Source: an uncultured Flavobacteriaceae bacterium (GTDB lineage Bacteria > Bacteroidota > Bacteroidia > Flavobacteriales > Flavobacteriaceae). From it: a stretch of 64,000 nucleotides of DNA. Within the stretch, counting starts at the first letter, position 1. Each line of letters begins with the position of its first letter. The DNA lies in contig CAJIYH010000004.1 in assembly GCA_905181615.1 (NCBI GenBank), forward strand, positions 62,001-126,000, given 5' to 3'. Below are positions 1 to 64,000 of the stretch, piece by piece. Below the pieces are notes generated by a model, which was not told the origin of the DNA, searched no databases, and saw only the letters and a program-made list of their open reading frames with translations. The position numbers were made by a program, and so were the translations under genes.

Positions 1-170
1 TTACCATCCAACAAACCAATAGCACTATTTTCAAGAACTGTTCCATCACCAATGTGTGCAGTAGCTCCTAGAATAAGGATCGAATTTTGTTGATTTGCAG
101 CAGGTGTTTGTTGAGCTATTCCAATGCTGCAGCTAATAAGGAATGCTAATGTTAGGATATAATTTTTCAT
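1..170 (-). CDS. amidohydrolase family protein, N-terminal part (runs off the window)
   Basis: Reading leftwards from an ATG at 170, the frame gives a signal peptide (MKNYILTLAFLISCSIGIAQ) and then a strand typical of the start of an imidazolonepropionase-like amidohydrolase (ILILGATAHIGDGTVLENSAI). About 56 codons are visible and the catalytic domain lies outside the window. It starts 10 bases after the stop of the 993-residue amidohydrolase and on the same strand, so the two are probably one operon of paired exported amidohydrolases. The family is inferred from the N-terminal strand pattern and the neighbour only. Confidence 0.7.
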   Translation of the reverse strand, partial: MKNYILTLAFLISCSIGIAQQTPAANQQNSILILGATAHIGDGTVLENSAIGLLDG

Positions 171-180
171 AATAATAAGT

Positions 181-3162
181 TTAATCAAGGGTTTCACAAT
201 GGAATTCTACTGTCTTTTTTTGTATTGGCTTTTGTGTTTTAGCACCACCATTTTTAGCTGAAAGCATGTCTTGAATCAGTTTATTTTTTTCTTTAGCAAT
301 CTCATCTACTTGAGCTGTTGCTCGATCAAGGTCGTAATAAATAACCCCTTCTATCATCGTTTTTTCTGCTATCGCATATATAGACATTGGATGGTCACTC
401 CATAAAACTAGATCAGCAGATTTCCCAACTTTTACACTTCCTACTTCGTCGTCAATGTGGAGTAATTTTGCTGGATTTAGTGTTACAAACTTCCAAGCGT
501 CTTCTTCAGAAACTCCTCCATATTTTACTGCTTTCGCTGCCTCTTGATTTAGCCTTCTGGACATTTCAGAGTCATCCGAGTTAAATGCAACCGTTACACC
601 TTGACTGTGCATAATAGCACCGTTATATGGTATAGCATCGTTTACTTCAAATTTATACGCCCACCAATCCGAGAAGGTTGATCCACCCACTCCGTGTTCT
701 TTCATTTTGTCTGCAACTTTATATCCTTCAAGAATATGAGTAAATGTATTGATTCGAACTCCAAAACGATCGGCCACTTTAAGCAGCATATTGATTTCAC
801 TTTGAACATAAGAGTGACAAGAAATAAAACGTTCCCCGTTTAGAATTTCTACTAAGGTTTCCATTTCGAGATCGTATCTAGGAGCAGCTGTTCTAGCTTT
901 TACTTTTCGAGATAAACCGTTGTAATTACTCCAGGTTGTTTTGTATTCTTTTGCCCGTTGAAAATAATCCGTGAATACTTGTTCCACTCCCATTCTTGTT
1001 TGAGGGAAACGTGCATAACTACTCCAATTGGATTGTTTTACATTTTCTCCTAAGGCAAATTTAATGTAAGGATCAGCATTGGGGTATAAAAGCTCATCTG
1101 CACTTGCACCCCATTTAGGCTTGATGATTGCTGAGCGTCCTCCAATTGGGTTAGCAGAACCATGCAGGATTTGAAGTGTTGTTACTCCCCCAGAAAGGTT
1201 TCTGTATAAATTAATATCGTCGGGATTAATTACATCCTCAATGGTAACTTCAGCAGATGAATTTTGCCCTCCTTCGTTGATGCTAGAAGCACCAATATGA
1301 GAGTGTTCGTCAATTACTCCACTAGTAAGATGCTTTCCAGTACCATCAATTACCTTGGCTCCAGGAGCATCTATTGCAGTTCCAACGGCTTTAATTTTCC
1401 CATCAACAACCCAGACACTAGCATTTTCTATTATTCCATCTTCTTCATTTGTCCAAACAGTTACGTTTTTAAACAATACGTTTTCTGAACTTGGCCGTAC
1501 TTTAAATCCAAAACCGTTATTTGGAAAAGTTATAGGAAGTGCTTTTTGAACTACATCCTTTTTCTTTTTATCTTTTTTTGATTTTACATTTTCAGATTTA
1601 GTTGCGGTCCAAACTATTGATTTTCCATCAAAAAAAGTACCATCTCCATTGAAAGAATTTGGATTACTGACCTTAGATTTTAGTTGAGCAAACTTGCTGT
1701 TTGAGCTATCTGAAATTCTAAGAGTTAACCAACCGTTAACATACTTAACACTTGTTTTAAGTGTAGTAGAATCTTTAACGATTTTGGCTGATATTTTAGA
1801 ATTACTTTTTGAGACTGTTAGCTTATAGGTCTCATCCATCATGTTTACTAAATATTGACCATCAATTAGGTTTTTTGGAGATTCCTTAATAATGTGTTGA
1901 TGACCTTGCACCCAGTTTTCGTGAATAAGAGTTTCTTTTTCAAATACGGGACCATCGGTCACTAAAAAGTTTGCATAGGCTCCTTTTTTTAATTCACCAA
2001 CTTTTCCTTTTTGATTAATCAATTGTGCAGGAATTGTTGTTAAAGCCGCCAATGCGCGCTCTGCAGATAAACCATGTTGTACTGCTTTTCGGATATTAGG
2101 CAAGAAGCTTTTTACACTTTTCAAATCACTCGAAGTAAATGCAAATTTAATTCCTGCGTCTGCTATCGCTTTAGGATTTGCCGGTGCCTGATTCCAGTAT
2201 CGCATTTGGTTTAAAGATATTTTCTGCATAAGAAAAGGATCCTCAACGTCAAAAGCTACGGGAAAATTAACTGGAACAAGAAGGGTCGGATTAAATTTCT
2301 TTAGAGAGCTTAAGTGTTCGTATTCTGTACCGTGAGCTTTTATGATATAATTTTTCCCAAATTCCTTTGATATTTTAGCTGCTCTTGCAACATCAAGCTT
2401 GTTAGAAGCTTCGAATATTGAAGGCAGTGAAAGGTTATTGTTTACAGCTTCGAGTGCAAGATCTTTATTTATAGCTCCACCGTTAGCATACCATTTGGCA
2501 TCATGATATACTTGACGAATTAACGCCATTGACCCCATAACTGAACTTGGATATGCTTGGCTAGAAGTTTTACTTTTCTGAAAAGATAAATGCTGAGCGG
2601 CACGATCTTCGATCATCCTATACCCATTATCTTGGTCGTCATTCAAGGCAACTAATGCAGAAGCTCCTCTGTGAATACCTTCTTTTCTATGGGTATTAAC
2701 CACACCAAATCCAGCAGCTCTAAGTTCTTTTGCTTTTTTACTATCGTATTTAAATTCTGAACTACTATTATAGTCTGGAAGGATATGGTCATTCCAATAA
2801 TATCCTTTTCGGTTGGGAGCGTATTGAACGCTTCTTCCACCACCAGATCTACCTTTTATTGCTGTAATTCCAAAATCAGAATGCAATTCAACAAAAGATG
2901 GGTAAATGTGTTTCCCAGAGAAATCAACAACCACAGCATTTGATGGCACAGCTAAAGATGAACCAACAGCGGTTATTTTTCCGTTTTCTATGAGAAGCAT
3001 CCCATTTTCTATTTTCTGTAATGGATTTAGGTGAACGGTTGCACCTGTTATCATGATTTGCTTGGAGTTTTCAGTTTTAACTCCTTTGTTTGTCGGAAAG
3101 TAATCTTGTGCTTGTCCAGCAAAAGACACCAGTAACATTATGATATAGTGTAAAGGTTTCAT
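181..3162 (-). CDS. double-domain exported amidohydrolase
   Basis: 993 residues with a signal peptide (residues 1-19) and two amidohydrolase (metal-dependent hydrolase) domains in tandem, roughly 30-430 and 560-965. The C-terminal domain keeps the family metal motif H620-S-H622, later histidines (ISCHSY, FTHILEG) and the FNSDDSE aspartate region, so it is probably the active half. In the N-terminal domain the HxH has become H94-S-D96, so metal binding there is doubtful. A Lys-rich linker near residues 525-545 separates the halves. The likely role is periplasmic hydrolysis of cyclic amides or peptides; the substrate cannot be read from sequence. It is followed 10 bases later by another amidohydrolase. 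Confidence 0.9.
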   Translation of the reverse strand: MKPLHYIIMLLVSFAGQAQDYFPTNKGVKTENSKQIMITGATVHLNPLQKIENGMLLIENGKITAVGSSLAVPSNAVVVDFSGKHIYPSFVELHSDFGITAIKGRSGGGRSVQYAPNRKGYYWNDHILPDYNSSSEFKYDSKKAKELRAAGFGVVNTHRKEGIHRGASALVALNDDQDNGYRMIEDRAAQHLSFQKSKTSSQAYPSSVMGSMALIRQVYHDAKWYANGGAINKDLALEAVNNNLSLPSIFEASNKLDVARAAKISKEFGKNYIIKAHGTEYEHLSSLKKFNPTLLVPVNFPVAFDVEDPFLMQKISLNQMRYWNQAPANPKAIADAGIKFAFTSSDLKSVKSFLPNIRKAVQHGLSAERALAALTTIPAQLINQKGKVGELKKGAYANFLVTDGPVFEKETLIHENWVQGHQHIIKESPKNLIDGQYLVNMMDETYKLTVSKSNSKISAKIVKDSTTLKTSVKYVNGWLTLRISDSSNSKFAQLKSKVSNPNSFNGDGTFFDGKSIVWTATKSENVKSKKDKKKKDVVQKALPITFPNNGFGFKVRPSSENVLFKNVTVWTNEEDGIIENASVWVVDGKIKAVGTAIDAPGAKVIDGTGKHLTSGVIDEHSHIGASSINEGGQNSSAEVTIEDVINPDDINLYRNLSGGVTTLQILHGSANPIGGRSAIIKPKWGASADELLYPNADPYIKFALGENVKQSNWSSYARFPQTRMGVEQVFTDYFQRAKEYKTTWSNYNGLSRKVKARTAAPRYDLEMETLVEILNGERFISCHSYVQSEINMLLKVADRFGVRINTFTHILEGYKVADKMKEHGVGGSTFSDWWAYKFEVNDAIPYNGAIMHSQGVTVAFNSDDSEMSRRLNQEAAKAVKYGGVSEEDAWKFVTLNPAKLLHIDDEVGSVKVGKSADLVLWSDHPMSIYAIAEKTMIEGVIYYDLDRATAQVDEIAKEKNKLIQDMLSAKNGGAKTQKPIQKKTVEFHCETLD

Positions 3163-3219
3163 TTGATATAAAATTTTATGGATTCAAGTTACGTTTTTTT
3201 AGTATTAATATGCTAATTA

Positions 3220-4269
3220 TTATTCTAGATCAAAGGAGATTAGAAATGCAACCATCTGATTATAAGTTTTGATTCCTGATTTTTGACCGTTCGCTTTAAG
3301 GTAAGTGTCGTAAGATTTTTTAAAATAAGGTTCTAAAGGGTTTTTATAACCCTTCCAAAAATCTTCACTTTCGGCAAAGTTTTTTAAAATTCCACGATTT
3401 AAATCTTTAATGATAACCTTTGCATGTTCTGGATTTCTTTTTCTTAAGTCAATGAAGCAATGACGAAATCCAAATAAAACAGCAGCATATTGAATATAAG
3501 GGTCTTTATTTTTAAATGCATTTACAAAGCCAATGAAATTAGCTTCGTTTTCTGCTGCATAACCCAGTTGGTGTGACATTTCATGAGCTATTGTAACGGG
3601 TAGATTTATTTTTGGCATCCTCATATTAACCTGTGCTTCTAGTGTAAATGGATTAAGGTAACCCGCAAAACCCATATAACTCAAAGGTAAACTAAACAGA
3701 GAAGCTTTGACTTTTGGAACCTGAAGTCTATTTCCATTTAAATCTGAATAACTCTTGTGAATAAGTTCTGTGATTTTTTCTTTGGAGTGCGGTATTGAAA
3801 CAGCAAGTGTATCTGATTTACTTAATTGATTGTGCAATGAATTACTCTTTCTTACAAAATTATTGGTTAGTTCTATGAGTAGGGAGTCCGAATATTGGTC
3901 TTGTATTTTTAGTTTTTCTGTCAGTGGTGTTCTGTGGTAGTTAATTCCCCAACTTAATTGGAAGATTAAAAATAAGACACTAATGAAAGCTCCTATTTCG
4001 GCCAGAATTTTAATGCTTGGGAGTTTCAATTTTATAAAAAACCGAACTATTAAATAAAAAATATAAACTCCCAATAGCAGATAAATTAGGTCACCAATTG
4101 AAAATGGAATTGGATCAACAAAGAATTGTTGAAGATTGAATAATTTTGGATAAAATATTTGGGAAAAGTAAAGCTCTACTTTTTCAGGGTAAAGACTAAT
4201 AATTTTCATCAGTAAAATTTGAGGAACAATACTGGTGGCTATCAAAATTTTAGCTTTTGTGATTTTCAT
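3220..4269 (-). CDS. DUF3810 family membrane metalloprotease-like protein
   Basis: 349 residues. There are three hydrophobic segments near the N-terminus (about 7-25, 58-80, 88-108), then a soluble domain carrying a zincin motif H229-E-M-S-H233 followed by an ENEANF stretch whose Glu could be the third metal ligand. This arrangement matches the DUF3810 family of Bacteroidota. It probably acts at the cytoplasmic membrane as a zinc-dependent peptidase; the substrate is unknown and activity is inferred from the motif. It is monocistronic or divergently paired with the small forward ORF at 4333. Confidence 0.85.
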   Translation of the reverse strand: MKITKAKILIATSIVPQILLMKIISLYPEKVELYFSQIFYPKLFNLQQFFVDPIPFSIGDLIYLLLGVYIFYLIVRFFIKLKLPSIKILAEIGAFISVLFLIFQLSWGINYHRTPLTEKLKIQDQYSDSLLIELTNNFVRKSNSLHNQLSKSDTLAVSIPHSKEKITELIHKSYSDLNGNRLQVPKVKASLFSLPLSYMGFAGYLNPFTLEAQVNMRMPKINLPVTIAHEMSHQLGYAAENEANFIGFVNAFKNKDPYIQYAAVLFGFRHCFIDLRKRNPEHAKVIIKDLNRGILKNFAESEDFWKGYKNPLEPYFKKSYDTYLKANGQKSGIKTYNQMVAFLISFDLE

Positions 4270-4332
4270 AAGTCCAATATAGCTATAAACGTTAAATAAT
4301 TTTGAATGGAATTTAATTCTTAATTTGCAGAC

Positions 4333-4446
4333 ATGAGAGAAGAAATGATAAGGACCAAGGATGTATTGGGTGGTTGCTTTTTTACTGGATGCGCATGCTT
4401 CCTTGTAGGGACGATACTTTTGGTTCTATTTATTTTTTGGGAATAA
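4333..4446 (+). CDS. possible 37-residue single-span membrane protein
   Basis: An ATG-initiated frame of 37 codons with a charged N-terminus (MREEMIRTKDV) followed by one hydrophobic, Cys- and Gly-rich span (GGCFFTGCACFLVGTILLVL). A near-consensus -7 box (TTAATTTG, 4320-4327) lies only 5 bases before the ATG, and a strong bidirectional terminator follows at 4483. Both support a transcribed small gene. No family recognised; it could be chance. Confidence 0.35.
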   Translation: MREEMIRTKDVLGGCFFTGCACFLVGTILLVLFIFWE

Positions 4447-4482
4447 CATGCTGGTTTTTATATACAGTATTTATAGTTTACA

Positions 4483-4510
4483 AAAAAACCCATCAGATGA
4501 TGGGTTTTTT
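4483..4510. terminator. bidirectional intrinsic terminator
   Basis: A nearly perfect stem (AAAAAACCCATCA / TGATGGGTTTTTT) with a 2-base apex, A-rich on the left and T-rich on the right. It can therefore stop transcription from both the forward small ORF and the reverse cyclophilin/FKBP gene that converge here. Confidence 0.85.
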
Positions 4511-4530
4511 AAATTAGTCTAATTTATTTA

Positions 4531-5604
4531 CTATTCAACAACTTCTACAATTTCTAATTCAAAAATTAAGTTCGACTTTGGAGGAATTCCTTGTCCTCCG
4601 TTTATTCCGTAGGCTAATGAATAAGGAAGGAATATAGTAGCTTTATCTCCACCACTTAGTAAGCCTAGACCTTCTTTAAACCCAACTATCATTTGCGCTT
4701 CTGGGCTACAGTCTGCAACAATAGGGCGATAAGCCTGAGAGACTTCTTTTTCTTTGACAACTTGACCTTGAGCTTTAGCTATTTCCAAATTACTTGTTTG
4801 TAGTAAAGTTCCATCTTCAAAATAAACAGCATAATGAGTTCGTGCTTTATTAGTTGTAGTCACTTTGGGACCAGTACCTTTTTTTGTAATAAAATATTGA
4901 AGTCCTGAATCAGTGGTTAATGCTTTAGCTTTTTGAGCCTCAAATTTATCTTGATTATCTAATTTAATTAATAGTGTTTTCTCTTCTTCTTCAGCTTTTT
5001 CACGTTCTAACTTCTCAAAGCTTTCTTTGAAAATAGAAGCAGCCTTAAATTTCCTAGCATCAGATCCTTTTCGGATAATTGTAACCTTTTTAATGGTGTC
5101 ATTTTGAGCAATACTGTCAACAACATTTTGACCAATTAATACTTTTCCGAATACGGTATGCTTTCCGTTTAACCAAGGAGTAGCATTGTGCGTAATAAAA
5201 AATTGACTCCCATTGGTGCTTGGACCTGAATTAGCCATAGACAAAATTCCAGGACCGCTGTGTGTTAAATCATCAACAAATTCATCTCCAAATCGATAAC
5301 CTGGACCACCGGATCCATTCCCTAAAGGATCACCACTTTGAATCATGAAATTGTCAATAACTCTATGGAAGATAATCCCGTCATAAAATTTTTTGTCTTT
5401 GTATTGATCACTAACCATTTCATTATCACCTTCACTAAGTGAGACAAAGTTTGCTACAGTTATTGGTGTTTTTTCAAACTCTAAAGATACTATTATAGAA
5501 CCTTTATTAGTTTCAATGTCTGCATAAAGACCAGATTCTAATTCAGGATATTGGCAACTCATTAAAAAGAGCGAAATTAATGCGTAAATAGATTTTTTTT
5601 TCAT
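4531..5604 (-). CDS. cyclophilin-FKBP fusion peptidyl-prolyl isomerase, lipoprotein
   Basis: 357 residues. The signal peptide ends in a lipobox (LFLMSC, Cys17), so the protein should be lipid-anchored. Residues about 25-185 are a cyclophilin domain (motifs FHRVIDNFMIQSGD, GPSTNGSQFFIT, HTVFGKV). After a charged coiled linker (about 195-220), residues about 225-357 form an FKBP domain (GSGPKV-like start, GFKEGLGLLSGGDKATIFLP, LIFELEIVEV). It should catalyse prolyl isomerisation in the periplasm for envelope protein folding. It lies directly downstream of gldI, another FKBP-type lipoprotein, with a 38-base gap, so co-transcription is likely. Confidence 0.92.
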   Translation of the reverse strand: MKKKSIYALISLFLMSCQYPELESGLYADIETNKGSIIVSLEFEKTPITVANFVSLSEGDNEMVSDQYKDKKFYDGIIFHRVIDNFMIQSGDPLGNGSGGPGYRFGDEFVDDLTHSGPGILSMANSGPSTNGSQFFITHNATPWLNGKHTVFGKVLIGQNVVDSIAQNDTIKKVTIIRKGSDARKFKAASIFKESFEKLEREKAEEEEKTLLIKLDNQDKFEAQKAKALTTDSGLQYFITKKGTGPKVTTTNKARTHYAVYFEDGTLLQTSNLEIAKAQGQVVKEKEVSQAYRPIVADCSPEAQMIVGFKEGLGLLSGGDKATIFLPYSLAYGINGGQGIPPKSNLIFELEIVEVVE

Positions 5605-5642
5605 TTTATTGATTTAAATTGGTTTTATAAAGATGCAATTTT

Positions 5643-6179
5643 TTAATTTTTTATTGAATGTGATATTAATTTTATTGTGAAACGTAAAGGCTGATTAATT
5701 GCAACCTTTTCATCATCCCCTTGATATCCATAACAAAGATAAGAAGGAAAGAGAAATGTAGCGACTTCATTCACACTTAAAACCTTTACAGCTTCTCTAA
5801 GTGCAGGTAATAACTCTTCTTTATCAACCAGATATTTAACTCGACCTAGTTCCATTTCATCATACAGCACATTGCCGCCCAGGTCTTCAATTTTATAATT
5901 AAATTCAACCAAGTCGCCTCGCTTTGGTAAAGTTCTACTTTTAGAAGTAGTTATGTAAGCATACCAAAATCCTGATGCAGAAGGTTTGTAATTAAGTAAA
6001 GTGTCTTGATTAATAATTTTTTTAAACTTTTGTTGTTGCCTTCTGATGATATCCTTGTTACGTTCAACAGAACCATCTAAAAAGGAATTCTTTTTAGCGT
6101 TTAATGGTTTTCGAACCTGAGGTTCTGCACAGCTGATAATGGTAAAGAATAATAAGAAAAGGAGGCTTATTTTTTTCAT
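5643..6179 (-). CDS. gldI: GldI-like FKBP peptidyl-prolyl isomerase lipoprotein
   Basis: 178 residues with a lipobox (LFFTIISC, Cys17) and one FKBP-type domain (about 75-178: KRGDLVEFNY, GRVKYLVDKEELLPAL, VATFLFPSYLCYGY, QPLRFTIKLI). The size, lipoprotein signal and position next to a DHH phosphoesterase match GldI, the folding factor needed for gliding motility and type IX secretion in Flavobacterium. The start overlaps the stop of the upstream nrnA-like gene by 4 bases (translational coupling). No other gld genes are in the window, so the motility role is inferred from the family. Confidence 0.88.
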   Translation of the reverse strand: MKKISLLFLLFFTIISCAEPQVRKPLNAKKNSFLDGSVERNKDIIRRQQQKFKKIINQDTLLNYKPSASGFWYAYITTSKSRTLPKRGDLVEFNYKIEDLGGNVLYDEMELGRVKYLVDKEELLPALREAVKVLSVNEVATFLFPSYLCYGYQGDDEKVAINQPLRFTIKLISHSIKN

Positions 6180-7192
6180 ATCGAACTCAGTTGATCTTCG
6201 TATTCAAGAATGGTTTGGTGAACTTTTTCTTTAGTGAATTCAAGGCTTTCAAAAGATGCTCCCCCTGCAGCATTGAAATGACCACCTCCGTTAAAATGTT
6301 TTCGTGCAAATTCGTTAACGTTGAAAGTTCCCTTTGATCGGAACGACATTTTCACAATACTCTCTTGTGTATTTTCTATCATAATAATAGCCAATTTAAT
6401 CCCATCTAGACTTAGCCCATAATTTACAAAACCCTCGGTATCTCCTTTTTTGAATTCACATTGGTTTAATTCGTCTTGACTCAGGGTAATGTAAACAGCT
6501 CGAAGGGGTTCTACTTTCACTAAGTTAGTAATCGCTTTACCTAAAAGTTGTAAGCGACCAAAACTATAGGTGTCGTATATGTTTCGGTGGATTTGTGCAT
6601 GATTAATCCCCATATCTAGTAAGTTTGAAACAATACTGTGGGTAATTGAAGTTGTAGATTGAAAACGAAAAGAACCTGTGTCGGTCATTATTCCTGTATA
6701 AATACAGGATCCAATGATGCTGTTTATTTTAGAAACATCGAGTGCTTCCATTATATTATATACCATTTCACAGGTAGAGCCTATAGAGGGGTCAGAGTAC
6801 ATTAAGTCTGCGTAATCCTCTGGCTGTTCGTGATGATCAATCATTACTTTAATTCCCTTACTGTTATTTATTATCTCGTCCATTGGCTTTATTCTGCCTA
6901 AACTATTAAAATCTAGTGTGAAGATAAGATCTGCTTCAAAAAGCAACTTTTGGGCGACATCTTCAGTCTGATTATATTTTATTATATCTTCTTGACCTGG
7001 AAGCCAATCCAAGAATTTAGGATATTCATTTGGAGATACAACAGTACAAAAATGTCCCATTTGATCCAAGAAATGTTTCCAGCCCAAACAGCTTCCTAAA
7101 GCATCACCATCAGGGTTTTTATGTGGAATAATTACAACTTTTTTTGGTGTAGAAAGTTGACCTTTTAAAACATGAATAAAGTTATCTATCAT
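6176..7192 (-). CDS. nrnA: DHH-family oligoribonuclease / pAp phosphatase (NrnA-like)
   Basis: About 338 residues with the DHH phosphoesterase motifs: PHKNPDGDALG (motif I), TLDFNS (motif II), IDHHEQPED (the DHH signature), and a C-terminal DHHA1 domain ending in a Gly-rich loop (FNGGGHFNAAGG). It should degrade nano-RNA and 3'-phosphoadenosine 5'-phosphate in the cytoplasm. An upstream ATG at 7222 would add ten residues, but a near-consensus -7 box (TATCTTAG on the minus strand, about 7205-7212) lies between the two, so I prefer 7192. Coupled to gldI. Confidence 0.9.
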   Translation of the reverse strand: MIDNFIHVLKGQLSTPKKVVIIPHKNPDGDALGSCLGWKHFLDQMGHFCTVVSPNEYPKFLDWLPGQEDIIKYNQTEDVAQKLLFEADLIFTLDFNSLGRIKPMDEIINNSKGIKVMIDHHEQPEDYADLMYSDPSIGSTCEMVYNIMEALDVSKINSIIGSCIYTGIMTDTGSFRFQSTTSITHSIVSNLLDMGINHAQIHRNIYDTYSFGRLQLLGKAITNLVKVEPLRAVYITLSQDELNQCEFKKGDTEGFVNYGLSLDGIKLAIIMIENTQESIVKMSFRSKGTFNVNEFARKHFNGGGHFNAAGGASFESLEFTKEKVHQTILEYEDQLSSI

Positions 7193-7340
7193 AGCAATGC
7201 TAAGATACCAATCCTTTCTCAAAAAAATAGACTGTTTTTTATATAATTACGCGACTGTACTAATTTTATTATATGATTAATAAAGGAGTTGGTCTTCATT
7301 AAAAAATGTTCTTTATTACTTCAATGTCAGTTGGTTTTAA

Positions 7341-7348
7341 TAAATTTG
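7341..7348 (+). promoter_or_regulatory. ndk -7 promoter element
   Basis: TAAATTTG is an exact match to the Bacteroidota -7 consensus TAnnTTTG. It sits 18 bases before the ATG at 7367, and it therefore argues against the longer upstream reading frame that begins at 7289. Confidence 0.65.
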
Positions 7349-7366
7349 CATCTCAAAAAAACAACT

Positions 7367-7786
7367 ATGATAACAAATCGTACGTTCACGATGATTAAGC
7401 CCGATGCTGTTGAAAACGGTCACATCGGTTCTATTTTAGAAAAAATAACGTCTGCAGGATTTAAAATTCTTGCTCTCAAAAAAACTCAACTAACTCTTGC
7501 AGATGCTCAAGCATTTTACAGTGTTCATAGCGAGCGTCCGTTTTTCGGAGAATTAGTTGAATTTATGACTAGAGGTCCAATTGTAGCTGCTATTTTAGAA
7601 AAAGATAATGCAGTTAATGATTTCCGAGTACTTATTGGAGCGACTAACCCTGCTGATGCTGCGGAAGGAACTATTAGAAACTTATACGCTATTTCTATGG
7701 GAGAAAATGCTGTGCATGGTTCTGATAGTGATGAAAACGCAGCGATTGAAGGTACTTTTCATTTTTCTGGAAGAGAGATCTTTTAA
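7367..7786 (+). CDS. ndk: nucleoside diphosphate kinase
   Basis: 139 residues, the usual length for this family. It transfers the gamma-phosphate of ATP to NDPs through a phosphohistidine. The ATP-binding MIKPDA (Lys11) and the active-site histidine H117 in ENAVHGSDS are present. The frame is open back to 7289, but the added residues are unlike any Ndk, and the -7 box at 7341 would lie inside them, so the start is set at 7367. The stop overlaps the convergent DUF721 gene by 4 bases. Confidence 0.96.
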
Positions 7787-8085
7787 CGCAAAACTATTTT
7801 AGAAATAATTTCTGCGCCTAGTGCTTCGTTTAGATGGCGCAGAATCTTTTCCTTTCCATAAGACAGTTCTTCCCTAAGAGGTGCAGAGTTCAAATTCACA
7901 AAAAGTGTTGATCCTCTAAAGTTTACTTCTTGAGTGTATTGTGATACACTAGCACCCATGGTTGTTTTCCAAGCTTGTTCTACGCGGACTTTTGTAATAC
8001 CTACTTTAATGTTTTTTTGATCAATCAATTCCCCGAGTACTTCAGAAATTGTTTGTGGCTCAAAAGATCGTTTTTTCTTAGCCAT
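7783..8085 (-). CDS. DUF721 (DciA-like) domain protein
   Basis: 100 residues. A basic N-terminus ([20 protein letters not shown]) is followed by the DUF721 fold ([41 protein letters not shown]). The family is related to DciA, which helps load the replicative helicase; in Bacteroidota it sits beside recF, as here. A nucleic-acid or helicase-loading role is inferred from the family. It is 3 bases after the small lipoprotein gene upstream, in a recF operon. Confidence 0.85.
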
Positions 8086-8088
8086 TGC

Positions 8089-8502
8089 TTATAAACTTAT
8101 TTTTTCATGACGTTTGTAGATATAAACTTTGTCTTGATGTTCAAGTTCTAACCTATTTTGATTGAGGACTTTTATTTTTTCCTTCCAAGGCTTAAGTGCT
8201 TTCTTGTAAACTAAATAGTAATCCCCTTCGATTTGCTCAATTAGTAAATTAAATTGTGCTTCAGAACTGGCATATTCAGACCCAAAACTTGGTGCTAGTT
8301 TTTTGCGATACCCCTGCATGGAATCGATTTTATAATAATCAACCAAAACGTTTACTCCTCTAGGATTAAAATTTTCGCCATGCGATTGGACCTCTTTTAT
8401 CTCCCAATAGCCGTTCAAGTGAACAATGTCTTGTTCAGAAACACCCGCACAACCCGTTAAGCTAAAAGTAAATAATAAGATAAGGAAGGTTGTGTTTTTC
8501 AT
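8089..8502 (-). CDS. small lipoprotein, lipocalin-like
   Basis: 137 residues. The lipobox FSLTGC (Cys18) marks a lipoprotein. The body (LNGYWEIKEVQSHG, LLIEQIEGDYYLVYKKA, LELEHQDKVYIYKR) has the W-x-I plus beta-strand pattern of small lipocalin-like proteins. Function unknown. It lies between recF and the DUF721 gene with short gaps, so it is expected to be co-transcribed with the replication/repair genes. Confidence 0.75.
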   Translation of the reverse strand: MKNTTFLILLFTFSLTGCAGVSEQDIVHLNGYWEIKEVQSHGENFNPRGVNVLVDYYKIDSMQGYRKKLAPSFGSEYASSEAQFNLLIEQIEGDYYLVYKKALKPWKEKIKVLNQNRLELEHQDKVYIYKRHEKISL

Positions 8503-8524
8503 ATATAATTTAAATGTAGTAATC

Positions 8525-9607
8525 TTAACTGAGATTAAAAATTTTATAGGATAACTGCGTGGTTTTTAAAGCATCTAATGTTCTTTCTTGGTGGGTGTCC
8601 GAAAGAAATATTTGACCAAAATGATTGTCTTCTACGAGTTGCATGATTAGTCCCACTCGATTTTGGTCTAATTTATCAAACACATCATCTAAAAGAACGA
8701 TGGGTGGTACACCTGCAATTTTTTTTATAAAATCGAATTGTGCCAATTTCAGTGCAATTAAGAATGATTTTTGTTGTCCTTGACTACCAAACCTTTTTAT
8801 GGGTTGACCACTGATTGAAAAAAATAAGTCTTCCTTATGAATACCAACGGTGCTAAACTGTGCCAGACGATCTTTAGGTAGTTGATCTTTCAAAAGAGCT
8901 TCAAAAGTATTCTCAAGTAAAGCACTTTCATAAGTTAAGGTTACCTCTTCTTTAGATTTACTTATGCTTTGATAGTGCCGTTCAAAAACTGGGGTAAAAG
9001 TAGCTAAAAATTCTTTTCTTTTTTCATGAATTGGAGTTCCAAGTGCTATCATTTTTTGATCATAAATTTCTAAGGTATCGGCATCAAAAGTTTGGTTTGC
9101 TGCAAAATATTTTAAAAGCGCATTTCGCTGACTAATTATCTTGGTGTAGTCTAGTAAATTATTTAAGTAAGAACTATCTGTTTGCCCAATAACCCCATCC
9201 ATGAACTTTCTTCTAATGCTACTTCCTTCACTAATTAGGTCTCGATCAGAAGGAGAAATAATAACAAGAGGCAAAAGCCCTATGTGGTCTGCGATCTTAT
9301 CATAAACCTTTCCGTTACGTTTTAAGGTTTTCTTTTGTCCTTTTTTTAGACTACAAACAATCTTTTCATTTTGGTCGTTTTTTTCAAAACTACCGTCGAG
9401 AAGAAAAAAGTCCATATTGAATTGAATGTTTTGAACCGCTGTTGGATTGAAATAACCTTTGGCAAAACATAAATGATAAATAGCATCTAAAATGTTTGAC
9501 TTCCCAACACCATTATTACCAATAAAGCAATTGATTCGTGCATCGAATTCAAAACTTTCTGAGCTTATGTTTTTGTATTGTGTTAAAGAAAGACTTTTTA
9601 GTTTCAT
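8525..9607 (-). CDS. recF: DNA replication and repair protein RecF
   Basis: 360 residues, typical RecF length. Walker [10 protein letters not shown] (about 30-38), the ABC-type signature region ([18 protein letters not shown]) and Walker B ([12 protein letters not shown]) are all present. RecF is the SMC-like ATPase that loads RecA onto gapped DNA with RecR. A perfect minus-strand -7 box (TATATTTG, 9613-9620) lies only 5 bases before the ATG, so the transcript may be leaderless or nearly so. Confidence 0.96.
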
Positions 9608-9612
9608 AATTA

Positions 9613-9620
9613 CAAATATA
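9613..9620 (-). promoter_or_regulatory. recF -7 promoter element
   Basis: On the minus strand TATATTTG matches TAnnTTTG exactly. It ends 5 bases before the recF ATG (9607), leaving room for almost no 5' untranslated leader. Confidence 0.55.
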
Positions 9621-9713
9621 GGAATTCACGAATTGGTTTCCTTAATTTAAATAGGATTCAACCCCGTAAACATTGATTTACTTTAACATGCTCTTTTTAT
9701 GATATATTCTTCT

Positions 9714-9721
9714 TAATTTTG
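9714..9721 (+). promoter_or_regulatory. -7 element overlapping the apparent start of the TonB receptor gene
   Basis: TAATTTTG matches TAnnTTTG. It overlaps the first possible TTG codon (9719) of the receptor frame, so translation probably begins further in, at the TTG at 9731. Confidence 0.5.
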
Positions 9722-9730
9722 AAAAAAAAA

Positions 9731-11773
9731 TTGAAAATAAAAATAGCAGTATTTATTGTATTTTTTGGATTTAGTTATAACCTCTTTGCTCAGATTGATT
9801 CTCTACAGACGGTTAAATTAGAAGCTGTTGAAGTTTCTGCTACAAAAATATCCAATTCATTATTAGAGTCTACATGGTCTGTTTCTAAACTAGATTTCAA
9901 ATCCAAACAAGATCAAATGCAACAGCTCTCATTCAGTGAGTATGTTCAAGGAGTTCCAGGATTGTTTGCTTTAAACACAAATAATTTCTCTCAAGATTTA
10001 AGGATTTCAATTCGTGGTTTTGGAGCACGATCTGCTTTCGGTATCCGTGGAATTAAAATTTTAGTTGACGGTATTCCAGAAACTACACCGGACGGGCAAG
10101 GTCAAATCGACAACTTATCGCTAGGAAGTATTTCCTTGGTTGAGGTTATTCGAGGTCCTTCGTCTTTACTTTATGGGAATGCTTCTGGGGGAGTAATAAG
10201 CATTCAGACTACTAGTGATATTGAAAAAAATTATATTAAACCAGCGATGACTCTTGGTAGGTTTGGCATGGAGAATCTTCAAATAGAAGCAGGTGTTAAA
10301 AAAAAGAATACAACATTAATTTTATTAGCAAATAAAATAAAAACAAACGGATATCGTGCTCAAAGTGGTTTTGAGAGTAGTGGAATCAATGCTAGAATTA
10401 AACATGAATTCTCTGAGAAAACAGAAATTAATTTACTGTTAAATTATACAGACAGTCCAGTTGCGGAGGATGCTGGAGGTTTAAATTTTGAATCAGTAAT
10501 TGCAAATAGATTACAAGCACGCGATAGAAATGTTAGTTACAAAACTCAAGAAGCCGTTAAACAATTTAAAACAGGTTTTTCTTTAAAGTACCAAATCAAT
10601 CCTAAATTATTGTTTTCTACTTATGGATTTTCTGCTTCTCGAGATTTTAGCGCTAAACTACCTTTCGCTTTTGGTGGAGCTGTTTCTTTAAATCGATCTT
10701 ATTCAGGACAAGGTGCTCAATTTAATTATAATTCAGGGAGTCCAAATAATAATAGCAATAATTTTCAATTGGGTTATAGTTGGGCAAAACAATCCGATCT
10801 AAGAAAAAGGTATTATAATAATCTAGGAGCTCGAGGAGATTTAACCCTAATCCAAAGAGAAAAATTTGATGCGATAAGCTTCTATCTTTTAGATCAAATT
10901 TCTATAGGAAAATATAAACTTGTAGGGGGAATACGATATGATTCAAATAAGTTAGAAGCGGTTGACTATTTATTCGAAAACGGTAATGATAGCGGTAGTT
11001 TGTTTTTAAATTCTTGGAGTTCTTCTTTAGGAGTAAATTATAAAATAAACACCAAAAGTTATTTGTTTACTTCTGTCGGTACAAGTTTTGAAACACCAGT
11101 ATTGAGCGAACTTTCTGCAAATCCAAATGGGAGTGGAGGTTTTAACTCTTCTTTATCCGCTCAAAGAGCATTAAACAAAGAGATTGGGTACCGCTATTTT
11201 AGTGTTAAATCAGAATTTGAAATTGTCCTTTTTGATATAAATACATCGAACGATCTAGTTCCTTATGAATTAGAATCTTTTCCAGACAGAACCTTTTACC
11301 GCAATGCTGGAAAAACTAATCGTACCGGTTTAGAATTAAGTTTTTCTAAACAAATATCTGACTTTCTAGACACAAAAATCAGCTATACATTTTCTGACTT
11401 TAGTTACAAATCTTTTCAAATTGGTACTACAGATTTAGCAGGAAAGAAGTTGCCTGGGATTCCAAAACATATGGCTTCTATTACTTCTAATTTGGTTAAA
11501 AACGGGTGGAATATTTCTTTAATTAACCGACTACAAGGGAACTTATTTGCAGATGATGCTAATGAGGTAAAAGAAAAAGCATTTTTAGTTTCTAATCTTA
11601 ATGTAAGTTTTCAAAACGGAAAGGGAAAAATAAGTTGGATTCCTTTCTTTGGAATAAATAACCTCTGGAATTCAATTTATAACGACAATATTAGAGTTAA
11701 TGCTTTTGGAGGTCGCTATTATGAGCCTGCTCCTACAAGATATATTTTTGGCGGAATTCGCGTAATTATATAG
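9731..11773 (+). CDS. TonB-dependent outer-membrane receptor
   Basis: About 680 residues. A signal peptide (IAVFIVFFGFSYNLFAQ) precedes a TonB-box-like stretch (LEAVEVSATK), a plug domain (LRISIRGFGARSAFGIRGI, VEVIRGPSSLLYGNASGGVIS) and a 22-strand barrel (GLELSFSKQISD, NLNVSFQNGKGK). It resembles ferric-siderophore or other small-ligand receptors (FecA/FhuE-like), not SusC, because the N-terminal carboxypeptidase-like domain is missing. There is no ATG: the frame opens at TTG 9719, but a promoter box overlaps that codon, so TTG 9731 is preferred. The ligand is unknown. Confidence 0.9.
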   Translation: MKIKIAVFIVFFGFSYNLFAQIDSLQTVKLEAVEVSATKISNSLLESTWSVSKLDFKSKQDQMQQLSFSEYVQGVPGLFALNTNNFSQDLRISIRGFGARSAFGIRGIKILVDGIPETTPDGQGQIDNLSLGSISLVEVIRGPSSLLYGNASGGVISIQTTSDIEKNYIKPAMTLGRFGMENLQIEAGVKKKNTTLILLANKIKTNGYRAQSGFESSGINARIKHEFSEKTEINLLLNYTDSPVAEDAGGLNFESVIANRLQARDRNVSYKTQEAVKQFKTGFSLKYQINPKLLFSTYGFSASRDFSAKLPFAFGGAVSLNRSYSGQGAQFNYNSGSPNNNSNNFQLGYSWAKQSDLRKRYYNNLGARGDLTLIQREKFDAISFYLLDQISIGKYKLVGGIRYDSNKLEAVDYLFENGNDSGSLFLNSWSSSLGVNYKINTKSYLFTSVGTSFETPVLSELSANPNGSGGFNSSLSAQRALNKEIGYRYFSVKSEFEIVLFDINTSNDLVPYELESFPDRTFYRNAGKTNRTGLELSFSKQISDFLDTKISYTFSDFSYKSFQIGTTDLAGKKLPGIPKHMASITSNLVKNGWNISLINRLQGNLFADDANEVKEKAFLVSNLNVSFQNGKGKISWIPFFGINNLWNSIYNDNIRVNAFGGRYYEPAPTRYIFGGIRVII

Positions 11774-11778
11774 AATAT

Positions 11779-12325
11779 TTAATCTTCTGTAAAATGAGAT
11801 GTTCTTTTGGGCTTTGAAAATTTATTAGAATTATATTCTTCCGATTTACCATAGGGTATTGATAAACTCTTCCAGTTCTTATTTTTTAATGTTTTTCCAA
11901 TAAAAACAATTTGACCAACATGATATGCATAATGACCTAGTTGTCGATTTAATGCTTCTTGAACTGTCAGTCCCATATTTCTAATAAACACTTCTTTCTT
12001 TAAATCTTTTTCTTTTAAAGCTTCTATTGCGTCAAACAAACAGCGCCATCCGGTTTCCCATGATTCGATTATTACTTCTTTTGTTGTTAAAGGATGTTTA
12101 AATTCATCATCTATTGCGCCAGTTTTTTTCTCCATCTGAATTTAAAAAATCAGTCCATCTTGAAAGCATATTCCCATTGACGTGCTTTACGATTTGACCG
12201 ATGCAGATACTCTCAGAACTACTTTTCCAATTAAGTTCTTTGTCATCAAGTTGTTCAATAGTTCGATCTCCAAGAGCTTTATAATAAAAAAATTCTTTTT
12301 CAATATTTTCTATGAATAGCGACAT
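11779..12325 (-). pseudogene. DinB/DUF1572-like protein, frameshifted
   Basis: Two overlapping frames (12325 to 12107 and 12135 to 11779) together make one DinB-superfamily four-helix protein. The first half holds MSLFIENIEKEFFYYK and IGQIVKHVNGNM, the second DEFKHPLT, GWRCLFDAIEAL and LGHYAYHVGQIVFIGK; the histidines are possible metal ligands. The join lies near 12110-12120, where the expected Asn-Arg-Asp-Asp needs a GA that is absent (AGATGATG in place of AGAGATGATG). A 2-base loss in a short GA repeat explains it. The start is set at 12325, because the longer 12361 start adds an unrelated basic stretch. Confidence 0.75.
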
Positions 12326-12494
12326 TTTTTTGGGATATATTTTTATTAAAAAGACACTCAATTAAGAGAATTTAAGATATTCCTTGGAGCTTTGTATAGC
12401 ATCATATTGCACAAACCAAAGATAATAAATAATTAAAATGGCTTCTTTCCTCTAAAATATAAAAAATGAGCTTTCCGAATTAGAATAAAAAGGT

Positions 12495-12502
12495 TATTTT
12501 TG
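12495..12502 (+). promoter_or_regulatory. -7 promoter element of the TPR/ribH run
   Basis: TATTTTTG matches TAnnTTTG and ends 19 bases before the ATG at 12522. It likely drives the TPR protein and ribH, and perhaps the genes after them. Confidence 0.6.
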
Positions 12503-12521
12503 GGGACTTTAAAAAACCACA

Positions 12522-13286
12522 ATGGCTACATATAAAAAACGCGGAGCAAAAAAATCATTAACAAAACCTGATCTTAGCGTCCAAGAAACGGATAGTGCAA
12601 CAGCAGAAGTATTTGAAACACTCGACACTTCAGCTTCTAAGGCTGAGGATTTTGTTGCGAAATATCAAAACATTATTTTAACAGTAATAGTTGTAGTTAC
12701 AATAGGGATTTTAGGTTCTCTAGGATACCAGTCTTATGTGGTTGAACCAGCATCTAAAGAAGCGGTTAGTGAGCTAAATCAAGCGCAGTACTATTTTAAT
12801 TTAGCAGTAAATAGTCAGGAAACGGATTCACTTTACGCACGTTCAATTCGTGGAGGTGAAGGTAAATACGGTTTTGATGATATCATCGAAAACTATGGAG
12901 GTACTCCTGCAGCAGACCTAGCTTCTTACAGTGCTGGAATGGCTTATTTTAATATGAATGACTTTAATACAGCTATTGATTATCTCAAAGATTTTAGTTC
13001 AGATGATATTTTATTGAGTGCTTTAGCTAAAGGTGCTATCGGAGATTCTTATGCTCAACTAGGCGATACCGATCAAGCTCTGAATTATTATGAAAAAGCA
13101 ATTGATGCGAGTCAAAACAATTATACCTCACCTAAATATTTATTTAAAGCGGCCTTATTAAGTTCTACATTAGCAAAGAATAGTAAAGCGTTATCTTATT
13201 TTAAACTAATAAAATCAGATTTTCCAAATTCTGAAGAAGCAGCTCAAGTTGATATTCAAATTGGTCGTTTAGAAAACATTAAATAA
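12522..13286 (+). CDS. TPR-repeat single-span membrane protein
   Basis: 254 residues: a polar N-terminal tail with lysines (MATYKKRGAKKS), a coiled acidic stretch, one membrane span (about 51-70, IILTVIVVVTIGILG), and a periplasmic part with TPR-like helices (GMAYFNMNDFNTAIDYL, GDSYAQLGDTDQALNYYEKA). The layout resembles YfgM-type proteins that assist the Sec translocon. It lies 6 bases before ribH, an arrangement common in Flavobacteriaceae. The role is inferred from topology. Confidence 0.85.
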   Translation: MATYKKRGAKKSLTKPDLSVQETDSATAEVFETLDTSASKAEDFVAKYQNIILTVIVVVTIGILGSLGYQSYVVEPASKEAVSELNQAQYYFNLAVNSQETDSLYARSIRGGEGKYGFDDIIENYGGTPAADLASYSAGMAYFNMNDFNTAIDYLKDFSSDDILLSALAKGAIGDSYAQLGDTDQALNYYEKAIDASQNNYTSPKYLFKAALLSSTLAKNSKALSYFKLIKSDFPNSEEAAQVDIQIGRLENIK

Positions 13287-13292
13287 AATTTT

Positions 13293-13772
13293 ATGGCAAC
13301 GGCTAATTCTAATTTATCCGTTTATGACCCTTCAGAGGTTCCTTCAGGTTCAGACTATACTATAGCCATAGTTGTATCCGAATGGAACAGTCAGGTTACT
13401 GAGCCACTTTTTAAAGGGGCATACGATACTCTTATTAAACACGGCGTTTTGATAAGTAATATTTCTAGAATCAATGTTCCTGGAAGTTTTGAATTAATTT
13501 ATGGAGCTAAACATGCTCAAAACACAGGTGTAGATGCTGTTGTTGTTATAGGAAGTGTTATTCAAGGTGAAACAAAACACTTCGACTTTGTGTGCCAAGG
13601 AGTTGTTCAGGGTATTAAAGATTTGAATATTAAGTCCGACATTCCAGTTATCTTTTGTGTTTTAACAGACAACAACCTTCAGCAGGCTCTAGATCGTTCT
13701 GGTGGTAAGCATGGTAATAAAGGCGTTGAAGCAGCAGTCGCTGCGCTAAAGATGGCATCTCTTTCCAAGTAA
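13293..13772 (+). CDS. ribH: 6,7-dimethyl-8-ribityllumazine synthase
   Basis: 159 residues, normal length. It condenses 5-amino-6-ribitylamino-uracil with dihydroxybutanone phosphate in riboflavin synthesis. The substrate loops are present: SEWNS near the start, VPGSFELIYGAK, GSVIQGETKHFDFV (catalytic His in the family) and the C-terminal DRSGGKHGNKGVEAA. No FMN riboswitch is visible upstream; the gene is read from the TPR-gene promoter. Confidence 0.97.
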   Translation: MATANSNLSVYDPSEVPSGSDYTIAIVVSEWNSQVTEPLFKGAYDTLIKHGVLISNISRINVPGSFELIYGAKHAQNTGVDAVVVIGSVIQGETKHFDFVCQGVVQGIKDLNIKSDIPVIFCVLTDNNLQQALDRSGGKHGNKGVEAAVAALKMASLSK

Positions 13773-13858
13773 TAAGTTGTCAACATTACTGTAGTTCTGA
13801 GTTGTCATTATTGTGATTCTAGTAAAATCAATGTATTTTTATCTTTTAAGCAAAACAC

Positions 13859-14149
13859 ATGTTCAAAGCAAATCTTTTTAAACTGAATCGCAATAAGCGA
13901 TATAACTATACACCACGGTATTATCAAGGTAAAACTATAGAGAATCTTTATGATTTTGATTCGAAGTTTAACAAGTATCGAGAGACCTACAATGAAAATG
14001 ATTTGGCAAAACAATGGCAAGATGCTCGTTTAGAAAACAGAAACAGATCTAACCGATCATTTAATCCAACTTTATTAGTTGCCATTGCCGTATTAACACT
14101 TATATTTTTATTTATTATAGATTTCGATCTATCTATTTTTTCCACCTAA
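13859..14149 (+). CDS. small membrane-anchored protein between ribH and mutL
   Basis: 96 residues. A basic, Tyr/Arg-rich N-terminal half (NRNKRYNYTPRYYQGK) ends in a C-terminal hydrophobic span (about 76-95, LLVAIAVLTLIFLFII). Proteins of this kind at this position in Flavobacteriaceae are sometimes labelled riboflavin synthase subunit beta because of the neighbour, but nothing in the sequence supports an enzyme. It ends 4 bases before mutL. Function unknown. Confidence 0.75.
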   Translation: MFKANLFKLNRNKRYNYTPRYYQGKTIENLYDFDSKFNKYRETYNENDLAKQWQDARLENRNRSNRSFNPTLLVAIAVLTLIFLFIIDFDLSIFST

Positions 14150-14153
14150 ATTC

Positions 14154-15947
14154 ATGGGAGATATTATAACCTTATTACCTGATCATGTAGCCAATCAGAT
14201 TGCTGCAGGAGAAGTTGTTCAACGACCCGCTTCTGTTGTTAAAGAACTGATGGAGAATGCAATTGATGCTGGGTCTACTCACGTTCAGCTAATCATAAAA
14301 GAAGCTGGAAAAGTATTGATTCAAGTAGTTGACAATGGTAAGGGGATGAGTGTTACTGATGCTCGAATGGCATTTGAACGACACGCAACATCTAAAATTA
14401 AAGCGGCCTCTGATTTGTTTGCTCTAAACACAAAAGGTTTTCGTGGCGAAGCTTTAGCTTCTATAGCTGCTGTTGCTCACGTAGAAATGCTTACCAAAAC
14501 TGCTGTCGATGAAGTCGCTACACAAATTAAAATTGCTGGGAGCGAAATTCAAGAGCAAGAACCTATTGTTGCTCCGCAAGGAACTTCTATTGCAGTCAAG
14601 AATTTATTTTTTAATATCCCTGCCCGGCGTAATTTTTTAAAATCAAATACCGTAGAGCTTAGACACATCATCGATGAATTTCATCGGGTTGCCTTGGCTC
14701 ACCCTCAGGTAGCATTTACTTTTTTTCAGGGGGGACAGGAGTTGTTCGATTTACCCGCCGCCAATTTAAGAAAACGAATTGTACATATTTTTGGCTCAAA
14801 AATCGATGAAAAATTGGTTCCTGTTGAAGAATCAACTTCCGTTTCGTCTGTTTCTGGATTTGTAATAAAACCGAATGCTGCCAAAAGAACGCGCGGACAA
14901 CAGTTTTTCTTTGTAAATGATCGGTTCATCAAAAGTCCCTTTATGCATCATGCTATAATGAATGCTTACGAAGGTTTGCTGGTTGATGGAACTGTGCCTG
15001 GGTATTTCATTTTTTTCAACCTAGATCCGCAGACGATAGACATAAACATTCATCCCACTAAGACGGAAGTGAAATTTGAAGACGAACAAAGCTTGTATGC
15101 TATTTTGCGCTCCTGTGTCAAGCATAGTTTAGGAATGTTCAATGTAGCCCCAACACTAGACTTTGAAAGGGATCCAAATCTTGACACACCCTATAGACAA
15201 GTAAATCAAAGTGCAGGAACTCCACAACTAGAAGTGGACTCTAGTTTTAATCCATTTAAGAATCCTGATGCTAGACGTTTTTCAAAGCCAAACGAATCCA
15301 GTTGGGAAAGCCTCTATGTGGAGGTAGAGTCTCAGCGCGTTTCAAGTTCTTTAGGAAACGAACTTAATGCTACACCTGATTATGATACAGTAAAAGTCTT
15401 TCAGTTGATGAATCGCTACATAGTAAGTTCTATAGGTTCGGCCTTGTTACTAATCGATCAACAGCGCGCTCATGAACGTATATTATACGAGCAGTTTTTA
15501 AAAACAATTACACAAAAGAAAACTGCCAGTCAGCAGTTACTTTTTCCTTATAAACTTGAATTAAACCTTACCCAACAAGCTTTTTTATCGGACTTAGAAG
15601 AAGTATTGGTTGAAGCAGGCTTTATTTTTGAACGAGATTCAAATATTACAATCATTATTAAAGGAATCCCTTCATCAAGTTCTGAAAAGGAAATACCAAA
15701 TATTTTTGAAAATCTTTTTAACTCCTTAGAGAGCGACCTCCCTGCAGATAGTTTTAGTCAGTCAGACGTATTGTCTAAATCTCTTGCTAAAACCTTATCA
15801 ATTAAGCGTGGAGTGTCAATGAAGCCAGAAGAACAACAACGCCTATTAGATGATTTATTTGCCTGTAAAGAAACTCAAGTGTCTCCATTTAATCGACAGA
15901 TTTTTGTTACTTTAACACAAGAAGAACTAGACAAAAAATTTACTTAA
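14154..15947 (+). CDS. mutL: DNA mismatch repair protein MutL
   Basis: 597 residues. The N-terminal GHKL ATPase motifs are complete: ENAIDAG (motif I), DNGKGM (motif II), TKGFRGEALASI (motif III). The C-terminal dimer/endonuclease domain carries DQQRAHERILYE, close to the DQHAxxE(R) endonuclease motif but with His and Ala replaced. The final motif reads SPFNRQIF where endonuclease-type MutLs have a Cys-Pro-His-Gly motif, so zinc binding and nicking are uncertain. The stop overlaps the next start by one base (TAATG). Confidence 0.96.
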   Translation: MGDIITLLPDHVANQIAAGEVVQRPASVVKELMENAIDAGSTHVQLIIKEAGKVLIQVVDNGKGMSVTDARMAFERHATSKIKAASDLFALNTKGFRGEALASIAAVAHVEMLTKTAVDEVATQIKIAGSEIQEQEPIVAPQGTSIAVKNLFFNIPARRNFLKSNTVELRHIIDEFHRVALAHPQVAFTFFQGGQELFDLPAANLRKRIVHIFGSKIDEKLVPVEESTSVSSVSGFVIKPNAAKRTRGQQFFFVNDRFIKSPFMHHAIMNAYEGLLVDGTVPGYFIFFNLDPQTIDINIHPTKTEVKFEDEQSLYAILRSCVKHSLGMFNVAPTLDFERDPNLDTPYRQVNQSAGTPQLEVDSSFNPFKNPDARRFSKPNESSWESLYVEVESQRVSSSLGNELNATPDYDTVKVFQLMNRYIVSSIGSALLLIDQQRAHERILYEQFLKTITQKKTASQQLLFPYKLELNLTQQAFLSDLEEVLVEAGFIFERDSNITIIIKGIPSSSSEKEIPNIFENLFNSLESDLPADSFSQSDVLSKSLAKTLSIKRGVSMKPEEQQRLLDDLFACKETQVSPFNRQIFVTLTQEELDKKFT

Positions 15948-16687
15948 TGGGCAGAATTACAGATACCATAAAACATTTATTGATAATCAATGTGATTTTT
16001 TTCTTTGCGAAAAATCAATTTGGTGATTCTTTATATGATTTGTTTGCACTGCACTATTTTCAAAATCCACTCTTTGAAGTTTGGCAACCATTTACTCACA
16101 TGTTTATGCATGGAAACTTTAGTCATATTCTATTCAATATGTTCGGTTTGTATATGTTCGGTTCTCCTTTAGAATCTCTATGGGGAAAAAAGAAATTCAT
16201 ATTTTTTTACCTCTCTGCCGGTTTTGGAGCGGCTGCACTTCAGTTGTTTATATACCATTTCCAGTTTAATTCGGTTTTGGAAGAATTGATGAACTTAGGT
16301 TACGGTCAAGATGCTATAGATGCTTTATTAAACGAAGGTAAATATAACATCTCAATATTAAACCAAGTAAGTGAAGGGCAATTATCAAGTATTTTTAATT
16401 CTTATAATGCTTCTATGGTAGGAGCATCAGGGGCTTTATATGGAGTTTTAGTTGCTTTTGCAATGCTGTTTCCTAATTCTGAATTATACTTGATGTTCAT
16501 TCCAGTACCGATAAAAGCAAAATATCTTATTCCATTCATGATTTTGGGTGATTTGTTTTTTGGTTTTACTTCTTTTTCAATTGGTCCAATCGCTCATTTC
16601 GCACATTTAGGAGGTGCAATCACGGGATTTATTATGATGCGCTATTGGAAGAAACAACAGTTTAATAATAATCGTTGGGACGTATGA
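15947..16687 (+). CDS. rhomboid family intramembrane serine protease (first of a pair)
   Basis: 246 residues and about six membrane spans. The rhomboid motifs are present: HGNFSHILFNM, the catalytic Ser161 in GASGALYG and the catalytic His220 in AHFAHLGGA. An insertion of about 50 polar residues (about 107-156) separates two spans and may form an extramembrane loop. Translationally coupled to mutL (1-base overlap) and to the next rhomboid (4-base overlap). Substrates unknown. Confidence 0.92.
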   Translation: MGRITDTIKHLLIINVIFFFAKNQFGDSLYDLFALHYFQNPLFEVWQPFTHMFMHGNFSHILFNMFGLYMFGSPLESLWGKKKFIFFYLSAGFGAAALQLFIYHFQFNSVLEELMNLGYGQDAIDALLNEGKYNISILNQVSEGQLSSIFNSYNASMVGASGALYGVLVAFAMLFPNSELYLMFIPVPIKAKYLIPFMILGDLFFGFTSFSIGPIAHFAHLGGAITGFIMMRYWKKQQFNNNRWDV

Positions 16688-17553
16688 GTATATTCGATGA
16701 TTTAAAATATAAATTCCAGAAGTTTTCTATTGCAGAAAAGTTAATTGTCATAAACATCTTCTTCTTTGTGGTTCCTTTTTTTTTGCAAACAATTTTTTGG
16801 TTGATCAAAATTCCAACTTCACAAGTAGGTTCATGGTTTCATTTATTACCGGACTTCACAGAGGTTCTTTTTCGTCCCTGGACATTATTAACTTATAGTT
16901 TTATGCATGGAAATGTTAGCCATATTCTTTGGAATATGGTTCTCTTGTATTTTGCTTCTCGCATTTATTTGAATTTGTTTTCGGAAAAGCAATTTTTAAA
17001 AAACTATATCCTCGGGGTTCTTGTTGGGGGCTTGTTTTTTTTAATTGGATATAATTTGTTTCCAGTCTTTGAAGGGATTTATCCACCCTTGGTGGGCGCT
17101 TCTGCTGGTGTTATGGCAATTCTTATTTTTGTTGCTACCTATACGCCAAATCAAGAAGTACGGCTTCTTTTTATAAATGTAAAACTTCAATACATTGGAA
17201 TTGCGTTTGTTATTATAGACATTCTCCAAATGCCTTATAGCAATGCTGGTGGAAGACTGGCGCATTTAGGAGGTGCTTTCATAGGCTATTTATATGCTTC
17301 TCAGTTAAGAAAGGGTAAGGATATAGGTTCAGTTTTAGATAGAATATTTAATTTTATATGCTCTTTATTTACTCCTAAAAAAACCAAAAACATGCGCACT
17401 GTTCATCGCTCTAAAAAGCCTTCTAAAGAAAATTTAATAAAACTTCAACAAGAAAAAATTGACACTATTTTAGATAAAATAAGTAAATCTGGCTACGAAA
17501 GTCTCAATCAGGAAGAGAAAGACTTTTTGTTTAGAGCAGGTAAAAATAATTAA
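16684..17553 (+). CDS. rhomboid family intramembrane serine protease (second of a pair)
   Basis: 289 residues. Six spans with HGNVSHILWNM, catalytic Ser140 in VGASAGVMA and His194 in RLAHLGGA, then a roughly 80-residue basic cytoplasmic tail (KKTKNMRTVHRSKKPSKEN onward) ending in a helical stretch. The ATG at 16684 forms an ATGA overlap with the previous stop. An upstream ATG at 16675 is possible but less natural. Confidence 0.92.
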   Translation: MSIFDDLKYKFQKFSIAEKLIVINIFFFVVPFFLQTIFWLIKIPTSQVGSWFHLLPDFTEVLFRPWTLLTYSFMHGNVSHILWNMVLLYFASRIYLNLFSEKQFLKNYILGVLVGGLFFLIGYNLFPVFEGIYPPLVGASAGVMAILIFVATYTPNQEVRLLFINVKLQYIGIAFVIIDILQMPYSNAGGRLAHLGGAFIGYLYASQLRKGKDIGSVLDRIFNFICSLFTPKKTKNMRTVHRSKKPSKENLIKLQQEKIDTILDKISKSGYESLNQEEKDFLFRAGKNN

Positions 17554-17567
17554 TAGCAATCCCCCAA

Positions 17568-18575
17568 ATGAAACTTAATTTTTTGCAAAAATTAATATTA
17601 CTAATCAATATTTTATTGTTGATTTTTCAACTCATGCTGATGGGAAGTATTCCTTCCTTATTTGAGTTTTCCATCATGAATTTATTTGTTCCCATCATTG
17701 TTTTAATAAATATTGGCTTTTTTATTTATTGGCTTTTAAGGTCTAAATGGGTATTTCTTTTATTCATGCTTTCTTTTCTAATAGGATACGGGGAGTGGGG
17801 TCTTTTGTATCAATTTCCAAGAACTTTAATTCATAAAAGCACCAATACTTTTAAAGTAATGACTTATAATGTTCGCCTTTTTAATAAGTTTGATTGGATT
17901 AAAGAAGCCAATGTTTCTAAAGAAATTGAACGCTTTATAAGTCAAGAACAACCTGATATTATTTGTTTTCAGGAATATTCTAAAAGTGAAGCACCAACAC
18001 TTTCATCTTATCCTTACAGCTATATTCAACCAATTCAAGCCAACGGGAAGTCGGAAATAGCAATTTTTTCTAAATTTCCGATAACCAATAGTGGCTATAT
18101 TAATTTTGAAAACTCTACTAATAGCGGGATCTTTTCAGATATTGAGCATCGCGGTAAGATAGCACGGGTATATAATTTACATTTAGAGTCTCTCAGAATT
18201 AACTTTAAAGACACCCTTGTCACGCAAGCAAATTCTGATGGTTTACAACTTAAATTTAATCAGGTTTTTAAAAAACAATTAGAACAAATTAAACAATTTG
18301 AAGAGGTTGATCTGTCAAACAAATACCCATTAATAATTTGCACTGATTTGAATAATTCACAATTTTCTTCCATTTATAGAACTCTAAAGAAAGGCAGACT
18401 TGATACTTTTAAACAAGCAGGAACAGGGCTTGGTACAACGTTTCAATTTTCTTTTTTTCCATTGCGCATAGATTTTATTTTAATTGACCCCACCTTCAAA
18501 GTAAACAACTTTAAGTCTTACGATGTTAACCTCTCAGATCATTTGCCTATCATGACAACTCTAGCATGGGATTGA
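17568..18575 (+). CDS. membrane-anchored endonuclease/exonuclease/phosphatase-family protein
   Basis: 335 residues. Three hydrophobic spans fill the first 85 residues; the rest is an EEP-fold hydrolase with MTYNVRLF, PDIICFQEY (metal Glu), DLNNSQFSS, RIDFILID and the catalytic SDHLPI at the end. The family cleaves phosphodiester or phosphate ester bonds with Mg2+; the substrate here is unknown. Its 3' end overlaps the convergent WbqC-like gene by 26 bases. Confidence 0.9.
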   Translation: MKLNFLQKLILLINILLLIFQLMLMGSIPSLFEFSIMNLFVPIIVLINIGFFIYWLLRSKWVFLLFMLSFLIGYGEWGLLYQFPRTLIHKSTNTFKVMTYNVRLFNKFDWIKEANVSKEIERFISQEQPDIICFQEYSKSEAPTLSSYPYSYIQPIQANGKSEIAIFSKFPITNSGYINFENSTNSGIFSDIEHRGKIARVYNLHLESLRINFKDTLVTQANSDGLQLKFNQVFKKQLEQIKQFEEVDLSNKYPLIICTDLNNSQFSSIYRTLKKGRLDTFKQAGTGLGTTFQFSFFPLRIDFILIDPTFKVNNFKSYDVNLSDHLPIMTTLAWD

Positions 18576-19179
18576 GGTCTATGTCTCTCAAATAAACAGA
18601 GCTTTCTGGGCCCAAATTACTCAATAAATCTAAAGCATTTAGATTGGCATGAAAACCTAATTTTGCTTCAAAAACCTGTATGTATTTCGGAAAGTTAAGA
18701 GGGAGTTTTGCTTTAGAGCTAACTAAAGCATTGCTAAACTGATTATAGGCATCCTGTTTTGAACGGATTGTTATTTTAGTTTCAATCTCTAGCCATTCCA
18801 AAATAAGGATAAGTAAACTCATGTTATAGTCAACTAGCTTTTCATGTTTTTTGAAAAATATTGGTTTGAGATCGTCTTGATAAAACTCAAAAAAAGGAGA
18901 GGAGCTGTATGCGCTGACAAATGATTTCCAATGGTTTTGTTGCCAATTTTCATCATAAGCTATTTTCACTTCTTTATCAATCAAATTTTTATACTTACTT
19001 CCATGTCTGATTGGAATACTCAAATTTAAAGCACCATTAGCACTAGCTATTATTGTTCTGTTTCTAAAGGTTTGCTTTTGATACTGAGCACCAGTTTGTA
19101 CGATCACATTTTCTTGTTGCGCAAGAATTGCAAGCGTAGCAATGTTAGGAATATAAGAACTGAAAATTTCGAGTTGCAC
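18550..19179 (-). CDS. WbqC-like family protein
   Basis: About 209 residues. The start VQLEIFSSYIPNIATLAILAQ and later NRTIIASANGALNLSIPI and NWQQNHWKSFVSAYSSSPFFEFY match the WbqC-like family found in polysaccharide and other Bacteroidota loci. I prefer the GTG at 19179, one base after the lepB stop, because family members begin right at this strand. An ATG at 19212 would add 11 Lys/Val-rich residues overlapping lepB. Enzymatic role not established. Confidence 0.85.
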   Translation of the reverse strand: MQLEIFSSYIPNIATLAILAQQENVIVQTGAQYQKQTFRNRTIIASANGALNLSIPIRHGSKYKNLIDKEVKIAYDENWQQNHWKSFVSAYSSSPFFEFYQDDLKPIFFKKHEKLVDYNMSLLILILEWLEIETKITIRSKQDAYNQFSNALVSSKAKLPLNFPKYIQVFEAKLGFHANLNALDLLSNLGPESSVYLRDIDLNPMLELS

Positions 19180-19180
19180 T

Positions 19181-20875
19181 TTATGTTTTTTTACGTTTAC
19201 GTATAAAAACAAAAATTTGCCAGCCTAATAAAATTGAAGCTACATAAGGGAAAAATGAGATTGGTTTCCCTGTTCCTCCTACGGTTGTCATTAAACGATC
19301 CCATCGAATACTCCAATTTTTAATACCGTCGTTTATTCCTTCGATGCTGAACCAAACTAAAACAGGTTTTCCTACCACGTGATCTTCTGGCACATAACCC
19401 CAATAGCGGCTGTCTTCAGAACGATGTCTGTTGTCTCCCATCATCCAGTAATAATCTTGCTCAAATGTATAGGAGCTAGCTTCTTTACCGTTTATAAATA
19501 TCTTTGAACCTTCTTTTGAAAGCTCATTTTTTTCATAATCACGAATTATTTTTTTGTATAACGGTAAGGTTTGCTCGTTAATATCTATAGTCATCCCAGC
19601 TTTAGGAATCAAAATAGGTCCAAAATTATCTTCGTTCCAATCATATGGAATAGCGTTGGGGAAAAAGTTGATGTTAGCGGTCTTAGTTTGAGTTATTTTT
19701 TGAACAATACTATCGACAATCCCAGTCCTAAGAATTTCTTTAGCTTCCAAAACGGTGAGTATTATTTCTTTTTTAGCGTCTAAAAGTTCTTTTGCACTTA
19801 TTCTCAGTTTACCGATTATTTCTGGAGGGATTCCTGAAGATGGAGTAATTACGGTGTAATATTCATCTTCGCTAGATAAAACTCCCAGAATGAAGGGCGC
19901 TATCTCATCATAGGTTGCTTGTGTAGCTTTTCTGATTTTATATTTACGATTGAAATCTTTATAACCTGCATTCAATAGCTTTCTTGAAGAAACTCCTTTA
20001 TTGTTATAACCGTAATGTGTGTATTGAGTTTTTGCTCTATCGGGTAATGCATTCTGAACTCCGTTAATATAAACAAAACCATTAATTATTTCGAGGCTAT
20101 CACCGGGAATTCCAACACATCGTTTTACGTAATTCGATTTTTTATCAATAGGTTTTATTATTCCTTTTTCTCGAACAAAAAACTTGCGTACAGTATCAGC
20201 TGGCCAACTGAAAACTACAATATCGTTTCGTTTAACATCCTGAAAACCAGGTAATCTAAAGTAGGGAAGTTGAGGCTTTTTTAAATAGGATCTTTTTTTG
20301 ATTATTGGAATGGTGTCATGAACCATCGGAAAGGCTACCGCAGATGTTGGCGTCCTTGCTCCATAATGAAATTTACTTACAAATAAGAAATCTCCAATTA
20401 AGAGTGTTTTTTCTAATGAGCCGGTAGGAATTATATAGGGCTGAATAAAATAATTATGAACCAAAGTAGCTGCAATTACAGCAAACATCAATGCACTAAT
20501 CCATTCTCCAAACCATGATTTAGAATTGAGGTCTCTATCTTTGTCGTAGGTAGTTTTTGAATCATAGTTTACTACAAACAGATAGAGGCCTAAAGTTAGA
20601 ATGACTAGCAGTGTATCAACCCATTTGGTCCTTCCAAAACTTCTTAGTGTTTCAACCCAAACTGCAGGAAACATCATTAAGTTGATTATGGGTATAAATA
20701 GCAGGATAACCCACCATTTAGGTCTCCGAATAATTTGCATTAAAACAACAGCATTGTATATTGGAACCAGTGCTTCCCATCCTTTACGTCCGGCTTTTAT
20801 ATATAACCGATAAGTTCCCAGAAAGTGAACTGCTTGTATTCCTAAAATAAATAAGAACCATTCTGTAGTTGTCAT
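19181..20875 (-). CDS. lepB: signal peptidase I, long Bacteroidota form
   Basis: 564 residues. About four N-terminal membrane segments (residues 1-105) precede the peptidase membrane anchor. The catalytic Ser153 lies in IIPTGSLEKTL and the general base Lys251 in YVKRCVGIPGD; MMGDNRHRSEDSRYWG completes the family boxes. A long insertion (about 265-440) between boxes is typical of Flavobacteriaceae LepB. It removes signal peptides on the outer face of the inner membrane. Coupled to the WbqC-like gene downstream. Confidence 0.95.
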   Translation of the reverse strand: MTTTEWFLFILGIQAVHFLGTYRLYIKAGRKGWEALVPIYNAVVLMQIIRRPKWWVILLFIPIINLMMFPAVWVETLRSFGRTKWVDTLLVILTLGLYLFVVNYDSKTTYDKDRDLNSKSWFGEWISALMFAVIAATLVHNYFIQPYIIPTGSLEKTLLIGDFLFVSKFHYGARTPTSAVAFPMVHDTIPIIKKRSYLKKPQLPYFRLPGFQDVKRNDIVVFSWPADTVRKFFVREKGIIKPIDKKSNYVKRCVGIPGDSLEIINGFVYINGVQNALPDRAKTQYTHYGYNNKGVSSRKLLNAGYKDFNRKYKIRKATQATYDEIAPFILGVLSSEDEYYTVITPSSGIPPEIIGKLRISAKELLDAKKEIILTVLEAKEILRTGIVDSIVQKITQTKTANINFFPNAIPYDWNEDNFGPILIPKAGMTIDINEQTLPLYKKIIRDYEKNELSKEGSKIFINGKEASSYTFEQDYYWMMGDNRHRSEDSRYWGYVPEDHVVGKPVLVWFSIEGINDGIKNWSIRWDRLMTTVGGTGKPISFFPYVASILLGWQIFVFIRKRKKT

Positions 20876-20936
20876 ATGTTTAAATTTGAGTAGGTTGTTT
20901 TTTTATTATACGAATTGCTTTCTTGTTTTTTACCTT

Positions 20937-21638
20937 TTAATTTATATTAAGTACATCATTCATAGAAAATATTCCCTTTTTATCCTGAATCCATTCAGCG
21001 GTAATTATAGCTCCTAATGCAAAACCTTCACGAGAATGGGCTTCATGTTCAATTTTGATCGTGTCTTCGCTTGATTTATATTGAACAGTATGCGTTCCAG
21101 GAACTTCTCCTGTCCTTTCGACAGAAATGGGGAGTGAGTTGTTGTTAATTTCATCGATTGACCATTGTGTTAACTCCGTGTTTTTTATAATTCCTTCCGC
21201 AAGTGTTATAGCAGTTCCACTTGGAGCATCTAATTTATGGATATGATGCGCTTCTTTCATTCCAACAACATAATTGTTGTGAGGTTTCATAAGTTTTGCT
21301 AAAACTTGATTGAGTTTGAAAAATAAATTTACCCCTATGCTAAAATTTGAAGCGTATAGGAATGCACTGTTGTTTTCAGAACAAAATTGTTCAACTTCTT
21401 TAAGATCATCCAACCAACCTGTTGTGCCACAAACCACAGGTATTTCTAGTTTTAAGGCCGATTTGACATTAGTTACTGCAGCGTCTGGGACGCTAAAGTT
21501 AATGGCAACATCAGCTTCAGAGAGTTTACCTTCATCACTATTTCTATCAATTTTCGCTACAATAGAATGCCCTCTTTCAATTGCAATTTTTTCAATGGTT
21601 TTACCCATTCTTCCGTATCCTAAAAGTGCTATATTCAT
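20937..21638 (-). CDS. dapB: 4-hydroxy-tetrahydrodipicolinate reductase
   Basis: 233 residues, the short Bacteroidota form. NAD(P)-binding GYGRMGKTIE at the start, VVCGTTGW, and the active-site region EAHHIHKLDAPSGTA. It performs the second committed step of lysine and meso-diaminopimelate synthesis. It lies 3 bases after the DUF5683 gene in a parA-parB-DUF5683-dapB-lepB order that is common in Flavobacteriaceae. Confidence 0.96.
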   Translation of the reverse strand: MNIALLGYGRMGKTIEKIAIERGHSIVAKIDRNSDEGKLSEADVAINFSVPDAAVTNVKSALKLEIPVVCGTTGWLDDLKEVEQFCSENNSAFLYASNFSIGVNLFFKLNQVLAKLMKPHNNYVVGMKEAHHIHKLDAPSGTAITLAEGIIKNTELTQWSIDEINNNSLPISVERTGEVPGTHTVQYKSSEDTIKIEHEAHSREGFALGAIITAEWIQDKKGIFSMNDVLNIN

Positions 21639-21641
21639 GCT

Positions 21642-22199
21642 TTAAAAATTAATATTTAAAGTAAGTCCATAATTCATGTTGGTGTTGAATTCATTGGGTT
21701 TTAAATGTGGTCTAAAACTAAGTTGTTCATTGACGTTGAATTGCATTAAATGAGCACCAACATTAGCGTCAATGACATTTAAAAGATAAAACACCATAAA
21801 GGTCATGACTGCTTGGTCACGATAACTTTTATGAAATTTCATTCCCTCAATCAACTGGTCATTTTTTAAGATACGACCTTGATAGATGTCGTCTGTATAG
21901 CCTGCAATTCTTCGTTTATAAATATCTCTAAAAACATTCATTTGTTTTCTTTGATAAAAATAATAATATCCAGCGGTTCCCAGAGCACCATATATAATAG
22001 GAAGCTTCCAGTATTTACCAGTATATATTTGACCTAAACCAGGAACAATCGTAGAGTAAAAAGCAGCACGAGCAGGGGTTAGTGGATCGATGATTAAACG
22101 TTCTTTCCTAGTGAGCGTATCGAGCTCTTGCTGTTGTGCTTGAAGAGAGCCGAAGACAAGGACTGAAATCAGTAATAGAAAAAATTTATTTTTCACCAT
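21642..22199 (-). CDS. DUF5683 domain membrane protein
   Basis: 185 residues with a signal peptide (FLLLISVLVFGSLQAQ) and the DUF5683 pattern (PARAAFYSTIVPGLGQIYTG, KLPIIYGALGTAGYYYF, and a C-terminal beta segment). Two short hydrophobic segments suggest an integral membrane protein. Function unknown. Its start overlaps the parB 3' end by 14 bases, so it is probably translated from the parAB message. Confidence 0.87.
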   Translation of the reverse strand: MVKNKFFLLLISVLVFGSLQAQQQELDTLTRKERLIIDPLTPARAAFYSTIVPGLGQIYTGKYWKLPIIYGALGTAGYYYFYQRKQMNVFRDIYKRRIAGYTDDIYQGRILKNDQLIEGMKFHKSYRDQAVMTFMVFYLLNVIDANVGAHLMQFNVNEQLSFRPHLKPNEFNTNMNYGLTLNINF

Positions 22200-23079
22200 C
22201 CAACAACTTTTTCATACGACTGAAATCTTGTTGTGAATCAAAGGGAATTTGAATAACACCTTTTCCTTCCTCTTTGTATCTTATGGTAACCTTAGACTCG
22301 AAATAAGCACTGAAGTCTTTGCTTCCCTCTTCAATAAATAAAGGTTTATGTGGAGCCGACTTAGTTGTGTCTCCTTCTTTAAGAGCTTTAACAATGGCCT
22401 CAGTCTTACGAACACTAAAATCTCCTTTGATGATGCGTTGATAAATCTCGAGTTGTTTAGCTTTATCATCTACAGGAAGTAGTGCTCTACCATGGCCCAT
22501 AGAAAGAAAACCGTCGCGCATTCCTGTTTGGATAATTGGATCTAACTTAAGAAGTCTGAGGTAGTTTGTTATAGTCGATCTCTTTTTTCCAACACGTTCA
22601 CTCAATGCTTCTTGAGTAAGTTTTATTTCGTCTATTAACCTTTCATAGGATTGTGCAACTTCGATTGGATCTAAGTCTTGGCGTTGAATATTTTCAACTA
22701 AAGCCATTTCTAGAGATTCTTGATCGTTGGCCAACCTAACAAAAGCAGGGATATCTGTAAGTCCGATTAATTTTGCTGCACGGTAACGTCTTTCTCCAGA
22801 AACCAGCTGGTATTGGTTGAAATCCATCTTTCGAACTGTGATGGGCTGAATAATCCCTAATTCTTTGATAGAAGAAGCTAATTGCTTTAATGCCTCATCA
22901 TTGAAATGTGTTCTTGGCTGAAATGGATTAACTTCTATTCGATCTAATTCCAAATCAATTACATTTCCTATAACTTGATGCGCATTTTTATCGTTAACAG
23001 AATTAATGTCGTTATCAGGATCTTGGAGTAAAGCAGATAGTCCGCGACCTAATGCTTGTTTTTTCTTTGATTTGGCCAT
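22186..23079 (-). CDS. parB: chromosome-partitioning protein ParB
   Basis: 297 residues. N-terminal KQALGRGLSALL, the ParB/Spo0J nuclease-like CTPase domain with NPFQPR and SGERRYRAAK, a central helix-turn-helix (TQEALSERVGKKRSTITNYLRLLKL) and a short C-terminal dimer domain. It binds parS sites and works with ParA. Two bases separate it from parA. No parS-like palindrome was noted nearby. Confidence 0.96.
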   Translation of the reverse strand: MAKSKKKQALGRGLSALLQDPDNDINSVNDKNAHQVIGNVIDLELDRIEVNPFQPRTHFNDEALKQLASSIKELGIIQPITVRKMDFNQYQLVSGERRYRAAKLIGLTDIPAFVRLANDQESLEMALVENIQRQDLDPIEVAQSYERLIDEIKLTQEALSERVGKKRSTITNYLRLLKLDPIIQTGMRDGFLSMGHGRALLPVDDKAKQLEIYQRIIKGDFSVRKTEAIVKALKEGDTTKSAPHKPLFIEEGSKDFSAYFESKVTIRYKEEGKGVIQIPFDSQQDFSRMKKLLDGEK

Positions 23080-23081
23080 TT

Positions 23082-23852
23082 CTATTTTCCTTTATTTTTT
23101 TTAAGTACTTCCTGTGCTAAACTTAAATAATTCTGGGCACCTTTACTTGTAGCATCATATTGAATAATATTTTCTCCAAAACTTGGAGCTTCTCCCAGCC
23201 TAATATTTCTTTGAATTATTGTTTTAAAAACCATTTTTCCAAAGTGTTTTTTTACTTCTTCGACAACCTGATTAGATAAGCGCAATCTAGAATCAAACAT
23301 CGTAAGTAATAAACCTTCTATATCTAAATCTTTGTTGTGTATTTTTTGAATGCTTTTAATGGTGTTAAGTAATTTACCAAGACCTTCCAAAGCAAAATAT
23401 TCGCATTGAATTGGAATAAGAACAGAATCAGCTGCAGAAAGTGCGTTTAATGTAATCAAACCTAGAGAGGGTGCGCAGTCTATAAAAATATAATCATAAT
23501 TATCTTTCATACTTTCTAGCGACTTTCGAAGCATATATTCTCTTTCGTGCTTATCTACTAATTCAATTTCAATAGCAACTAGATCAATGTGCGAAGGAAT
23601 TAGGTCCAAATTAGGTGAATCCGTTTTGATGATTACTTCCTCAACCTTAATGGTGTGTTCCAATAATTCATAGGTTCCCTTTTGTTGTTTATCGAGAACA
23701 ACTCCCAGACCAGAGGTGGCATTAGCTTGGGGATCCGCATCAATCAAAAGAATTTTTTTTTCAAGAATACCTAATGCTGCAGCAAGATTTACAGAGGTGG
23801 TTGTTTTACCAACTCCTCCTTTTTGATTCGCTATTGCAATGATTTTCCCCAT
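23082..23852 (-). CDS. parA: chromosome-partitioning ATPase ParA (Soj-like)
   Basis: 256 residues. Deviant Walker A KGGVGKTTT (about 11-19), DADPQANATSG and Walker B IFIDCAPSLG. The lack of an N-terminal DNA-binding extension marks the chromosomal Soj type. It drives segregation of ParB-bound origins. Confidence 0.96.
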   Translation of the reverse strand: MGKIIAIANQKGGVGKTTTSVNLAAALGILEKKILLIDADPQANATSGLGVVLDKQQKGTYELLEHTIKVEEVIIKTDSPNLDLIPSHIDLVAIEIELVDKHEREYMLRKSLESMKDNYDYIFIDCAPSLGLITLNALSAADSVLIPIQCEYFALEGLGKLLNTIKSIQKIHNKDLDIEGLLLTMFDSRLRLSNQVVEEVKKHFGKMVFKTIIQRNIRLGEAPSFGENIIQYDATSKGAQNYLSLAQEVLKKNKGK

Positions 23853-23929
23853 TAGTGTTATTTAAGCAATAAAAATACAATTTATTATTGCTACTAGAAA
23901 GTTAATTTTTAGCAGAAAAATTTAACATT

Positions 23930-24259
23930 TCATTCTTTTTGATCGTCACTTTTAATATCGATTAAAAATAAGGTTTCATTTTCTTTTTTATGACCGTAGT
24001 GCTCTCGAGCAAATCGTTCTAGGCTATCTAAATCTTCTAGTTGCTCAATTGTGTATTGATCTTCTGTTGTGGCTTTAGTAAGTTGACCTTTTTGGTGTTC
24101 TAGTTTTTCAATTTCTAAATTTAAATCTCGTTGTGTTATCCACGAATTGGAGTCCAAAAAAAGCATCCAAAAACCGAAAATAATCAAAATAGCAATATAG
24201 GTAAATGCGTACGACTTGTTTTTTTCTTTAAGAAAAGCTAAAACTTTAGTGAAAGCCAT
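23930..24259 (-). CDS. septum formation initiator (FtsB/DivIC-like)
   Basis: 109 residues. A cytoplasmic N-terminus, one span (about 18-35, YIAILIIFGFWMLFLD), a coiled coil (DLNLEIEKLEHQKGQLTK) and a conserved end (LERFAREHYGHKKENETLF) match FtsB/DivIC, which bridges FtsL and FtsQ at the septum. The start lies 2 bases downstream of the cytochrome c stop. Confidence 0.85.
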   Translation of the reverse strand: MAFTKVLAFLKEKNKSYAFTYIAILIIFGFWMLFLDSNSWITQRDLNLEIEKLEHQKGQLTKATTEDQYTIEQLEDLDSLERFAREHYGHKKENETLFLIDIKSDDQKE

Positions 24260-24261
24260 AT

Positions 24262-24666
24262 TTAAATCTTTTCGAGCTGCATGACCTGGGACTCTGTTAT
24301 TTGCTCTTCAGCTTTGTTCCCCCAATTATTTAGGATATAGTTCATAACATCTGCAACTTCCTCATCATCTAGACCTTGTTTTGTCATTACACCGTTATAT
24401 GATTTACCGTTTACAGTAATTTCTCCACGAAGTCCATATTTAACACCTCGGATACTAGCTTTTAAATTATTCTTCAAATAATCAGATTGGGCTAGAGGAG
24501 GAAATACATTTGCAACTCCTTTGCCGTTATCTAAATGGCATTGAAGACAAAAGTCTTGATATATTTCTGAGCCATCTTCAATGCTTTGTTTTAAGGGCTT
24601 TTCTTGGTTCATATAATTCAGAAAACCAAAAACACTAATACAGTAAATGTAAAACGTATATTTCAT
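24262..24666 (-). CDS. exported monohaem cytochrome c
   Basis: 134 residues with a short hydrophobic N-terminal signal. The haem-binding C40-L-Q-C43-H44 is followed by a Pro-rich loop (VFPPLAQSDYL) and a Met candidate for the axial ligand (GVMTKQGLDDEEV). It lies 4 bases downstream of the sugar dehydrogenase gene and is the likely electron acceptor for it. Pairing of such an enzyme with a c-type cytochrome is common; the electron transfer itself is inferred. Confidence 0.88.
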   Translation of the reverse strand: MKYTFYIYCISVFGFLNYMNQEKPLKQSIEDGSEIYQDFCLQCHLDNGKGVANVFPPLAQSDYLKNNLKASIRGVKYGLRGEITVNGKSYNGVMTKQGLDDEEVADVMNYILNNWGNKAEEQITESQVMQLEKI

Positions 24667-24670
24667 AAAA

Positions 24671-25801
24671 TTAATTTAAGGGAGGTTGCGGAATTATTTT
24701 TAAAATTCCTTTCCCTTCAACACCAATATATATTAATCCATCAGGGCCTTGTTTAACGTTTCTAATTCGACCAACACCTTCAAGGATCTTATGACGTGCT
24801 ACTACTTTATTTTTTTTGATGACAAGACGCTCAATATATTCGAAAACCAAAGATCCCACCATTAGATTTCCTTTCCATTCTGGATATTTACCTGAAGTCG
24901 AAAAAGCCATACCAGAAGGCGCAATAGATGGAACCCAGTAGTAAAAAGGTTGTTCCATTCCAGGGAGGTCTTTATTCGCTGTTATTGGAGTTCCACTGTA
25001 ATTGATTCCGTAGGTTATTTCTGGCCAACCGTAGTTGTTTCCAGCGCCAATAATATTGATTTCATCACCTCCTCTAGGTCCGTGTTCATGTACCCAAATC
25101 TTACCTGTTTCAGGGTGTGTTAGCATTCCTTGCGGGTTTCGATGTCCATAAGAAAACACTGCTTTTTTACTTCCTGCTTCGTTGTAAAAAGGATTATCTG
25201 TAGGAATAGTTCCATCCTGATTAATTCGATATATTTTTCCACCATCACGCGTTATGTCCTGCGGGTTTACATCTCTATTTCCTCTATCTCCAATTGAAAA
25301 GTAAAGTTTCCCTTTGGAGTCAAAGCTGATTCTAGATCCCCAATGCTGACCTTTTTTTGTGTTTCCTTCTCCTTTATAGAGTTGTTTTAGGTTTGTAAGT
25401 GCCTTACCGTCTAGTTGAGCTGAATAAAGAGCTGTATGCCCACCTTTTTCAATTCCATCACTAGAACTTGCTGTAAAAAATATAGTTTTTGAAGTTTCAA
25501 AGTTTGGAGCAATAATAACATCTAATAAGCCTCCTTGACCACGAACATAAATTTCAGGAAGTCCTGATATTTCAGATTTTTCACCATTTAGGGCATGATA
25601 TAAAACACCAGATTTTTCGGTAATTAGCATCTCGTTTTTTGATATAAATGTCATTCCCCAGGGAATGTCAATTCCATCTACTACCGTTTCATAAATGTAT
25701 TTTGGGTTCTGCTCATCTTGAATTTTAGGGCCTTGGTCTTGTGCACAACTGGTGAAGATGAAAAAGGAGAGAACAAGATTTAAAAGATGTGATTTTTTCA
25801 T
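24671..25801 (-). CDS. PQQ-dependent sugar dehydrogenase (GSDH family) lipoprotein
   Basis: 376 residues. The lipobox FIFTSC (Cys19) marks a lipid anchor. The six-bladed soluble-glucose-dehydrogenase fold shows IPWGMTFI, GGLLDVIIAP, HWGSRISFDSKGKLYFSIGDRG, YGHRNPQG and HEHGPRGGDE (family PQQ/Ca2+ residues). It should oxidise aldoses in the periplasm and pass electrons to the adjacent cytochrome c. No pqq synthesis genes are in the window. Confidence 0.92.
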   Translation of the reverse strand: MKKSHLLNLVLSFFIFTSCAQDQGPKIQDEQNPKYIYETVVDGIDIPWGMTFISKNEMLITEKSGVLYHALNGEKSEISGLPEIYVRGQGGLLDVIIAPNFETSKTIFFTASSSDGIEKGGHTALYSAQLDGKALTNLKQLYKGEGNTKKGQHWGSRISFDSKGKLYFSIGDRGNRDVNPQDITRDGGKIYRINQDGTIPTDNPFYNEAGSKKAVFSYGHRNPQGMLTHPETGKIWVHEHGPRGGDEINIIGAGNNYGWPEITYGINYSGTPITANKDLPGMEQPFYYWVPSIAPSGMAFSTSGKYPEWKGNLMVGSLVFEYIERLVIKKNKVVARHKILEGVGRIRNVKQGPDGLIYIGVEGKGILKIIPQPPLN

Positions 25802-25940
25802 AAATAGTGTCTATTATGATTGTAATTTTTTAAAAGATTTTAGATTAAAAAAAAGCGGAACACTTTTATTAAAAGGTTACAATCTTAGTTTTTATAAAAA
25901 TAACAAATTTATTGACATGTTGTGTTTCAATTAAAATAAA

Positions 25941-25964
25941 CAAACCCTTGTTATCAAGGGTTTG
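25941..25964 (-). terminator. intrinsic terminator of the tRNA-Pro(GGG) gene
   Basis: A perfect 10-bp stem (CAAACCCTTG / CAAGGGTTTG) with a 4-base loop. On the minus strand it is followed by a T-rich run. It lies directly after the 3' end of the tRNA gene. Confidence 0.85.
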
Positions 25965-25974
25965 TGGTTTTCAG

Positions 25975-26048
25975 TCGGGATGACAGGATTTGAACCTGCG
26001 ACCCCACGCCCCCCAGGCGTGTGCGCTACCGTGCTGCGCCACATCCCG
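25975..26048 (-). tRNA. tRNA-Pro (anticodon GGG)
   Basis: The minus strand folds as a complete cloverleaf: acceptor CGGGATG/CATCCCG, D-arm GCGC/GCGC, anticodon stem CACGC/GCGTG with loop CTGGGGG (anticodon GGG), and T-arm GCAGG-TTCAAAT-CCTGT. CCA is not encoded. 74 bases. Confidence 0.95.
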
Positions 26049-26063
26049 TGGCAATTTTTAACA

Positions 26064-26088
26064 AAAAAAGCTCAATGAAGAGCTTTTT
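26064..26088 (-). terminator. intrinsic terminator between the two tRNA-Pro genes
   Basis: AAAAAGCTC / GAGCTTTTT stem with a short loop. It lies after the 3' end of the upstream tRNA-Pro(UGG), so the two tRNA genes may be separate transcripts or separated by processing. Confidence 0.7.
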
Positions 26089-26090
26089 AG

Positions 26091-26165
26091 TCGGGGTGGC
26101 AGGATTCGAACCTGCGACCTCCTGCTCCCAAAGCAGGCGCGATGACCGGGCTACGCTACACCCCG
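26091..26165 (-). tRNA. tRNA-Pro (anticodon UGG)
   Basis: Minus-strand cloverleaf: acceptor CGGGGTG/CACCCCG, anticodon stem CCTGC/GCAGG with loop TTTGGGA (anticodon TGG), and T-arm GCAGG-TTCGAAT-CCTGC. 75 bases. Together with the adjacent GGG gene it provides two of the proline isoacceptors. Confidence 0.95.
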
Positions 26166-26271
26166 AAAAATTCGGTATGCAAATATAATATTTATCCGCT
26201 TTCTGGCAAGTTTTTCCCCAGTCATATCAACGCATTTTTTAAAGAGGTATCACCCCTTGTAATTGAGTTAG

Positions 26272-27939
26272 TTAGTTGTCTGAAGTCTTTATTTGAAGTC
26301 CATCTTCGTCAATGCTTTCTTCAAAATTAGCTTCGTCATCGGAAACTTTGATACGCAAACGGTCCTTGTCAATATCTATGTTACCACTTATTGAGGTGCA
26401 ATCTTCACAAATAAGAGTGCCGTTTTCCATTTTCCATAAATGACCCGCTATTTTTCTACGCGAATAATCCTGATCATTTTTAATTCCTCGATACATCAAA
26501 GAACTGAAGTCCCTATCGATATAAAGGTACTGTCCCTCTGCAACTTCTAAGTTCAATAGTATTTGCTGTTCGTTTCTTGCTTGAGTAACTGAAGTTTGCC
26601 ATTGGCTGTCGAGCAGCAAATTTTTATTGTAATATTGAAATGGATATGAAATCGCATTTGCATTCTCTCTGGCTCTTTTTTGGTTTCTTCCTTTTGCCTT
26701 TTTATCTATTCTAAGTTGTGTAGTGTTGTCTTTGCTTTGCGTGATGTTTAAATGAATTTCGTCTAATAATAAATTCAGTTCATCTTCATCGCTATAGATT
26801 AAATGTGTTGCGTTGAAAATTAGTATTTCATCGTCATATTGAACCGTATTCAGTCTGATTTGCAAAGTGTCCTTTGTGTCAATATCAATAAGTTTATTTT
26901 GAGTCTTTCGTGCTGTAAAAGCATTGGATCTGAACTCTCTAGCTATAGTAAAGGCTGCTACCAAAAGCGTGGTAATCCAAATTACTCCTAATGTATATTT
27001 AGTAGAATTACTCATTAACCTTCTTTTAGAAGTCAAAAGTCTGAGTCCTAAAACAAAAATGAATACATAGGGAATCCCGATTCCAAAAAGAATTAAAATT
27101 GAGAATGCCCAAAGCGGTAAGTCAGTATTCATAGAAAGAAATAGTGCCTCTTGTGGAAGTTCAATAGTACTGATAAATCCAAAAACAATAACACTAAAAA
27201 GTAATCCAATTAATACTATAGTTGAAATGAAAACCATAAAAAAGCCAATTACCTTTGCTGTAATTTTCAGCAACAGTTTGAAAATTTTCTCAAGAATTTC
27301 TGAAAGTTTTACTGACTTTTTTTTTAAATTATTTCCAACTTTAGAATAGTCAACATCTTTGACCTTTTGGGTTACATCGTCAAGACCTTCTTTAATTTTT
27401 TTTTCAATATTAGATATGTTAACTGGTTCCCCGCGCATTTTTAACCTCTCAGAAGTAGTTTCTGCTTTAGGGACAATAGCCCAAAAAACGATATAGATTA
27501 GAAAAATTCCGCCAACTGATGATAATAACAGGATAGCGAGTATTAAGCGTAACCATATCCTATCAATTCCAAAATAATAACCAAATCCACTGGCAACACC
27601 TCCAAATATTCCATCTTCTCCATCTCTATATAATTTTTTCTGAACGTACGACTTTTGATCCTCTTGGGCTGGAGACTCTTCGCTAATGTCTTCGGGTTTA
27701 CCAAGGGTTTCTATTACATCATTGATGTTTTTTATAGAAATAACATAGTCTTCTCTATGGGTATATTGAGAAAATAATTCTGCAATTCGCACTTCAATGT
27801 CTTCAAGGATTTCTTGTTTACCTTCCGTATTAACAAAACTCTGTTCTAATTTAGATAGATAGTTTTTTAGGATAGCATAGGCTTCACTGTCTATGTGAAA
27901 GAGAATGTTGGCAAGGTGTATTGTAACTGTAGTATTCAT
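26272..27939 (-). CDS. PspC-domain multi-span membrane protein
   Basis: 555 residues. Residues 1-95 form a helical region (IHLANILFHIDSEAYAIL, VRIAELFS). The PspC domain follows (about 100-165, KLYRDGEDGIFGGVASGFGYYFGID, then a hydrophobic span). Three or four further spans lie at about 215-335, and the C-terminal part (about 350-555) is a beta-rich outer domain like those of PspC/LiaF sensors. It lies 2 bases after a PadR repressor gene, a pairing usual in Bacteroidota envelope-stress operons. Role inferred. Confidence 0.88.
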   Translation of the reverse strand: MNTTVTIHLANILFHIDSEAYAILKNYLSKLEQSFVNTEGKQEILEDIEVRIAELFSQYTHREDYVISIKNINDVIETLGKPEDISEESPAQEDQKSYVQKKLYRDGEDGIFGGVASGFGYYFGIDRIWLRLILAILLLSSVGGIFLIYIVFWAIVPKAETTSERLKMRGEPVNISNIEKKIKEGLDDVTQKVKDVDYSKVGNNLKKKSVKLSEILEKIFKLLLKITAKVIGFFMVFISTIVLIGLLFSVIVFGFISTIELPQEALFLSMNTDLPLWAFSILILFGIGIPYVFIFVLGLRLLTSKRRLMSNSTKYTLGVIWITTLLVAAFTIAREFRSNAFTARKTQNKLIDIDTKDTLQIRLNTVQYDDEILIFNATHLIYSDEDELNLLLDEIHLNITQSKDNTTQLRIDKKAKGRNQKRARENANAISYPFQYYNKNLLLDSQWQTSVTQARNEQQILLNLEVAEGQYLYIDRDFSSLMYRGIKNDQDYSRRKIAGHLWKMENGTLICEDCTSISGNIDIDKDRLRIKVSDDEANFEESIDEDGLQIKTSDN

Positions 27940-27941
27940 GA

Positions 27942-28271
27942 TTAAGATTTTTCGGTTAATGCGGTAACAGCTTTGTTTAGCTCATTCCATGAAGAATGAA
28001 GCTCCTCTAAGGATTTTTTACCCTCTTCGGTTATGGTGTAGTATTTTCTTGGAGGCCCAGACGTGGATTCTTCCCACCTGTATTCTAATAATCCACCGTT
28101 TTTTAAACGTGTCAAAAGGGGGTAGAGGGTCCCTTCAACTACAAGCATTTTCGATTTTTTTAGGGTTTCTATTATTTCGAAAGAATACTTGTCTTTAGTG
28201 CTAAGGATCTTAAGAATACAAAATTCTAATACACCTTTTCTCATTTGGGCTTTAGTGTTTTCAATATTCAT
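27942..28271 (-). CDS. PadR family transcriptional repressor
   Basis: 109 residues: winged helix with the PadR signature (MRKGVLEFCILKILSTKDKY, VVEGTLYPLLTRLKNGGLLEY, GPPRKYYTITEEGKK). It probably represses its own operon with the PspC protein, because palindromes resembling PadR operators overlap the promoter just upstream (28311-28376). Confidence 0.92.
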   Translation of the reverse strand: MNIENTKAQMRKGVLEFCILKILSTKDKYSFEIIETLKKSKMLVVEGTLYPLLTRLKNGGLLEYRWEESTSGPPRKYYTITEEGKKSLEELHSSWNELNKAVTALTEKS

Positions 28272-28310
28272 AAACTTCTATGTTTTAAAATAAGTTGATT
28301 TTTTGTTTTT

Positions 28311-28376
28311 TGCATAGTAGGTTTAGTTGTGTACTATGCAAATATATGTCTTTTAAATAGTATTATGTAATACATA
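28311..28376 (-). promoter_or_regulatory. padR-pspC promoter with two palindromic operators
   Basis: A minus-strand -7 box TATATTTG (28339-28346) overlaps one arm of a perfect 9-bp inverted repeat TGCATAGTA (28311-28319) / TACTATGCA (28332-28340). A second palindrome TATGTA-A-TACATA (28364-28376) lies upstream, and TACATAGTA repeats the half-site. ATGT-N-ACAT palindromes are known PadR targets, so autoregulation is a reasonable inference. Confidence 0.6.
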
Positions 28377-28451
28377 GTAGTAATTTTAACATTTCATCAA
28401 CACAAATAATGTTACAAGTAATTTATATTTAACAACTTAAACTTATTGAAT

Positions 28452-28625
28452 ATGAGCTCCTACAAGTATTATATTACGGTTTTAAAGAAAGTTAGTTTTG
28501 ACGAAGAATTATTTCAAAAGGAATACGAAAAAGCTTGTTCAGTTCTTCTTGGAGGTGAACTAATTAGGTTAAAGAGTTGGAGAAGAATGTACGTGACTAG
28601 AAACCCGCACCTTGAATCAATTTAA
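28452..28625 (+). CDS. 57-residue conserved-looking small protein
   Basis: ATG at 28452 opens 57 codons with a balanced, folded-looking composition (MSSYKYYITVLKKVSF, DEELFQKEYEKACSVLL, IRLKSWRRMYV). No signal peptide or membrane span. Similar short cytosolic proteins occur in Flavobacteriaceae, but I cannot name a family. It stands alone between the divergent padR promoter and the convergent oxyR gene, whose stop is 2 bases away. Confidence 0.65.
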   Translation: MSSYKYYITVLKKVSFDEELFQKEYEKACSVLLGGELIRLKSWRRMYVTRNPHLESI

Positions 28626-28627
28626 AC

Positions 28628-29557
28628 TTAAGGAGTTATTATTTGAACATCATCAAAAGCAATTGCCCCTCGCATAACTCCACTGATACTGTCTTTTAGA
28701 GCTTCTATGATTTGAAGTTTAAGTTGACTTTTGTGGTATATTACACTAATTTCTCTAGCAGGAGGTGGAGCTGGAAAATGAATTACATTCTCAATATTCT
28801 TTTCAGACAGATTTCTTGTGTTTAAGTAGGGGATTAGAGTCATTCCTAAACCTTCATTAGCTAAATTTATCAAAGTTTCGAAACTTCCACTTTTTAAATC
28901 AAATCGACTGTTTTCTTCTTTTTTAACGAAAGAGCACATAGATAGCACTTGATTCTTAAAACAATGACCGTCTTCAAGGAGAAGCATGTCCTCGTTTTCT
29001 AAATCTTCAATATTTATTTTAGTGCTGTTTGAAAGGCGATGGTTTTTAGGGATATAAGCTGAAAAGGGCTCATAGTATAACGGGCGTTCAATTATGATAT
29101 CGCGCTTAAGAGGAGTGGCTGCTATTCCTGCGTCTATTTTCCCTTCTGCAAGGCGTTTTATTATATTTTCAGTAGTTAGCTCTTCTATCTTAAGGTTGAC
29201 CTTAGGATAGGCCTTTAAGAATGTGTTTAGGAACATTGGAAGTAGTGTTGGCATTACTGTTGGAATTATTCCAAGAGTGAATGTGCCTCCAATAAACCCT
29301 TTCTCTTGAGCAACTACATCCCCCATTCTTTTGGACTCAGATATTATTTTTCTTGCTTGTATAAGAATTTCTGATCCTACCTTAGTTAACCGTATGGGTT
29401 TCTTTGTTCTGTTGAAAATTTGAACACTCAGTTCATCTTCAAGTTTCTGAATCTGCATGCTTAAAGTAGGTTGAGTAACAAAAGACTTTTCTGCTGCCAG
29501 GGTAAAGTTTCCTGCTTCTGCAACTGCGATCATGTATTTGAGCTGGGTAAGTGTCAT
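28628..29557 (-). CDS. oxyR: OxyR-type LysR hydrogen-peroxide sensor
   Basis: 309 residues. N-terminal LysR helix-turn-helix (LAAEKSFVTQPTLSMQIQKL) and a periplasmic-binding-like effector domain. C199 and C208 (GHCFKNQVLSMC) have the exact spacing, and even the numbering, of the redox cysteines of E. coli OxyR, so peroxide sensing by disulfide formation is strongly supported. No peroxidase gene is adjacent; a Cu/Zn SOD lies 3.4 kb away. Confidence 0.93.
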   Translation of the reverse strand: MTLTQLKYMIAVAEAGNFTLAAEKSFVTQPTLSMQIQKLEDELSVQIFNRTKKPIRLTKVGSEILIQARKIISESKRMGDVVAQEKGFIGGTFTLGIIPTVMPTLLPMFLNTFLKAYPKVNLKIEELTTENIIKRLAEGKIDAGIAATPLKRDIIIERPLYYEPFSAYIPKNHRLSNSTKINIEDLENEDMLLLEDGHCFKNQVLSMCSFVKKEENSRFDLKSGSFETLINLANEGLGMTLIPYLNTRNLSEKNIENVIHFPAPPPAREISVIYHKSQLKLQIIEALKDSISGVMRGAIAFDDVQIITP

Positions 29558-29580
29558 TATTTATAAATTTTATAATTATT

Positions 29581-29612
29581 CAAATATAATAAATAATTTC
29601 TATATTAATCAA
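29581..29612 (-). promoter_or_regulatory. oxyR promoter
   Basis: On the minus strand, TTG (29610-29612), a 21-base spacer and TATATTTG (29581-29588) fit the Bacteroidota -33/-7 arrangement. It overlaps the last codons of the upstream cyclophilin gene and gives oxyR its own promoter with a leader of about 20 bases. Confidence 0.65.
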
Positions 29613-30294
29613 TTATAGACACCTGTATTATGATGTTTCTTATTGGATTTTCTCTGTCATCAATCGGTTGTTCGGATATCTTGTCTACTACATCCATACC
29701 CTTAATGACTTTCCCAAAGGGAGTGAAATCCTGGTCTAAATGGTACGCTCCCCCTTTTTGTTGAACAATAAAAAACTCAAATGGAGAAGCTAATTTATGT
29801 GGGTTATCTTCTTCGCTACTTGGAATTGAAATTATACCTCGATCATGGCGATGCCCTTTATTATTATCCTGTGGTAATAAATATCTTCCTATTTCCCTTC
29901 TTTTGGACCACGTTTTGGGGTGGTCAGAATTACCTCCTTGAATAACAAAATCAGGTACTACACGATGAAAAAAGGTATCGTTGAAATATCCTAGTTTAGT
30001 TAAGTAAATGAAATTAGCTCGATGATAGGGCGTATTATCAAAAAGCTGAATGTCAATGTTTCCATATTTTGTGGAGATTCTAATTTTGCTCTCTTTATTT
30101 TTCTTTTGATATTCGAATAAAAAAGGAATTGCAGTTTTTTCATCTAGATAAAGCGTTGGATTTTCTAGTAGTAACTTCTTTTTTTCAATCTTTTGCTTCA
30201 CTTGAACTTTTTTTTCAGTTCTTTTTATTTTCTTTGGAGCCTCTGTACAGCTCATAAAAAAGAACAGAAAACTTAAAACACTTAATTTTTTCAT
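29605..30294 (-). CDS. cyclophilin-type peptidyl-prolyl isomerase, lipoprotein
   Basis: About 229 residues. Lipobox FFFMSC near residue 15, a Lys-rich linker, then a cyclophilin domain (IRISTKYGNIDIQLFDNTPYH region; FFHRVVPDFVIQGGN; ASPFEFFIVQQ; FTPFGKVIKGMDVVDKI). Likely a periplasmic folding catalyst. The ATG at 30294 is chosen over the GTG at 30297 just before it. The divergent NUDIX gene starts only 6 bases away, so the two promoters must lie inside each other's coding regions. Confidence 0.9.
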   Translation of the reverse strand: MKKLSVLSFLFFFMSCTEAPKKIKRTEKKVQVKQKIEKKKLLLENPTLYLDEKTAIPFLFEYQKKNKESKIRISTKYGNIDIQLFDNTPYHRANFIYLTKLGYFNDTFFHRVVPDFVIQGGNSDHPKTWSKRREIGRYLLPQDNNKGHRHDRGIISIPSSEEDNPHKLASPFEFFIVQQKGGAYHLDQDFTPFGKVIKGMDVVDKISEQPIDDRENPIRNIIIQVSIID

Positions 30295-30300
30295 CACCCT

Positions 30301-30948
30301 ATGCTGTTTTCTAAATTTAAATCTCTTCTTTCAAAAGTAATTGATTTACCACTACCAGGTATTGAAGCTCAAAAAAAAATGGTTCCTATGTTTCGAGTTG
30401 AAGAATTAGTAAAGAAACCTTTAGATAAAAAAACAGCTAAAAAGTCTGCTGTACTTCTCCTTTTTTACCCCAACCTTCATGGCGAAACTTGTTTTGTTTT
30501 GATTGAAAGAGGTCTTTATAATGGTGTTCATTCCGGCCAAATTAGCTTTCCCGGTGGAAAAAAAGAACCTAATGATATAACTTTTTGGGATACTGCTTTG
30601 AGAGAATCTAGAGAAGAAGTAGGCGTTTCTTCTTCTGAAATAGAACAGGTAAAAACGCTGTCAACCTTTTATATCCCTCCCAGTAATTTTATTGTTTATC
30701 CTTTTATGGGTTTGATTAACACTACGCCTTTTTTTAAAAAAGAGGTTAAGGAAGTTGAGAAAATTATAGAGGTGCCGCTTTATAAATTATTAGACCCCAG
30801 TAATGAAACAACAGGTACAATAAAAACCTCTTATGCCGGAGAAGTTGATGTTCCTATGTATGTATTTGATGATGTTAAAGTATGGGGCGCAACGGCTACT
30901 GTTCTCTCTGAAATGAAAGAACTCATTCTAACAACGCTGAAAGAATAA
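30301..30948 (+). CDS. NUDIX hydrolase, CoA pyrophosphatase type
   Basis: 215 residues. It has the CoA-pyrophosphatase stretch GVHSGQISFPGGKKE and the NUDIX box (GGKK...LRESREEVGV, about 78-102), with metal-binding glutamates in REEVG. It probably cleaves CoA or oxidised CoA derivatives. It starts almost back-to-back with the cyclophilin gene and precedes the acyltransferase gene by 26 bases. Confidence 0.9.
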   Translation: MLFSKFKSLLSKVIDLPLPGIEAQKKMVPMFRVEELVKKPLDKKTAKKSAVLLLFYPNLHGETCFVLIERGLYNGVHSGQISFPGGKKEPNDITFWDTALRESREEVGVSSSEIEQVKTLSTFYIPPSNFIVYPFMGLINTTPFFKKEVKEVEKIIEVPLYKLLDPSNETTGTIKTSYAGEVDVPMYVFDDVKVWGATATVLSEMKELILTTLKE

Positions 30949-30974
30949 TGTTATATTTACTAGATTTTTAAATT

Positions 30975-31772
30975 ATGGGAATACTTAAGAGAAATCCTTT
31001 TGGCCACGTACTCTTTTTAAAAAAAATGCTGATCCGTTACCTCGGTTTTATGTCACATCGGAGGTATAGAGGTTTTAATCAATTGCATATTGAGGGCTCT
31101 GAAATCATTAAAAATCTTCCAAACGAAAACGTTCTTTTTGTTTCTAATCATCAAACTTATTTTGCTGATGTAGTTGCAATGTTTCATGTTTTTAATGCCA
31201 GTTTAAGTGGACGTATTGATACTATTAAGAACGTCGGGTACCTTTGGAACCCGAAGCTTAATATCTACTATATTGCAGCTAAAGAAACGATGAAAGACGG
31301 TTTTTTACCTAGATTATTGGCATATGCCGGTTCAGTTTCTATTGAACGAACTTGGCGCCAATCGGGTAAGGATGTCAATCGAAAAGTTAAGTTCTCCGAT
31401 ATTTCCAATATTGCAAAAGCATTAGACGATGGTTGGGTAATTACATTTCCTCAAGGAACAACTAAACCGTTTAAACCCATGCGTAAAGGTACTGCTTTCA
31501 TTATTCAAAAATACAAGCCTATTGTAGTGCCAATTGTGATTGATGGTTTTAGACGTTCGTTTGACAAAAAAGGGCTCATGATAAAGAAAAAAGGTATTCT
31601 TCAATCTATGGTTATCAAAAAACCTTTAGTTATTGATTATGAAAATGATTCGGTTGATTCAATTCTAGAGCAAATAGAATATTCTATTGAGCAACACCCT
31701 TCATTTCTTAAGGTATTGTCTGCTAAGGAAATTAAGGAACAAGAGGAATTGAACAAAAGCAGAGTTTGGTAG
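30975..31772 (+). CDS. PlsC-type 1-acyl-glycerol-3-phosphate acyltransferase
   Basis: 265 residues with acyltransferase motif I SNHQTYFAD (HX4D, about 57-65), a substrate motif FPQGTT near 158 and PIVVPIVIDGF later. It should acylate lysophosphatidic acid or a related lipid at the membrane. A near-consensus box TATATTTA lies about 16 bases before the ATG. Confidence 0.9.
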   Translation: MGILKRNPFGHVLFLKKMLIRYLGFMSHRRYRGFNQLHIEGSEIIKNLPNENVLFVSNHQTYFADVVAMFHVFNASLSGRIDTIKNVGYLWNPKLNIYYIAAKETMKDGFLPRLLAYAGSVSIERTWRQSGKDVNRKVKFSDISNIAKALDDGWVITFPQGTTKPFKPMRKGTAFIIQKYKPIVVPIVIDGFRRSFDKKGLMIKKKGILQSMVIKKPLVIDYENDSVDSILEQIEYSIEQHPSFLKVLSAKEIKEQEELNKSRVW

Positions 31773-31774
31773 TT

Positions 31775-32410
31775 TTACTCTTCGATTATTTGGAGTTCTT
31801 TTACGATCTTTTTTAATTTAAAAAAGTACCGCCCATAAATCAGATAGTAGAATCCGATTAAGAAAATCAAAACTAAAATCATAATTCCAATAATTACAAA
31901 CCCCATTTTAACAATAGAAACTCCTCCGGATGCTTCTGAGTCTAATAAATCAATATAATTTTGATCGTATTTAAATGCATTAATTAGGACTACAACCAAG
32001 AAACCTAAAAAGATGGTAAGATTATAGATGATGTAACGATTTACAGATTTTCTAGAATTTATAACCCTTTGAATAAGTATTTTGATAGAATCGGTTGCTT
32101 TTATTTTACGATAATTTTGATAAAATTGTATCATGAAATAGGAAAGTATAAAGTAACCTAAAATGCTAGTTACAATCGAAAACTCAAATAAATGTATGCT
32201 TTTGTAATACTCGAAAGCATCAAAATAATCAGGGATTACAAAGGGGAATAGGAGGTAAGCAAAAAACTCAATACAACTGAAAATAAAAATCCATTTAATT
32301 GAGGAAATCGACTTTTTTTGAGTCAAATGAAAGAACTCTTCTTTAGAAAAGTTTTTGTCGAACTTTTGACTCTTCCATTGATTCTTTAAAATATCTAATT
32401 TATTCATCAT
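31775..32410 (-). CDS. four-span membrane protein, sigma-factor partner
   Basis: 211 residues with four clear hydrophobic spans (about 35-55, 72-92, 122-142, 168-195) and a charged N-terminus (LDILKNQWKSQKFDKNFSKEEF). It lies 4 bases downstream of an ECF-type sigma factor and is therefore a candidate regulator of it, but it lacks the zinc-finger motif of classical anti-sigma factors. No function recognised. Confidence 0.75.
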   Translation of the reverse strand: MMNKLDILKNQWKSQKFDKNFSKEEFFHLTQKKSISSIKWIFIFSCIEFFAYLLFPFVIPDYFDAFEYYKSIHLFEFSIVTSILGYFILSYFMIQFYQNYRKIKATDSIKILIQRVINSRKSVNRYIIYNLTIFLGFLVVVLINAFKYDQNYIDLLDSEASGGVSIVKMGFVIIGIMILVLIFLIGFYYLIYGRYFFKLKKIVKELQIIEE

Positions 32411-32414
32411 CTTA

Positions 32415-32903
32415 TTACTCTAGCATTGCTTTTAATTTTTTTTTAAGTCTACTAATTTTCACACGAGCATTTACTTCAGAAATTCCAAGGGTTTCTGCAA
32501 TTTCAGCGTATTTTCTATCTTCTAAGTACAACAAAATTAAAGCTTTCTCAATTTCAGTGAAAGAGCCAATTTTTTCATAGAGCCAACTAATTTGTAGGTC
32601 TTTAGTGTTGTCGTATTCTTCATCTGCTTTTAATTCTGAGAGCACTAAATAATCTTCTCCACGGATTACCCTCTTATTTTTTCTATAAAGCGTAATTGCG
32701 GTATTCAATCCCACGCGATACATCCAGGTGGTGAATTTAGACTTCCCTTGAAAACTGGGATATGACTTCCATAATTGAATACTGATCTCTTGAAATAGAT
32801 CTTTTTGAGTTACCTCATCATATGCATAAATGCGGCAAATTTTATGGATGATGTTTTGCTCTTCAACTAGCAGTTTCAAAAAATCATTTTCATTTAAACG
32901 CAT
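32415..32903 (-). CDS. ECF-type RNA polymerase sigma factor
   Basis: 162 residues. Region 2 (YDEVTQKDLFQEISIQLWKS, GKSKFTTWMYRVGLNTAI) and region 4 (EKALILLYLEDRKYAEIAETLGISEVNARVKISRLKKKL) are typical of sigma-70 region 2/4 proteins. It probably controls a small envelope or stress regulon together with the membrane protein encoded next. Confidence 0.93.
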   Translation of the reverse strand: MRLNENDFLKLLVEEQNIIHKICRIYAYDEVTQKDLFQEISIQLWKSYPSFQGKSKFTTWMYRVGLNTAITLYRKNKRVIRGEDYLVLSELKADEEYDNTKDLQISWLYEKIGSFTEIEKALILLYLEDRKYAEIAETLGISEVNARVKISRLKKKLKAMLE

Positions 32904-32961
32904 TAAACTTCTTCTAATTGGTGGGACAAATAAAAAAAATATTACAAAAAAATAACACTTA

Positions 32962-33699
32962 TTATTTAATAATACCGACGCAACTTACACGAGCTCCTGC
33001 TGCTCCTGACGGCTGAGACCTTAAGTCATCTTTCCCTTGATGTACAATTATTGACTTTCCTACAAGGTTTTTATTGGCATCATCACAACCCAAACACCAT
33101 AAGTCAGTATTGAAAGTTATCATTCCGTGTCCATCGCTATTTGCAGTAAAATTGCCTATATCTCCGCGGTGAAATCCATCGGCATCTCCCCAAGCACCAT
33201 GACGTTGAAAAGTAGGATTCCAATGACCACCTGCAGACTTTCCGTCTTCAGAACTGCAATCAGCTTTATCATGAATATGAATAGCATGAACCCCTTGATC
33301 TAGACCATTAATATGCGCTTCTAGAGTTACTGATCCTTCTTTTTCAGTTAAAGTAACCATACCGCTAGTAGTACTTCCACTTTTTGTCTCAAGAGAAAAC
33401 TTAAGGATCTTTTCAGTCTTTTCATGAATTTTATGTGGTTTATCATGAAGAATGGTGCTTTTATGTGCTTCTACTTTTGCTTTGACATCTCCTGGAGTTC
33501 CTTCAATTAATTGAACATCTTCATTGATTTCTCCATCTTTGTCTGTTATGGTTGTTATTGTTGCTATGTGAAGGGTGTCATTAAGTTTTTTCATTTCGAT
33601 AGAAATCTCCGCATGCTTTTCTTTTTTTGGTTTGTTTTCACAAGAAATTATCAATAAGATGATTAGGATTCCCGATAATAAAATAGATGTAATTTTCAT
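32962..33699 (-). CDS. sodC: Cu/Zn superoxide dismutase lipoprotein
   Basis: 245 residues. Lipobox LLIISC (Cys20), a roughly 80-residue spacer rich in Lys/His/Thr, then the SodC domain with all copper and zinc ligand motifs (HAIHIHDKADC, GGHWNPTFQRHG, FHRGDIGNF, VHQGKDD) and the disulfide cysteine near the end (ARVSCVGII). It removes superoxide in the periplasm. Confidence 0.94.
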   Translation of the reverse strand: MKITSILLSGILIILLIISCENKPKKEKHAEISIEMKKLNDTLHIATITTITDKDGEINEDVQLIEGTPGDVKAKVEAHKSTILHDKPHKIHEKTEKILKFSLETKSGSTTSGMVTLTEKEGSVTLEAHINGLDQGVHAIHIHDKADCSSEDGKSAGGHWNPTFQRHGAWGDADGFHRGDIGNFTANSDGHGMITFNTDLWCLGCDDANKNLVGKSIIVHQGKDDLRSQPSGAAGARVSCVGIIK

Positions 33700-33844
33700 A
33701 GTATTTATTTTGCAATAAAGTTAGGAAAAAAGATCAAGCTATGCTTTATGAGCGTCTAAACTCTTTTGTGTTTTTTAATTTAATCTAGGATCATCGTTAT
33801 TTTAAAAAAAATAAAATTCAAAACACTATATTTACTAAAAAAAA

Positions 33845-34858
33845 GTGCGATCCAAAATATCACTTATTCTAATTCTAATTTTATTACAAAGTTGTAAGAC
33901 TATGTATAAGACACTTTCATTTTCTGAAACTCCAGTCCCAGAAGTACCTGACTATACTAGCTCGGATTATTGGGCAGTACTTGCAGGTGAATATCCTAAA
34001 GAATTAATTTCAATATCAGGTAAGTCTTCTGATAAAGAGGTGGATGTTTTTTTTATCTACCCAACCCTTTTAACGGATAAGAAAGACCCTGCTTGGAATG
34101 CAGATCTTAGTCGTGCTGAACTTCGAGATGATGTTTTGAATAAATCGGTGAAGTTCCAGGCATCCAGTTGGGCTAAAGCAGGTAATATTTATGTTCCTTT
34201 TTATAGACAATCTCATTACAAAACCTATGTGCCTCCATTTGACTTAGACGGGCCTCCTTCTTGGGAAATTGCCTATGCAGATGTATCGAAAGCATTTGAA
34301 TATTATTTGAAGCATTACAACAAAGGAAAAGGAATCATAATAGCTGGTCATAGCCAGGGAAGTATTATGGCTAAAGAATTAATTAAAAATTACTTTGATG
34401 GTAAAGACCTTCAAAAACTTTTAGTTGCTGCATACCTGCCAGGGGTTCGTGTTAAACCAGATGAATTAGGATCGGTTAAAGCAATGAATCGACCAAACGC
34501 AATTGGTGGATTTGTAGCCTGGAATACTTTTAAGAAAAAAAATTATCCTAAAACATATGAAAAATGGTACAAGGGTGGGGTTACCACTAACCCGATTACA
34601 TGGGATGATCGAATTGAAACAAAGCTTGAAGAGCATTTAGGCACTTTAAACTCTGATGGAAAAATTTACGATAGTGCTGTTGCTGTAAAAGTTATAGATG
34701 GACTTCTGTGGTCAACTGTGCCTCGTATACCCAAACGTTTTTTACTTTCTTTTATAAAAAGTTATCACTTTGCAGATGTTAATTTATTTTGGAAAGACAT
34801 TGAAAAAAATGCTCAATTAAGAGCAGATCAATGGACAAAACTTAATATATCCAATTGA
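33845..34858 (+). CDS. DUF3089 alpha/beta-hydrolase lipoprotein
   Basis: 337 residues, GTG start. The signal ends in a lipobox (LLQSC, Cys17); choosing the ATG at 33902 would delete it. The body has VDVFFIYPTLL, a nucleophile elbow AGHSQGS (Ser) and a C-terminal HFADVNLFW with a histidine, matching DUF3089 lipase/esterase-like proteins. A near-consensus box TATATTTA (33827-33834) precedes the GTG. Substrate unknown. Confidence 0.87.
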   Translation: MRSKISLILILILLQSCKTMYKTLSFSETPVPEVPDYTSSDYWAVLAGEYPKELISISGKSSDKEVDVFFIYPTLLTDKKDPAWNADLSRAELRDDVLNKSVKFQASSWAKAGNIYVPFYRQSHYKTYVPPFDLDGPPSWEIAYADVSKAFEYYLKHYNKGKGIIIAGHSQGSIMAKELIKNYFDGKDLQKLLVAAYLPGVRVKPDELGSVKAMNRPNAIGGFVAWNTFKKKNYPKTYEKWYKGGVTTNPITWDDRIETKLEEHLGTLNSDGKIYDSAVAVKVIDGLLWSTVPRIPKRFLLSFIKSYHFADVNLFWKDIEKNAQLRADQWTKLNISN

Positions 34859-35394
34859 TATTAAATCAAATACTTGCTAGCTGTAAAGAGCAATGGGATT
34901 TAGCTTCAACTCAAAAAAAGCATCCCTACCGTTTTTTTGCCTTAGGAACTGCTCATAATTCTAAGCCAGGAGTAAGAACTGTAGTTCTTCGAGATTTTAA
35001 TTCCACCAGTATGGAGTTTACAATTTTCACTGACGCTAGATCAAGCAAGGTTTTAAGTGTAAAAAATAATCCAGAAATAGCCTTACTTTTCTATGATCCT
35101 GAAACTCATATTCAGATAAGAATAGATGCACGTTGCGTATTGATTAAAAATGACGATAAACTTTTTAATAAACAAACCTCTACTTCACAAAATGATTATA
35201 CCACTACATTAGCTCCTGGAACTCCAATTGACACCATTTCTTCTGTTTCTTTTTTGAAAGAAAAAAATCATTTTATGAAACTAGTTTTTAAAGCTTCCAA
35301 AATTGATTTCTTACAATTAAACAGAGTCAATCATATTCGAGCCGTGTTTGAAAAAGTCAATTCTATTTGGCAAGGCGAATTTAGGACACCATAG
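34855..35394 (+). CDS. pyridoxamine 5'-phosphate oxidase-like flavoprotein
   Basis: 179 residues. Split-barrel FMN-binding pattern (FFALGTAHNSKPGVRTVVLRDF, FTIFTDARSSKVLSVKNNPEIALLFYD). The last residues of true PdxH (substrate motif near the end) are not evident, so it may reduce or oxidise another substrate. It starts at TTG in a TTGA overlap with the DUF3089 stop, showing translational coupling. Confidence 0.82.
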   Translation: MILNQILASCKEQWDLASTQKKHPYRFFALGTAHNSKPGVRTVVLRDFNSTSMEFTIFTDARSSKVLSVKNNPEIALLFYDPETHIQIRIDARCVLIKNDDKLFNKQTSTSQNDYTTTLAPGTPIDTISSVSFLKEKNHFMKLVFKASKIDFLQLNRVNHIRAVFEKVNSIWQGEFRTP

Positions 35395-35443
35395 CGCCTC
35401 TGATTTAATTTTTTTTTGTAAATTTTGCATATAATTTAACAAA

Positions 35444-36895
35444 ATGAAATCAAAAAACAATAAACAGAATTCTAGAAGAAGTTTTCTTAAAAAAAGTATT
35501 CTAGCATCCTCAATTATGATTGTACCAAGACATGTTCTCGGTGGACCAGGTTTTCTGGCTCCTAGTGATAAATTAAATATTGCAGGGATTGGAGTTGGAG
35601 GAAAAGGAAGAAGTGACATTATGAATGCCTCTGTAAAGGGTCGAGAACGTGTTGTCGCCTTGTGTGATATTGATCCTTCTGGATCTCATGGTGTATTGGA
35701 TTCCATTAAGAACTTTCCGAAATCCAATTTTTATACTGATTTCAGAAGACTTTTGGATACAGAAAAAGACTTAGACGCGATAACCATATCAACTCCTGAT
35801 CATACCCACGGCGTAATTGCTATGGAAGCAATGAACAGAGGGATTCATGTATATGTACAAAAACCATTAACGCACAACATTAAAGAAGCTCGTTTATTAA
35901 CCGAAACAGCGAGAGCAAATAAAATTGTCTCCCAAATGGGTAATCAAGGAGCCTCAAATCCTGCCCAGCTTAAAATTCAAGAATGGATTGATGCTGGTCT
36001 AATAGGAAAAGTTTCTGAAGTGAAAGTTTGGACAAACCGTCCGGTTTGGCCTCAGGGAATCCCAAAACCAAAACCTGACCCTCAAAACAAGCCTAGTGAT
36101 TTAGCTTGGAATCTATGGTTAGGTCCAGCTTCCGAAACCCCTTATAGCTCTTCGCTACATCCATTCAACTGGAGAGGTTGGTGGGAATATGGTACTGGTG
36201 CTCTTGGCGATATGGGTTGTCATATAATTGACGTTCCTTTCCGTGCTTTAGGGTTACATTATCCAACTGCTGTAGAATGCAGCGTTGGTAGTGTTTATGC
36301 CAAGATGTGGGAGCCTGAACACCTTCCAGAAGGATGTCCGCCATCATCGGCTGTAACAATTAACTTTGATGCAACACCCAAAAACGATACTCCAATGGTC
36401 ATGACATGGACCGATGGAGGAATTCGACCTGCGCATCCAGAGCTAATTCCATCATCAGAAGATATTGGAGAACCAGGAGGAGCTAATGGCGTTTTGATGA
36501 TAGGAGAACATGGAATTATCAGTACGGGTGTTTATGGAAACCGTCCAAAACTCTTCAGAAAAGGTGAAGAGACACTTACCTACAAACAGCCAGAGAGTAA
36601 CTTACCAGAACACGGGCATCAATTTCAATGGATAGATGCTATTAAGGCAGGCTTTAATAGTAACGAACACAAAGCCTTAACCTCTTCTTTCGATTACTCA
36701 GGACCACTTACAGAAACAGTTTTGATGGGTAATATTGCTATTCGAAGTTATTTGTTAAGAAAAGGGAGTGGAAGAAATATGGAATATTACGGGCGAAAAA
36801 AATTACTTTGGGATGGTAATAATATGAAAATAACTAACCTAAAAGATGCGAACCAGTTCATAGGGCGTGATTATCGAAAAGGTTGGGAGCTATAA
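35444..36895 (+). CDS. Gfo/Idh/MocA family oxidoreductase with twin-arginine signal
   Basis: 483 residues. A Tat-like N-terminus (SRRSFLKKS, hydrophobic stretch to about 32) precedes a Rossmann fold (LNIAGIGVGGKGRSD) and the family motif YVQKPLTHN (EKP-type, Lys catalytic). C-terminal substrate domain includes WEYGTGALGDMGCHIID. It is a secreted NAD(P)-type sugar oxidoreductase-like protein. First gene of a sugar-related trio (oxidoreductase, SDR, TIM-barrel). Confidence 0.92.
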   Translation: MKSKNNKQNSRRSFLKKSILASSIMIVPRHVLGGPGFLAPSDKLNIAGIGVGGKGRSDIMNASVKGRERVVALCDIDPSGSHGVLDSIKNFPKSNFYTDFRRLLDTEKDLDAITISTPDHTHGVIAMEAMNRGIHVYVQKPLTHNIKEARLLTETARANKIVSQMGNQGASNPAQLKIQEWIDAGLIGKVSEVKVWTNRPVWPQGIPKPKPDPQNKPSDLAWNLWLGPASETPYSSSLHPFNWRGWWEYGTGALGDMGCHIIDVPFRALGLHYPTAVECSVGSVYAKMWEPEHLPEGCPPSSAVTINFDATPKNDTPMVMTWTDGGIRPAHPELIPSSEDIGEPGGANGVLMIGEHGIISTGVYGNRPKLFRKGEETLTYKQPESNLPEHGHQFQWIDAIKAGFNSNEHKALTSSFDYSGPLTETVLMGNIAIRSYLLRKGSGRNMEYYGRKKLLWDGNNMKITNLKDANQFIGRDYRKGWEL

Positions 36896-36905
36896 TTTAC
36901 TACAG

Positions 36906-37691
36906 ATGAAAGATAAAGTAATTTGGATAACCGGAGCATCTTCTGGAATTGGAGAAGAACTGGCTAAACAATACTCAAAAACAGGTGCTCGTCTAATATT
37001 ATCTGCTCGGCGTAAATTAGCATTGCAAGCGGTTAAAGATTCATGTGAAAATCAAAAAAACATTCAAATCCTCCCTTTGGATTTAATAGCTTTTAAAGCT
37101 ATGGATAGTCATGTAGAAAAAGCAGTTGCCTTTTTTGGTTCGATTGACCTTCTCATTAATAATGGTGGTGTAAGTCAACGATCTTTGATTGCTGAAACTA
37201 ATTTTGATGTTTACAAAGAGCTGATGGATATAAATTATCTAGGGACAGTGGCACTATCTAAAGCTTTATTACCTTATTTCATAAAACAAAAAAAAGGCCA
37301 TTTTGCAGTAGTAACTAGTGTTATGGGTAAATTTGGTTCTCCCTTTAGGTCTGGGTATTGTGGAGCTAAGCATGCGCTTCATGGATTTTTTGATGTGCTT
37401 CGTATGGAACACCAAAAAGATAATGTAGACGTTACGCTTATATGTCCTGGATTTGTTCAAACAAATGTCACTATAAATGCATTAACCGGAAACGGAGAAC
37501 GTTTAAATCATGATGATCCGGCAACAAAAAATGGCCTTGAAGTTTCCTTTTTTTGTAATAAAATGATTCGAGCTATTGGTTCTAAGAAGTGGGAAGTTTC
37601 ATTTGGAAAGAAGGAAAAGCTTGGTGTTTTTGTAAAGCGCTTTTCCCAAAAATTATTACATGCTATTGTAATGCGATCAAACGTCCGCTAA
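36906..37691 (+). CDS. short-chain dehydrogenase/reductase
   Basis: 261 residues. Cofactor motif TGASSGIGEE, NNGG, and the catalytic SVMG...YCGAKHA with Ser, Tyr and Lys (Ser 13 residues before Tyr). Cytoplasmic NAD(P)-dependent enzyme. The ATG at 36906 is preferred, since the open frame back to 36867 overlaps the previous gene and adds non-family residues. Substrate unknown. Confidence 0.9.
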   Translation: MKDKVIWITGASSGIGEELAKQYSKTGARLILSARRKLALQAVKDSCENQKNIQILPLDLIAFKAMDSHVEKAVAFFGSIDLLINNGGVSQRSLIAETNFDVYKELMDINYLGTVALSKALLPYFIKQKKGHFAVVTSVMGKFGSPFRSGYCGAKHALHGFFDVLRMEHQKDNVDVTLICPGFVQTNVTINALTGNGERLNHDDPATKNGLEVSFFCNKMIRAIGSKKWEVSFGKKEKLGVFVKRFSQKLLHAIVMRSNVR

Positions 37692-37721
37692 ACCGCAATC
37701 TCAACCTCAAATTCTAAAACT

Positions 37722-38609
37722 ATGAAAAATCAAATGAAAATGCAAAGACGAGATCTTATCAAAACTCTAGCTGTGGGAGCAACTACTGTTTTTTTGGGTT
37801 CGTCGGGGTTCACCAAGCTTGAAGCGAATGAAGTTTCTGATAAACTAAAAGGTAACATTAATCATTCTGTATGTCAATGGTGTTATCCAGATCTGAGTTT
37901 AGAAGAATTATGCGAAGTAGCTCATGAGTTTGGGTTAATGGGGATAGATTTGATTGGGCCTGGTGGCTGGAAGACATTAAAAAAATATAATTTAGTTTCT
38001 ACTATGTGTAATGGTGCTGAAATTAGCTTAACGGAAGGTTTTAATGATCCAAAATACCATCCTACTTTAATCGAAAACTACACAAAGCATATTAAACTAG
38101 TAGCAGAAGCGGGTTATACTAACCTAATTTGTTTCAGTGGAAATAAAAGAGGAATGGATGATGAAACTGGACTTCAGAATTGTATTGAAGGACTTCAAAA
38201 AATACTTCCTTTAGCAGAAAAATTAGGTGTTGTTATTCAAATGGAATTATTTAATTCAAAGATTAACCATCCGGACTATATGTGTGATAATACGAGCTGG
38301 GGAATTGAGTTATGTAAGCGTTTAAATTCACCTAATTTTAAGTTATTATACGATATATACCATATGCAAATTTCAGAAGGAGATATAATCAGAACAATAA
38401 CGGATCATCATCAATATTTTGGACATTATCATACTGCAGGTGTTCCTGGAAGAAATGAAATTGACGATACACAAGAATTATTTTATCCAGCAATAATGAA
38501 AGCTATTATAAGTACAGGATATAAGGGAGTTGTTGCTCAGGAGTTTATTCCAAAAAACGAGAATCCATTAGCTTCTCTTAAAGATTCAATTCTAATTTGT
38601 GATATATAG
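37722..38609 (+). CDS. hydroxypyruvate-isomerase-like TIM-barrel protein with twin-arginine signal
   Basis: 295 residues. Tat-like start (MQRRDLIKTLAVG, signal to about 35), then an AP-endonuclease-2-type TIM barrel as in hydroxypyruvate isomerase (HSVCQWCYPDLSLEELC, VIQMELFNSK with a metal Glu, LLYDIYHMQISEGD with metal Asp/His, GHYHTAGVPGR, GVVAQEFIP). Probably an exported sugar isomerase or epimerase. It follows the SDR gene by 30 bases. Confidence 0.88.
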   Translation: MKNQMKMQRRDLIKTLAVGATTVFLGSSGFTKLEANEVSDKLKGNINHSVCQWCYPDLSLEELCEVAHEFGLMGIDLIGPGGWKTLKKYNLVSTMCNGAEISLTEGFNDPKYHPTLIENYTKHIKLVAEAGYTNLICFSGNKRGMDDETGLQNCIEGLQKILPLAEKLGVVIQMELFNSKINHPDYMCDNTSWGIELCKRLNSPNFKLLYDIYHMQISEGDIIRTITDHHQYFGHYHTAGVPGRNEIDDTQELFYPAIMKAIISTGYKGVVAQEFIPKNENPLASLKDSILICDI

Positions 38610-38617
38610 CGAATGAG

Positions 38618-38651
38618 TTGATCCTTATGATTTTAAAATTCTCTATCTTTG
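38618..38651 (+). promoter_or_regulatory. promoter of the 38.7-kb lipoprotein gene
   Basis: TTG (38618-38620), 23 bases, then TATCTTTG (38644-38651), an exact TAnnTTTG. It shows that the upstream in-frame codon at 38649 cannot be the start and fixes the ATG at 38676. Confidence 0.7.
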
Positions 38652-38675
38652 GTATACTATATATGTATACTAATT

Positions 38676-39755
38676 ATGAAATTTTTTAATTTTACTGCGC
38701 TAGTATTTTCTTTCTTTATTATTTCTTGCGGTTCCGGTTCGGGTGGAGGATTAGATCCTCATTTGAGTGTCGAAGAATTATTAGAATTACAGCAGGCTGT
38801 TGAAATTAATCTAGTTGGTAAATGGAGGATACGAAGACCCTCTGGGTCTATTTCTGCCAAAAACAGCTCTCTGACGAATAGCTGTGATATAGATCAAATC
38901 GAATTTTTAAACAACAACACTTATTTGCTGAATGTTAGTTATACAGAAGCAGGTAAATCAGAATTGAGTTATAAACTATACAAAGGGGTGTATGAAATTA
39001 AATTCACAGATTCCGACCTAGATGCTGAAATAGAGCATGTGGTGCTAATGGGTACAGATTATGTTACCGCTTCAGCTGTACCTGACCAAGGTTCTGTTGC
39101 AACAATTAATGAAATTATATTAAATGAAGAAGCAGACGACATTTCTTTTTCAATTAAACTAGAGGAAGATACTTCTGCAGTTTGTTTAATTGATAGTGCT
39201 GTTTCACTTGCTGGTGATAAACAAGAAAAATTAGAGCCTAACGCTCCAGAAGATAGTAATCATTTCAAAATTCAACAAGAATGGAGAATGATAAGCATAG
39301 TTTCTTTGATTGATGAAAACGAAACTACACTCGATATATGCCAATGGTTTACAGATGATTTCTATGATCGTTGTTATTCTCAAGAAACGAATTCTTTTGA
39401 ATCTAATTGTGCTCAGCCAGTAGCATTAACTTTAATATTCTCAGGCTATGGAACTTATTTATTTTCCTATTTTGATATAAACAATCAGATTATTTCAAGT
39501 GAAAAAGGGGAGTGGAGATGGATTTCAGGAACAGAAATTCCATATTCTTCATTTCAAGTTCGTTTTGAAGAAGATTCTTGGGATGATGCGAGTACTATTG
39601 TTATTTCTGAATTAAATGAGACTGTCTTTGCAGTACAAGAAATAGCAAACGAACAAGACTCAAGCGGGACTTTAGTTGAGGTTCAGACGACTTATAGTTT
39701 TCAGTTATCTAGTTTACCCTATTCAAATTCAACTTGTGGAGATTTAACAAATTAA
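38676..39755 (+). CDS. lipoprotein of unknown function with two lipocalin-like halves
   Basis: About 359 residues. Lipobox FFIISC (Cys18) followed by a Gly/Ser-rich tether. The body appears to hold two similar beta-rich halves, each beginning with a Trp-bearing strand (LVGKWRIRRP near 40; FKIQQEWRMISIVSL near 205) and each carrying a pair of cysteines. The two-fold pattern is typical of Flavobacteriaceae lipocalin-like lipoproteins. No function is recognised. Confidence 0.75.
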   Translation: MKFFNFTALVFSFFIISCGSGSGGGLDPHLSVEELLELQQAVEINLVGKWRIRRPSGSISAKNSSLTNSCDIDQIEFLNNNTYLLNVSYTEAGKSELSYKLYKGVYEIKFTDSDLDAEIEHVVLMGTDYVTASAVPDQGSVATINEIILNEEADDISFSIKLEEDTSAVCLIDSAVSLAGDKQEKLEPNAPEDSNHFKIQQEWRMISIVSLIDENETTLDICQWFTDDFYDRCYSQETNSFESNCAQPVALTLIFSGYGTYLFSYFDINNQIISSEKGEWRWISGTEIPYSSFQVRFEEDSWDDASTIVISELNETVFAVQEIANEQDSSGTLVEVQTTYSFQLSSLPYSNSTCGDLTN

Positions 39756-39799
39756 TTTAAATTTAAATCACTAATTTTAGTATTCTAATTTCCTTTTAA

Positions 39800-40461
39800 A
39801 TGAAAAAATCTTCTTATTTAGGGCTTGTAGTCATCGCAACATTTTTTTTTTTATAGTTGTTCCAAATATAGTGTCCCATTTATCGTCTATTGATGGAAAA
39901 AGTATTGAAGAATTAACGATTAAAAATAGATCTGGTAAACCCATATACTCTTTTGATGGTATTCCGTATACTGGCCGAATCTATCAATATGACTCTCTGT
40001 CTGAATTTTTACTATTAGAGTTTAGTGTTCTAGAAGGAATTTTTAATGGAACTTATCAAGAGTATTATCCAGATGGATCTCTTTTACGTTCTGCAAACTA
40101 TTCTAATGGAGTTTTGAATGGATTAGAAGAAAAGTATTTTAATAGTGGTCAACTTCAAGAGTCTATAAATTATATTCAAGGGAATTTTAATGGAAAGCGC
40201 ATGGTTTACTGGACTAACGGAATTTTAAAAGAACAAAATTCTTTTAAAAATGGCGTCCTGGGAGGTGATAATTTTTACTACTTTTCTGATGGGAAACTTC
40301 GTAAAAGCTTAAAATTTGACTCCAATGGTAAAAGAAATGGTCTTTGGGAAGATTTTCATCCTAATGGTCAATTAAAACTTCGAGTAAACTATAAAAACGG
40401 AGATGTTCTTTCTAAATCAGATACTTTTGACTTTAATGGTAATATAATTTCTAATTATTAA
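39800..40461 (+). pseudogene. MORN-repeat (YwqK-like) protein, interrupted in a T11 tract
   Basis: ATG 39800 gives a signal-like start (MKKSSYLGLVVIATFFFL) that stops at 39856 right after a run of 11 T. The next frame, open to 40461 (GTG 39871 is its only early start), encodes at least six MORN-type repeats (EGIFNGTYQEYYPDGSLL, NGLEEKYFNSGQLQ, NGKRMVYWTNGILK). Adding one T joins them. In the third phase the sequence after the T run reads FYSCSKYSV, a good lipobox, so the ancestral form is not certain. It could be phase-variable. The antitoxin label sometimes given to this family is unsupported here. Confidence 0.72.
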
Positions 40462-40463
40462 AT

Positions 40464-42797
40464 TTAATTACATACAGAGGTAGCAATAACTGTGTAAGCT
40501 CCTTGAGATATAGTTATTGTGTTTACTAGATGGCAGAATATATATGTTTTTCCTTTAGGAACATAAACTTGATAACTATTACAATCACAGCCTTGATAAC
40601 TAAATAATACACCATCACTTCCTCCAACGATTGTACTTTGTGTACAAGGTGAGCAGGTAATACCTATATTAACAGTAACAACATTACTAAATAAAGAAGC
40701 ATCTTTTGCTTTGTATGTAAAACTATCTCCTCCGTTCATAACTCCGTTCTGAAGATAACTAAATGTCCCTCCTGGATTTAAAACCAAAGTTCCAAAGTTT
40801 GGACCTGTAACTAGTGTTGCGGTTAAGCTATCAGCATCTGGATCTGTATCATTACTCAGAATGTTATTACCTCCATTACTTAATAGAGTTGTTGTTCCTC
40901 CTAATCCAATTGTAATGCTATCAGGGTAAGCAACAGGTGGATCGTTTGTAGGCGTTACATTAATGGATACAGAAGTAGCTAATCCATACCCTTTTCCATC
41001 ATATGGAATATAGGTAAAACTGTCAGTGAAGTTTTCTGTTCCGTCATGAGTATATGAAAAGCTACCATTTGAATTTAATGATAATACACCAAATATAGGA
41101 TCAGTTCCAATAGTTGCAGTGAGTATAGCAGCATCTCCACCATTAGTATCTGTATCATTAGCTAAAACACTAGTTACTGCATTTGTAGTTGTAGTTGCTG
41201 TGCCTCCTTCTAATAAAGCAATGTTTTCGGTTACACCCACAGGCAAATCATTTATGTATATGGTTACGGTTGTTGTGTTTCCAATACTAAAGTTATCTCT
41301 TGGGCTATAAGAGAAAGTATCAGTAGTAGTTCCGCTTCCATCATGAGTATATGTAAAGTTACCGTTTGATAAAAGTGTTAATGTTCCGTTTATTGGACCT
41401 AGAACTTCAACAGCGGTTATGGGATTGCTTTCCGGATCATTGTCATTAGATAGAACCGAATTAGTCGAGCCGTCATTAAGCACATTAACACTCTCGCCAG
41501 TGGGAACAGAAATAAAATCTTCTACTCCATTTGGAGCATCATTTGTTTGAGAAATACTGACTGTAATTAAATCATCTACAGTACAGCTGACATCTCCATC
41601 GGAAACTACTAGACTAATGAAAGTAGCACCATTTTGATTTTCTAAAAAATCAATAACTAAAGCAGTGGCAGTTATTGATGTAGCAATCATAGTTGGGTTA
41701 CCAATATTTGTAGAATATGTTAGTGTATCAGTATCAACATCTGAGAAGACATTAGCTAAAGGAATAAAGAAATCTGGATCATCTTCAGCTACACTAACAT
41801 CTGCTATTGGGTTGTCTAGAGTTGGACAATCATTTACAGAATTAACCGTATAGCTGATCGGTTGGTATAATTCACAAATTCCGTCACTAATTGTAATTGT
41901 TCCGGTTGTACTTCCATGCCTATTTAGAATTCTTGAGTAAGATAAACGATTATTAGCTGGGTTAATATAAATATTAACGATCTCAGGATTAGTGTGCGTT
42001 ACAGTAAAAGTATGAGTAGCATTATCAGGATCATTTATAATACTCTGTAGGTTAGTATTCCAAAACCAAGGACTAAAATCTTCATTAGAAGTGGGTCCGT
42101 TAATTTGGCTTGCAACTGCCGAGTTATTCCATACAGGGCAGTCGTTAACGGGATTAATAGAAATTGTTACAGTTACCGTATTTCCATCAGAAAACCCATC
42201 ATTGGTCTTATATTGAAAAGTATCAGTAGTAGTTTCAGATCCATCGTGCGTATATGAAAAGGTACCTGATGATAATAGACTTAGTGTTCCATTGAATGGA
42301 CCGTTACCAATAATAACAATTGCTGTTATTGGATCACCTTCTGTATCAGTATCATTTGCTAATAATGAAGTGGCATTATTAGTTGTAATTGTAACTGTCC
42401 CCCCTTCATTGACAAATAATGATTCAGTTACAGTTACCGGTGGATCATTTACAGCAGTTACAGTAGCAACAAAAACTTCTTGAGAAGAACAAGTACCATC
42501 TCCATCACTTGCATTTATGGTTATAGTTGCAACTCCAGTTTGATCGTCAATGTATTCTAATGTTAGAGTATTTGTATTAAGTGTCACAGTTACTAAACCG
42601 GTATTGTCATTTGTGAAAGTATAATTCAAAACATCACCCTCTGCATCACTAAACAAGTTAGATATATTAAATACATTATTGGCGGCATCTTCTTGAACTG
42701 TAAAGTCAGCAATTGGATTGGCTACCACAGGACAGTCGTTAACAGGTGTTATGTTTATTGTGACAGTTACCGTATTTCCATATGAAGATTCCATCAT
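40464..42797 (-). CDS. tandem-95/cadherin-like surface protein, C-terminal fragment
   Basis: 777 codons forming the downstream half of a giant protein cut by a frameshift at about 42783-42800. It consists of eight or so Big/tandem-95 domains (motifs LANDTDTE, GTFSYTHDGSETTTD, NDPPV) and a short Cys-rich end (CSPCTQSTIV, CDCNSYQVYV). It begins inside a domain, with no signal peptide of its own, so it is unlikely to be made separately. No recognisable type IX C-terminal sorting domain was found. Confidence 0.8.
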   Translation of the reverse strand: MMESSYGNTVTVTINITPVNDCPVVANPIADFTVQEDAANNVFNISNLFSDAEGDVLNYTFTNDNTGLVTVTLNTNTLTLEYIDDQTGVATITINASDGDGTCSSQEVFVATVTAVNDPPVTVTESLFVNEGGTVTITTNNATSLLANDTDTEGDPITAIVIIGNGPFNGTLSLLSSGTFSYTHDGSETTTDTFQYKTNDGFSDGNTVTVTISINPVNDCPVWNNSAVASQINGPTSNEDFSPWFWNTNLQSIINDPDNATHTFTVTHTNPEIVNIYINPANNRLSYSRILNRHGSTTGTITISDGICELYQPISYTVNSVNDCPTLDNPIADVSVAEDDPDFFIPLANVFSDVDTDTLTYSTNIGNPTMIATSITATALVIDFLENQNGATFISLVVSDGDVSCTVDDLITVSISQTNDAPNGVEDFISVPTGESVNVLNDGSTNSVLSNDNDPESNPITAVEVLGPINGTLTLLSNGNFTYTHDGSGTTTDTFSYSPRDNFSIGNTTTVTIYINDLPVGVTENIALLEGGTATTTTNAVTSVLANDTDTNGGDAAILTATIGTDPIFGVLSLNSNGSFSYTHDGTENFTDSFTYIPYDGKGYGLATSVSINVTPTNDPPVAYPDSITIGLGGTTTLLSNGGNNILSNDTDPDADSLTATLVTGPNFGTLVLNPGGTFSYLQNGVMNGGDSFTYKAKDASLFSNVVTVNIGITCSPCTQSTIVGGSDGVLFSYQGCDCNSYQVYVPKGKTYIFCHLVNTITISQGAYTVIATSVCN

Positions 42798-44196
42798 AAT
42801 GCTCGATATGAAAATGAATCAGTAGTAGTTTCAGATCCATCGTGCGTATAAGTAAATGATCCAGTTGTCGATAAAGCAAACACAGCTCCATTAATAGGAT
42901 TACTAACTAGATCAGCAGTTAGGTTGTCTGACTCTGTATCAGTATCGTTAGCTAATACTGAGGTGGCATTATTAGTTGTGGTTGTAGCGGTACCCGCTTC
43001 AAGGACACTGATTATTTCTGTAGTTGCGACAGGTGAGTCATTAAAAGCAGTTACAGTAACAACAAAAACTTCTTGAGAAGAACAAGCACCAGCTCCATCA
43101 CTTGCATTTATGGTTACAGTTGCAACTCCAGTTTGATCGTCAATGTATTCTAATGTTAGAGTATTTGTATTAAGTGTCACAGTTACTAAACCGGTATTGT
43201 CATTTGTGAAAGTATAATTCAAAACATCACCCTCTGCATCACTAAACAAGTTAGATATATTAAATACATTATTGGCGGCATCTTCTTGAACTGTAAAGTC
43301 AGCAATTGGATTGGCTACCACAGGACAGTCGTTAACAGGTGTTATGTTTATTGTGACAGTTACCGTATTTCCATATGAGATTCCATCAAATGCTCGATAT
43401 GAAAATGAATCAGTAGTAGTTTCAGATCCATCGTGCGTATAAGTAAATGATCCAGTTGTCGATAAAGCAAACACAGCTCCATTAATAGGATTACTAACTA
43501 GATCAGCAGTTAGGTTGTCTGACTCTGTATCAGTATCGTTAGCTAATACTGAGGTGGCATTATTAGTTGTGGTTGTAGCGGTACCCGCTTCAAGGACACT
43601 GATTATTTCTGTAGTTGCGACAGGTGAGTCATTAAAAGCAGTTACAGTAACAACAAAAACTTCTTGAGAAGAACAAGCACCGTCATTTGCATTTATGGTT
43701 ACAGTTGCAACTCCAGTTTGATCGTCAATGTAATCTAATGTTAGAGTATTTGTATTAAGTGTCACAGTTACTAAACCGGTATTGTCATTTGTGAAAGTAT
43801 AATTCAAAACATCACCCTCTGCATCACTAAACAAGTTAGATATATTAAATACATTATTAGCGGCATCTTCTTGAACTGTAAAGTCAGCAATTGGATTGGC
43901 TACCACAGGACAGTCGTTAACAGGTGTTATGTTTATTGTGACAGTTACCGTATTTCCATATAAAGCATTATCATAAGCTCGATATGAAAATGAATCAGTA
44001 GTAGTTTCAGATCCATCGTGCGTATAAGTAAATGATCCAGTTGTCGATAAAGCAAACACAGCTCCATTAATAGGATTACTAACTAGATCAGCAGTTAGGT
44101 TGTCTGACTCAGGATCAGTATCGTTAGCTAATACTGAGGTGGCATTATTAGTTGTGGTTGTAGCGGTACCCGCTTCAAGGACACTGATTATTTCTG
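42430..44196 (-). repeat. three near-identical 0.59-kb tandem repeats inside the giant gene
   Basis: A marker decamer (ATTATTTCTG) recurs at 43011, 43602 and 44187, giving periods of 591 and 585 bases (a 6-base difference is two codons in one copy). Each unit encodes two Big-type domains of about 195 residues. The copies differ by only a few bases over most of their length, so recent duplication, recombination or assembly error is possible here. Confidence 0.85.
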
Positions 44197-46807
44197 AAGT
44201 TGTAACTGGTGGGTTATTAGGAGATGTAAAGGAACCTGTGTAGACACCTCTTCCATAAGATGCAGCAACGACACGATTATCCATTGCAGAGACACCTCTA
44301 AAATCCATATCATAAACAGGAACGTCACTCATTCCATTATATGCTGGTACCCAAGTAGGATTTGCGTTAGTGAAATTGGCTGTTCTCCATATCCCAAGTT
44401 CCGTACCAATAATTACCTCATCATCAACATAAGGGTTGTTTAAAATTGATAATACAGGAAAGTCAGGGAAGTCACCTTCTTTATTCGAGCTGGTTGTAAA
44501 GCCGTCGTCTGTGAAACGAATATTACTATTTATTCCATAATTATAATATGTTACATAAATATCATCTTCTGTTTCCCCAATATGAATATCTGAAACACTT
44601 CCAGTTTGATTATAAACCGAAGTAATTGTGGAAGCACCATTTGCTCCTGCATTTGTTATTTTAAGTACTTCTCCATCTGAAAGACCTGCAAATAATGTGG
44701 TTGTATTTGTAGTATGTCTAGAAACCTCTAGGGCTGTGACATGTCTAGTTCCTGAGAAATTTATTAAAAAATGTTGAATAGTCCCATCTCTTTCTAGACC
44801 TGTAATTACTCTGATTTTACCATTTCCTGCACAAGAAAAATAGACATCTCGATTAGAATCTAAAGCAGCAGGGTTAATAAAATCTCCCTCGTTAGAAGGT
44901 AATGACAAAGAGTTTGATAAATTAACGTGAGGTTGAGCAACTCCACCAGCCGTAAAACCTGCCCTTTGAACTGAATTATTATAAATGTAATTTGATATAT
45001 AATAGTCACCTCCTACTTGATCAAACACAGTAGCAGCACCATCACCACCTTGAACTTCTGTTCCATTTGTTTTATTATTAGCAGATGCTATTATTGACCA
45101 AGTCCCATTATCTTGAGTTCCACCAACAATATAATCATTACCTGCAAAATCAGGGGGAGATTGAGCAACAGTATAAAATTGTAAAGTAATTAATTCTTTT
45201 TCTCTATCACCGAAAGTAGATGTATCAGATGCTGTTGATAAACTAGAAGAATATGCAACACCTCCATCATTTACTACAATAGCCTTATTTGGATCCCCAG
45301 GTTTAAAATATAAACCGTGTTGATCAGCATGAACAACAGAATAAGGTTTACCAAAAAGCCCCGGATTAAATTGTGACCACCGGGTAATTTGACTCCATGA
45401 TGTTCCACCATTCTGACTTCTAAACCAATCAATTCCTCCAACGTATAATATATCATCATTAGTAGGATCTACTTCTATTTCAAGATCATAAAAAGATTGA
45501 CCTCTAGTAAAATCGTAGTTTGGAATTCCTTGGTCAGAATCAATAGGAGGTTCTACATAAGTAAAAGTCGAGAAGTTGTCAGTAGTTTTATAAATTATAG
45601 GTATTCTGGTATAATCTGCAGTTGAACTACTCGTACTGGAAGTCTCAATTAATACATAATGGGTATTTGTATCTGTTTGACTTGGTGCTATTTCAGTTCT
45701 GTGCCTGGTAGTAGCGGATGTGGTTGGAAACGCAGGGAAAGTAGGTGTGGCTTGGGTAAAGTTAGTCCCATCATCGCTATAAAAAAATCGGCCACCTTTT
45801 ACTCCACCCCAATAATTACTTGAAGTAGTACTTAGCCATATTCTATTAGAGATCGCTTGAACTTCAAGATCATTAATTTCATCAACTTGTGATCCATTAT
45901 TTACAGATGTAATTTGGGTAAATGTTGATCCAGCATCAGCTGATTTAAAAAGTCCATATGTAAATGGATCTAATCCAGTTGATGATGATCTACTGTGCCA
46001 AGTTGTTCCAATTGCAGCAAATACTTGAGCATCTGTTCCTGTATTATTATCATGATCATAAAGAATAATATCATTTACTGCGAAGTATCCTTCAACCCTA
46101 GTGTAACCACCAGAAAAGGTAGTTGTTACAGTTGTAGATTGCCCTCTTCCAAAAACTAGATTCCAATTTGAGCCACCATCAATTGATTTGTATATTCCAT
46201 TTCCACTTGCATCTCCACCCGTGTAACTCTCACCAGTTCCAGCATAAAGAACAGATGTATTATTTGGATCTTGAACTATTACAGATATTGCTAAATTACC
46301 AGGGACACCTATAACTCTTGTCCAGACTTGTCCTACATCTGTAATGTCATTATTCTTCCATAATCCTCCACTTACTCCACCAGCAATGACTCTAGTTCCA
46401 CCTAAATCTGATTGATCCCATACTGCAGCCCGCGATCTTCCAGCTGCATTTTTTGGGCCAATTTCATACCATGGGGTTGTTGCACTTTGACCAGGAACAG
46501 CATATCTATCAGAATAAATATCTCTTTGTATCTGTTCCTGTATATCTAATTTGCTTTCATAATTATGTTCACCAGTAGCTGGATCTATAGTTAAATCATA
46601 TATCTGCTCATTAAATTTATTTGGAGGAAGACCTTTTGCAAGTCGATCTTTTTTATTTAAAAGTACGTCCTCTTTGAAAGGACTATTTTCTAGAAAGTGT
46701 TTATGAAGCTCTTTAGGATTCATACCTTCATCCATCACAAAAACAAATAAACCCATTGATAAAATCATCAATATATTTAATAAAAAAGGGTTTTTGGTAT
46801 TGAACAT
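42794..46807 (-). CDS. sortilin/BNR-type beta-propeller plus tandem-95 protein, N-terminal fragment
   Basis: 1337 codons. Signal-anchor-like start (NILMILSMGLFVFVM), a pro-like segment to about 90, then a large beta-propeller region (about 100-870) with sialidase/VPS10-type blades (YKSIDGGSNWNLVFG, FKSADAGSTFTQI, WFRSQNGGTSWSQI), then two and a half tandem-95 domains before an early stop (SFSYRAL). Compared with the copy at 43375-43395, two single bases are inserted (A after TATGA, T after ATCA), which shifts the frame. The intact protein would be about 2,110 residues, probably a secreted adhesin or polymer-binding protein. Confidence 0.85.
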   Translation of the reverse strand: MFNTKNPFLLNILMILSMGLFVFVMDEGMNPKELHKHFLENSPFKEDVLLNKKDRLAKGLPPNKFNEQIYDLTIDPATGEHNYESKLDIQEQIQRDIYSDRYAVPGQSATTPWYEIGPKNAAGRSRAAVWDQSDLGGTRVIAGGVSGGLWKNNDITDVGQVWTRVIGVPGNLAISVIVQDPNNTSVLYAGTGESYTGGDASGNGIYKSIDGGSNWNLVFGRGQSTTVTTTFSGGYTRVEGYFAVNDIILYDHDNNTGTDAQVFAAIGTTWHSRSSSTGLDPFTYGLFKSADAGSTFTQITSVNNGSQVDEINDLEVQAISNRIWLSTTSSNYWGGVKGGRFFYSDDGTNFTQATPTFPAFPTTSATTRHRTEIAPSQTDTNTHYVLIETSSTSSSTADYTRIPIIYKTTDNFSTFTYVEPPIDSDQGIPNYDFTRGQSFYDLEIEVDPTNDDILYVGGIDWFRSQNGGTSWSQITRWSQFNPGLFGKPYSVVHADQHGLYFKPGDPNKAIVVNDGGVAYSSSLSTASDTSTFGDREKELITLQFYTVAQSPPDFAGNDYIVGGTQDNGTWSIIASANNKTNGTEVQGGDGAATVFDQVGGDYYISNYIYNNSVQRAGFTAGGVAQPHVNLSNSLSLPSNEGDFINPAALDSNRDVYFSCAGNGKIRVITGLERDGTIQHFLINFSGTRHVTALEVSRHTTNTTTLFAGLSDGEVLKITNAGANGASTITSVYNQTGSVSDIHIGETEDDIYVTYYNYGINSNIRFTDDGFTTSSNKEGDFPDFPVLSILNNPYVDDEVIIGTELGIWRTANFTNANPTWVPAYNGMSDVPVYDMDFRGVSAMDNRVVAASYGRGVYTGSFTSPNNPPVTTSEIISVLEAGTATTTTNNATSVLANDTDPESDNLTADLVSNPINGAVFALSTTGSFTYTHDGSETTTDSFSYRAYDNALYGNTVTVTINITPVNDCPVVANPIADFTVQEDAANNVFNISNLFSDAEGDVLNYTFTNDNTGLVTVTLNTNTLTLDYIDDQTGVATVTINANDGACSSQEVFVVTVTAFNDSPVATTEIISVLEAGTATTTTNNATSVLANDTDTESDNLTADLVSNPINGAVFALSTTGSFTYTHDGSETTTDSFSYRAFDGISYGNTVTVTINITPVNDCPVVANPIADFTVQEDAANNVFNISNLFSDAEGDVLNYTFTNDNTGLVTVTLNTNTLTLEYIDDQTGVATVTINASDGAGACSSQEVFVVTVTAFNDSPVATTEIISVLEAGTATTTTNNATSVLANDTDTESDNLTADLVSNPINGAVFALSTTGSFTYTHDGSETTTDSFSYRAL

Positions 46808-46885
46808 AAAAATCAGTTACACTTTAAACGCTGTAAGGTTTATTCTATTGCTATAAAAAGATTAAAAATTCTATTAAATAGTATG

Positions 46886-47179
46886 TTATCCCAATAGTGA
46901 CTGAACCTTCATAGCTAGACCCATGTCTCCAGAGATCTTTATTTTTCCCCCCATAACAGCCATCATTGGGTTGAGATCACCATTTTTAAGATCAAGAAGT
47001 ACTTCTGCAGTAGTTGCAATGGTGCAATCTGCCTCGTTGTTTTCTTGTGAAACTATGTTTGAATTTCCTGAACCATCTACATAGACAATTAAGTCACCTA
47101 CTTCAAATTTCAGAGTCCCGCCTATAGCCTCTGCTGCTTCAGCTTTTTCTTTCAATTGGTCAAATACTTCGTTGCTCAT
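46886..47179 (-). CDS. SCP2 sterol-binding-domain protein
   Basis: 97 residues covering a full SCP2 fold (FDQLKEKAEA, LKFEVGDLIVYVDG, DCTIATTAEVLLDLKNGDLNPMMAVMGGKIKISGDM). The family binds fatty acyl or other lipids in a hydrophobic tunnel. It is cytoplasmic. It lies upstream of the giant surface gene on the same strand but is separated from it by 78 bases. Lipid-transfer function is inferred. Confidence 0.88.
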   Translation of the reverse strand: MSNEVFDQLKEKAEAAEAIGGTLKFEVGDLIVYVDGSGNSNIVSQENNEADCTIATTAEVLLDLKNGDLNPMMAVMGGKIKISGDMGLAMKVQSLLG

Positions 47180-47344
47180 TTTATATCATTTAATTATTTT
47201 TAAAAATATGAATTTATCAAGAAATTAAGAGACTTTTGAAGCATTATTTTTTATTATTTAAACAATAAATAGTTGTATTTTAAAAAAAGCTATTTTTTAA
47301 AATTGATTCGAGGATTATTTTTAACTTTTCAAAAAAAACAAGTA

Positions 47345-47375
47345 TTGACTAATTAAGCTTTTAAAAGTACCTTTG
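47345..47375 (+). promoter_or_regulatory. promoter at the head of the methylmalonyl-CoA run
   Basis: TTG (47345-47347), 20 bases, then TACCTTTG (47368-47375), an exact TAnnTTTG. The ATG of the next gene lies only 4 bases beyond, which implies a leaderless or nearly leaderless message for the first gene of the mce-meaB operon. Confidence 0.7.
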
Positions 47376-47379
47376 CTTT

Positions 47380-47592
47380 ATGAATACACCTGCTAAGCTC
47401 ACAAAGTGGCACATTATAAAACCATGTGAAAGAGAATTTCATTCGGTTGCACGCCTTGCAAAAAAATACGATTGTAGCGCAAGCGCTGTGAAACGTATGC
47501 TTTATAAAAACAGAAAGGCTTACGATGCTTTTTTAATGCACGCTCCAGACCCGACAATTTTAAAACCTTTTGTAGAAAAGAATAAAGAATGA
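47380..47592 (+). CDS. small helix-turn-helix-like protein, first gene of the mce-meaB operon
   Basis: 70 residues, basic. The central stretch (FHSVARLAKKYDCSASAVKRMLYKNRKAYDAFL) looks like a helix-turn-helix in which a recognition helix carries Ser-Ala-Val-Lys. It could bind DNA and control the operon, but I do not recognise a family. It lies 1 base before mce and has its own consensus promoter. Confidence 0.7.
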   Translation: MNTPAKLTKWHIIKPCEREFHSVARLAKKYDCSASAVKRMLYKNRKAYDAFLMHAPDPTILKPFVEKNKE

Positions 47593-47593
47593 A

Positions 47594-47998
47594 ATGATGA
47601 AGAAAATCGATCATATTGGTATAGCGGTTAGAGATTTAGAAGCTTCAAATAAATTGTTTGCTAGTTTACTGAACACAGATTGCTATAAGATTGAAGATCT
47701 TCCTACTCAGAAAGTTCTAACCTCCTTTTTTAAAACGGATACTCAAAAAATTGAATTGGTTGCTGCAACTGATCCAACCAGTCCAATCTCAAGTTTTTTA
47801 GATAAAAGAGGAGAGGGCATTCACCATATCGCCTTTGAGGTAGAAGACATACATTTAGAAATTATGCGCCTAAAAACTGAAGGTTTTATTCCTTTAAGTG
47901 AAAAGCCTACTGTAGGTGCGGATAATAAATTGGTAGTTTTTTTTCATCCAAAATCGACAAACGGAGTGCTCATAGAATTGTGCCAAGAAATTAAATAG
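47594..47998 (+). CDS. mce: methylmalonyl-CoA epimerase
   Basis: 134 residues of the VOC (glyoxalase/bleomycin) fold. Metal ligands H7 (KIDHIGIAV), the His pair 77-78 (GEGIHHIAFEV) and E128 (GVLIELC) are in place. It interconverts (R)- and (S)-methylmalonyl-CoA between propionyl-CoA and succinyl-CoA. In an operon with meaB, 3 bases apart. Confidence 0.94.
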   Translation: MMKKIDHIGIAVRDLEASNKLFASLLNTDCYKIEDLPTQKVLTSFFKTDTQKIELVAATDPTSPISSFLDKRGEGIHHIAFEVEDIHLEIMRLKTEGFIPLSEKPTVGADNKLVVFFHPKSTNGVLIELCQEIK

Positions 47999-48001
47999 AC
48001 T

Positions 48002-49006
48002 ATGACAGATAAGCGACATCAGTTCGATTTGACGCTTTATAAAGAAGAGATTCTTAAAGGAAACCGTTCTTTTTTGGGGCGAGCAATTACCTTAGGCGAA
48101 AGTACCTTAGATCGTGACCGTATGTACACGCAAAATTTACTTTTAGAATTACTCCCACACACGGGTAATTCTATTAGAATTGGAGTCAGCGGGATTCCTG
48201 GAGCAGGAAAAAGCACTTTTATAGAAAGCATAGGAACTTATTTAATTGAGAAATTCAATAAAAAAGTTGCGGTCTTGGCAATTGATCCAAGCAGTCAACT
48301 TAGCCACGGGAGTATTTTGGGAGACAAAACCCGCATGGAACTTCTGAGTCGTTCTGAACGTGCTTTTATTAGACCTTCGCCTTCACAATCTAACCTTGGA
48401 GGGGTTACTCAAAATACCAGGGAAGCAGTATATCTGTGTGAAGCCGCAGGTTATGATGTGATTTTTATCGAGACCGTTGGGGTAGGGCAATCCGAAACCG
48501 CTGTCCATTCAATGATTGATTTTTTTATGATGCTTCAAATCGTTGGAGGTGGCGATGATTTACAAGCAATCAAGCGTGGTATTTATGAGCATATTGATAT
48601 GCTGGTAGTCCATAAAGCAGATAAAAATCAGTTGAATCAAGCAAAGAAAGAAGCTTCAAACTTTAAGAAAATGTTTCATCTTTTTCCACAAAAAGAATCT
48701 GGGTGGATACCCCAAGCAATACCTTTTTCTTCGATCGAAAAAGCTGGGATATACGAACTTTGGGACATCATCACAAAGTATGAGGAACAAGCCGTAAATT
48801 CGGGATATTTTAAGAAAAAACGTGAAGATCAAAACCTGGCTTGGTATAACGAACTTCAGCAAGAGCAATTGGATCGTTTTATTAAGCAACATCCACTATT
48901 AAGTAAGGGCGTTAATGAACTTAATCAGGAGGTGAAAAACTCAAAAAAAACCCCTCTGGAAGCTTCTAGAATACTCGATAATTTATTAAAAAACATATTC
49001 AAATAG
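48002..49006 (+). CDS. meaB: MeaB/ArgK-type G-protein chaperone of methylmalonyl-CoA mutase
   Basis: 334 residues. P-loop GIPGAGKST (about 64-72), DPSSQLSHGSILGDKTRM (switch region), ETVGVGQSE and the specificity motif VVHKADKNQ. MeaB gates cofactor loading and protects the B12-dependent mutase, which is encoded 3 kb downstream. It ends 3 bases from a convergent gene encoding a relic of the mutase cobalamin domain. Confidence 0.95.
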   Translation: MTDKRHQFDLTLYKEEILKGNRSFLGRAITLGESTLDRDRMYTQNLLLELLPHTGNSIRIGVSGIPGAGKSTFIESIGTYLIEKFNKKVAVLAIDPSSQLSHGSILGDKTRMELLSRSERAFIRPSPSQSNLGGVTQNTREAVYLCEAAGYDVIFIETVGVGQSETAVHSMIDFFMMLQIVGGGDDLQAIKRGIYEHIDMLVVHKADKNQLNQAKKEASNFKKMFHLFPQKESGWIPQAIPFSSIEKAGIYELWDIITKYEEQAVNSGYFKKKREDQNLAWYNELQQEQLDRFIKQHPLLSKGVNELNQEVKNSKKTPLEASRILDNLLKNIFK

Positions 49007-49009
49007 CAG

Positions 49010-49420
49010 TTATTTTTTATCTAGATATGCTTCGATGAGTCGATGAATTTGTTTTTTAATTGAATTTTCTGTTTTAAAATTATCCCAAACAACAACAACA
49101 ATATCAAAACGTTTATTTCCGGACAATTCTTCTTTTATTTCTCGTATTGAATCAGTACTAGCTTCACTATTGTTGTACAAAATAATATAGTGTACATCAT
49201 TTTCAAGGGCTTGTTTAATCAGGTGATTTGCCTCTAGAGAGGAGGGTGCAAAATCTACATCAAGTCCAATTTCAGCCAATCGAAGTGCTGTTTTTTGAAG
49301 TTCAATTTCTGATTTGTTTTCGTTTGTAGTTGATAATAAAACACGAGGTCTTCTTCCGTTGACTATAAAGAAATCCTGAAGCAGCTTTTTTACTTCGACA
49401 TCAGCTGTATCTCTAGGCAT
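49010..49420 (-). CDS. stand-alone MutB cobalamin-domain paralogue lacking the cobalamin histidine
   Basis: 136 residues that align without gaps, over the first ~70 positions, to the C-terminal B12-binding domain of MutB in this window: FFIVNGRRPR here against [19 protein letters not shown] against [16 protein letters not shown] against AVENDVH. The cobalamin motif D-G-H is N-K-S (Ser37 in place of His). The later loops that hold the nucleotide tail ([16 protein letters not shown] in MutB) are also gone. It should keep the fold but not bind B12 in base-off mode. It lies 27 bases downstream of the aldehyde dehydrogenase. A binding or regulatory role is only a guess. Confidence 0.8.
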   Translation of the reverse strand: MPRDTADVEVKKLLQDFFIVNGRRPRVLLSTTNENKSEIELQKTALRLAEIGLDVDFAPSSLEANHLIKQALENDVHYIILYNNSEASTDSIREIKEELSGNKRFDIVVVVWDNFKTENSIKKQIHRLIEAYLDKK

Positions 49421-49447
49421 ATTTTTTAGGTTTCAAAGGAGGGATGA

Positions 49448-50821
49448 CTACATCATGCCCAATAACTTTTTCAATACTTTAAATGTTTTCGGATAAGGTG
49501 CATATCGAGTGGGTACATCAAGCCAAAAAGCTTTTTTAACAAAGGGTTTATGGTGTGTGAATATATCGAAACTAAATTTTCCATGATAAGCTCCCATTCC
49601 ACTATGACCAACACCTCCAAAAGGAAGTTCATCATTCGAGAATTGAATCATTGTATCGTTCGAAACTCCCCCTCCATAAGAATATTCTGTTTGTATTTTT
49701 TTTATGAATGCGTTTCTTTTAGAGAACACATAAAAACCAAGAGGTTTTTCGTATCGGCTGATTATCGGTCTCAGTTCCACTTCATTTTCATAGCTTAGAA
49801 CAGGAAGTAGGGGACCAAAAATCTCATCTTCCATAACGTTACTTCCTAAATCAGGTTGGTCAATTATGGTAGGCTCTATATATAGATCTTCTTCATTTAC
49901 CGTTCCACCATGAGCAAGAGTTACTCCTTCAAGCATTCTTTTGAGGTGCATTAAGTGTTTCTGGTTGATTATTCTACCGTAGCTATGTGACTTTTGTGGA
50001 TCGTCGCCAAATGCATTTTTAATTTCTTTAACCATCGCCTCGGTGAGTGCTGCGACTTTAGATTTGTGTACCAATAAATAATCTGGTGCGATACAGGTCT
50101 GACCACAATTCACATATTTTCCCCAAACAATTCTTTTTGCAGTAAGTCCAATTGGAGCGGTTTGATCTACAATACATGGATTCTTCCCACCCAACTCTAG
50201 GGTATAGGGCGTTAGGTGCTCTGCAGCGGCTTTAGCTACAATTTTCCCGACGCTTGTACTCCCTGTAAAAAACACATAGTCCCAGCGTAGTTTAAGTAAC
50301 TCGCTAGCTACGGACACATCTCCTTTAGCCACACTTACATGCTCGGGCGCAAAAGTTTCATTAATAACCTCTTCAACAACATTGGCGGTAAATGGTGCGT
50401 ATTCTGAAGGTTTTAATATCACCGTATTTCCTGCCGCAACAGCACCAATAATGGTGTTAAGAGCAAGTTGAAAAGGATAATTCCAAGGGCTTATATGAAG
50501 GGTGCATCCATAAGGTTCAGGAATTAAATAATCTTTGGTTGGGTAATTAAAAATAGAACCTGAAACACGTCTGGTTTTCGTCCAAGAGTTCAAATTACTT
50601 AATGTACTTTTGATTTCTTTTTTAACGAAAAAAACCTCGGTTAAAAAGGCTTCATACTCAGATTTTTTGAGATCAAGAAACAAGGCTTCAAATATAGCCT
50701 CTTCTTTACTTTCAATAACTTGGAGTAATTTTTTTAAGGCTGTTCTTCTGAAGGAAACGTTCAGCGTTGCGTGTGTTTCAAAAAATGCTCTCTGCTTCGA
50801 GTATAGTGTTTTTACGTCCAT
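49448..50821 (-). CDS. aldehyde dehydrogenase family protein
   Basis: 457 residues of the short, YwdH/class-3-like type. K137 (ILKPSEYAPF), E209 (LELGGKNPC) and the catalytic C243 (VNCGQTCIAPDY) are present, as is the C-terminal PFGGVGHSGMG. It oxidises aldehydes with NAD(P)+. An ATG at 50845 would add eight basic residues; 50821 is preferred. Transcribed away from the nitrilase gene and probably with the small cobalamin-domain-like gene. Confidence 0.92.
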   Translation of the reverse strand: MDVKTLYSKQRAFFETHATLNVSFRRTALKKLLQVIESKEEAIFEALFLDLKKSEYEAFLTEVFFVKKEIKSTLSNLNSWTKTRRVSGSIFNYPTKDYLIPEPYGCTLHISPWNYPFQLALNTIIGAVAAGNTVILKPSEYAPFTANVVEEVINETFAPEHVSVAKGDVSVASELLKLRWDYVFFTGSTSVGKIVAKAAAEHLTPYTLELGGKNPCIVDQTAPIGLTAKRIVWGKYVNCGQTCIAPDYLLVHKSKVAALTEAMVKEIKNAFGDDPQKSHSYGRIINQKHLMHLKRMLEGVTLAHGGTVNEEDLYIEPTIIDQPDLGSNVMEDEIFGPLLPVLSYENEVELRPIISRYEKPLGFYVFSKRNAFIKKIQTEYSYGGGVSNDTMIQFSNDELPFGGVGHSGMGAYHGKFSFDIFTHHKPFVKKAFWLDVPTRYAPYPKTFKVLKKLLGMM

Positions 50822-50964
50822 AATTTTTTTTCGAATTAATTCCAAGATACTATATTTTTTATTGTTTTTGAATTTTTGTAATAATTAAACCTTTTCAATA
50901 AAGGAGAGCTTATTTCTATTACTAGCTTCAGATATTATATTGTTATATTTACCTGTAATAATTT

Positions 50965-51918
50965 ATGAACATGAAGACACTACAAGTTGCTTTGGCACAA
51001 ATTGCTCCCGTTTGGTTGAATAAACAAAAAACCTTAGATAAGATAAAAGACGCCATGTTTGAGGCTGCTAAAGAAAAAGCACAATTAGTTGTCTTTGGAG
51101 AAGGTCTTTTGCCAGGTTATCCTTTTTGGTTAGCATTAACTGACGGAGCTCAGTGGGATTTAAAAATAAACAAGGCGCTACATGCTCACTACGCTCAAAA
51201 TTCGGTCAATATTGAAGCAGGAGATATAGAAGAATTGTGCGTGTTAGCAAAAGAACTTAAAATGGCTGTTTATGTTGGTGTAATTGAACGGGCCAGTAAT
51301 CGCGGAGGACATAGTTTATATTGTTCTTTAGTATACATTAATGAAAATGGAATTATTTGTAGCGTTCACAGAAAGTTACAACCTACGTACGACGAACGCC
51401 TTACTTGGGCGCCAGGCGATGGTCATGGTTTACAGGTCCATCCGCTCGAAGGGTTTGCTCTTGGCGGTTTGAATTGCTGGGAAAATTGGATGCCTTTACC
51501 TCGAGCAGCACTTTATGGAATGGGCGAAAATGTTCACTGTGCGGTTTGGCCGGGAAGTGATCATAATACTAAAGACATTACAAGATTTATTGCAAGAGAA
51601 AGCCGCTCTTATGTTATCTCGGTAAGTGCAACCATGAATAAAAACGATTTTCCAAAAGACAGCCCTTACATAGATGAACTACTAGCTGCTGCCCCAGAGG
51701 ATTTGGCAAACGGTGGCTCATGTATCGCAAACCCAGACGGAACTTGGTTGTTGGAACCTCAAACAAATACCCAAGGTGTTTTCTGTGCAGAAATACACTT
51801 GAATCGTATTTATGAAGAACGTCAAAATTTTGATCCTTCGGGCCATTATTCACGCCCCGATGTAACCCAGTTGCATGTAAACCGAGAACGCCAGTCTACC
51901 ATTAAAATTAAGGACTAA
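50965..51918 (+). CDS. nitrilase / carbon-nitrogen hydrolase
   Basis: 317 residues. The Glu-Lys-Cys triad is complete: E46 (FGEGLLPGYPFW), K137 (HRKLQPTYDER), C171 (GGLNCWENWMPL). The LPGYP and NCWENWMP patterns are those of true nitrilases, not amidases. It should hydrolyse an organic nitrile to an acid plus ammonia. It lies 16 bases before mutA on the same strand, which could link nitrile breakdown to propionate metabolism. Confidence 0.92.
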   Translation: MNMKTLQVALAQIAPVWLNKQKTLDKIKDAMFEAAKEKAQLVVFGEGLLPGYPFWLALTDGAQWDLKINKALHAHYAQNSVNIEAGDIEELCVLAKELKMAVYVGVIERASNRGGHSLYCSLVYINENGIICSVHRKLQPTYDERLTWAPGDGHGLQVHPLEGFALGGLNCWENWMPLPRAALYGMGENVHCAVWPGSDHNTKDITRFIARESRSYVISVSATMNKNDFPKDSPYIDELLAAAPEDLANGGSCIANPDGTWLLEPQTNTQGVFCAEIHLNRIYEERQNFDPSGHYSRPDVTQLHVNRERQSTIKIKD

Positions 51919-51934
51919 ATAGTCAAAATTATAT

Positions 51935-53275
51935 ATGAATCAAAAGCTGTTTTCAGAATTCAAAAAGTCAACTGATCAAGACGTATGGACTCAAATCCAT
52001 AAAGACTTGAACGGTTTGCCTTATGACTCTACCCTAACTTGGGAATCTTCTGATGGGATAAAGACACAACCTTTTTATGATCGGATTAATGCCAATCGAA
52101 AGAAGCTGGTAAATTCTTTTCCTCAGCAATGGAAAACTTCCCATACCATAACAGTAAAGAAAGACATAACAAATTCTGTTCATGCTTGTAAAGCTGGAAA
52201 GAAGCAAGGTGTTGAAATCATTATTCTACGCTTGTCAAACAGTACATTACCTATCAAAGAGTTAGTCGATGCGCTTGAAGAAATTGACCTTACTTTTTAT
52301 GTAATTTTTGAATTTATTCCTCCAGTTGAACTACTAATCAAGCTGAAGTTGAAAAACTGGCTTTTTCTATTTGACCCCATTACACAATTAGCTCAAACGG
52401 GTAATTGGCTTCTAAATCAAGCGACTGATTTAGAAGCCTGGAGTTTATTAGTTAATTTAGAAAAAAGCACTTCTTATATTTATATAGACAATCGCGTTCA
52501 TCAAAATGCAGGAGCAACTATTCCGCAACAATTATCTTATGCTTTAAGTCAGTCAGTTGATTATTTATCTAGAATAAATTCATCTACTGAAGCGGTTGAG
52601 GTATTTTTTCATCTCGCTCTAGGTCCTAATTACTTTTTTGAAATCGCTAAAATTCAAGCTCTAAAAACTGTCTTCTCAGCGGTTCTAGCAGTTTATGATT
52701 TTAAAATAAATTATAAGGTAATTGCGGAACCTTCTGAGCGCAACCTGACTTTACAGGATTATAACATAAACATGCTTCGATCTACAACGGCAATGATGGC
52801 TGGGATTCTTGGAGGTGCTGATGTTCTCAATAACCTACCTTACGATATTGCTTTTAATACACCCAATGAATTTGGTGATCGAATAGCTCAGAATCAACTG
52901 CTTATTCTAAAAAAAGAAAGTTTTTTTGACCAAGTTACAAACCCAGCAGAGGGGTCTTATTATATTGAACAACTGACACAGGAATTTGCAGAATATGCAC
53001 TTACTGGCTTTAAAGAAATTGAAAGCAAAAAAGGCTTTTTAAGTTTATTATTGGTTGAAGAAATTCAAAAACAAATATCAAAGTCTGCTCAAAAAGAACA
53101 AGATTTATTTGATTCTGGCGCACTGGTTTTGGTAGGAATAAATCGCTTCCAAGATTATGATGCTCCCAAAACTAAAAGCACCCGAATTGACAAAACGTAT
53201 AACGATAAGATGCTCATTGAGCCAATAAGAGGAATTCGATTGTCAGAAAAAACAGAGCAACACAATGGAAAATAA
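51935..53275 (+). CDS. mutA: methylmalonyl-CoA mutase small (beta) subunit
   Basis: 446 residues. It keeps the TIM-barrel half of the family ([61 protein letters not shown]) but, as usual for this subunit, has no cobalamin domain. It forms the heterodimer with MutB. Its 3' end overlaps mutB by 11 bases. Confidence 0.95.
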
Positions 53276-55409
53276 TCGAAAAAACTTCTCGAGCTTAGAG
53301 TTGCCTTCTTTTGAAGAATCATCGCAGAAAAAAACTTCAGAATCTTTTACTACTGCCGAAGGAATCTCGATATCTAAAACCTTTTCACCACCTAAAGAAC
53401 CGCTTGACCACACCGGATTTTCTGCGGGTATTCCACCTTTTCTCAGAGGCCCTTATAGTTCTATGTACGTGAGAAGACCCTGGACCATTAGACAATACGC
53501 GGGTTTTTCATCTGCAGAAGAAAGTAATGCATTTTATTTAAAAAATCTAGCAATGGGTCAAAAGGGGCTATCTGTTGCTTTTGATTTACCCACCCACCGA
53601 GGATACGATAGTGATCATGAACGAGTACAGGGCGACGTGGGAAAAGCAGGAGTTGCAATTGATTCGGTAGAGGATATGAAGCTTTTGTTTGATCAAATAC
53701 CATTGGATAAAATGTCGGTTTCTATGACTATGAATGGCGCTGTTCTTCCAATAATGGCTTTTTATATTGTAGCAGCAGAAGAGCAGGGGGTCCCTCCAGA
53801 AGCGCTATCTGGTACCATACAAAATGACATTCTGAAAGAATTTATGGTTCGGAACACCTACGTATATCCGCCATCGCCTTCCATTAAAATTGTATCGGAA
53901 ATTTTCAAATATTCATCTAAGCGAATGCCCAAATTTAACAGCATCAGTATTTCAGGGTACCACATGCAAGAAGCTGGAGCAACTGCAGACATTGAATTAG
54001 CATATACCCTTGCCGATGGTTTAGAATACATTAAAACGGGTATTAAAGCTGGATTAACAATCGATGAATTCGCTCCAAGACTATCATTTTTTTGGGGAAT
54101 TGGCATGAATCATTTTATGGAAATAGCTAAAATGCGTGCCGGCCGAATGCTTTGGGCGAAGCTTGTAAAACAATTTGATCCTAAAAACGAAAAGTCCCTT
54201 GTTTTAAGAGCTCATTGCCAAACGAGTGGATGGAGTTTAACAGCTCAAGATCCTTTTAATAATGTAGCTCGAACGAATATAGAGGCTATGGCAGCTGTAT
54301 TTGGCGGAGCTCAAAGCTTACATACCAACGCTTTGGACGAAGCCATTGCTTTGCCTACAGATTTTTCTGCTCGAATTGCAAGGAATACTCAATTGTTTTT
54401 ACAGGAAGAAACCCACATTACCAAAACGGTAGATCCTTGGGGAGGTAGTTATTATGTAGAACAATTAACTCATAATATTGCTGACAAAGCTTGGCAACTG
54501 ATTCAAGAAATAGAATCCTATGGTGGCATGACCGAAGCAATTGAAGCTGGAATTCCAAAAATGAGAATTGAAGAAGCTGCTGCCAAAAAACAAGCCCGAA
54601 TTGACAGCGGACAAGATATTATTGTGGGCGTAAATAAATATAAGTTAGATCAAGAAGAGGAATTACATTATCTAGAAGTAGATCAAGCAAAGGTTCATAA
54701 ACAGCAAATCGACCGTTTAGAAAAATTAAAAGATGAGCGAGACAATAAAAAAGTTGAACAGACTTTAGACGCTTTGACTCAAGCTGCTGGCATTTTGAAT
54801 CAAGACAAAGAGCTTGATTACAACCTCTTAGAGCTTGTAGTGCAAGCAGCTCGAGTTCGTGCTACCCTTGGGGAAATAAGCGCAGCACTTGAAAAAAGTT
54901 TTGGACGTTACCAAGCAAAAATACAAACCTTTACAGGGATTTACTCTAAGGAGATTAAGGCAGATGTTGATTTTGAAAAAGGGCAAAAACTTTCCGCAGA
55001 CTTCTTTGAGCTAAACGGACGTAGACCTCGAATTATGATTGCTAAAATGGGGCAAGATGGACACGATAGAGGAGCAAAAGTGATTGCAACAAGTTATGCT
55101 GATTTAGGTTTTGATGTGGATATAGGCCCCCTTTTTCAAACCCCTCAAGAAGCTGCAAAACAAGCCGTAGAAAATGATGTACATATTTTAGGAGTATCAT
55201 CTTTAGCAGCAGGGCATAAAACATTAGTTCCACTAGTTTTGAAGGAGCTAAAAAGGCTAGGCAGAGAAGATATTAGAGTTATTGTTGGAGGGGTTATTCC
55301 GCCACAAGATTACTCCTTTTTGAAACAACGGGGTGTATTGGGAGTCTATGGGTCGGGAACTAAAATAAGTAAAACGGCTATTGAGGTTTTGCGTTTTTTG
55401 ATGGATTAG
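53265..55409 (+). CDS. mutB: methylmalonyl-CoA mutase large (alpha) subunit
   Basis: 714 residues. Substrate barrel with [30 protein letters not shown] and [13 protein letters not shown], and a C-terminal B12-binding domain with [12 protein letters not shown]600 is the lower-axial cobalt ligand. It converts methylmalonyl-CoA to succinyl-CoA. Translationally coupled to mutA. Confidence 0.97.
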
Positions 55410-55492
55410 TTTCATTACTTTTTTGAATAAAACATTCCCCGATTAGTTTAAGGCTTACTTTGTAAATAGTATTAGTATATTAGATTATTATT

Positions 55493-55897
55493 ATGAAAAG
55501 ACACTATATTTTATTAGTTGGTTTAATATTATTAACCTGCGGTTGTGATGGCGATGATTATGCAAATGAACCCCTCATAACTATAGATCCCATAGTTGGT
55601 GTATGGGAAGAGGTTTTAGATGACAGCAGCCAATATGATAGCATAGTTTGGACTTTTACAGCTGATGGTCTAATGACACTCAATTTTGATGACAACAATT
55701 TAGCTTCAGGAGAATGGAGTAGGTTAAATAGGCCGCCTGATTCGTATTCACTTTTTTTTCAACAATATCCTGATGCTGCTAAAAGGGTTTTTTTCCTTGG
55801 ATTAAATTTTTCATCCGATTATGATTCGTTAAGTATAATGGGTGAATCGACAACTTTTCATTGGGTAAGAAATAGAGTTTTAATTAAAATTGAATAG
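55493..55897 (+). CDS. small lipoprotein, lipocalin-like
   Basis: 134 residues. Lipobox ILLTCGC near residues 14-18, acidic tether, then a beta-rich body (IVGVWEEVLDDSSQYD, IVWTFTADGLMTLNF, ASGEWSRLN) with the Trp-bearing first strand of lipocalin-like domains. Function unknown. First gene of the accessory region. Confidence 0.75.
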   Translation: MKRHYILLVGLILLTCGCDGDDYANEPLITIDPIVGVWEEVLDDSSQYDSIVWTFTADGLMTLNFDDNNLASGEWSRLNRPPDSYSLFFQQYPDAAKRVFFLGLNFSSDYDSLSIMGESTTFHWVRNRVLIKIE

Positions 55898-55924
55898 TAA
55901 AAAAACTTTTTAAATGCTTTAATC

Positions 55925-56152
55925 TTATTTCCCGTTTTGCATAGGAGTAGTGTCTGGTATCAATTTATTTAAAATTGTATAAACAGGACAGAATTTTGTT
56001 ATTGGGCTTAAAATTTGAAGTATAGCAACTGCTGCCGCTACATAAATCCAATCAAATCCAAATTTACTAGCAAGTAATATAGAACCAATATTTAATATTC
56101 CTACAATACCGTCGTGAAGTCTAACCTTAGTGATGTCTTTGTCATTATTCAT
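55925..56152 (-). CDS. DUF2892 (YgaP-like) inner-membrane protein
   Basis: 75 residues. Charged start, then two hydrophobic segments (about 14-30 and 36-50) and the family end KFCPVYTILNKL (Cys-Pro-x-Tyr). DUF2892 proteins often accompany sulfur or thiosulfate metabolism, but no such genes are adjacent here. Confidence 0.8.
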   Translation of the reverse strand: MNNDKDITKVRLHDGIVGILNIGSILLASKFGFDWIYVAAAVAILQILSPITKFCPVYTILNKLIPDTTPMQNGK

Positions 56153-56317
56153 AAAAAATAGTTAAGTTTATATTTAGTTAAATCAAAAATATGAAATATT
56201 TTTTATTCAAAAAATCTCATTGACTTAAACAATACATTAAAGAACTTCAAAAACCTCTAATATACACTTTGCATCAGTGGGGGCTGCAACGCATCAAAAC
56301 CACTTGACATTTATTTA

Positions 56318-56376
56318 CAAGTTTTAAAAACAGTTTTGTACATTGTATTCATAAATTAGATATTATGAAAAAGCTA
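56318..56376 (+). repeat. leader/signal-peptide cassette, copy 1
   Basis: Copy 1 of a repeated leader: CAAG, an A/T-rich core containing AACAGTTTTGTACATTGTAT, ATAAATTAGATATT, then ATG-AAA-AAG-CTA. 47 bases from CAAG to the ATG of the secreted protein at 56365. It differs from copy 2 by only a few bases. Confidence 0.7.
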
Positions 56377-56880
56377 CGTCTTCTTTTACTGATAATGCCT
56401 GTTTTAGGGACAGGTTATCTAAACGCTCAGAAATTATCTAAAAATAGTGCATTTGATATATTGATGAAATGGGAAGGCAAATGGAAAAATAATACAGTTT
56501 TTGAAGAATCCGTTTGGATCACTGAAAGTGTTGAAACTCGCGGTACAACTGAGGCAAATTTAATTCTTTCCAATAATTACCTTGAAATAATGGTTTATAA
56601 TGATAGTGCGAGTAAATATATTATTTGTTATGACCAAATGTCAAGTCAATTCAATCGCTGGGAATTTAAAAGCGACGGCAGTAATACTTTTTGGACAGGA
56701 AAATGGAATAAAAGTGAGAATACAATGACCTGGAGCTTTATAGATTTTTCAAACTCGGGTATTAGCGGTAAAATAATTGAAAATTTTAAGTCGGATGAAA
56801 TGATTATAACCAGAATTATTATGAAAGATAAGATTGGAAAATCATTACTTAGAATTAATTCAACAAAAGAGAAAACTTAA
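56365..56880 (+). CDS. secreted protein, DUF1579-like
   Basis: 171 residues with a clear signal peptide (LRLLLLIMPVLGTGYLNAQ). The body (LMKWEGKWKNNTVFEES, YDQMSSQFNRWEFKSDGS, FWTGKWNKSENTMTWSF) follows the beta-strand pattern of DUF1579-type lipocalin-like proteins. Function unknown. It is headed by copy 1 of the repeated leader cassette. Confidence 0.7.
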   Translation: MKKLRLLLLIMPVLGTGYLNAQKLSKNSAFDILMKWEGKWKNNTVFEESVWITESVETRGTTEANLILSNNYLEIMVYNDSASKYIICYDQMSSQFNRWEFKSDGSNTFWTGKWNKSENTMTWSFIDFSNSGISGKIIENFKSDEMIITRIIMKDKIGKSLLRINSTKEKT

Positions 56881-56957
56881 ACAATAAAACATATTATCCC
56901 CCTGCTTAGCAACTTAACTAGAGGCATAACCTATTCAGTAAGTTCAGATTATGAAGA

Positions 56958-57014
56958 CAAGCTTTAAAAACAGTTTTGTACATTGTATTGATAAATTAGA
57001 TATCTGAAAAAACT
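56958..57014 (+). repeat. leader/signal-peptide cassette, copy 2
   Basis: Nearly identical to copy 1. At the expected start the ATG has become CTG (57004-57006), and the following codons (Lys-Lys-Leu-Leu-Leu-Leu) run to a stop before the BspA-like gene. Upstream, the frame TCA-GTA-AGT-TCA-GAT-TAT-GAA ends in a stop inside the cassette. Confidence 0.68.
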
Positions 57015-57062
57015 ACTTCTACTATTATTTCCTAATCCAACTTTAGATAAAAACCCCTTTAA

Positions 57063-57686
57063 ATGAATTTTTTTTTCATAGCTCTTACATTCTTATTTTT
57101 ATCTTCCTGTGAAGCTAAAAATGAATCTGATGTAAATCCGGATTTTGATGAATTATCCCAAGAATACACCACAAGAAAAGAAGTCCCAGTTGATGAAAAT
57201 GGAGTTGTACAAAACCCAATATACTTAGGTGACAATGGTGTTACGGTTAAAGCAAGAGATTGGGCTTTCGTGGGTGATTCTGGAATACTTAATGATGTAG
57301 AGTATATAATAATTAGTAGACAACAATTAAGAAGTAAAATAGTAAATGGTGAGGATATAACAAAAATATGCACTTCAAGACTTTTTTATCTTAGTGGTAT
57401 GTTAAGAGGTATGCATTCCTTTAATCAAAATATTAGTCATTGGGATACATCAAATGTAATCGATATGAATCTAATGTTTTATGGAGCTACTTCATTCAAT
57501 CAAGATATAGGAAGCTGGGACACTTCAAATGTAATTAATATGGAGGGTATGTTCATTGACGCAAATGTATTCAATCAAGATTTAACAGGTTGGTGTGTTA
57601 CTGATATCTCAGCTGAACCAACTAACTTTTCTACTTCTTCTGCCCTAACTGACGCCAACAAACCTATTTGGGGAACTTGTCCTTAA
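57063..57686 (+). CDS. BspA-type (DUF285) surface lipoprotein
   Basis: 207 residues. Short signal with lipobox FLFLSSC (Cys16), a 90-residue spacer, then three DUF285 repeats of about 25 residues (SGMLRGMHSFNQNISHWDTS, LMFYGATSFNQDIGSWDTS, GMFIDANVFNQDLTGWCV). These repeats occur in leucine-rich-like surface proteins. The gene lies 57 bases downstream of the damaged copy 2 leader, so its expression signal is unclear. Confidence 0.82.
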   Translation: MNFFFIALTFLFLSSCEAKNESDVNPDFDELSQEYTTRKEVPVDENGVVQNPIYLGDNGVTVKARDWAFVGDSGILNDVEYIIISRQQLRSKIVNGEDITKICTSRLFYLSGMLRGMHSFNQNISHWDTSNVIDMNLMFYGATSFNQDIGSWDTSNVINMEGMFIDANVFNQDLTGWCVTDISAEPTNFSTSSALTDANKPIWGTCP

Positions 57687-57749
57687 TAAATAAAAACACT
57701 GAAAATAACTGCATCAGTATGGATTACAGAGCATCATTATCATTATTAT

Positions 57750-57988
57750 TTAGCTACAAGAGCCAGTGCTAAAGCTCTCTATCCCCCAGACACTCGCTTC
57801 ACATTTATTTGAATAAGTTTTATTGTTGCATCCACAAACAGGAGCATATTCTTTGGTACAGGCTATTTCTTCCCTATCCTCTATTTCTCTACAATCGTTT
57901 TCTTTAAGTTCTCTATAATCGTTTTCTTTTTTTTACAGCTAAAAATAGAAAAAGCGGTTAATAGGAAAATAATTTGTTTCATTTCCAT
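57750..57988 (-). pseudogene. Kazal-type protease-inhibitor lipoprotein, frameshifted in an A8 run
   Basis: On the minus strand an ATG at 57988 or 57982 opens a lipoprotein signal (IIFLLTAFSIFSC). A run of eight A follows the Cys; adding one A joins it to a frame ending at 57750 that encodes a Kazal domain with ACTKEYAPVCGCNNKTY, SNKCEAS and a final Cys, six cysteines in all. Kazal domains inhibit serine proteases. As read, the protein stops after about 30 residues. Confidence 0.68.
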
Positions 57989-58016
57989 ATTTAGATTAGA
58001 CACAAGATAACTAAAA

Positions 58017-58074
58017 CAAGCTTTGAAAACAATTTTGTAAATATGACTAATTAATTAGAGATTATGAAAAATTA
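58017..58074 (+). repeat. leader/signal-peptide cassette, copy 3
   Basis: CAAGCTTTGAAAACAATTTTG is followed by a diverged middle and TTAGAGATT-ATG-AAA. 47 bases from CAAG to the ATG of the cupredoxin pseudogene. It is the most diverged of the five copies. Confidence 0.6.
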
Positions 58075-58460
58075 CTTACCACTACTTATTAGTTTTGCGT
58101 TTCTATCTTGTGATTTAGATGATTACACCCCTGATGCGCCATCATCTACTTACTCAATTTCTTTAACTGCATAATAGAGATTATACCCTTGTAGGAACTG
58201 ATGCCAATGGAGAAGTTAGCGGTAATGAACCTTCAATAACAATTAGTCAAGGAGATACAATTAGCTTTGGTTTAAACGCTGCTAGTCATCCATTTTATAT
58301 CAATACAGTTCAAGGTAACGGTACAGATAATCAGTTAAGTGGCATAACTAATAATGGAGCTACAAATGGTGATGTTCGTTGGACACCTTCAGCTGCTGGA
58401 ACTTATTATTACCAATGTTCACCTCATAATGCTAAGTATGGAACAATTACAGTTCAATAA
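58064..58460 (+). pseudogene. cupredoxin-like lipoprotein, frameshifted
   Basis: The first frame (MKNYLPLLISFAFLSC lipobox, then DDYTPDAP...SISLTA) stops at 58172. Removing one T there continues it as NRDYTLVGTDANGEVSG into a plastocyanin-like domain: HPFYINTVQG (first His ligand) and YYYQCSPHNAKYG (Cys and second His) before the stop at 58460. The usual axial Met position is Lys/Tyr, so the copper site would be altered even if the frame were intact. Confidence 0.7.
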
Positions 58461-58497
58461 CAGACATATCTTCTTCAGTTTGTTTAGATAATGAAAA

Positions 58498-58556
58498 CAA
58501 GCTTTGAAAACAGTTTTTTTACATTGTTTTGATAAATGAGATATTATGAAAAGGCT
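58498..58556 (+). repeat. leader/signal-peptide cassette, copy 4 (orphan)
   Basis: CAAGCTTTGAAAACAGTTTTTTTACATTG, GATAAATGAGATATT, then ATG-AAA-AGG-CTA-CTT. The ATG frame stops after eight codons, so this copy heads no gene. 48 bases from CAAG to ATG. Confidence 0.65.
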
Positions 58557-58699
58557 ACTTTTTTTTCTGTGATTATATTAAATATAATCCAGACTAATGG
58601 AATTAAATTAAGTGCAAAAACAAATATTCCAACTGTTAAAGAGGGGATGCCTGTAAACACTTCAACTTCACCTATAAAAAAGTATAACACAAAACCCAT
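58544..58699 (-). CDS. possible membrane-peptide remnant
   Basis: The minus strand has a 51-codon frame with two hydrophobic stretches (MGFVLYFFIGEVEV; TVGIFVFALNLIPLVWIIF) and a basic end (TEKKVAFS). The frame is open for about ten codons before the ATG and continues the first span, so the true start may be missing. It ends inside cassette copy 4. It is either a small membrane protein or the tail of a lost gene. Confidence 0.35.
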   Translation of the reverse strand: MGFVLYFFIGEVEVFTGIPSLTVGIFVFALNLIPLVWIIFNIITEKKVAFS

Positions 58700-58733
58700 A
58701 ATTGTAAATAGAAGGGTTTTTTATGTGATATTA

Positions 58734-58856
58734 TTAAATGTTTGTGAATGTGTCACAAGTGTTAGAAGCTGTTACTCCTATTTGGTGCACAGAACATCTG
58801 TTTTCAGTATGGTTAACACAGTTAACACAAGAATTGCTTAAAGATAAATTTTCCAT
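58734..58856 (-). CDS. 40-residue cysteine-rich protein
   Basis: ATG at 58856 gives 40 residues with C-x2-C near residues 10-13, a later Cys, His and Cys (RCSVHQIGV) and a C-terminal TCDTF. The pattern CxxCxN...CxxH...TCDxF looks like a small zinc site and resembles short Flavobacteriaceae proteins that I cannot name. The same frame is open upstream to 58952 but that part is hydrophobic and unrelated in composition. It overlaps a weaker forward frame. Confidence 0.5.
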   Translation of the reverse strand: MENLSLSNSCVNCVNHTENRCSVHQIGVTASNTCDTFTNI

Positions 58857-58936
58857 AATAATATTGAATTTATTAAAAGTAATAAATATTATTACGCAAA
58901 TAGCTGAAAAGCAGTAGTTTATATTTAGATTAATTA

Positions 58937-59140
58937 AAAATAAGTGGAACATTATTTTGGATTGTTAGGTTCTATCTATTGGGATACGCTAACCCAACTA
59001 TTAAGGCTCACTACCAAGACTGGGAATGGGAAGAGTTAAAGGAACAAGTGGATGCAGCACATTCAAAAGTATTAAACGAATACAAAGCAAAAAAAATCTA
59101 CAAAGCTATTTACAGTAAAGGCAAAGAATTAGGTATTTAA
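58937..59140 (+). pseudogene. C-terminal remnant, possibly of a tyrosine recombinase
   Basis: An open frame with no start codon ends at 59140. It contains LLGYANPTIKAHY, whose LG-x-A-N-x(6)-Y spacing resembles the last motif of tyrosine recombinases (LGH...Y), and a long charged helix (EELKEQVDAAHSKVLNEYKAK). Only the last ~65 residues survive. The recombinase assignment is tentative. The rest of 58857-59412 (about 550 bases) holds this remnant, a terminator and the repeated 5' region of the next gene. Confidence 0.35.
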
Positions 59141-59230
59141 AAATACTTATCCAGATAGTCAACTTAAAAGTGCAGTAAAATACCAATTACACCTACTGCA
59201 TGACAAGCAGAATTGATATATTATAATTAA

Positions 59231-59254
59231 AGCCCTTCTTTTGAAGGGTTTTTT
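59231..59254 (+). terminator. intrinsic terminator
   Basis: Stem AGCCCTTC / GAAGGGTT with a TTTT loop followed by a T run; about 90 bases after the remnant stop at 59140. Confidence 0.75.
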
Positions 59255-59295
59255 ATGCATTATAATTTATTTTATCCAAGTTTTATATAAAAAAA

Positions 59296-59412
59296 GACTT
59301 GCCTTTGTTTATGGATTAATAGTTAAAATCATTTAACTTAATATAAAACCTTGTGTTTTGCAATTAATTTAATTAGTTTTCAAGCATATTATTAACCATA
59401 AATATTTTTAAA
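59296..59412 (+). repeat. second duplicated 5' region, copy 1
   Basis: Shares with 60793-60897 a reading-frame end (GAC-TTG-CCT-TTG-TTT-ATG-GAT-TAA, Asp-Leu-Pro-Leu-Phe-Met-Asp-stop), a T/A-rich spacer and an almost identical block CTTGTGTTTTGCAATTAATT before the next ATG. It covers the tail of a lost gene plus the leader of the following one. Confidence 0.7.
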
Positions 59413-60103
59413 ATGAAAAGAATTTTATTAATTACAGCCTTATTTAGTTTTGTGTTTACTAATGCACAATACTGTTTGTTTTTAGATTTTAAAGCAGAGC
59501 AGCCTGAAATGGTAGCTTCTTCTCTAAAAGGGATGATGGAAACTGAATGGGGGAAAAATATCCAAGGGACAAAGTCTTTATTTGCTTACTTACCTAACGG
59601 AACAAATGAATCTACTCACTCTCTTCAAATTTGTTTTCCAAATGAAGCTGCATTTGAGAACTTCTACGCATCTTGGAATCAGTCTCCTGACGCACAATTG
59701 TTTTTTGAAAAAATGGGCAAATTTTCAAAACAAATATCCGAATCTTTAAACACACCAATATGGTACAATGGAAAAGATTGGGCTAATGATAACGTATTTA
59801 TGCTTTATCAAATGGAAGTATCAAATCCTGGATTATATCTTAAGGAATTTCAAAGTTTCTCTCTAAAAATAGCGAAAAAGTTGGGTTATGAGAGACAATT
59901 CCTTTGGCATCGCTTTTCCTATCTTGGGAAAAAATAGTGATTTCACACATTTTGCTTGGATAGGTTCGCCCGATATTAAAACAGCTTTGTCAAACACTAA
60001 AAGAATGTTTTCTGACCCATTGTTTGCGGATTTTTCTAAAAAAGTTTCTGGCTTAAGAAAAGTCGTTAATACAACGATGTCAGTCCGAATAATGGATTAT
60101 TAA
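59413..60103 (+). pseudogene. secreted protein of unknown function, frameshifted by loss of GA
   Basis: The first frame has a signal peptide (LLITALFSFVFTNAQ) and about 150 residues, then runs out of register at 59890-59900. The second frame (to 60103) continues as DNSFGIAFPILGKNSDFTHFAWIGSPD. Restoring a GA in the GAGAGA run joins Gly-Tyr-Glu-Arg to Asp-Asn-Ser and gives about 230 residues. Two similar halves with a FAYL/HFAWIGSP-type strand hint at an internal repeat. No family recognised. Confidence 0.68.
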
Positions 60104-60138
60104 AACATTAAGTATAATATAAAGTCTGTTGCTCGAAC

Positions 60139-60168
60139 AGCCTTCACGTAAAGTGGGGGCTTTTTTTA
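60139..60168 (+). terminator. intrinsic terminator after the 59.4-kb gene
   Basis: AGCC...CAC / GTG...GGCT hairpin followed by seven T. The AAAGTGGGGGCT arm recurs, slightly changed, at 56275 and 62458, so it belongs to a small local family of hairpins. Confidence 0.55.
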
Positions 60169-60310
60169 TTTTTCAATTACACTTAAATTGCACATAAGCA
60201 ATCTATTTACTTTGTCGATTAACACTAGTTAAACCGTCTAAATCATCAAAAGACGTCAGATAATGAAAGCAGGCAGATTCTTCGGAGTTCCTTTTTCGTT
60301 TTGTGTGTAT

Positions 60311-60580
60311 TTAACTGAAACCATTTCTTGATTCCCACATCATTAAACCACATCCAATCATTATTATTATAATAATTACTATTGTCTTTAATATTCTACT
60401 AAAGTAATTTTTCTTATTCAAGCTATATAGTATCCAGACAGGGTAAATAAGGAAAAAAGGAATATCGTGCCACTCAACTGACTGAGGATTAACTATCAAC
60501 ATTATAAGACCACCTAGAAGAAAAACAACAGCTGAAATAAATCCTACCGTGTCTTGATGTTTTTTAAGTTTTTCCCACAT
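60311..60580 (-). CDS. small three-span membrane protein
   Basis: 89 residues. Basic start (MWEKLKKHQDTVG), then hydrophobic segments at about 14-30, 42-54 and 65-82. No family recognised. Between 60104 and 60310 only the terminator is visible. Confidence 0.6.
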   Translation of the reverse strand: MWEKLKKHQDTVGFISAVVFLLGGLIMLIVNPQSVEWHDIPFFLIYPVWILYSLNKKNYFSRILKTIVIIIIIMIGCGLMMWESRNGFS

Positions 60581-60618
60581 ATTGGTTGGTTTTGGTTATT
60601 TAAAACTAACAAAAATTC

Positions 60619-60815
60619 TTCACCCTTAGTGAATTCTTCTCATCCGAAGGAGGCTTCTTAGGCACTCTAAAGATGCTTGATAAGTATAATGTAGTTAGTA
60701 GATATTAGACACCTTAGAACAGCCCACCTTTTATTGGTACAACACTTCCGTACTATACACCCAAATTAAAACAAGAGGTAGATGAGGTTGAAGACCTTCC
60801 TTTGTTTATTGATTA
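60619..60815 (+). pseudogene. decayed gene tail
   Basis: One frame keeps a protein-like composition through two stop codons (60706, 60715): EGGFLGTLKMLDKYNVVSRY, then NSPPFIGTTLPYYTPKL and EVDEVEDLPLFID before its final stop. The last residues match the tail before the gene at 59413 (DLPLFMD), so it seems to be a second decayed copy of the same gene end. Confidence 0.45.
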
Positions 60816-60897
60816 AGGTTAAAGTAATTTAACATAAACTTGTGTTTTGCAATTAATTTAATTAGTTTTAAATATTATTAATCATAAATCAATTAAA
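60793..60897 (+). repeat. second duplicated 5' region, copy 2
   Basis: Counterpart of 59296-59412: GAC-CTT-CCT-TTG-TTT-ATT-GAT-TAA, then CTTGTGTTTTGCAATTAATT and a diverged end before the ATG of the NTF2-like gene. Confidence 0.7.
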
Positions 60898-61401
60898 ATG
60901 AAAAAATATTTAATTATTGCATTAGCAATGACAACACTTATTTCTTGTAACTCAAATACCGATATGTCATTATTTAAAGAGAATAAAGAAATAGCTAAAA
61001 AATATCTTGCTTCATATGAATCGCCAACAGACTATGAAAATTTTGTTTCTATGACCGATGAAAAAATTGAGCATCAATCTCCAATGTATGGAGCTGGAAT
61101 CGTTGGATATGAAAAAGTTTTAGAGCAAGGGAATTTCTATATGTCAAACTTTTCGGATGTTTCTTTTAATGACGCGAGATGGCTTCCGGGTGTTGATGAA
61201 GAAACCCTTAAGGCAGATGGTAGCGTAAGAGTTTACGGTACTTGGAAAGGGGTTAGTAATGCTTCAGGGAAAAGTTTTTCAGTTGACGGTTATCACTATT
61301 TCGTAATAAAAGAAGGAAAGATTGTTCAATCTGGTGACTTTTTTGATGCTACTGGAATGGTTATGTCTGTTCAACCAGATTCTGAAGAAGAAGTTGAATA
61401 A
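60898..61401 (+). CDS. NTF2/SnoaL-like lipoprotein
   Basis: 167 residues. Lipobox TTLISC (Cys17). The body (LASYESPTDYENFVSMTDEKIEH, GYEKVLEQGNFYM, VRVYGTWKGVSNASGKSF, YHYFVIKEGKIVQSGDFFD) has the helix-plus-curved-sheet pattern of NTF2-like/SnoaL domains. Function unknown. It shares its 5' region with the gene at 59413, which encodes an unrelated protein. Confidence 0.78.
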   Translation: MKKYLIIALAMTTLISCNSNTDMSLFKENKEIAKKYLASYESPTDYENFVSMTDEKIEHQSPMYGAGIVGYEKVLEQGNFYMSNFSDVSFNDARWLPGVDEETLKADGSVRVYGTWKGVSNASGKSFSVDGYHYFVIKEGKIVQSGDFFDATGMVMSVQPDSEEEVE

Positions 61402-61515
61402 TTTCACTTTTAAAGAACAACATATATTATAATTATTAACGTCACTAATTAAATTTAGTGGCGTTTTCTTTTAAACCATCGGCATATCCTCTTCAGTAAG
61501 TTCAGATAATGATAA

Positions 61516-61573
61516 CAAGCTTTGAAAACAGTTTTGTATATTGGATAGATAAATTAGATATATGAAAAAGCTT
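61516..61573 (+). repeat. leader/signal-peptide cassette, copy 5
   Basis: CAAGCTTTGAAAACAGTTTTG, TATATTGGATAGATAAATTA, GATAT then ATG-AAA-AAG-CTT. 46 bases from CAAG to the ATG of the alpha/beta hydrolase. Upstream, TCA-GTA-AGT-TCA-GAT-AAT-GAT-AAC precedes a stop that lies within the cassette, as in copies 2 and 4. Confidence 0.7.
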
Positions 61574-62410
61574 CTTCTCCTTTCGTTATTAATAACGATA
61601 TCATTAAATGCTCAAGAAAAAATACTCCTAGACTATCAAAAATGGGAATTAAAATCATTCAAAGAAAATAGGGTTTTTATTTCAGAGCAAGAAGGTGTAT
61701 ATCTAGATAATATATCTGAACCTGAAATGTACTTGTATAAAGCCAAGGGAGATTCTATAACAGATAAGGCTATGATAATTTGTCCTGGAGGAGCACTTCT
61801 TTTTAGTGCCTATGAAAAAGAAGGAGTTAAACTAGCTAAAAAACTAGCTTTAAATGGAATTACTGCAATTGTCTTGAAGTATAGAACATATCCAAGAAAA
61901 GGTTCTGTAATAGACTGGGCTGGAACATTATGGGGTAAACCTCAAGTGGTAATAGATAGTGCCAAAACAATACTACCTTATTCTTCAAAAGATGCCTTAA
62001 ATGCTATTGAGGTAATAAGGAATAACGCGTCAAAATACAATATCAATCCTGATAAAATTGGACTGATGGGATTTTCTGCCGGTGGAGCTGTTACTATGGA
62101 AGCTGCATATACTTCAATCTCCAAAAATCAACCAAATTTCATTGCGCCTATTTATCCTTGGATGGATATTGTTGGAGGACAAAAGGTTCCAAGTAATAAA
62201 CCTCCTGCATTTATTACCTGTGCTAATAATGACGGATGGAAAGAGATTCCTACTTCAAGTGTTCAAATTTACCAGGACTGGATTCAAGCGGAAGCAAAAG
62301 TAGAGCTTCATATGTTTAGTGAGGGGGGTCACGGATTTGGGATGAATAAAATAAATTCTCCAGTTGATAGATGGTCTCAATTATTGGTCGATTGGATATT
62401 AGCTTTATAA
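61562..62410 (+). CDS. secreted alpha/beta-hydrolase (esterase/acetyl-xylan-esterase-like)
   Basis: 282 residues. Signal peptide (LLLLSLLITISLNAQ), oxyanion-type ICPGGALL near 73-80, nucleophile S172 in GFSAGGA, acid D224 (CANNDGW) and H257 (GGHGFGMN). This is the layout of secreted carbohydrate esterases of the BD-FAE/Axe type. It is headed by leader cassette copy 5 and is the most intact gene of that set. Confidence 0.88.
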   Translation: MKKLLLLSLLITISLNAQEKILLDYQKWELKSFKENRVFISEQEGVYLDNISEPEMYLYKAKGDSITDKAMIICPGGALLFSAYEKEGVKLAKKLALNGITAIVLKYRTYPRKGSVIDWAGTLWGKPQVVIDSAKTILPYSSKDALNAIEVIRNNASKYNINPDKIGLMGFSAGGAVTMEAAYTSISKNQPNFIAPIYPWMDIVGGQKVPSNKPPAFITCANNDGWKEIPTSSVQIYQDWIQAEAKVELHMFSEGGHGFGMNKINSPVDRWSQLLVDWILAL

Positions 62411-62461
62411 AAATAAAAAAACCACAGGCTTTAAAAAACCCCACCTAAGCGTCAAGCTAAA

Positions 62462-62656
62462 GTGAGGGCTACAAAGCATCAATACCACTTTACCTTTATT
62501 TATTCAATAACTGGCATATCCTCTTCAGTAAGTCCAGGGAATTGTGAATCTATTATAGTAGTAAACGGAAATATTCAGTACTTCGTTAAAGGACAGAGAG
62601 TTAAGCCATGTGATTACTATAGATTAAGAAGTGAGATAAGAAAAAGGTTGCAATAA
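62462..62656 (+). pseudogene. short C-terminal gene remnant
   Basis: A GTG-started frame whose second half reads like real protein (SIIVVNGNIQYFVKGQRVKP, then a basic helix CDYYRLRSEIRKRLQ). Its first half (GCATCAA...CCACTTTACC...TCTTCAGTAAGT) repeats sequence found ahead of cassette copies 1 and 5. Probably the end of a gene whose other copies have been lost. No function can be assigned. Confidence 0.35.
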
Positions 62657-62702
62657 GGGGACAAAAAAACTTGTAATATATTGATTTAATTGATAATAGT
62701 TT

Positions 62703-62749
62703 TACTTGGTAAGGAAGAGGTCGGCAGTTCAAATCTGCTCGCTGGCTCA
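62703..62749 (+). tRNA. partial tRNA-Thr (GGU), 3' half only
   Basis: From 62706 the sequence has exact tRNA 3'-half geometry: anticodon loop TTGGTAA (anticodon GGT), 3' stem GGAAG, variable loop AGGTC, T-stem GGCAG, loop TTCAAAT, T-stem CTGCT, acceptor strand CGCTGGC and discriminator T. No matching 5' half (GCCAGCG, D-arm) exists upstream, and the 5' anticodon stem is mismatched. This is a truncated tRNA gene, as left at integration sites. Confidence 0.65.
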
Positions 62750-62758
62750 ATGATATCA

Positions 62759-62787
62759 GGGCATTCCGAAAGGTTTTGCCTTTTTTT
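62759..62787 (+). terminator. intrinsic terminator of the tRNA-Thr fragment
   Basis: GGCA-TT-CC / GG-TTT-TGCC hairpin followed by seven T, 10 bases after the tRNA fragment. It appears to be the original tRNA terminator. Confidence 0.65.
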
Positions 62788-62882
62788 ATTCTTTATAGCG
62801 CACTTATTACGTTACTTTTTAAATCTTCTATTATTCCACACATAAGCCCCATTTCAGAACCAACTCTAAAATTATCAAGTTA

Positions 62883-63809
62883 TTAGGGTGAAAAATTAAT
62901 TGACAAAATATCTTTTTCAATCAATGCTAACCATCGTGCATACATTTTACCACTAGGGTGTAAATTATCATTTGCTATGAGTGAAAGATCATTAAGTGCA
63001 TTTCTGGAAATATCAGTAATATTATAAAATTTTATATTTCGTTGATCAGCTTCATACTTAATAATATTATTAAACTCATTAATTTGTTTCGTTATTTCAT
63101 CTCTTTCTAAAGAATTAGCAAAGGGCGTAGCCCCCCAATCTGGAATTGATAAAACAAAAACCCTCTCTTTTATATTTCCACTTAATATAACGGCCTGATC
63201 AATAAGCTCAATGAAACTTGGTCTGAAATTCTCCGCCAATTGTCCTTGGAACTGATTATTTACTCCAATCAGAAGTGATACAAGTCCGTAAGGGGGTTCC
63301 AAAGTTGAATCTTCAATCGCAGCTATTAACTCTTGTGCTGTCCATCCAGTTTGAGCAATAACTTCTAGCTTATTAATTTCTGAATTGACTTTTGATAATT
63401 TAACTAAAAGCTGAACTGGCCAACTTTCTTTGACATCAACTGACTCTCCAATTGTATAGCTGTCACCTAAAGCCAAATATTTATTTTTATTATTAAATAT
63501 TTCACCTTGGACAAATACGGCAAACAAAGCATTTAAAGTTTGATTTGAATTTAGAAAAATAGTTAAATCGCTATTACTTGAATCATTTCCTTCCCAACCT
63601 ATAAATTCATACCCTTCATTTGGAGTTGCGGTTATAGTTACTTCCGTTCCTTCGTCATATGTTCCGCCATCATTTACACTTCCTCCTTCAGAAGCAGTTA
63701 CTGTTAACGTAAATTTGGTTACATCAGGAATAGGATTGTCCTTTGAGCAAGAGTTTATAAGAAGAAACAAAGAGAATATGAGTAGTAAACTTCTAAGAAG
63801 GATTTTCAT
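62883..63809 (-). CDS. SGNH/GDSL hydrolase lipoprotein with InlB-type repeat
   Basis: 308 residues. Lipobox LLINSC (Cys21); one divergent InlB B-repeat domain (about 32-97, TVTASEGGSVNDGGTYDEGT, GWEGNDS); then an SGNH hydrolase domain with S117 (ALGDSYTIGE), block III GVNNQ and the catalytic pair D281/H284 (NDNLHPSG). It likely deacylates a surface glycan or ester outside the cell. Monocistronic. Confidence 0.9.
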   Translation of the reverse strand: MKILLRSLLLIFSLFLLINSCSKDNPIPDVTKFTLTVTASEGGSVNDGGTYDEGTEVTITATPNEGYEFIGWEGNDSSNSDLTIFLNSNQTLNALFAVFVQGEIFNNKNKYLALGDSYTIGESVDVKESWPVQLLVKLSKVNSEINKLEVIAQTGWTAQELIAAIEDSTLEPPYGLVSLLIGVNNQFQGQLAENFRPSFIELIDQAVILSGNIKERVFVLSIPDWGATPFANSLERDEITKQINEFNNIIKYEADQRNIKFYNITDISRNALNDLSLIANDNLHPSGKMYARWLALIEKDILSINFSP

Positions 63810-63918
63810 AAAATAAAAGTATAATTACTAAAGAGGATATGCTTACGGTTTAGTTAACTATTAGAGTGCAATTAGCCAATACTGAGAAGAGCGGTAGTAA
63901 TCTCCTGAAGAAATTAAT

Positions 63919-64000
63919 CTATTTTTTTGATTTAAAACGTAATTTGATATTTTCTTCTAAATCAAGTAATTGTAAAAAATAAGTAGCAGTTGAATTTGGA
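63919..64000 (-). CDS. partial CDS at the right edge
   Basis: The minus strand is open from the window edge to a TAG at 63919, giving 27 residues (TYFLQLLDLEENIKLRFKSK is the visible tail). The composition is protein-like, but the product cannot be recognised from this tail. The gap 63810-63918 shows nothing clear. Confidence 0.4.
   Translation of the reverse strand, partial: PNSTATYFLQLLDLEENIKLRFKSKK

Follow-up and report, generated by a model that had tools for sequence, protein, structure and literature searches.

Why should one leader of about 47 bp stand in front of genes that have nothing else in common? The window analysed here, a stretch of 64,000 nucleotides from an uncultured Flavobacteriaceae bacterium, raises this question towards its right-hand end, where an earlier note had described five such copies. 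All five were recovered at those places: with at most 3 mismatches allowed, the leader has 5 matches in the window, all on the + strand, against a mean of 0.04 and a maximum of 1 in 100 shuffles. The constant 46-48 bases claimed between the CAAG motif and the start codon hold for four copies (47, 47, 48 and 46 bases for the leaders at 56318, 58017, 58498 and 61516), but not for the leader at 56958, which has CTG at the expected ATG position and thus a damaged start. A search with the leader consensus, which had been proposed as a check, gave 30 matches in the 2.19-Mb genome, 26 of them within a few clusters, and none for the reversed pattern, while matches with 0-2 mismatches were confined to the same genus among the 60 genomes searched. 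On these counts we rejected the leader as a general promoter; viral contigs held no exact leader match, and comparison by eye with the Bacteroidetes consensus gave no clear answer on a promoter motif. The leader is probably a 5' gene start, comprising promoter, untranslated leader and signal-peptide codons, that is common to many array genes of this genus.

By their Pfam results the genes behind the window leaders show no homology to one another, which bears out the claim that they are unrelated (Table 1); neither of the two outcomes named beforehand as refuting the proposal was thus found. A BspA-like gene does follow the damaged leader, the gene read as an esterase is an alpha/beta hydrolase, and the leader at 58498 opens only a few codons, with no gene behind it, as had been said. 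The label DUF1579-like for the gene behind the first leader is unsupported, since that gene has no Pfam match at E 0.01. A cupredoxin-like region is present behind the leader at 58017, but the reading frame that begins at 58064 does not stay open across it. Similarity behind the leader had been thought to end with the first signal-peptide codons; elsewhere in the genome it can span the whole signal peptide, beyond its extent in the window.

Table 1. Leaders, sites, genes and relics in the right-hand part of the window.
Feature	Position	Strand	Remarks
Leader copy 1	56318..56364	+	Behind block C, without site
Gene behind leader 1	56365..56880	+	Signal-peptide-like start, no Pfam family at E 0.01
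Site 1 (recombinase 3' end copy; block B)	56916..56947	-	84% over 32 bp to site consensus, E 1e-5
Leader copy 2	56958..57004	+	Starts 10 bp after site 1; damaged start codon
DUF285/BspA-like gene behind leader 2	57063..57686	+	Pfam
Leader copy 3	58017..58063	+	Adjoins divergent short ORF, without site
Site 2, diverged	58453..58487	-	77% over 35 bp, E 3e-4; directly 3' of the stop codon of the cupredoxin-like region
Leader copy 4	58498..58545	+	Starts 10 bp after site 2; frame of a few codons only
C-terminal relic, second tyrosine recombinase type (Arm-DNA-bind_5)	58979..59140	+	21/44 identical to L054:765-2063, E 2e-14; family taken from the Pfam result on the L054 protein
Array gene, SnoaL-like but below Pfam cut-off	60898..61401	+	Leader of a different kind
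Site 3	61471..61505	-	91% over 35 bp, E 6e-9; 0 mismatches to block B pattern
Leader copy 5	61516..61561	+	10 bp behind site 3
Alpha/beta hydrolase, unit gene	61562..62410	+	Abhydrolase_3, DLH; N-terminal signal-peptide-like stretch by eye
Site 4	62503..62538	-	83% over 36 bp, E 1e-6
Weak site-like sequence, opposite orientation	63825..63852	+	82% over 28 bp, E 9e-4

Three of the five window leaders start 10 bp behind a sequence of about 36 bp (the site). Translated from the opposite strand, the site reads '...PELTEEDMPVV-stop', which is how a tyrosine recombinase gene ends at its 3' side. The window has five sites, which are also found without a leader; among 100 random window 36-mers, none had at least 4 other matches (mean 0.09, maximum 3). 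The SVxxDxxxKL-stop tail noticed earlier before three leaders is real and is this same site, an element distinct from the leader. Sites 3 and 4 enclose a unit of one gene, the hydrolase. Across 82 array sites from four lineages, information content peaks from about -20 to +23 and is low outside, and some sites contain at least 26 recombinase codons.

It is quite improbable, in our judgement, that the leader itself spreads, by gene-start duplication or by new gene bodies being joined on after a single signal peptide, and that its proximity to the site is secondary. Such spreading would suit a leader that is found behind several unrelated blocks, with rightward similarity that often stops at the start codon or the signal peptide end, and a duplicated unit in genome G279 that ends at a start codon rather than a site; moreover, for 11 of the 20 leaders examined no site lies within 130 bp, and the tie between the two is therefore not strict. 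Against this, a fixed gap of 9-10 bp separates site and leader in 6 of the 20 leaders, far above chance (0.09 for random placement, maximum 2 in 1000 trials), and in the lineage of G176 and G363 a different shared leader stands at a constant distance from the site found there. The earlier proposal of a portable leader before unrelated genes, or of the conserved part of a diversifying array, holds in both its parts, but the boundary of the array is the site and not the leader. We conclude that the region is probably part of an integron-like cassette array in which the 3' end of the recombinase gene itself is the putative docking site.

The recombinase matches PF00589 with 40.8 bits (cut-off 27.1), and R207, K235, R298, H321 and Y330 are invariant among 12 sequences, with box II reading YSFRH. 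In a structural model of modest confidence (pLDDT 72.6, pTM 0.49), its nearest folds are Tn1549 Int, lambda Int and XerA, with IntI at rank 9. Tandem small genes with a repeated site beside a tyrosine recombinase gene would also be expected of a classical integron or a CALIN (an attC array without integrase), but that identification is very hard to sustain: the protein scores 18.7 bits against a cut-off of 265 for the integron integrase model TIGR02249 and 48 against 220 for its best model, NF040815 (Xer/integron integrase), the array begins at the gene's 3' end, within the reading frame, and the sites have no stable hairpin (z +0.66 to +1.64 against shuffles for sites alone, +0.59 to +1.26 for blocks B+D). 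Blocks B and D had been considered as attC arms, which they resembled; in folding, however, both B+D and the site alone were no better than shuffles, and block D turned out to be where a distinct small protein gene ends. By eye the site showed no clear inverted repeat, and Rfam at gathering thresholds returned only one tRNA from five array loci.

The window's genome assembly contains recombinase relics and no intact copy, so either its array is static or a copy that falls in an assembly gap serves it. Between genera, conservation of the codons at the recombinase end does not clearly exceed that of the remaining gene (0.59 versus 0.50-0.54), and synonymous-site selection there, considered as a candidate, was not clearly raised. 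In an end-repeat control, repeats of XerC- and XerD-like gene ends were not found, the Arm-DNA-bind_5 recombinase end gave 2 weak extra matches (E 5e-5 and 0.004) and the end of the window relic 1 (E 0.004). Viral contigs hold four relatives of the recombinase at 23-36%; six distant relatives, namely these four and two from another family (with flanks of only about 1.5 kb), showed no direct repeat of their own ends and one weak inverted match, and plasmids and phages gave no match at 1e-5. A recombinase beside the C6 array was rejected as a dedicated integrase, being XerC-like by size, motifs and neighbours (named by eye). Alongside the recombinase of locus L058, a tRNA 3' fragment was seen by eye.

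Beyond the window, direct repeats of the recombinase gene's 3' end follow its stop codon at 6 of the 20 loci tested (22 copies, in several genera), against 4 upstream repeats in 3 loci; 11 of the 20 recombinase loci have no own-end repeat, one locus could not be tested, and inverted copies occur at L132. A site census gave 147 matches in 29 of 397 family genomes (reversed control, 4), with at least 3 sites in 16 genomes of 10 genera. In 3 of 5 genomes, the recombinase end nearest to the array sites is the one from that genome; in one genome it ties, and in another it comes second by 0.1 mismatch. One to three ORFs of at least 60 aa lie between sites; genes between repeats are mutually unrelated, and the Pfam families are diverse in 7 of the 10 between-site genes scanned. 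We read the array as a series of small units, usually holding one or a few genes that run antisense to the recombinase more often than not; between the units stands a site of about 36-43 bp, a copy of the final ~12 codons of a tyrosine recombinase gene that is dedicated to this role. Pairwise extension of 5995 site pairs was too lax for AT-rich DNA and gave an unclean histogram, and only high-scoring pairs were used. Two species (G000 and G013) share a 515-bp unit at 97.3% identity. The match begins 10 bases ahead of one site, runs into the following site and breaks off inside it, and the flanking sequences are unrelated; the 767-bp unit duplicated in G279 at 99.1% starts 6 bases into a site. 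Site-bounded units thus appear in different surroundings, once in two species.

Most of these loci come from metagenome-assembled genomes (MAGs), and one (L141) has a helicase fused to half a recombinase, as might be seen if the arrays were assembly artefacts of metagenome bins. We give this almost no weight, as multi-copy sites recur in 10 genera, and Ca. Arcticimaribacter forsetii (G010), whose single contig is described as the complete genome of a cultured isolate (PMC9122927), also has the leaders and block B. A weightier alternative, which we nevertheless regard as unlikely, is that the sites are decayed recombinase ends left by accretion of small tRNA-associated islands, with cargo swapped by homologous recombination and without cassette-wise site-specific insertion. 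It would accommodate the tRNA or tmRNA genes in 11 of the 25 array loci scanned (a raw count with no background rate), the longer recombinase relics at L108, L110, L111 and L112, the sites that retain many recombinase codons, the relic of a second recombinase inside the window and the lack of repeats at about half of the recombinase loci. It is at odds, however, with relics that start from the C-terminal end almost without exception (16 of 17 fragments reach residue 323 or beyond, and the remaining one adjoins such a piece), with about 40 conserved bp that have sharp edges in four lineages, with the excess of repeats on the gene's 3' side, and with unit starts or ends that fall inside the site.

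Returning to the cassette array, its joints are copies of the recombinase gene's last codons, and the enzyme therefore appears to dock new genes there. In this mechanism the recombinase would join the site of a circular cassette to the site that ends its own gene, every insertion would rebuild the recombinase C-terminus from the incoming copy, and recombination from site to site would shuffle and lose cassettes. Because each cassette would carry a copy of the recombinase end, enzyme and site would stay matched, and a docking site within the recombinase reading frame would explain that matching. As the leader often lies immediately behind the site, a unit could carry its own start for expression and secretion wherever it is inserted, and the common leader would account for the way in which genes, once captured, could be expressed and secreted immediately. 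If this is correct, small-genome marine flavobacteria have an integron-like gene capture that IntI/attC searches would miss, and gain or loss of single units would show breakpoints inside GAAGAAGATATG. No comparable system is described in the literature we searched, a search that had most subscription papers and bioRxiv preprints outside it and is not proof of unpublished status.

Several known systems share parts of this arrangement. Archaeal SSV-type integrases also have their attachment site within the integrase reading frame; SSV-type integration splits the integrase gene, whereas insertion here would rebuild the gene end. Tycheposons are tRNA-associated elements of small-genome marine bacteria, with tyrosine recombinases and variable cargo, but their cargo units are larger, and recombinase 3' ends are not known to be repeated between these units. 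With integrative and mobilizable elements and tRNA islands, which accrete as whole elements at the end of a target gene (PMC5704250), the arrays share a tyrosine integrase, a tRNA neighbourhood at some loci and build-up at one place, but here each repeated piece comprises one or a few genes, and the end of the integrase gene itself would be the target. The dif/pdif modules of Acinetobacter are gene modules with short recombination sites, clustered in arrays (PMC12907356); their sites serve the housekeeping XerC/XerD pair, whereas the site here comes from the end of a recombinase gene distinct from that pair, and XerC- and XerD-like gene ends are not the ones repeated. A further likeness is to the integron, defined in PMC8618304 as an array of small units bounded by a repeated site after a tyrosine recombinase gene, with mostly one-gene units and unrelated cargo, and a repeated-site unit array adjoins the recombinase gene in 6 of 20 loci here. 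In contrast to integrons, the recombinase is not IntI, an attC-like fold is absent, the platform is the 3' end of the recombinase gene rather than an attI beside it, and the genes run antisense more frequently and may have a leader of their own. On balance we favour a third route to gene-cassette arrays beside integrons and dif modules, in which a tyrosine recombinase would attach cassettes to the end of the frame that encodes it, each cassette bringing a copy of that end and often a leader and signal peptide, and by which small-genome ocean flavobacteria may gain genes, many for secreted proteins, singly.

The earlier note described five copies of a leader of about 47 bp in the window, and all of them were found at the places described. 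Across the source assembly (2.19 Mb in 7 contigs, 95.5% complete), the leader has 30 matches at up to 3 mismatches and its reversed pattern none; 26 of the 30 are clustered, on contigs C1, C3, C4, C5 and C6. Matches at 0-2 mismatches were confined to the same genus among the 60 genomes searched, and one leader-bearing genome of that genus, G010, belongs to Candidatus Arcticimaribacter forsetii (NS5 marine group). In the accessible portion of the paper on this organism (PMC9122927), the words integrase, cassette, mobile and genomic island are absent.

Aligned at their core, the leader copies are preceded by several discrete contexts, blocks A to E. In pairwise comparison of 29 copies (406 pairs, the weak match L028 left out), the leftward limit of similarity is 0-1 base from the core for 167 pairs, 4-9 bases for 117 and 11-14 for 67. 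Rightward similarity frequently stops close to the start codon; 10 of the 406 pairs lose it at 75-85 bases, where a signal peptide MKKLLLLLLLVPMVSFGQ ends. A 35-bp pattern for the signal-peptide DNA, at up to 3 mismatches, has six copies in this genome; of 59 other genomes 3 contain it, each a member of the genus. From its position, the leader is a putative promoter; as a guess, it may come to stand before new genes when their bodies are captured downstream of the signal peptide. A second repeated leader, together with the other features, is located in the table.

Block B has 21 matches in this genome at up to 3 mismatches (reversed pattern 0), and it follows a stop codon, a terminator-like sequence or another block. 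Its opposite strand codes for ...PELTEEDMPVV-stop, extended in longer copies to NVSLTYLRGLEIPELTEDDMPVV-stop, the C-terminus of a 346-aa tyrosine recombinase that is intact in locus L058; a 348-aa relative in G011 and a recombinase with a premature stop in G005 end alike. The proposed cassette boundary, a site of about 36 bp corresponding to block B, was sought as GAAGANGATATGCCTRTGGTTTA (up to 2 mismatches), which gave 147 matches (recombinase gene ends counted) spread over 29 of 397 genomes, against 4 for the reversed control; 16 genomes from 10 genera hold at least three matches each. Fetched loci yielded 110 distinct sites, and the information content of 82 array sites from four lineages is high across about -20 to +23 and low beyond. 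Array sites are nearest to their own genome's recombinase end in three of the five genomes having both, the remaining two being one tie (a single site) and one second place by 0.1 mismatch. Flanking genes run antisense to the recombinase in 131 of 191 calls, as they do in the window, and the codons at the recombinase end show no clear excess of conservation over the remainder of the gene. Block A gives HYLTSFDDLDGFTGVNRQMK-stop on its reverse strand and could be the terminal part of another mobile gene; the fetched loci contain no full-length source of it.

Leader and site are spaced non-randomly across nine array loci of this genome (the diverged window site at 58453, below the cut-off, left out): 6 of 20 leaders start 9-10 bp behind a site (random mean 0.09, maximum 2 in 1000 trials) and 9 of 20 lie within 130 bp of one (random mean 0.45, maximum 3 in 1000 trials). 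Several units in G176 and G363 carry another common leader, with its start codon 27 bp from the site core; a site-adjacent shared leader therefore occurs in at least two lineages.

Coordinates of additional blocks and neighbouring features (window, or fetched locus by L-number)
Feature	Location	Remarks
Block A, further tail before leaders	window about 60180-60268; L043:17779-17872; L045:5492-5586	
Block D	window 60730-60813 (weak match, E 0.09); L108:3974-4195	C-terminus of small protein MPRPKGSPNKVT...EDLPLFID; in L108 beside tRNA
Second repeated leader	window 59294-59430 and 60791-60916	81% over 138 bp; before two other array genes; reappears in part in L017
tRNA-like half	window about 62705-62752	resembles 3' half of tRNA by eye; near site 4
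Tandem repeats	window 42133-44219	long, near-identical (86-92%); within two large neighbouring repeat-rich minus-strand ORFs
ORFs near recombinase genes	L107:7549-7932 (-); L054:2754-3032 (+)	HUH replication initiator-like by eye

This genome has two phage-integrase-family genes above the Pfam cut-off, XerC- and XerD-like (named by eye), and holds the site-type recombinase only as C-terminal relics. After setting aside two full genes, one gene with a stop and one XerC match, 17 relic fragments remained, several of them weak (E up to 0.31); 15 extend to residue 345 or 346 and 16 to residue 323 or beyond, while the 17th adjoins a piece of that kind. Random decay of whole genes would not leave this bias. 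Six loci (L134, L135, L136, L140, L145 and L146) have altered recombinase ends, as expected if ends are exchanged, although decay would give the same. Of 397 Flavobacteriaceae genomes, 16 carry homologues (E up to 1e-30), and a phylum-wide draw gave the recombinase at 1e-40 in 2 of 395 genomes. Box II of tyrosine recombinases is usually HxxR; here it reads YSFRH in 12 of 12 aligned sequences (alignment A1), with tyrosine at the histidine position (residue 295 of the L143 recombinase). Separately, one open frame at L141 (G332:C51) carries a helicase-like N-terminal part ahead of the recombinase's C-terminal half, either an assembly chimera or a real fusion.

Repeats of each gene's own end (last 70 bp plus 12, E up to 0.01) were sought at 20 recombinase loci. 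Downstream of the stop codon there are 22 direct repeats in six loci (L058, L132, L137, L142, L143 and L146), and upstream of the gene four in three (L133, L138 and L146); L132 has four distant inverted copies besides. Eleven of the 20, L107 with its premature stop among them, gave no direct repeat, and at L147 the test ran off the contig. Six distant recombinase relatives lack direct repeats of their ends. As controls, the ends of the XerC- and XerD-like genes are not repeated either, in loci that contain 29 matches to the site consensus. For the 20 recombinase loci, windows of 82 bp drawn at random from the same contigs mostly gave zero repeats; a few equalled the gene end, with up to 8, because arrays are themselves repetitive.

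When genomes are compared, recombinase genes are similar up to the site, and many pairs diverge 0-3 bases behind it; other pairs match further past it, but with low scores. G000 and G013 share a 515-bp unit at 97.3% identity that starts 10 bases ahead of one site and extends into the following one, within which the similarity stops after GATGATAT; upstream of the unit stands a 26-codon recombinase remnant in G013 and block D in G000. G279 has a 767-bp unit in two copies (99.1%); they start 6 bases into the site and stop where a gene whose signal peptide is similar has its start codon, so that this end falls at a leader and not at a site. In L146 and L143, the units between sites hold one to three ORFs each; most in L146 run antisense to the recombinase, and those in L143 are mixed. 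Among ten of these genes scanned against Pfam, matches were to a beta-lactamase-family protein, an HNH nuclease, a restriction-enzyme N-terminal domain, an ion channel, a PEGA protein, an S24 peptidase and a Y-family polymerase, and three had no family.

tRNA genes lie near 11 of 25 loci, and the tRNA-like half in the window is possibly an attachment remnant. Taken together, the sequence comparisons support well the reading of a real, unusual cassette-array system. Such an array would work like an integron, from which it differs in failing two defining tests, IntI and attC; dif modules, in the part of the published account available (PMC12907356), likewise use short sites.
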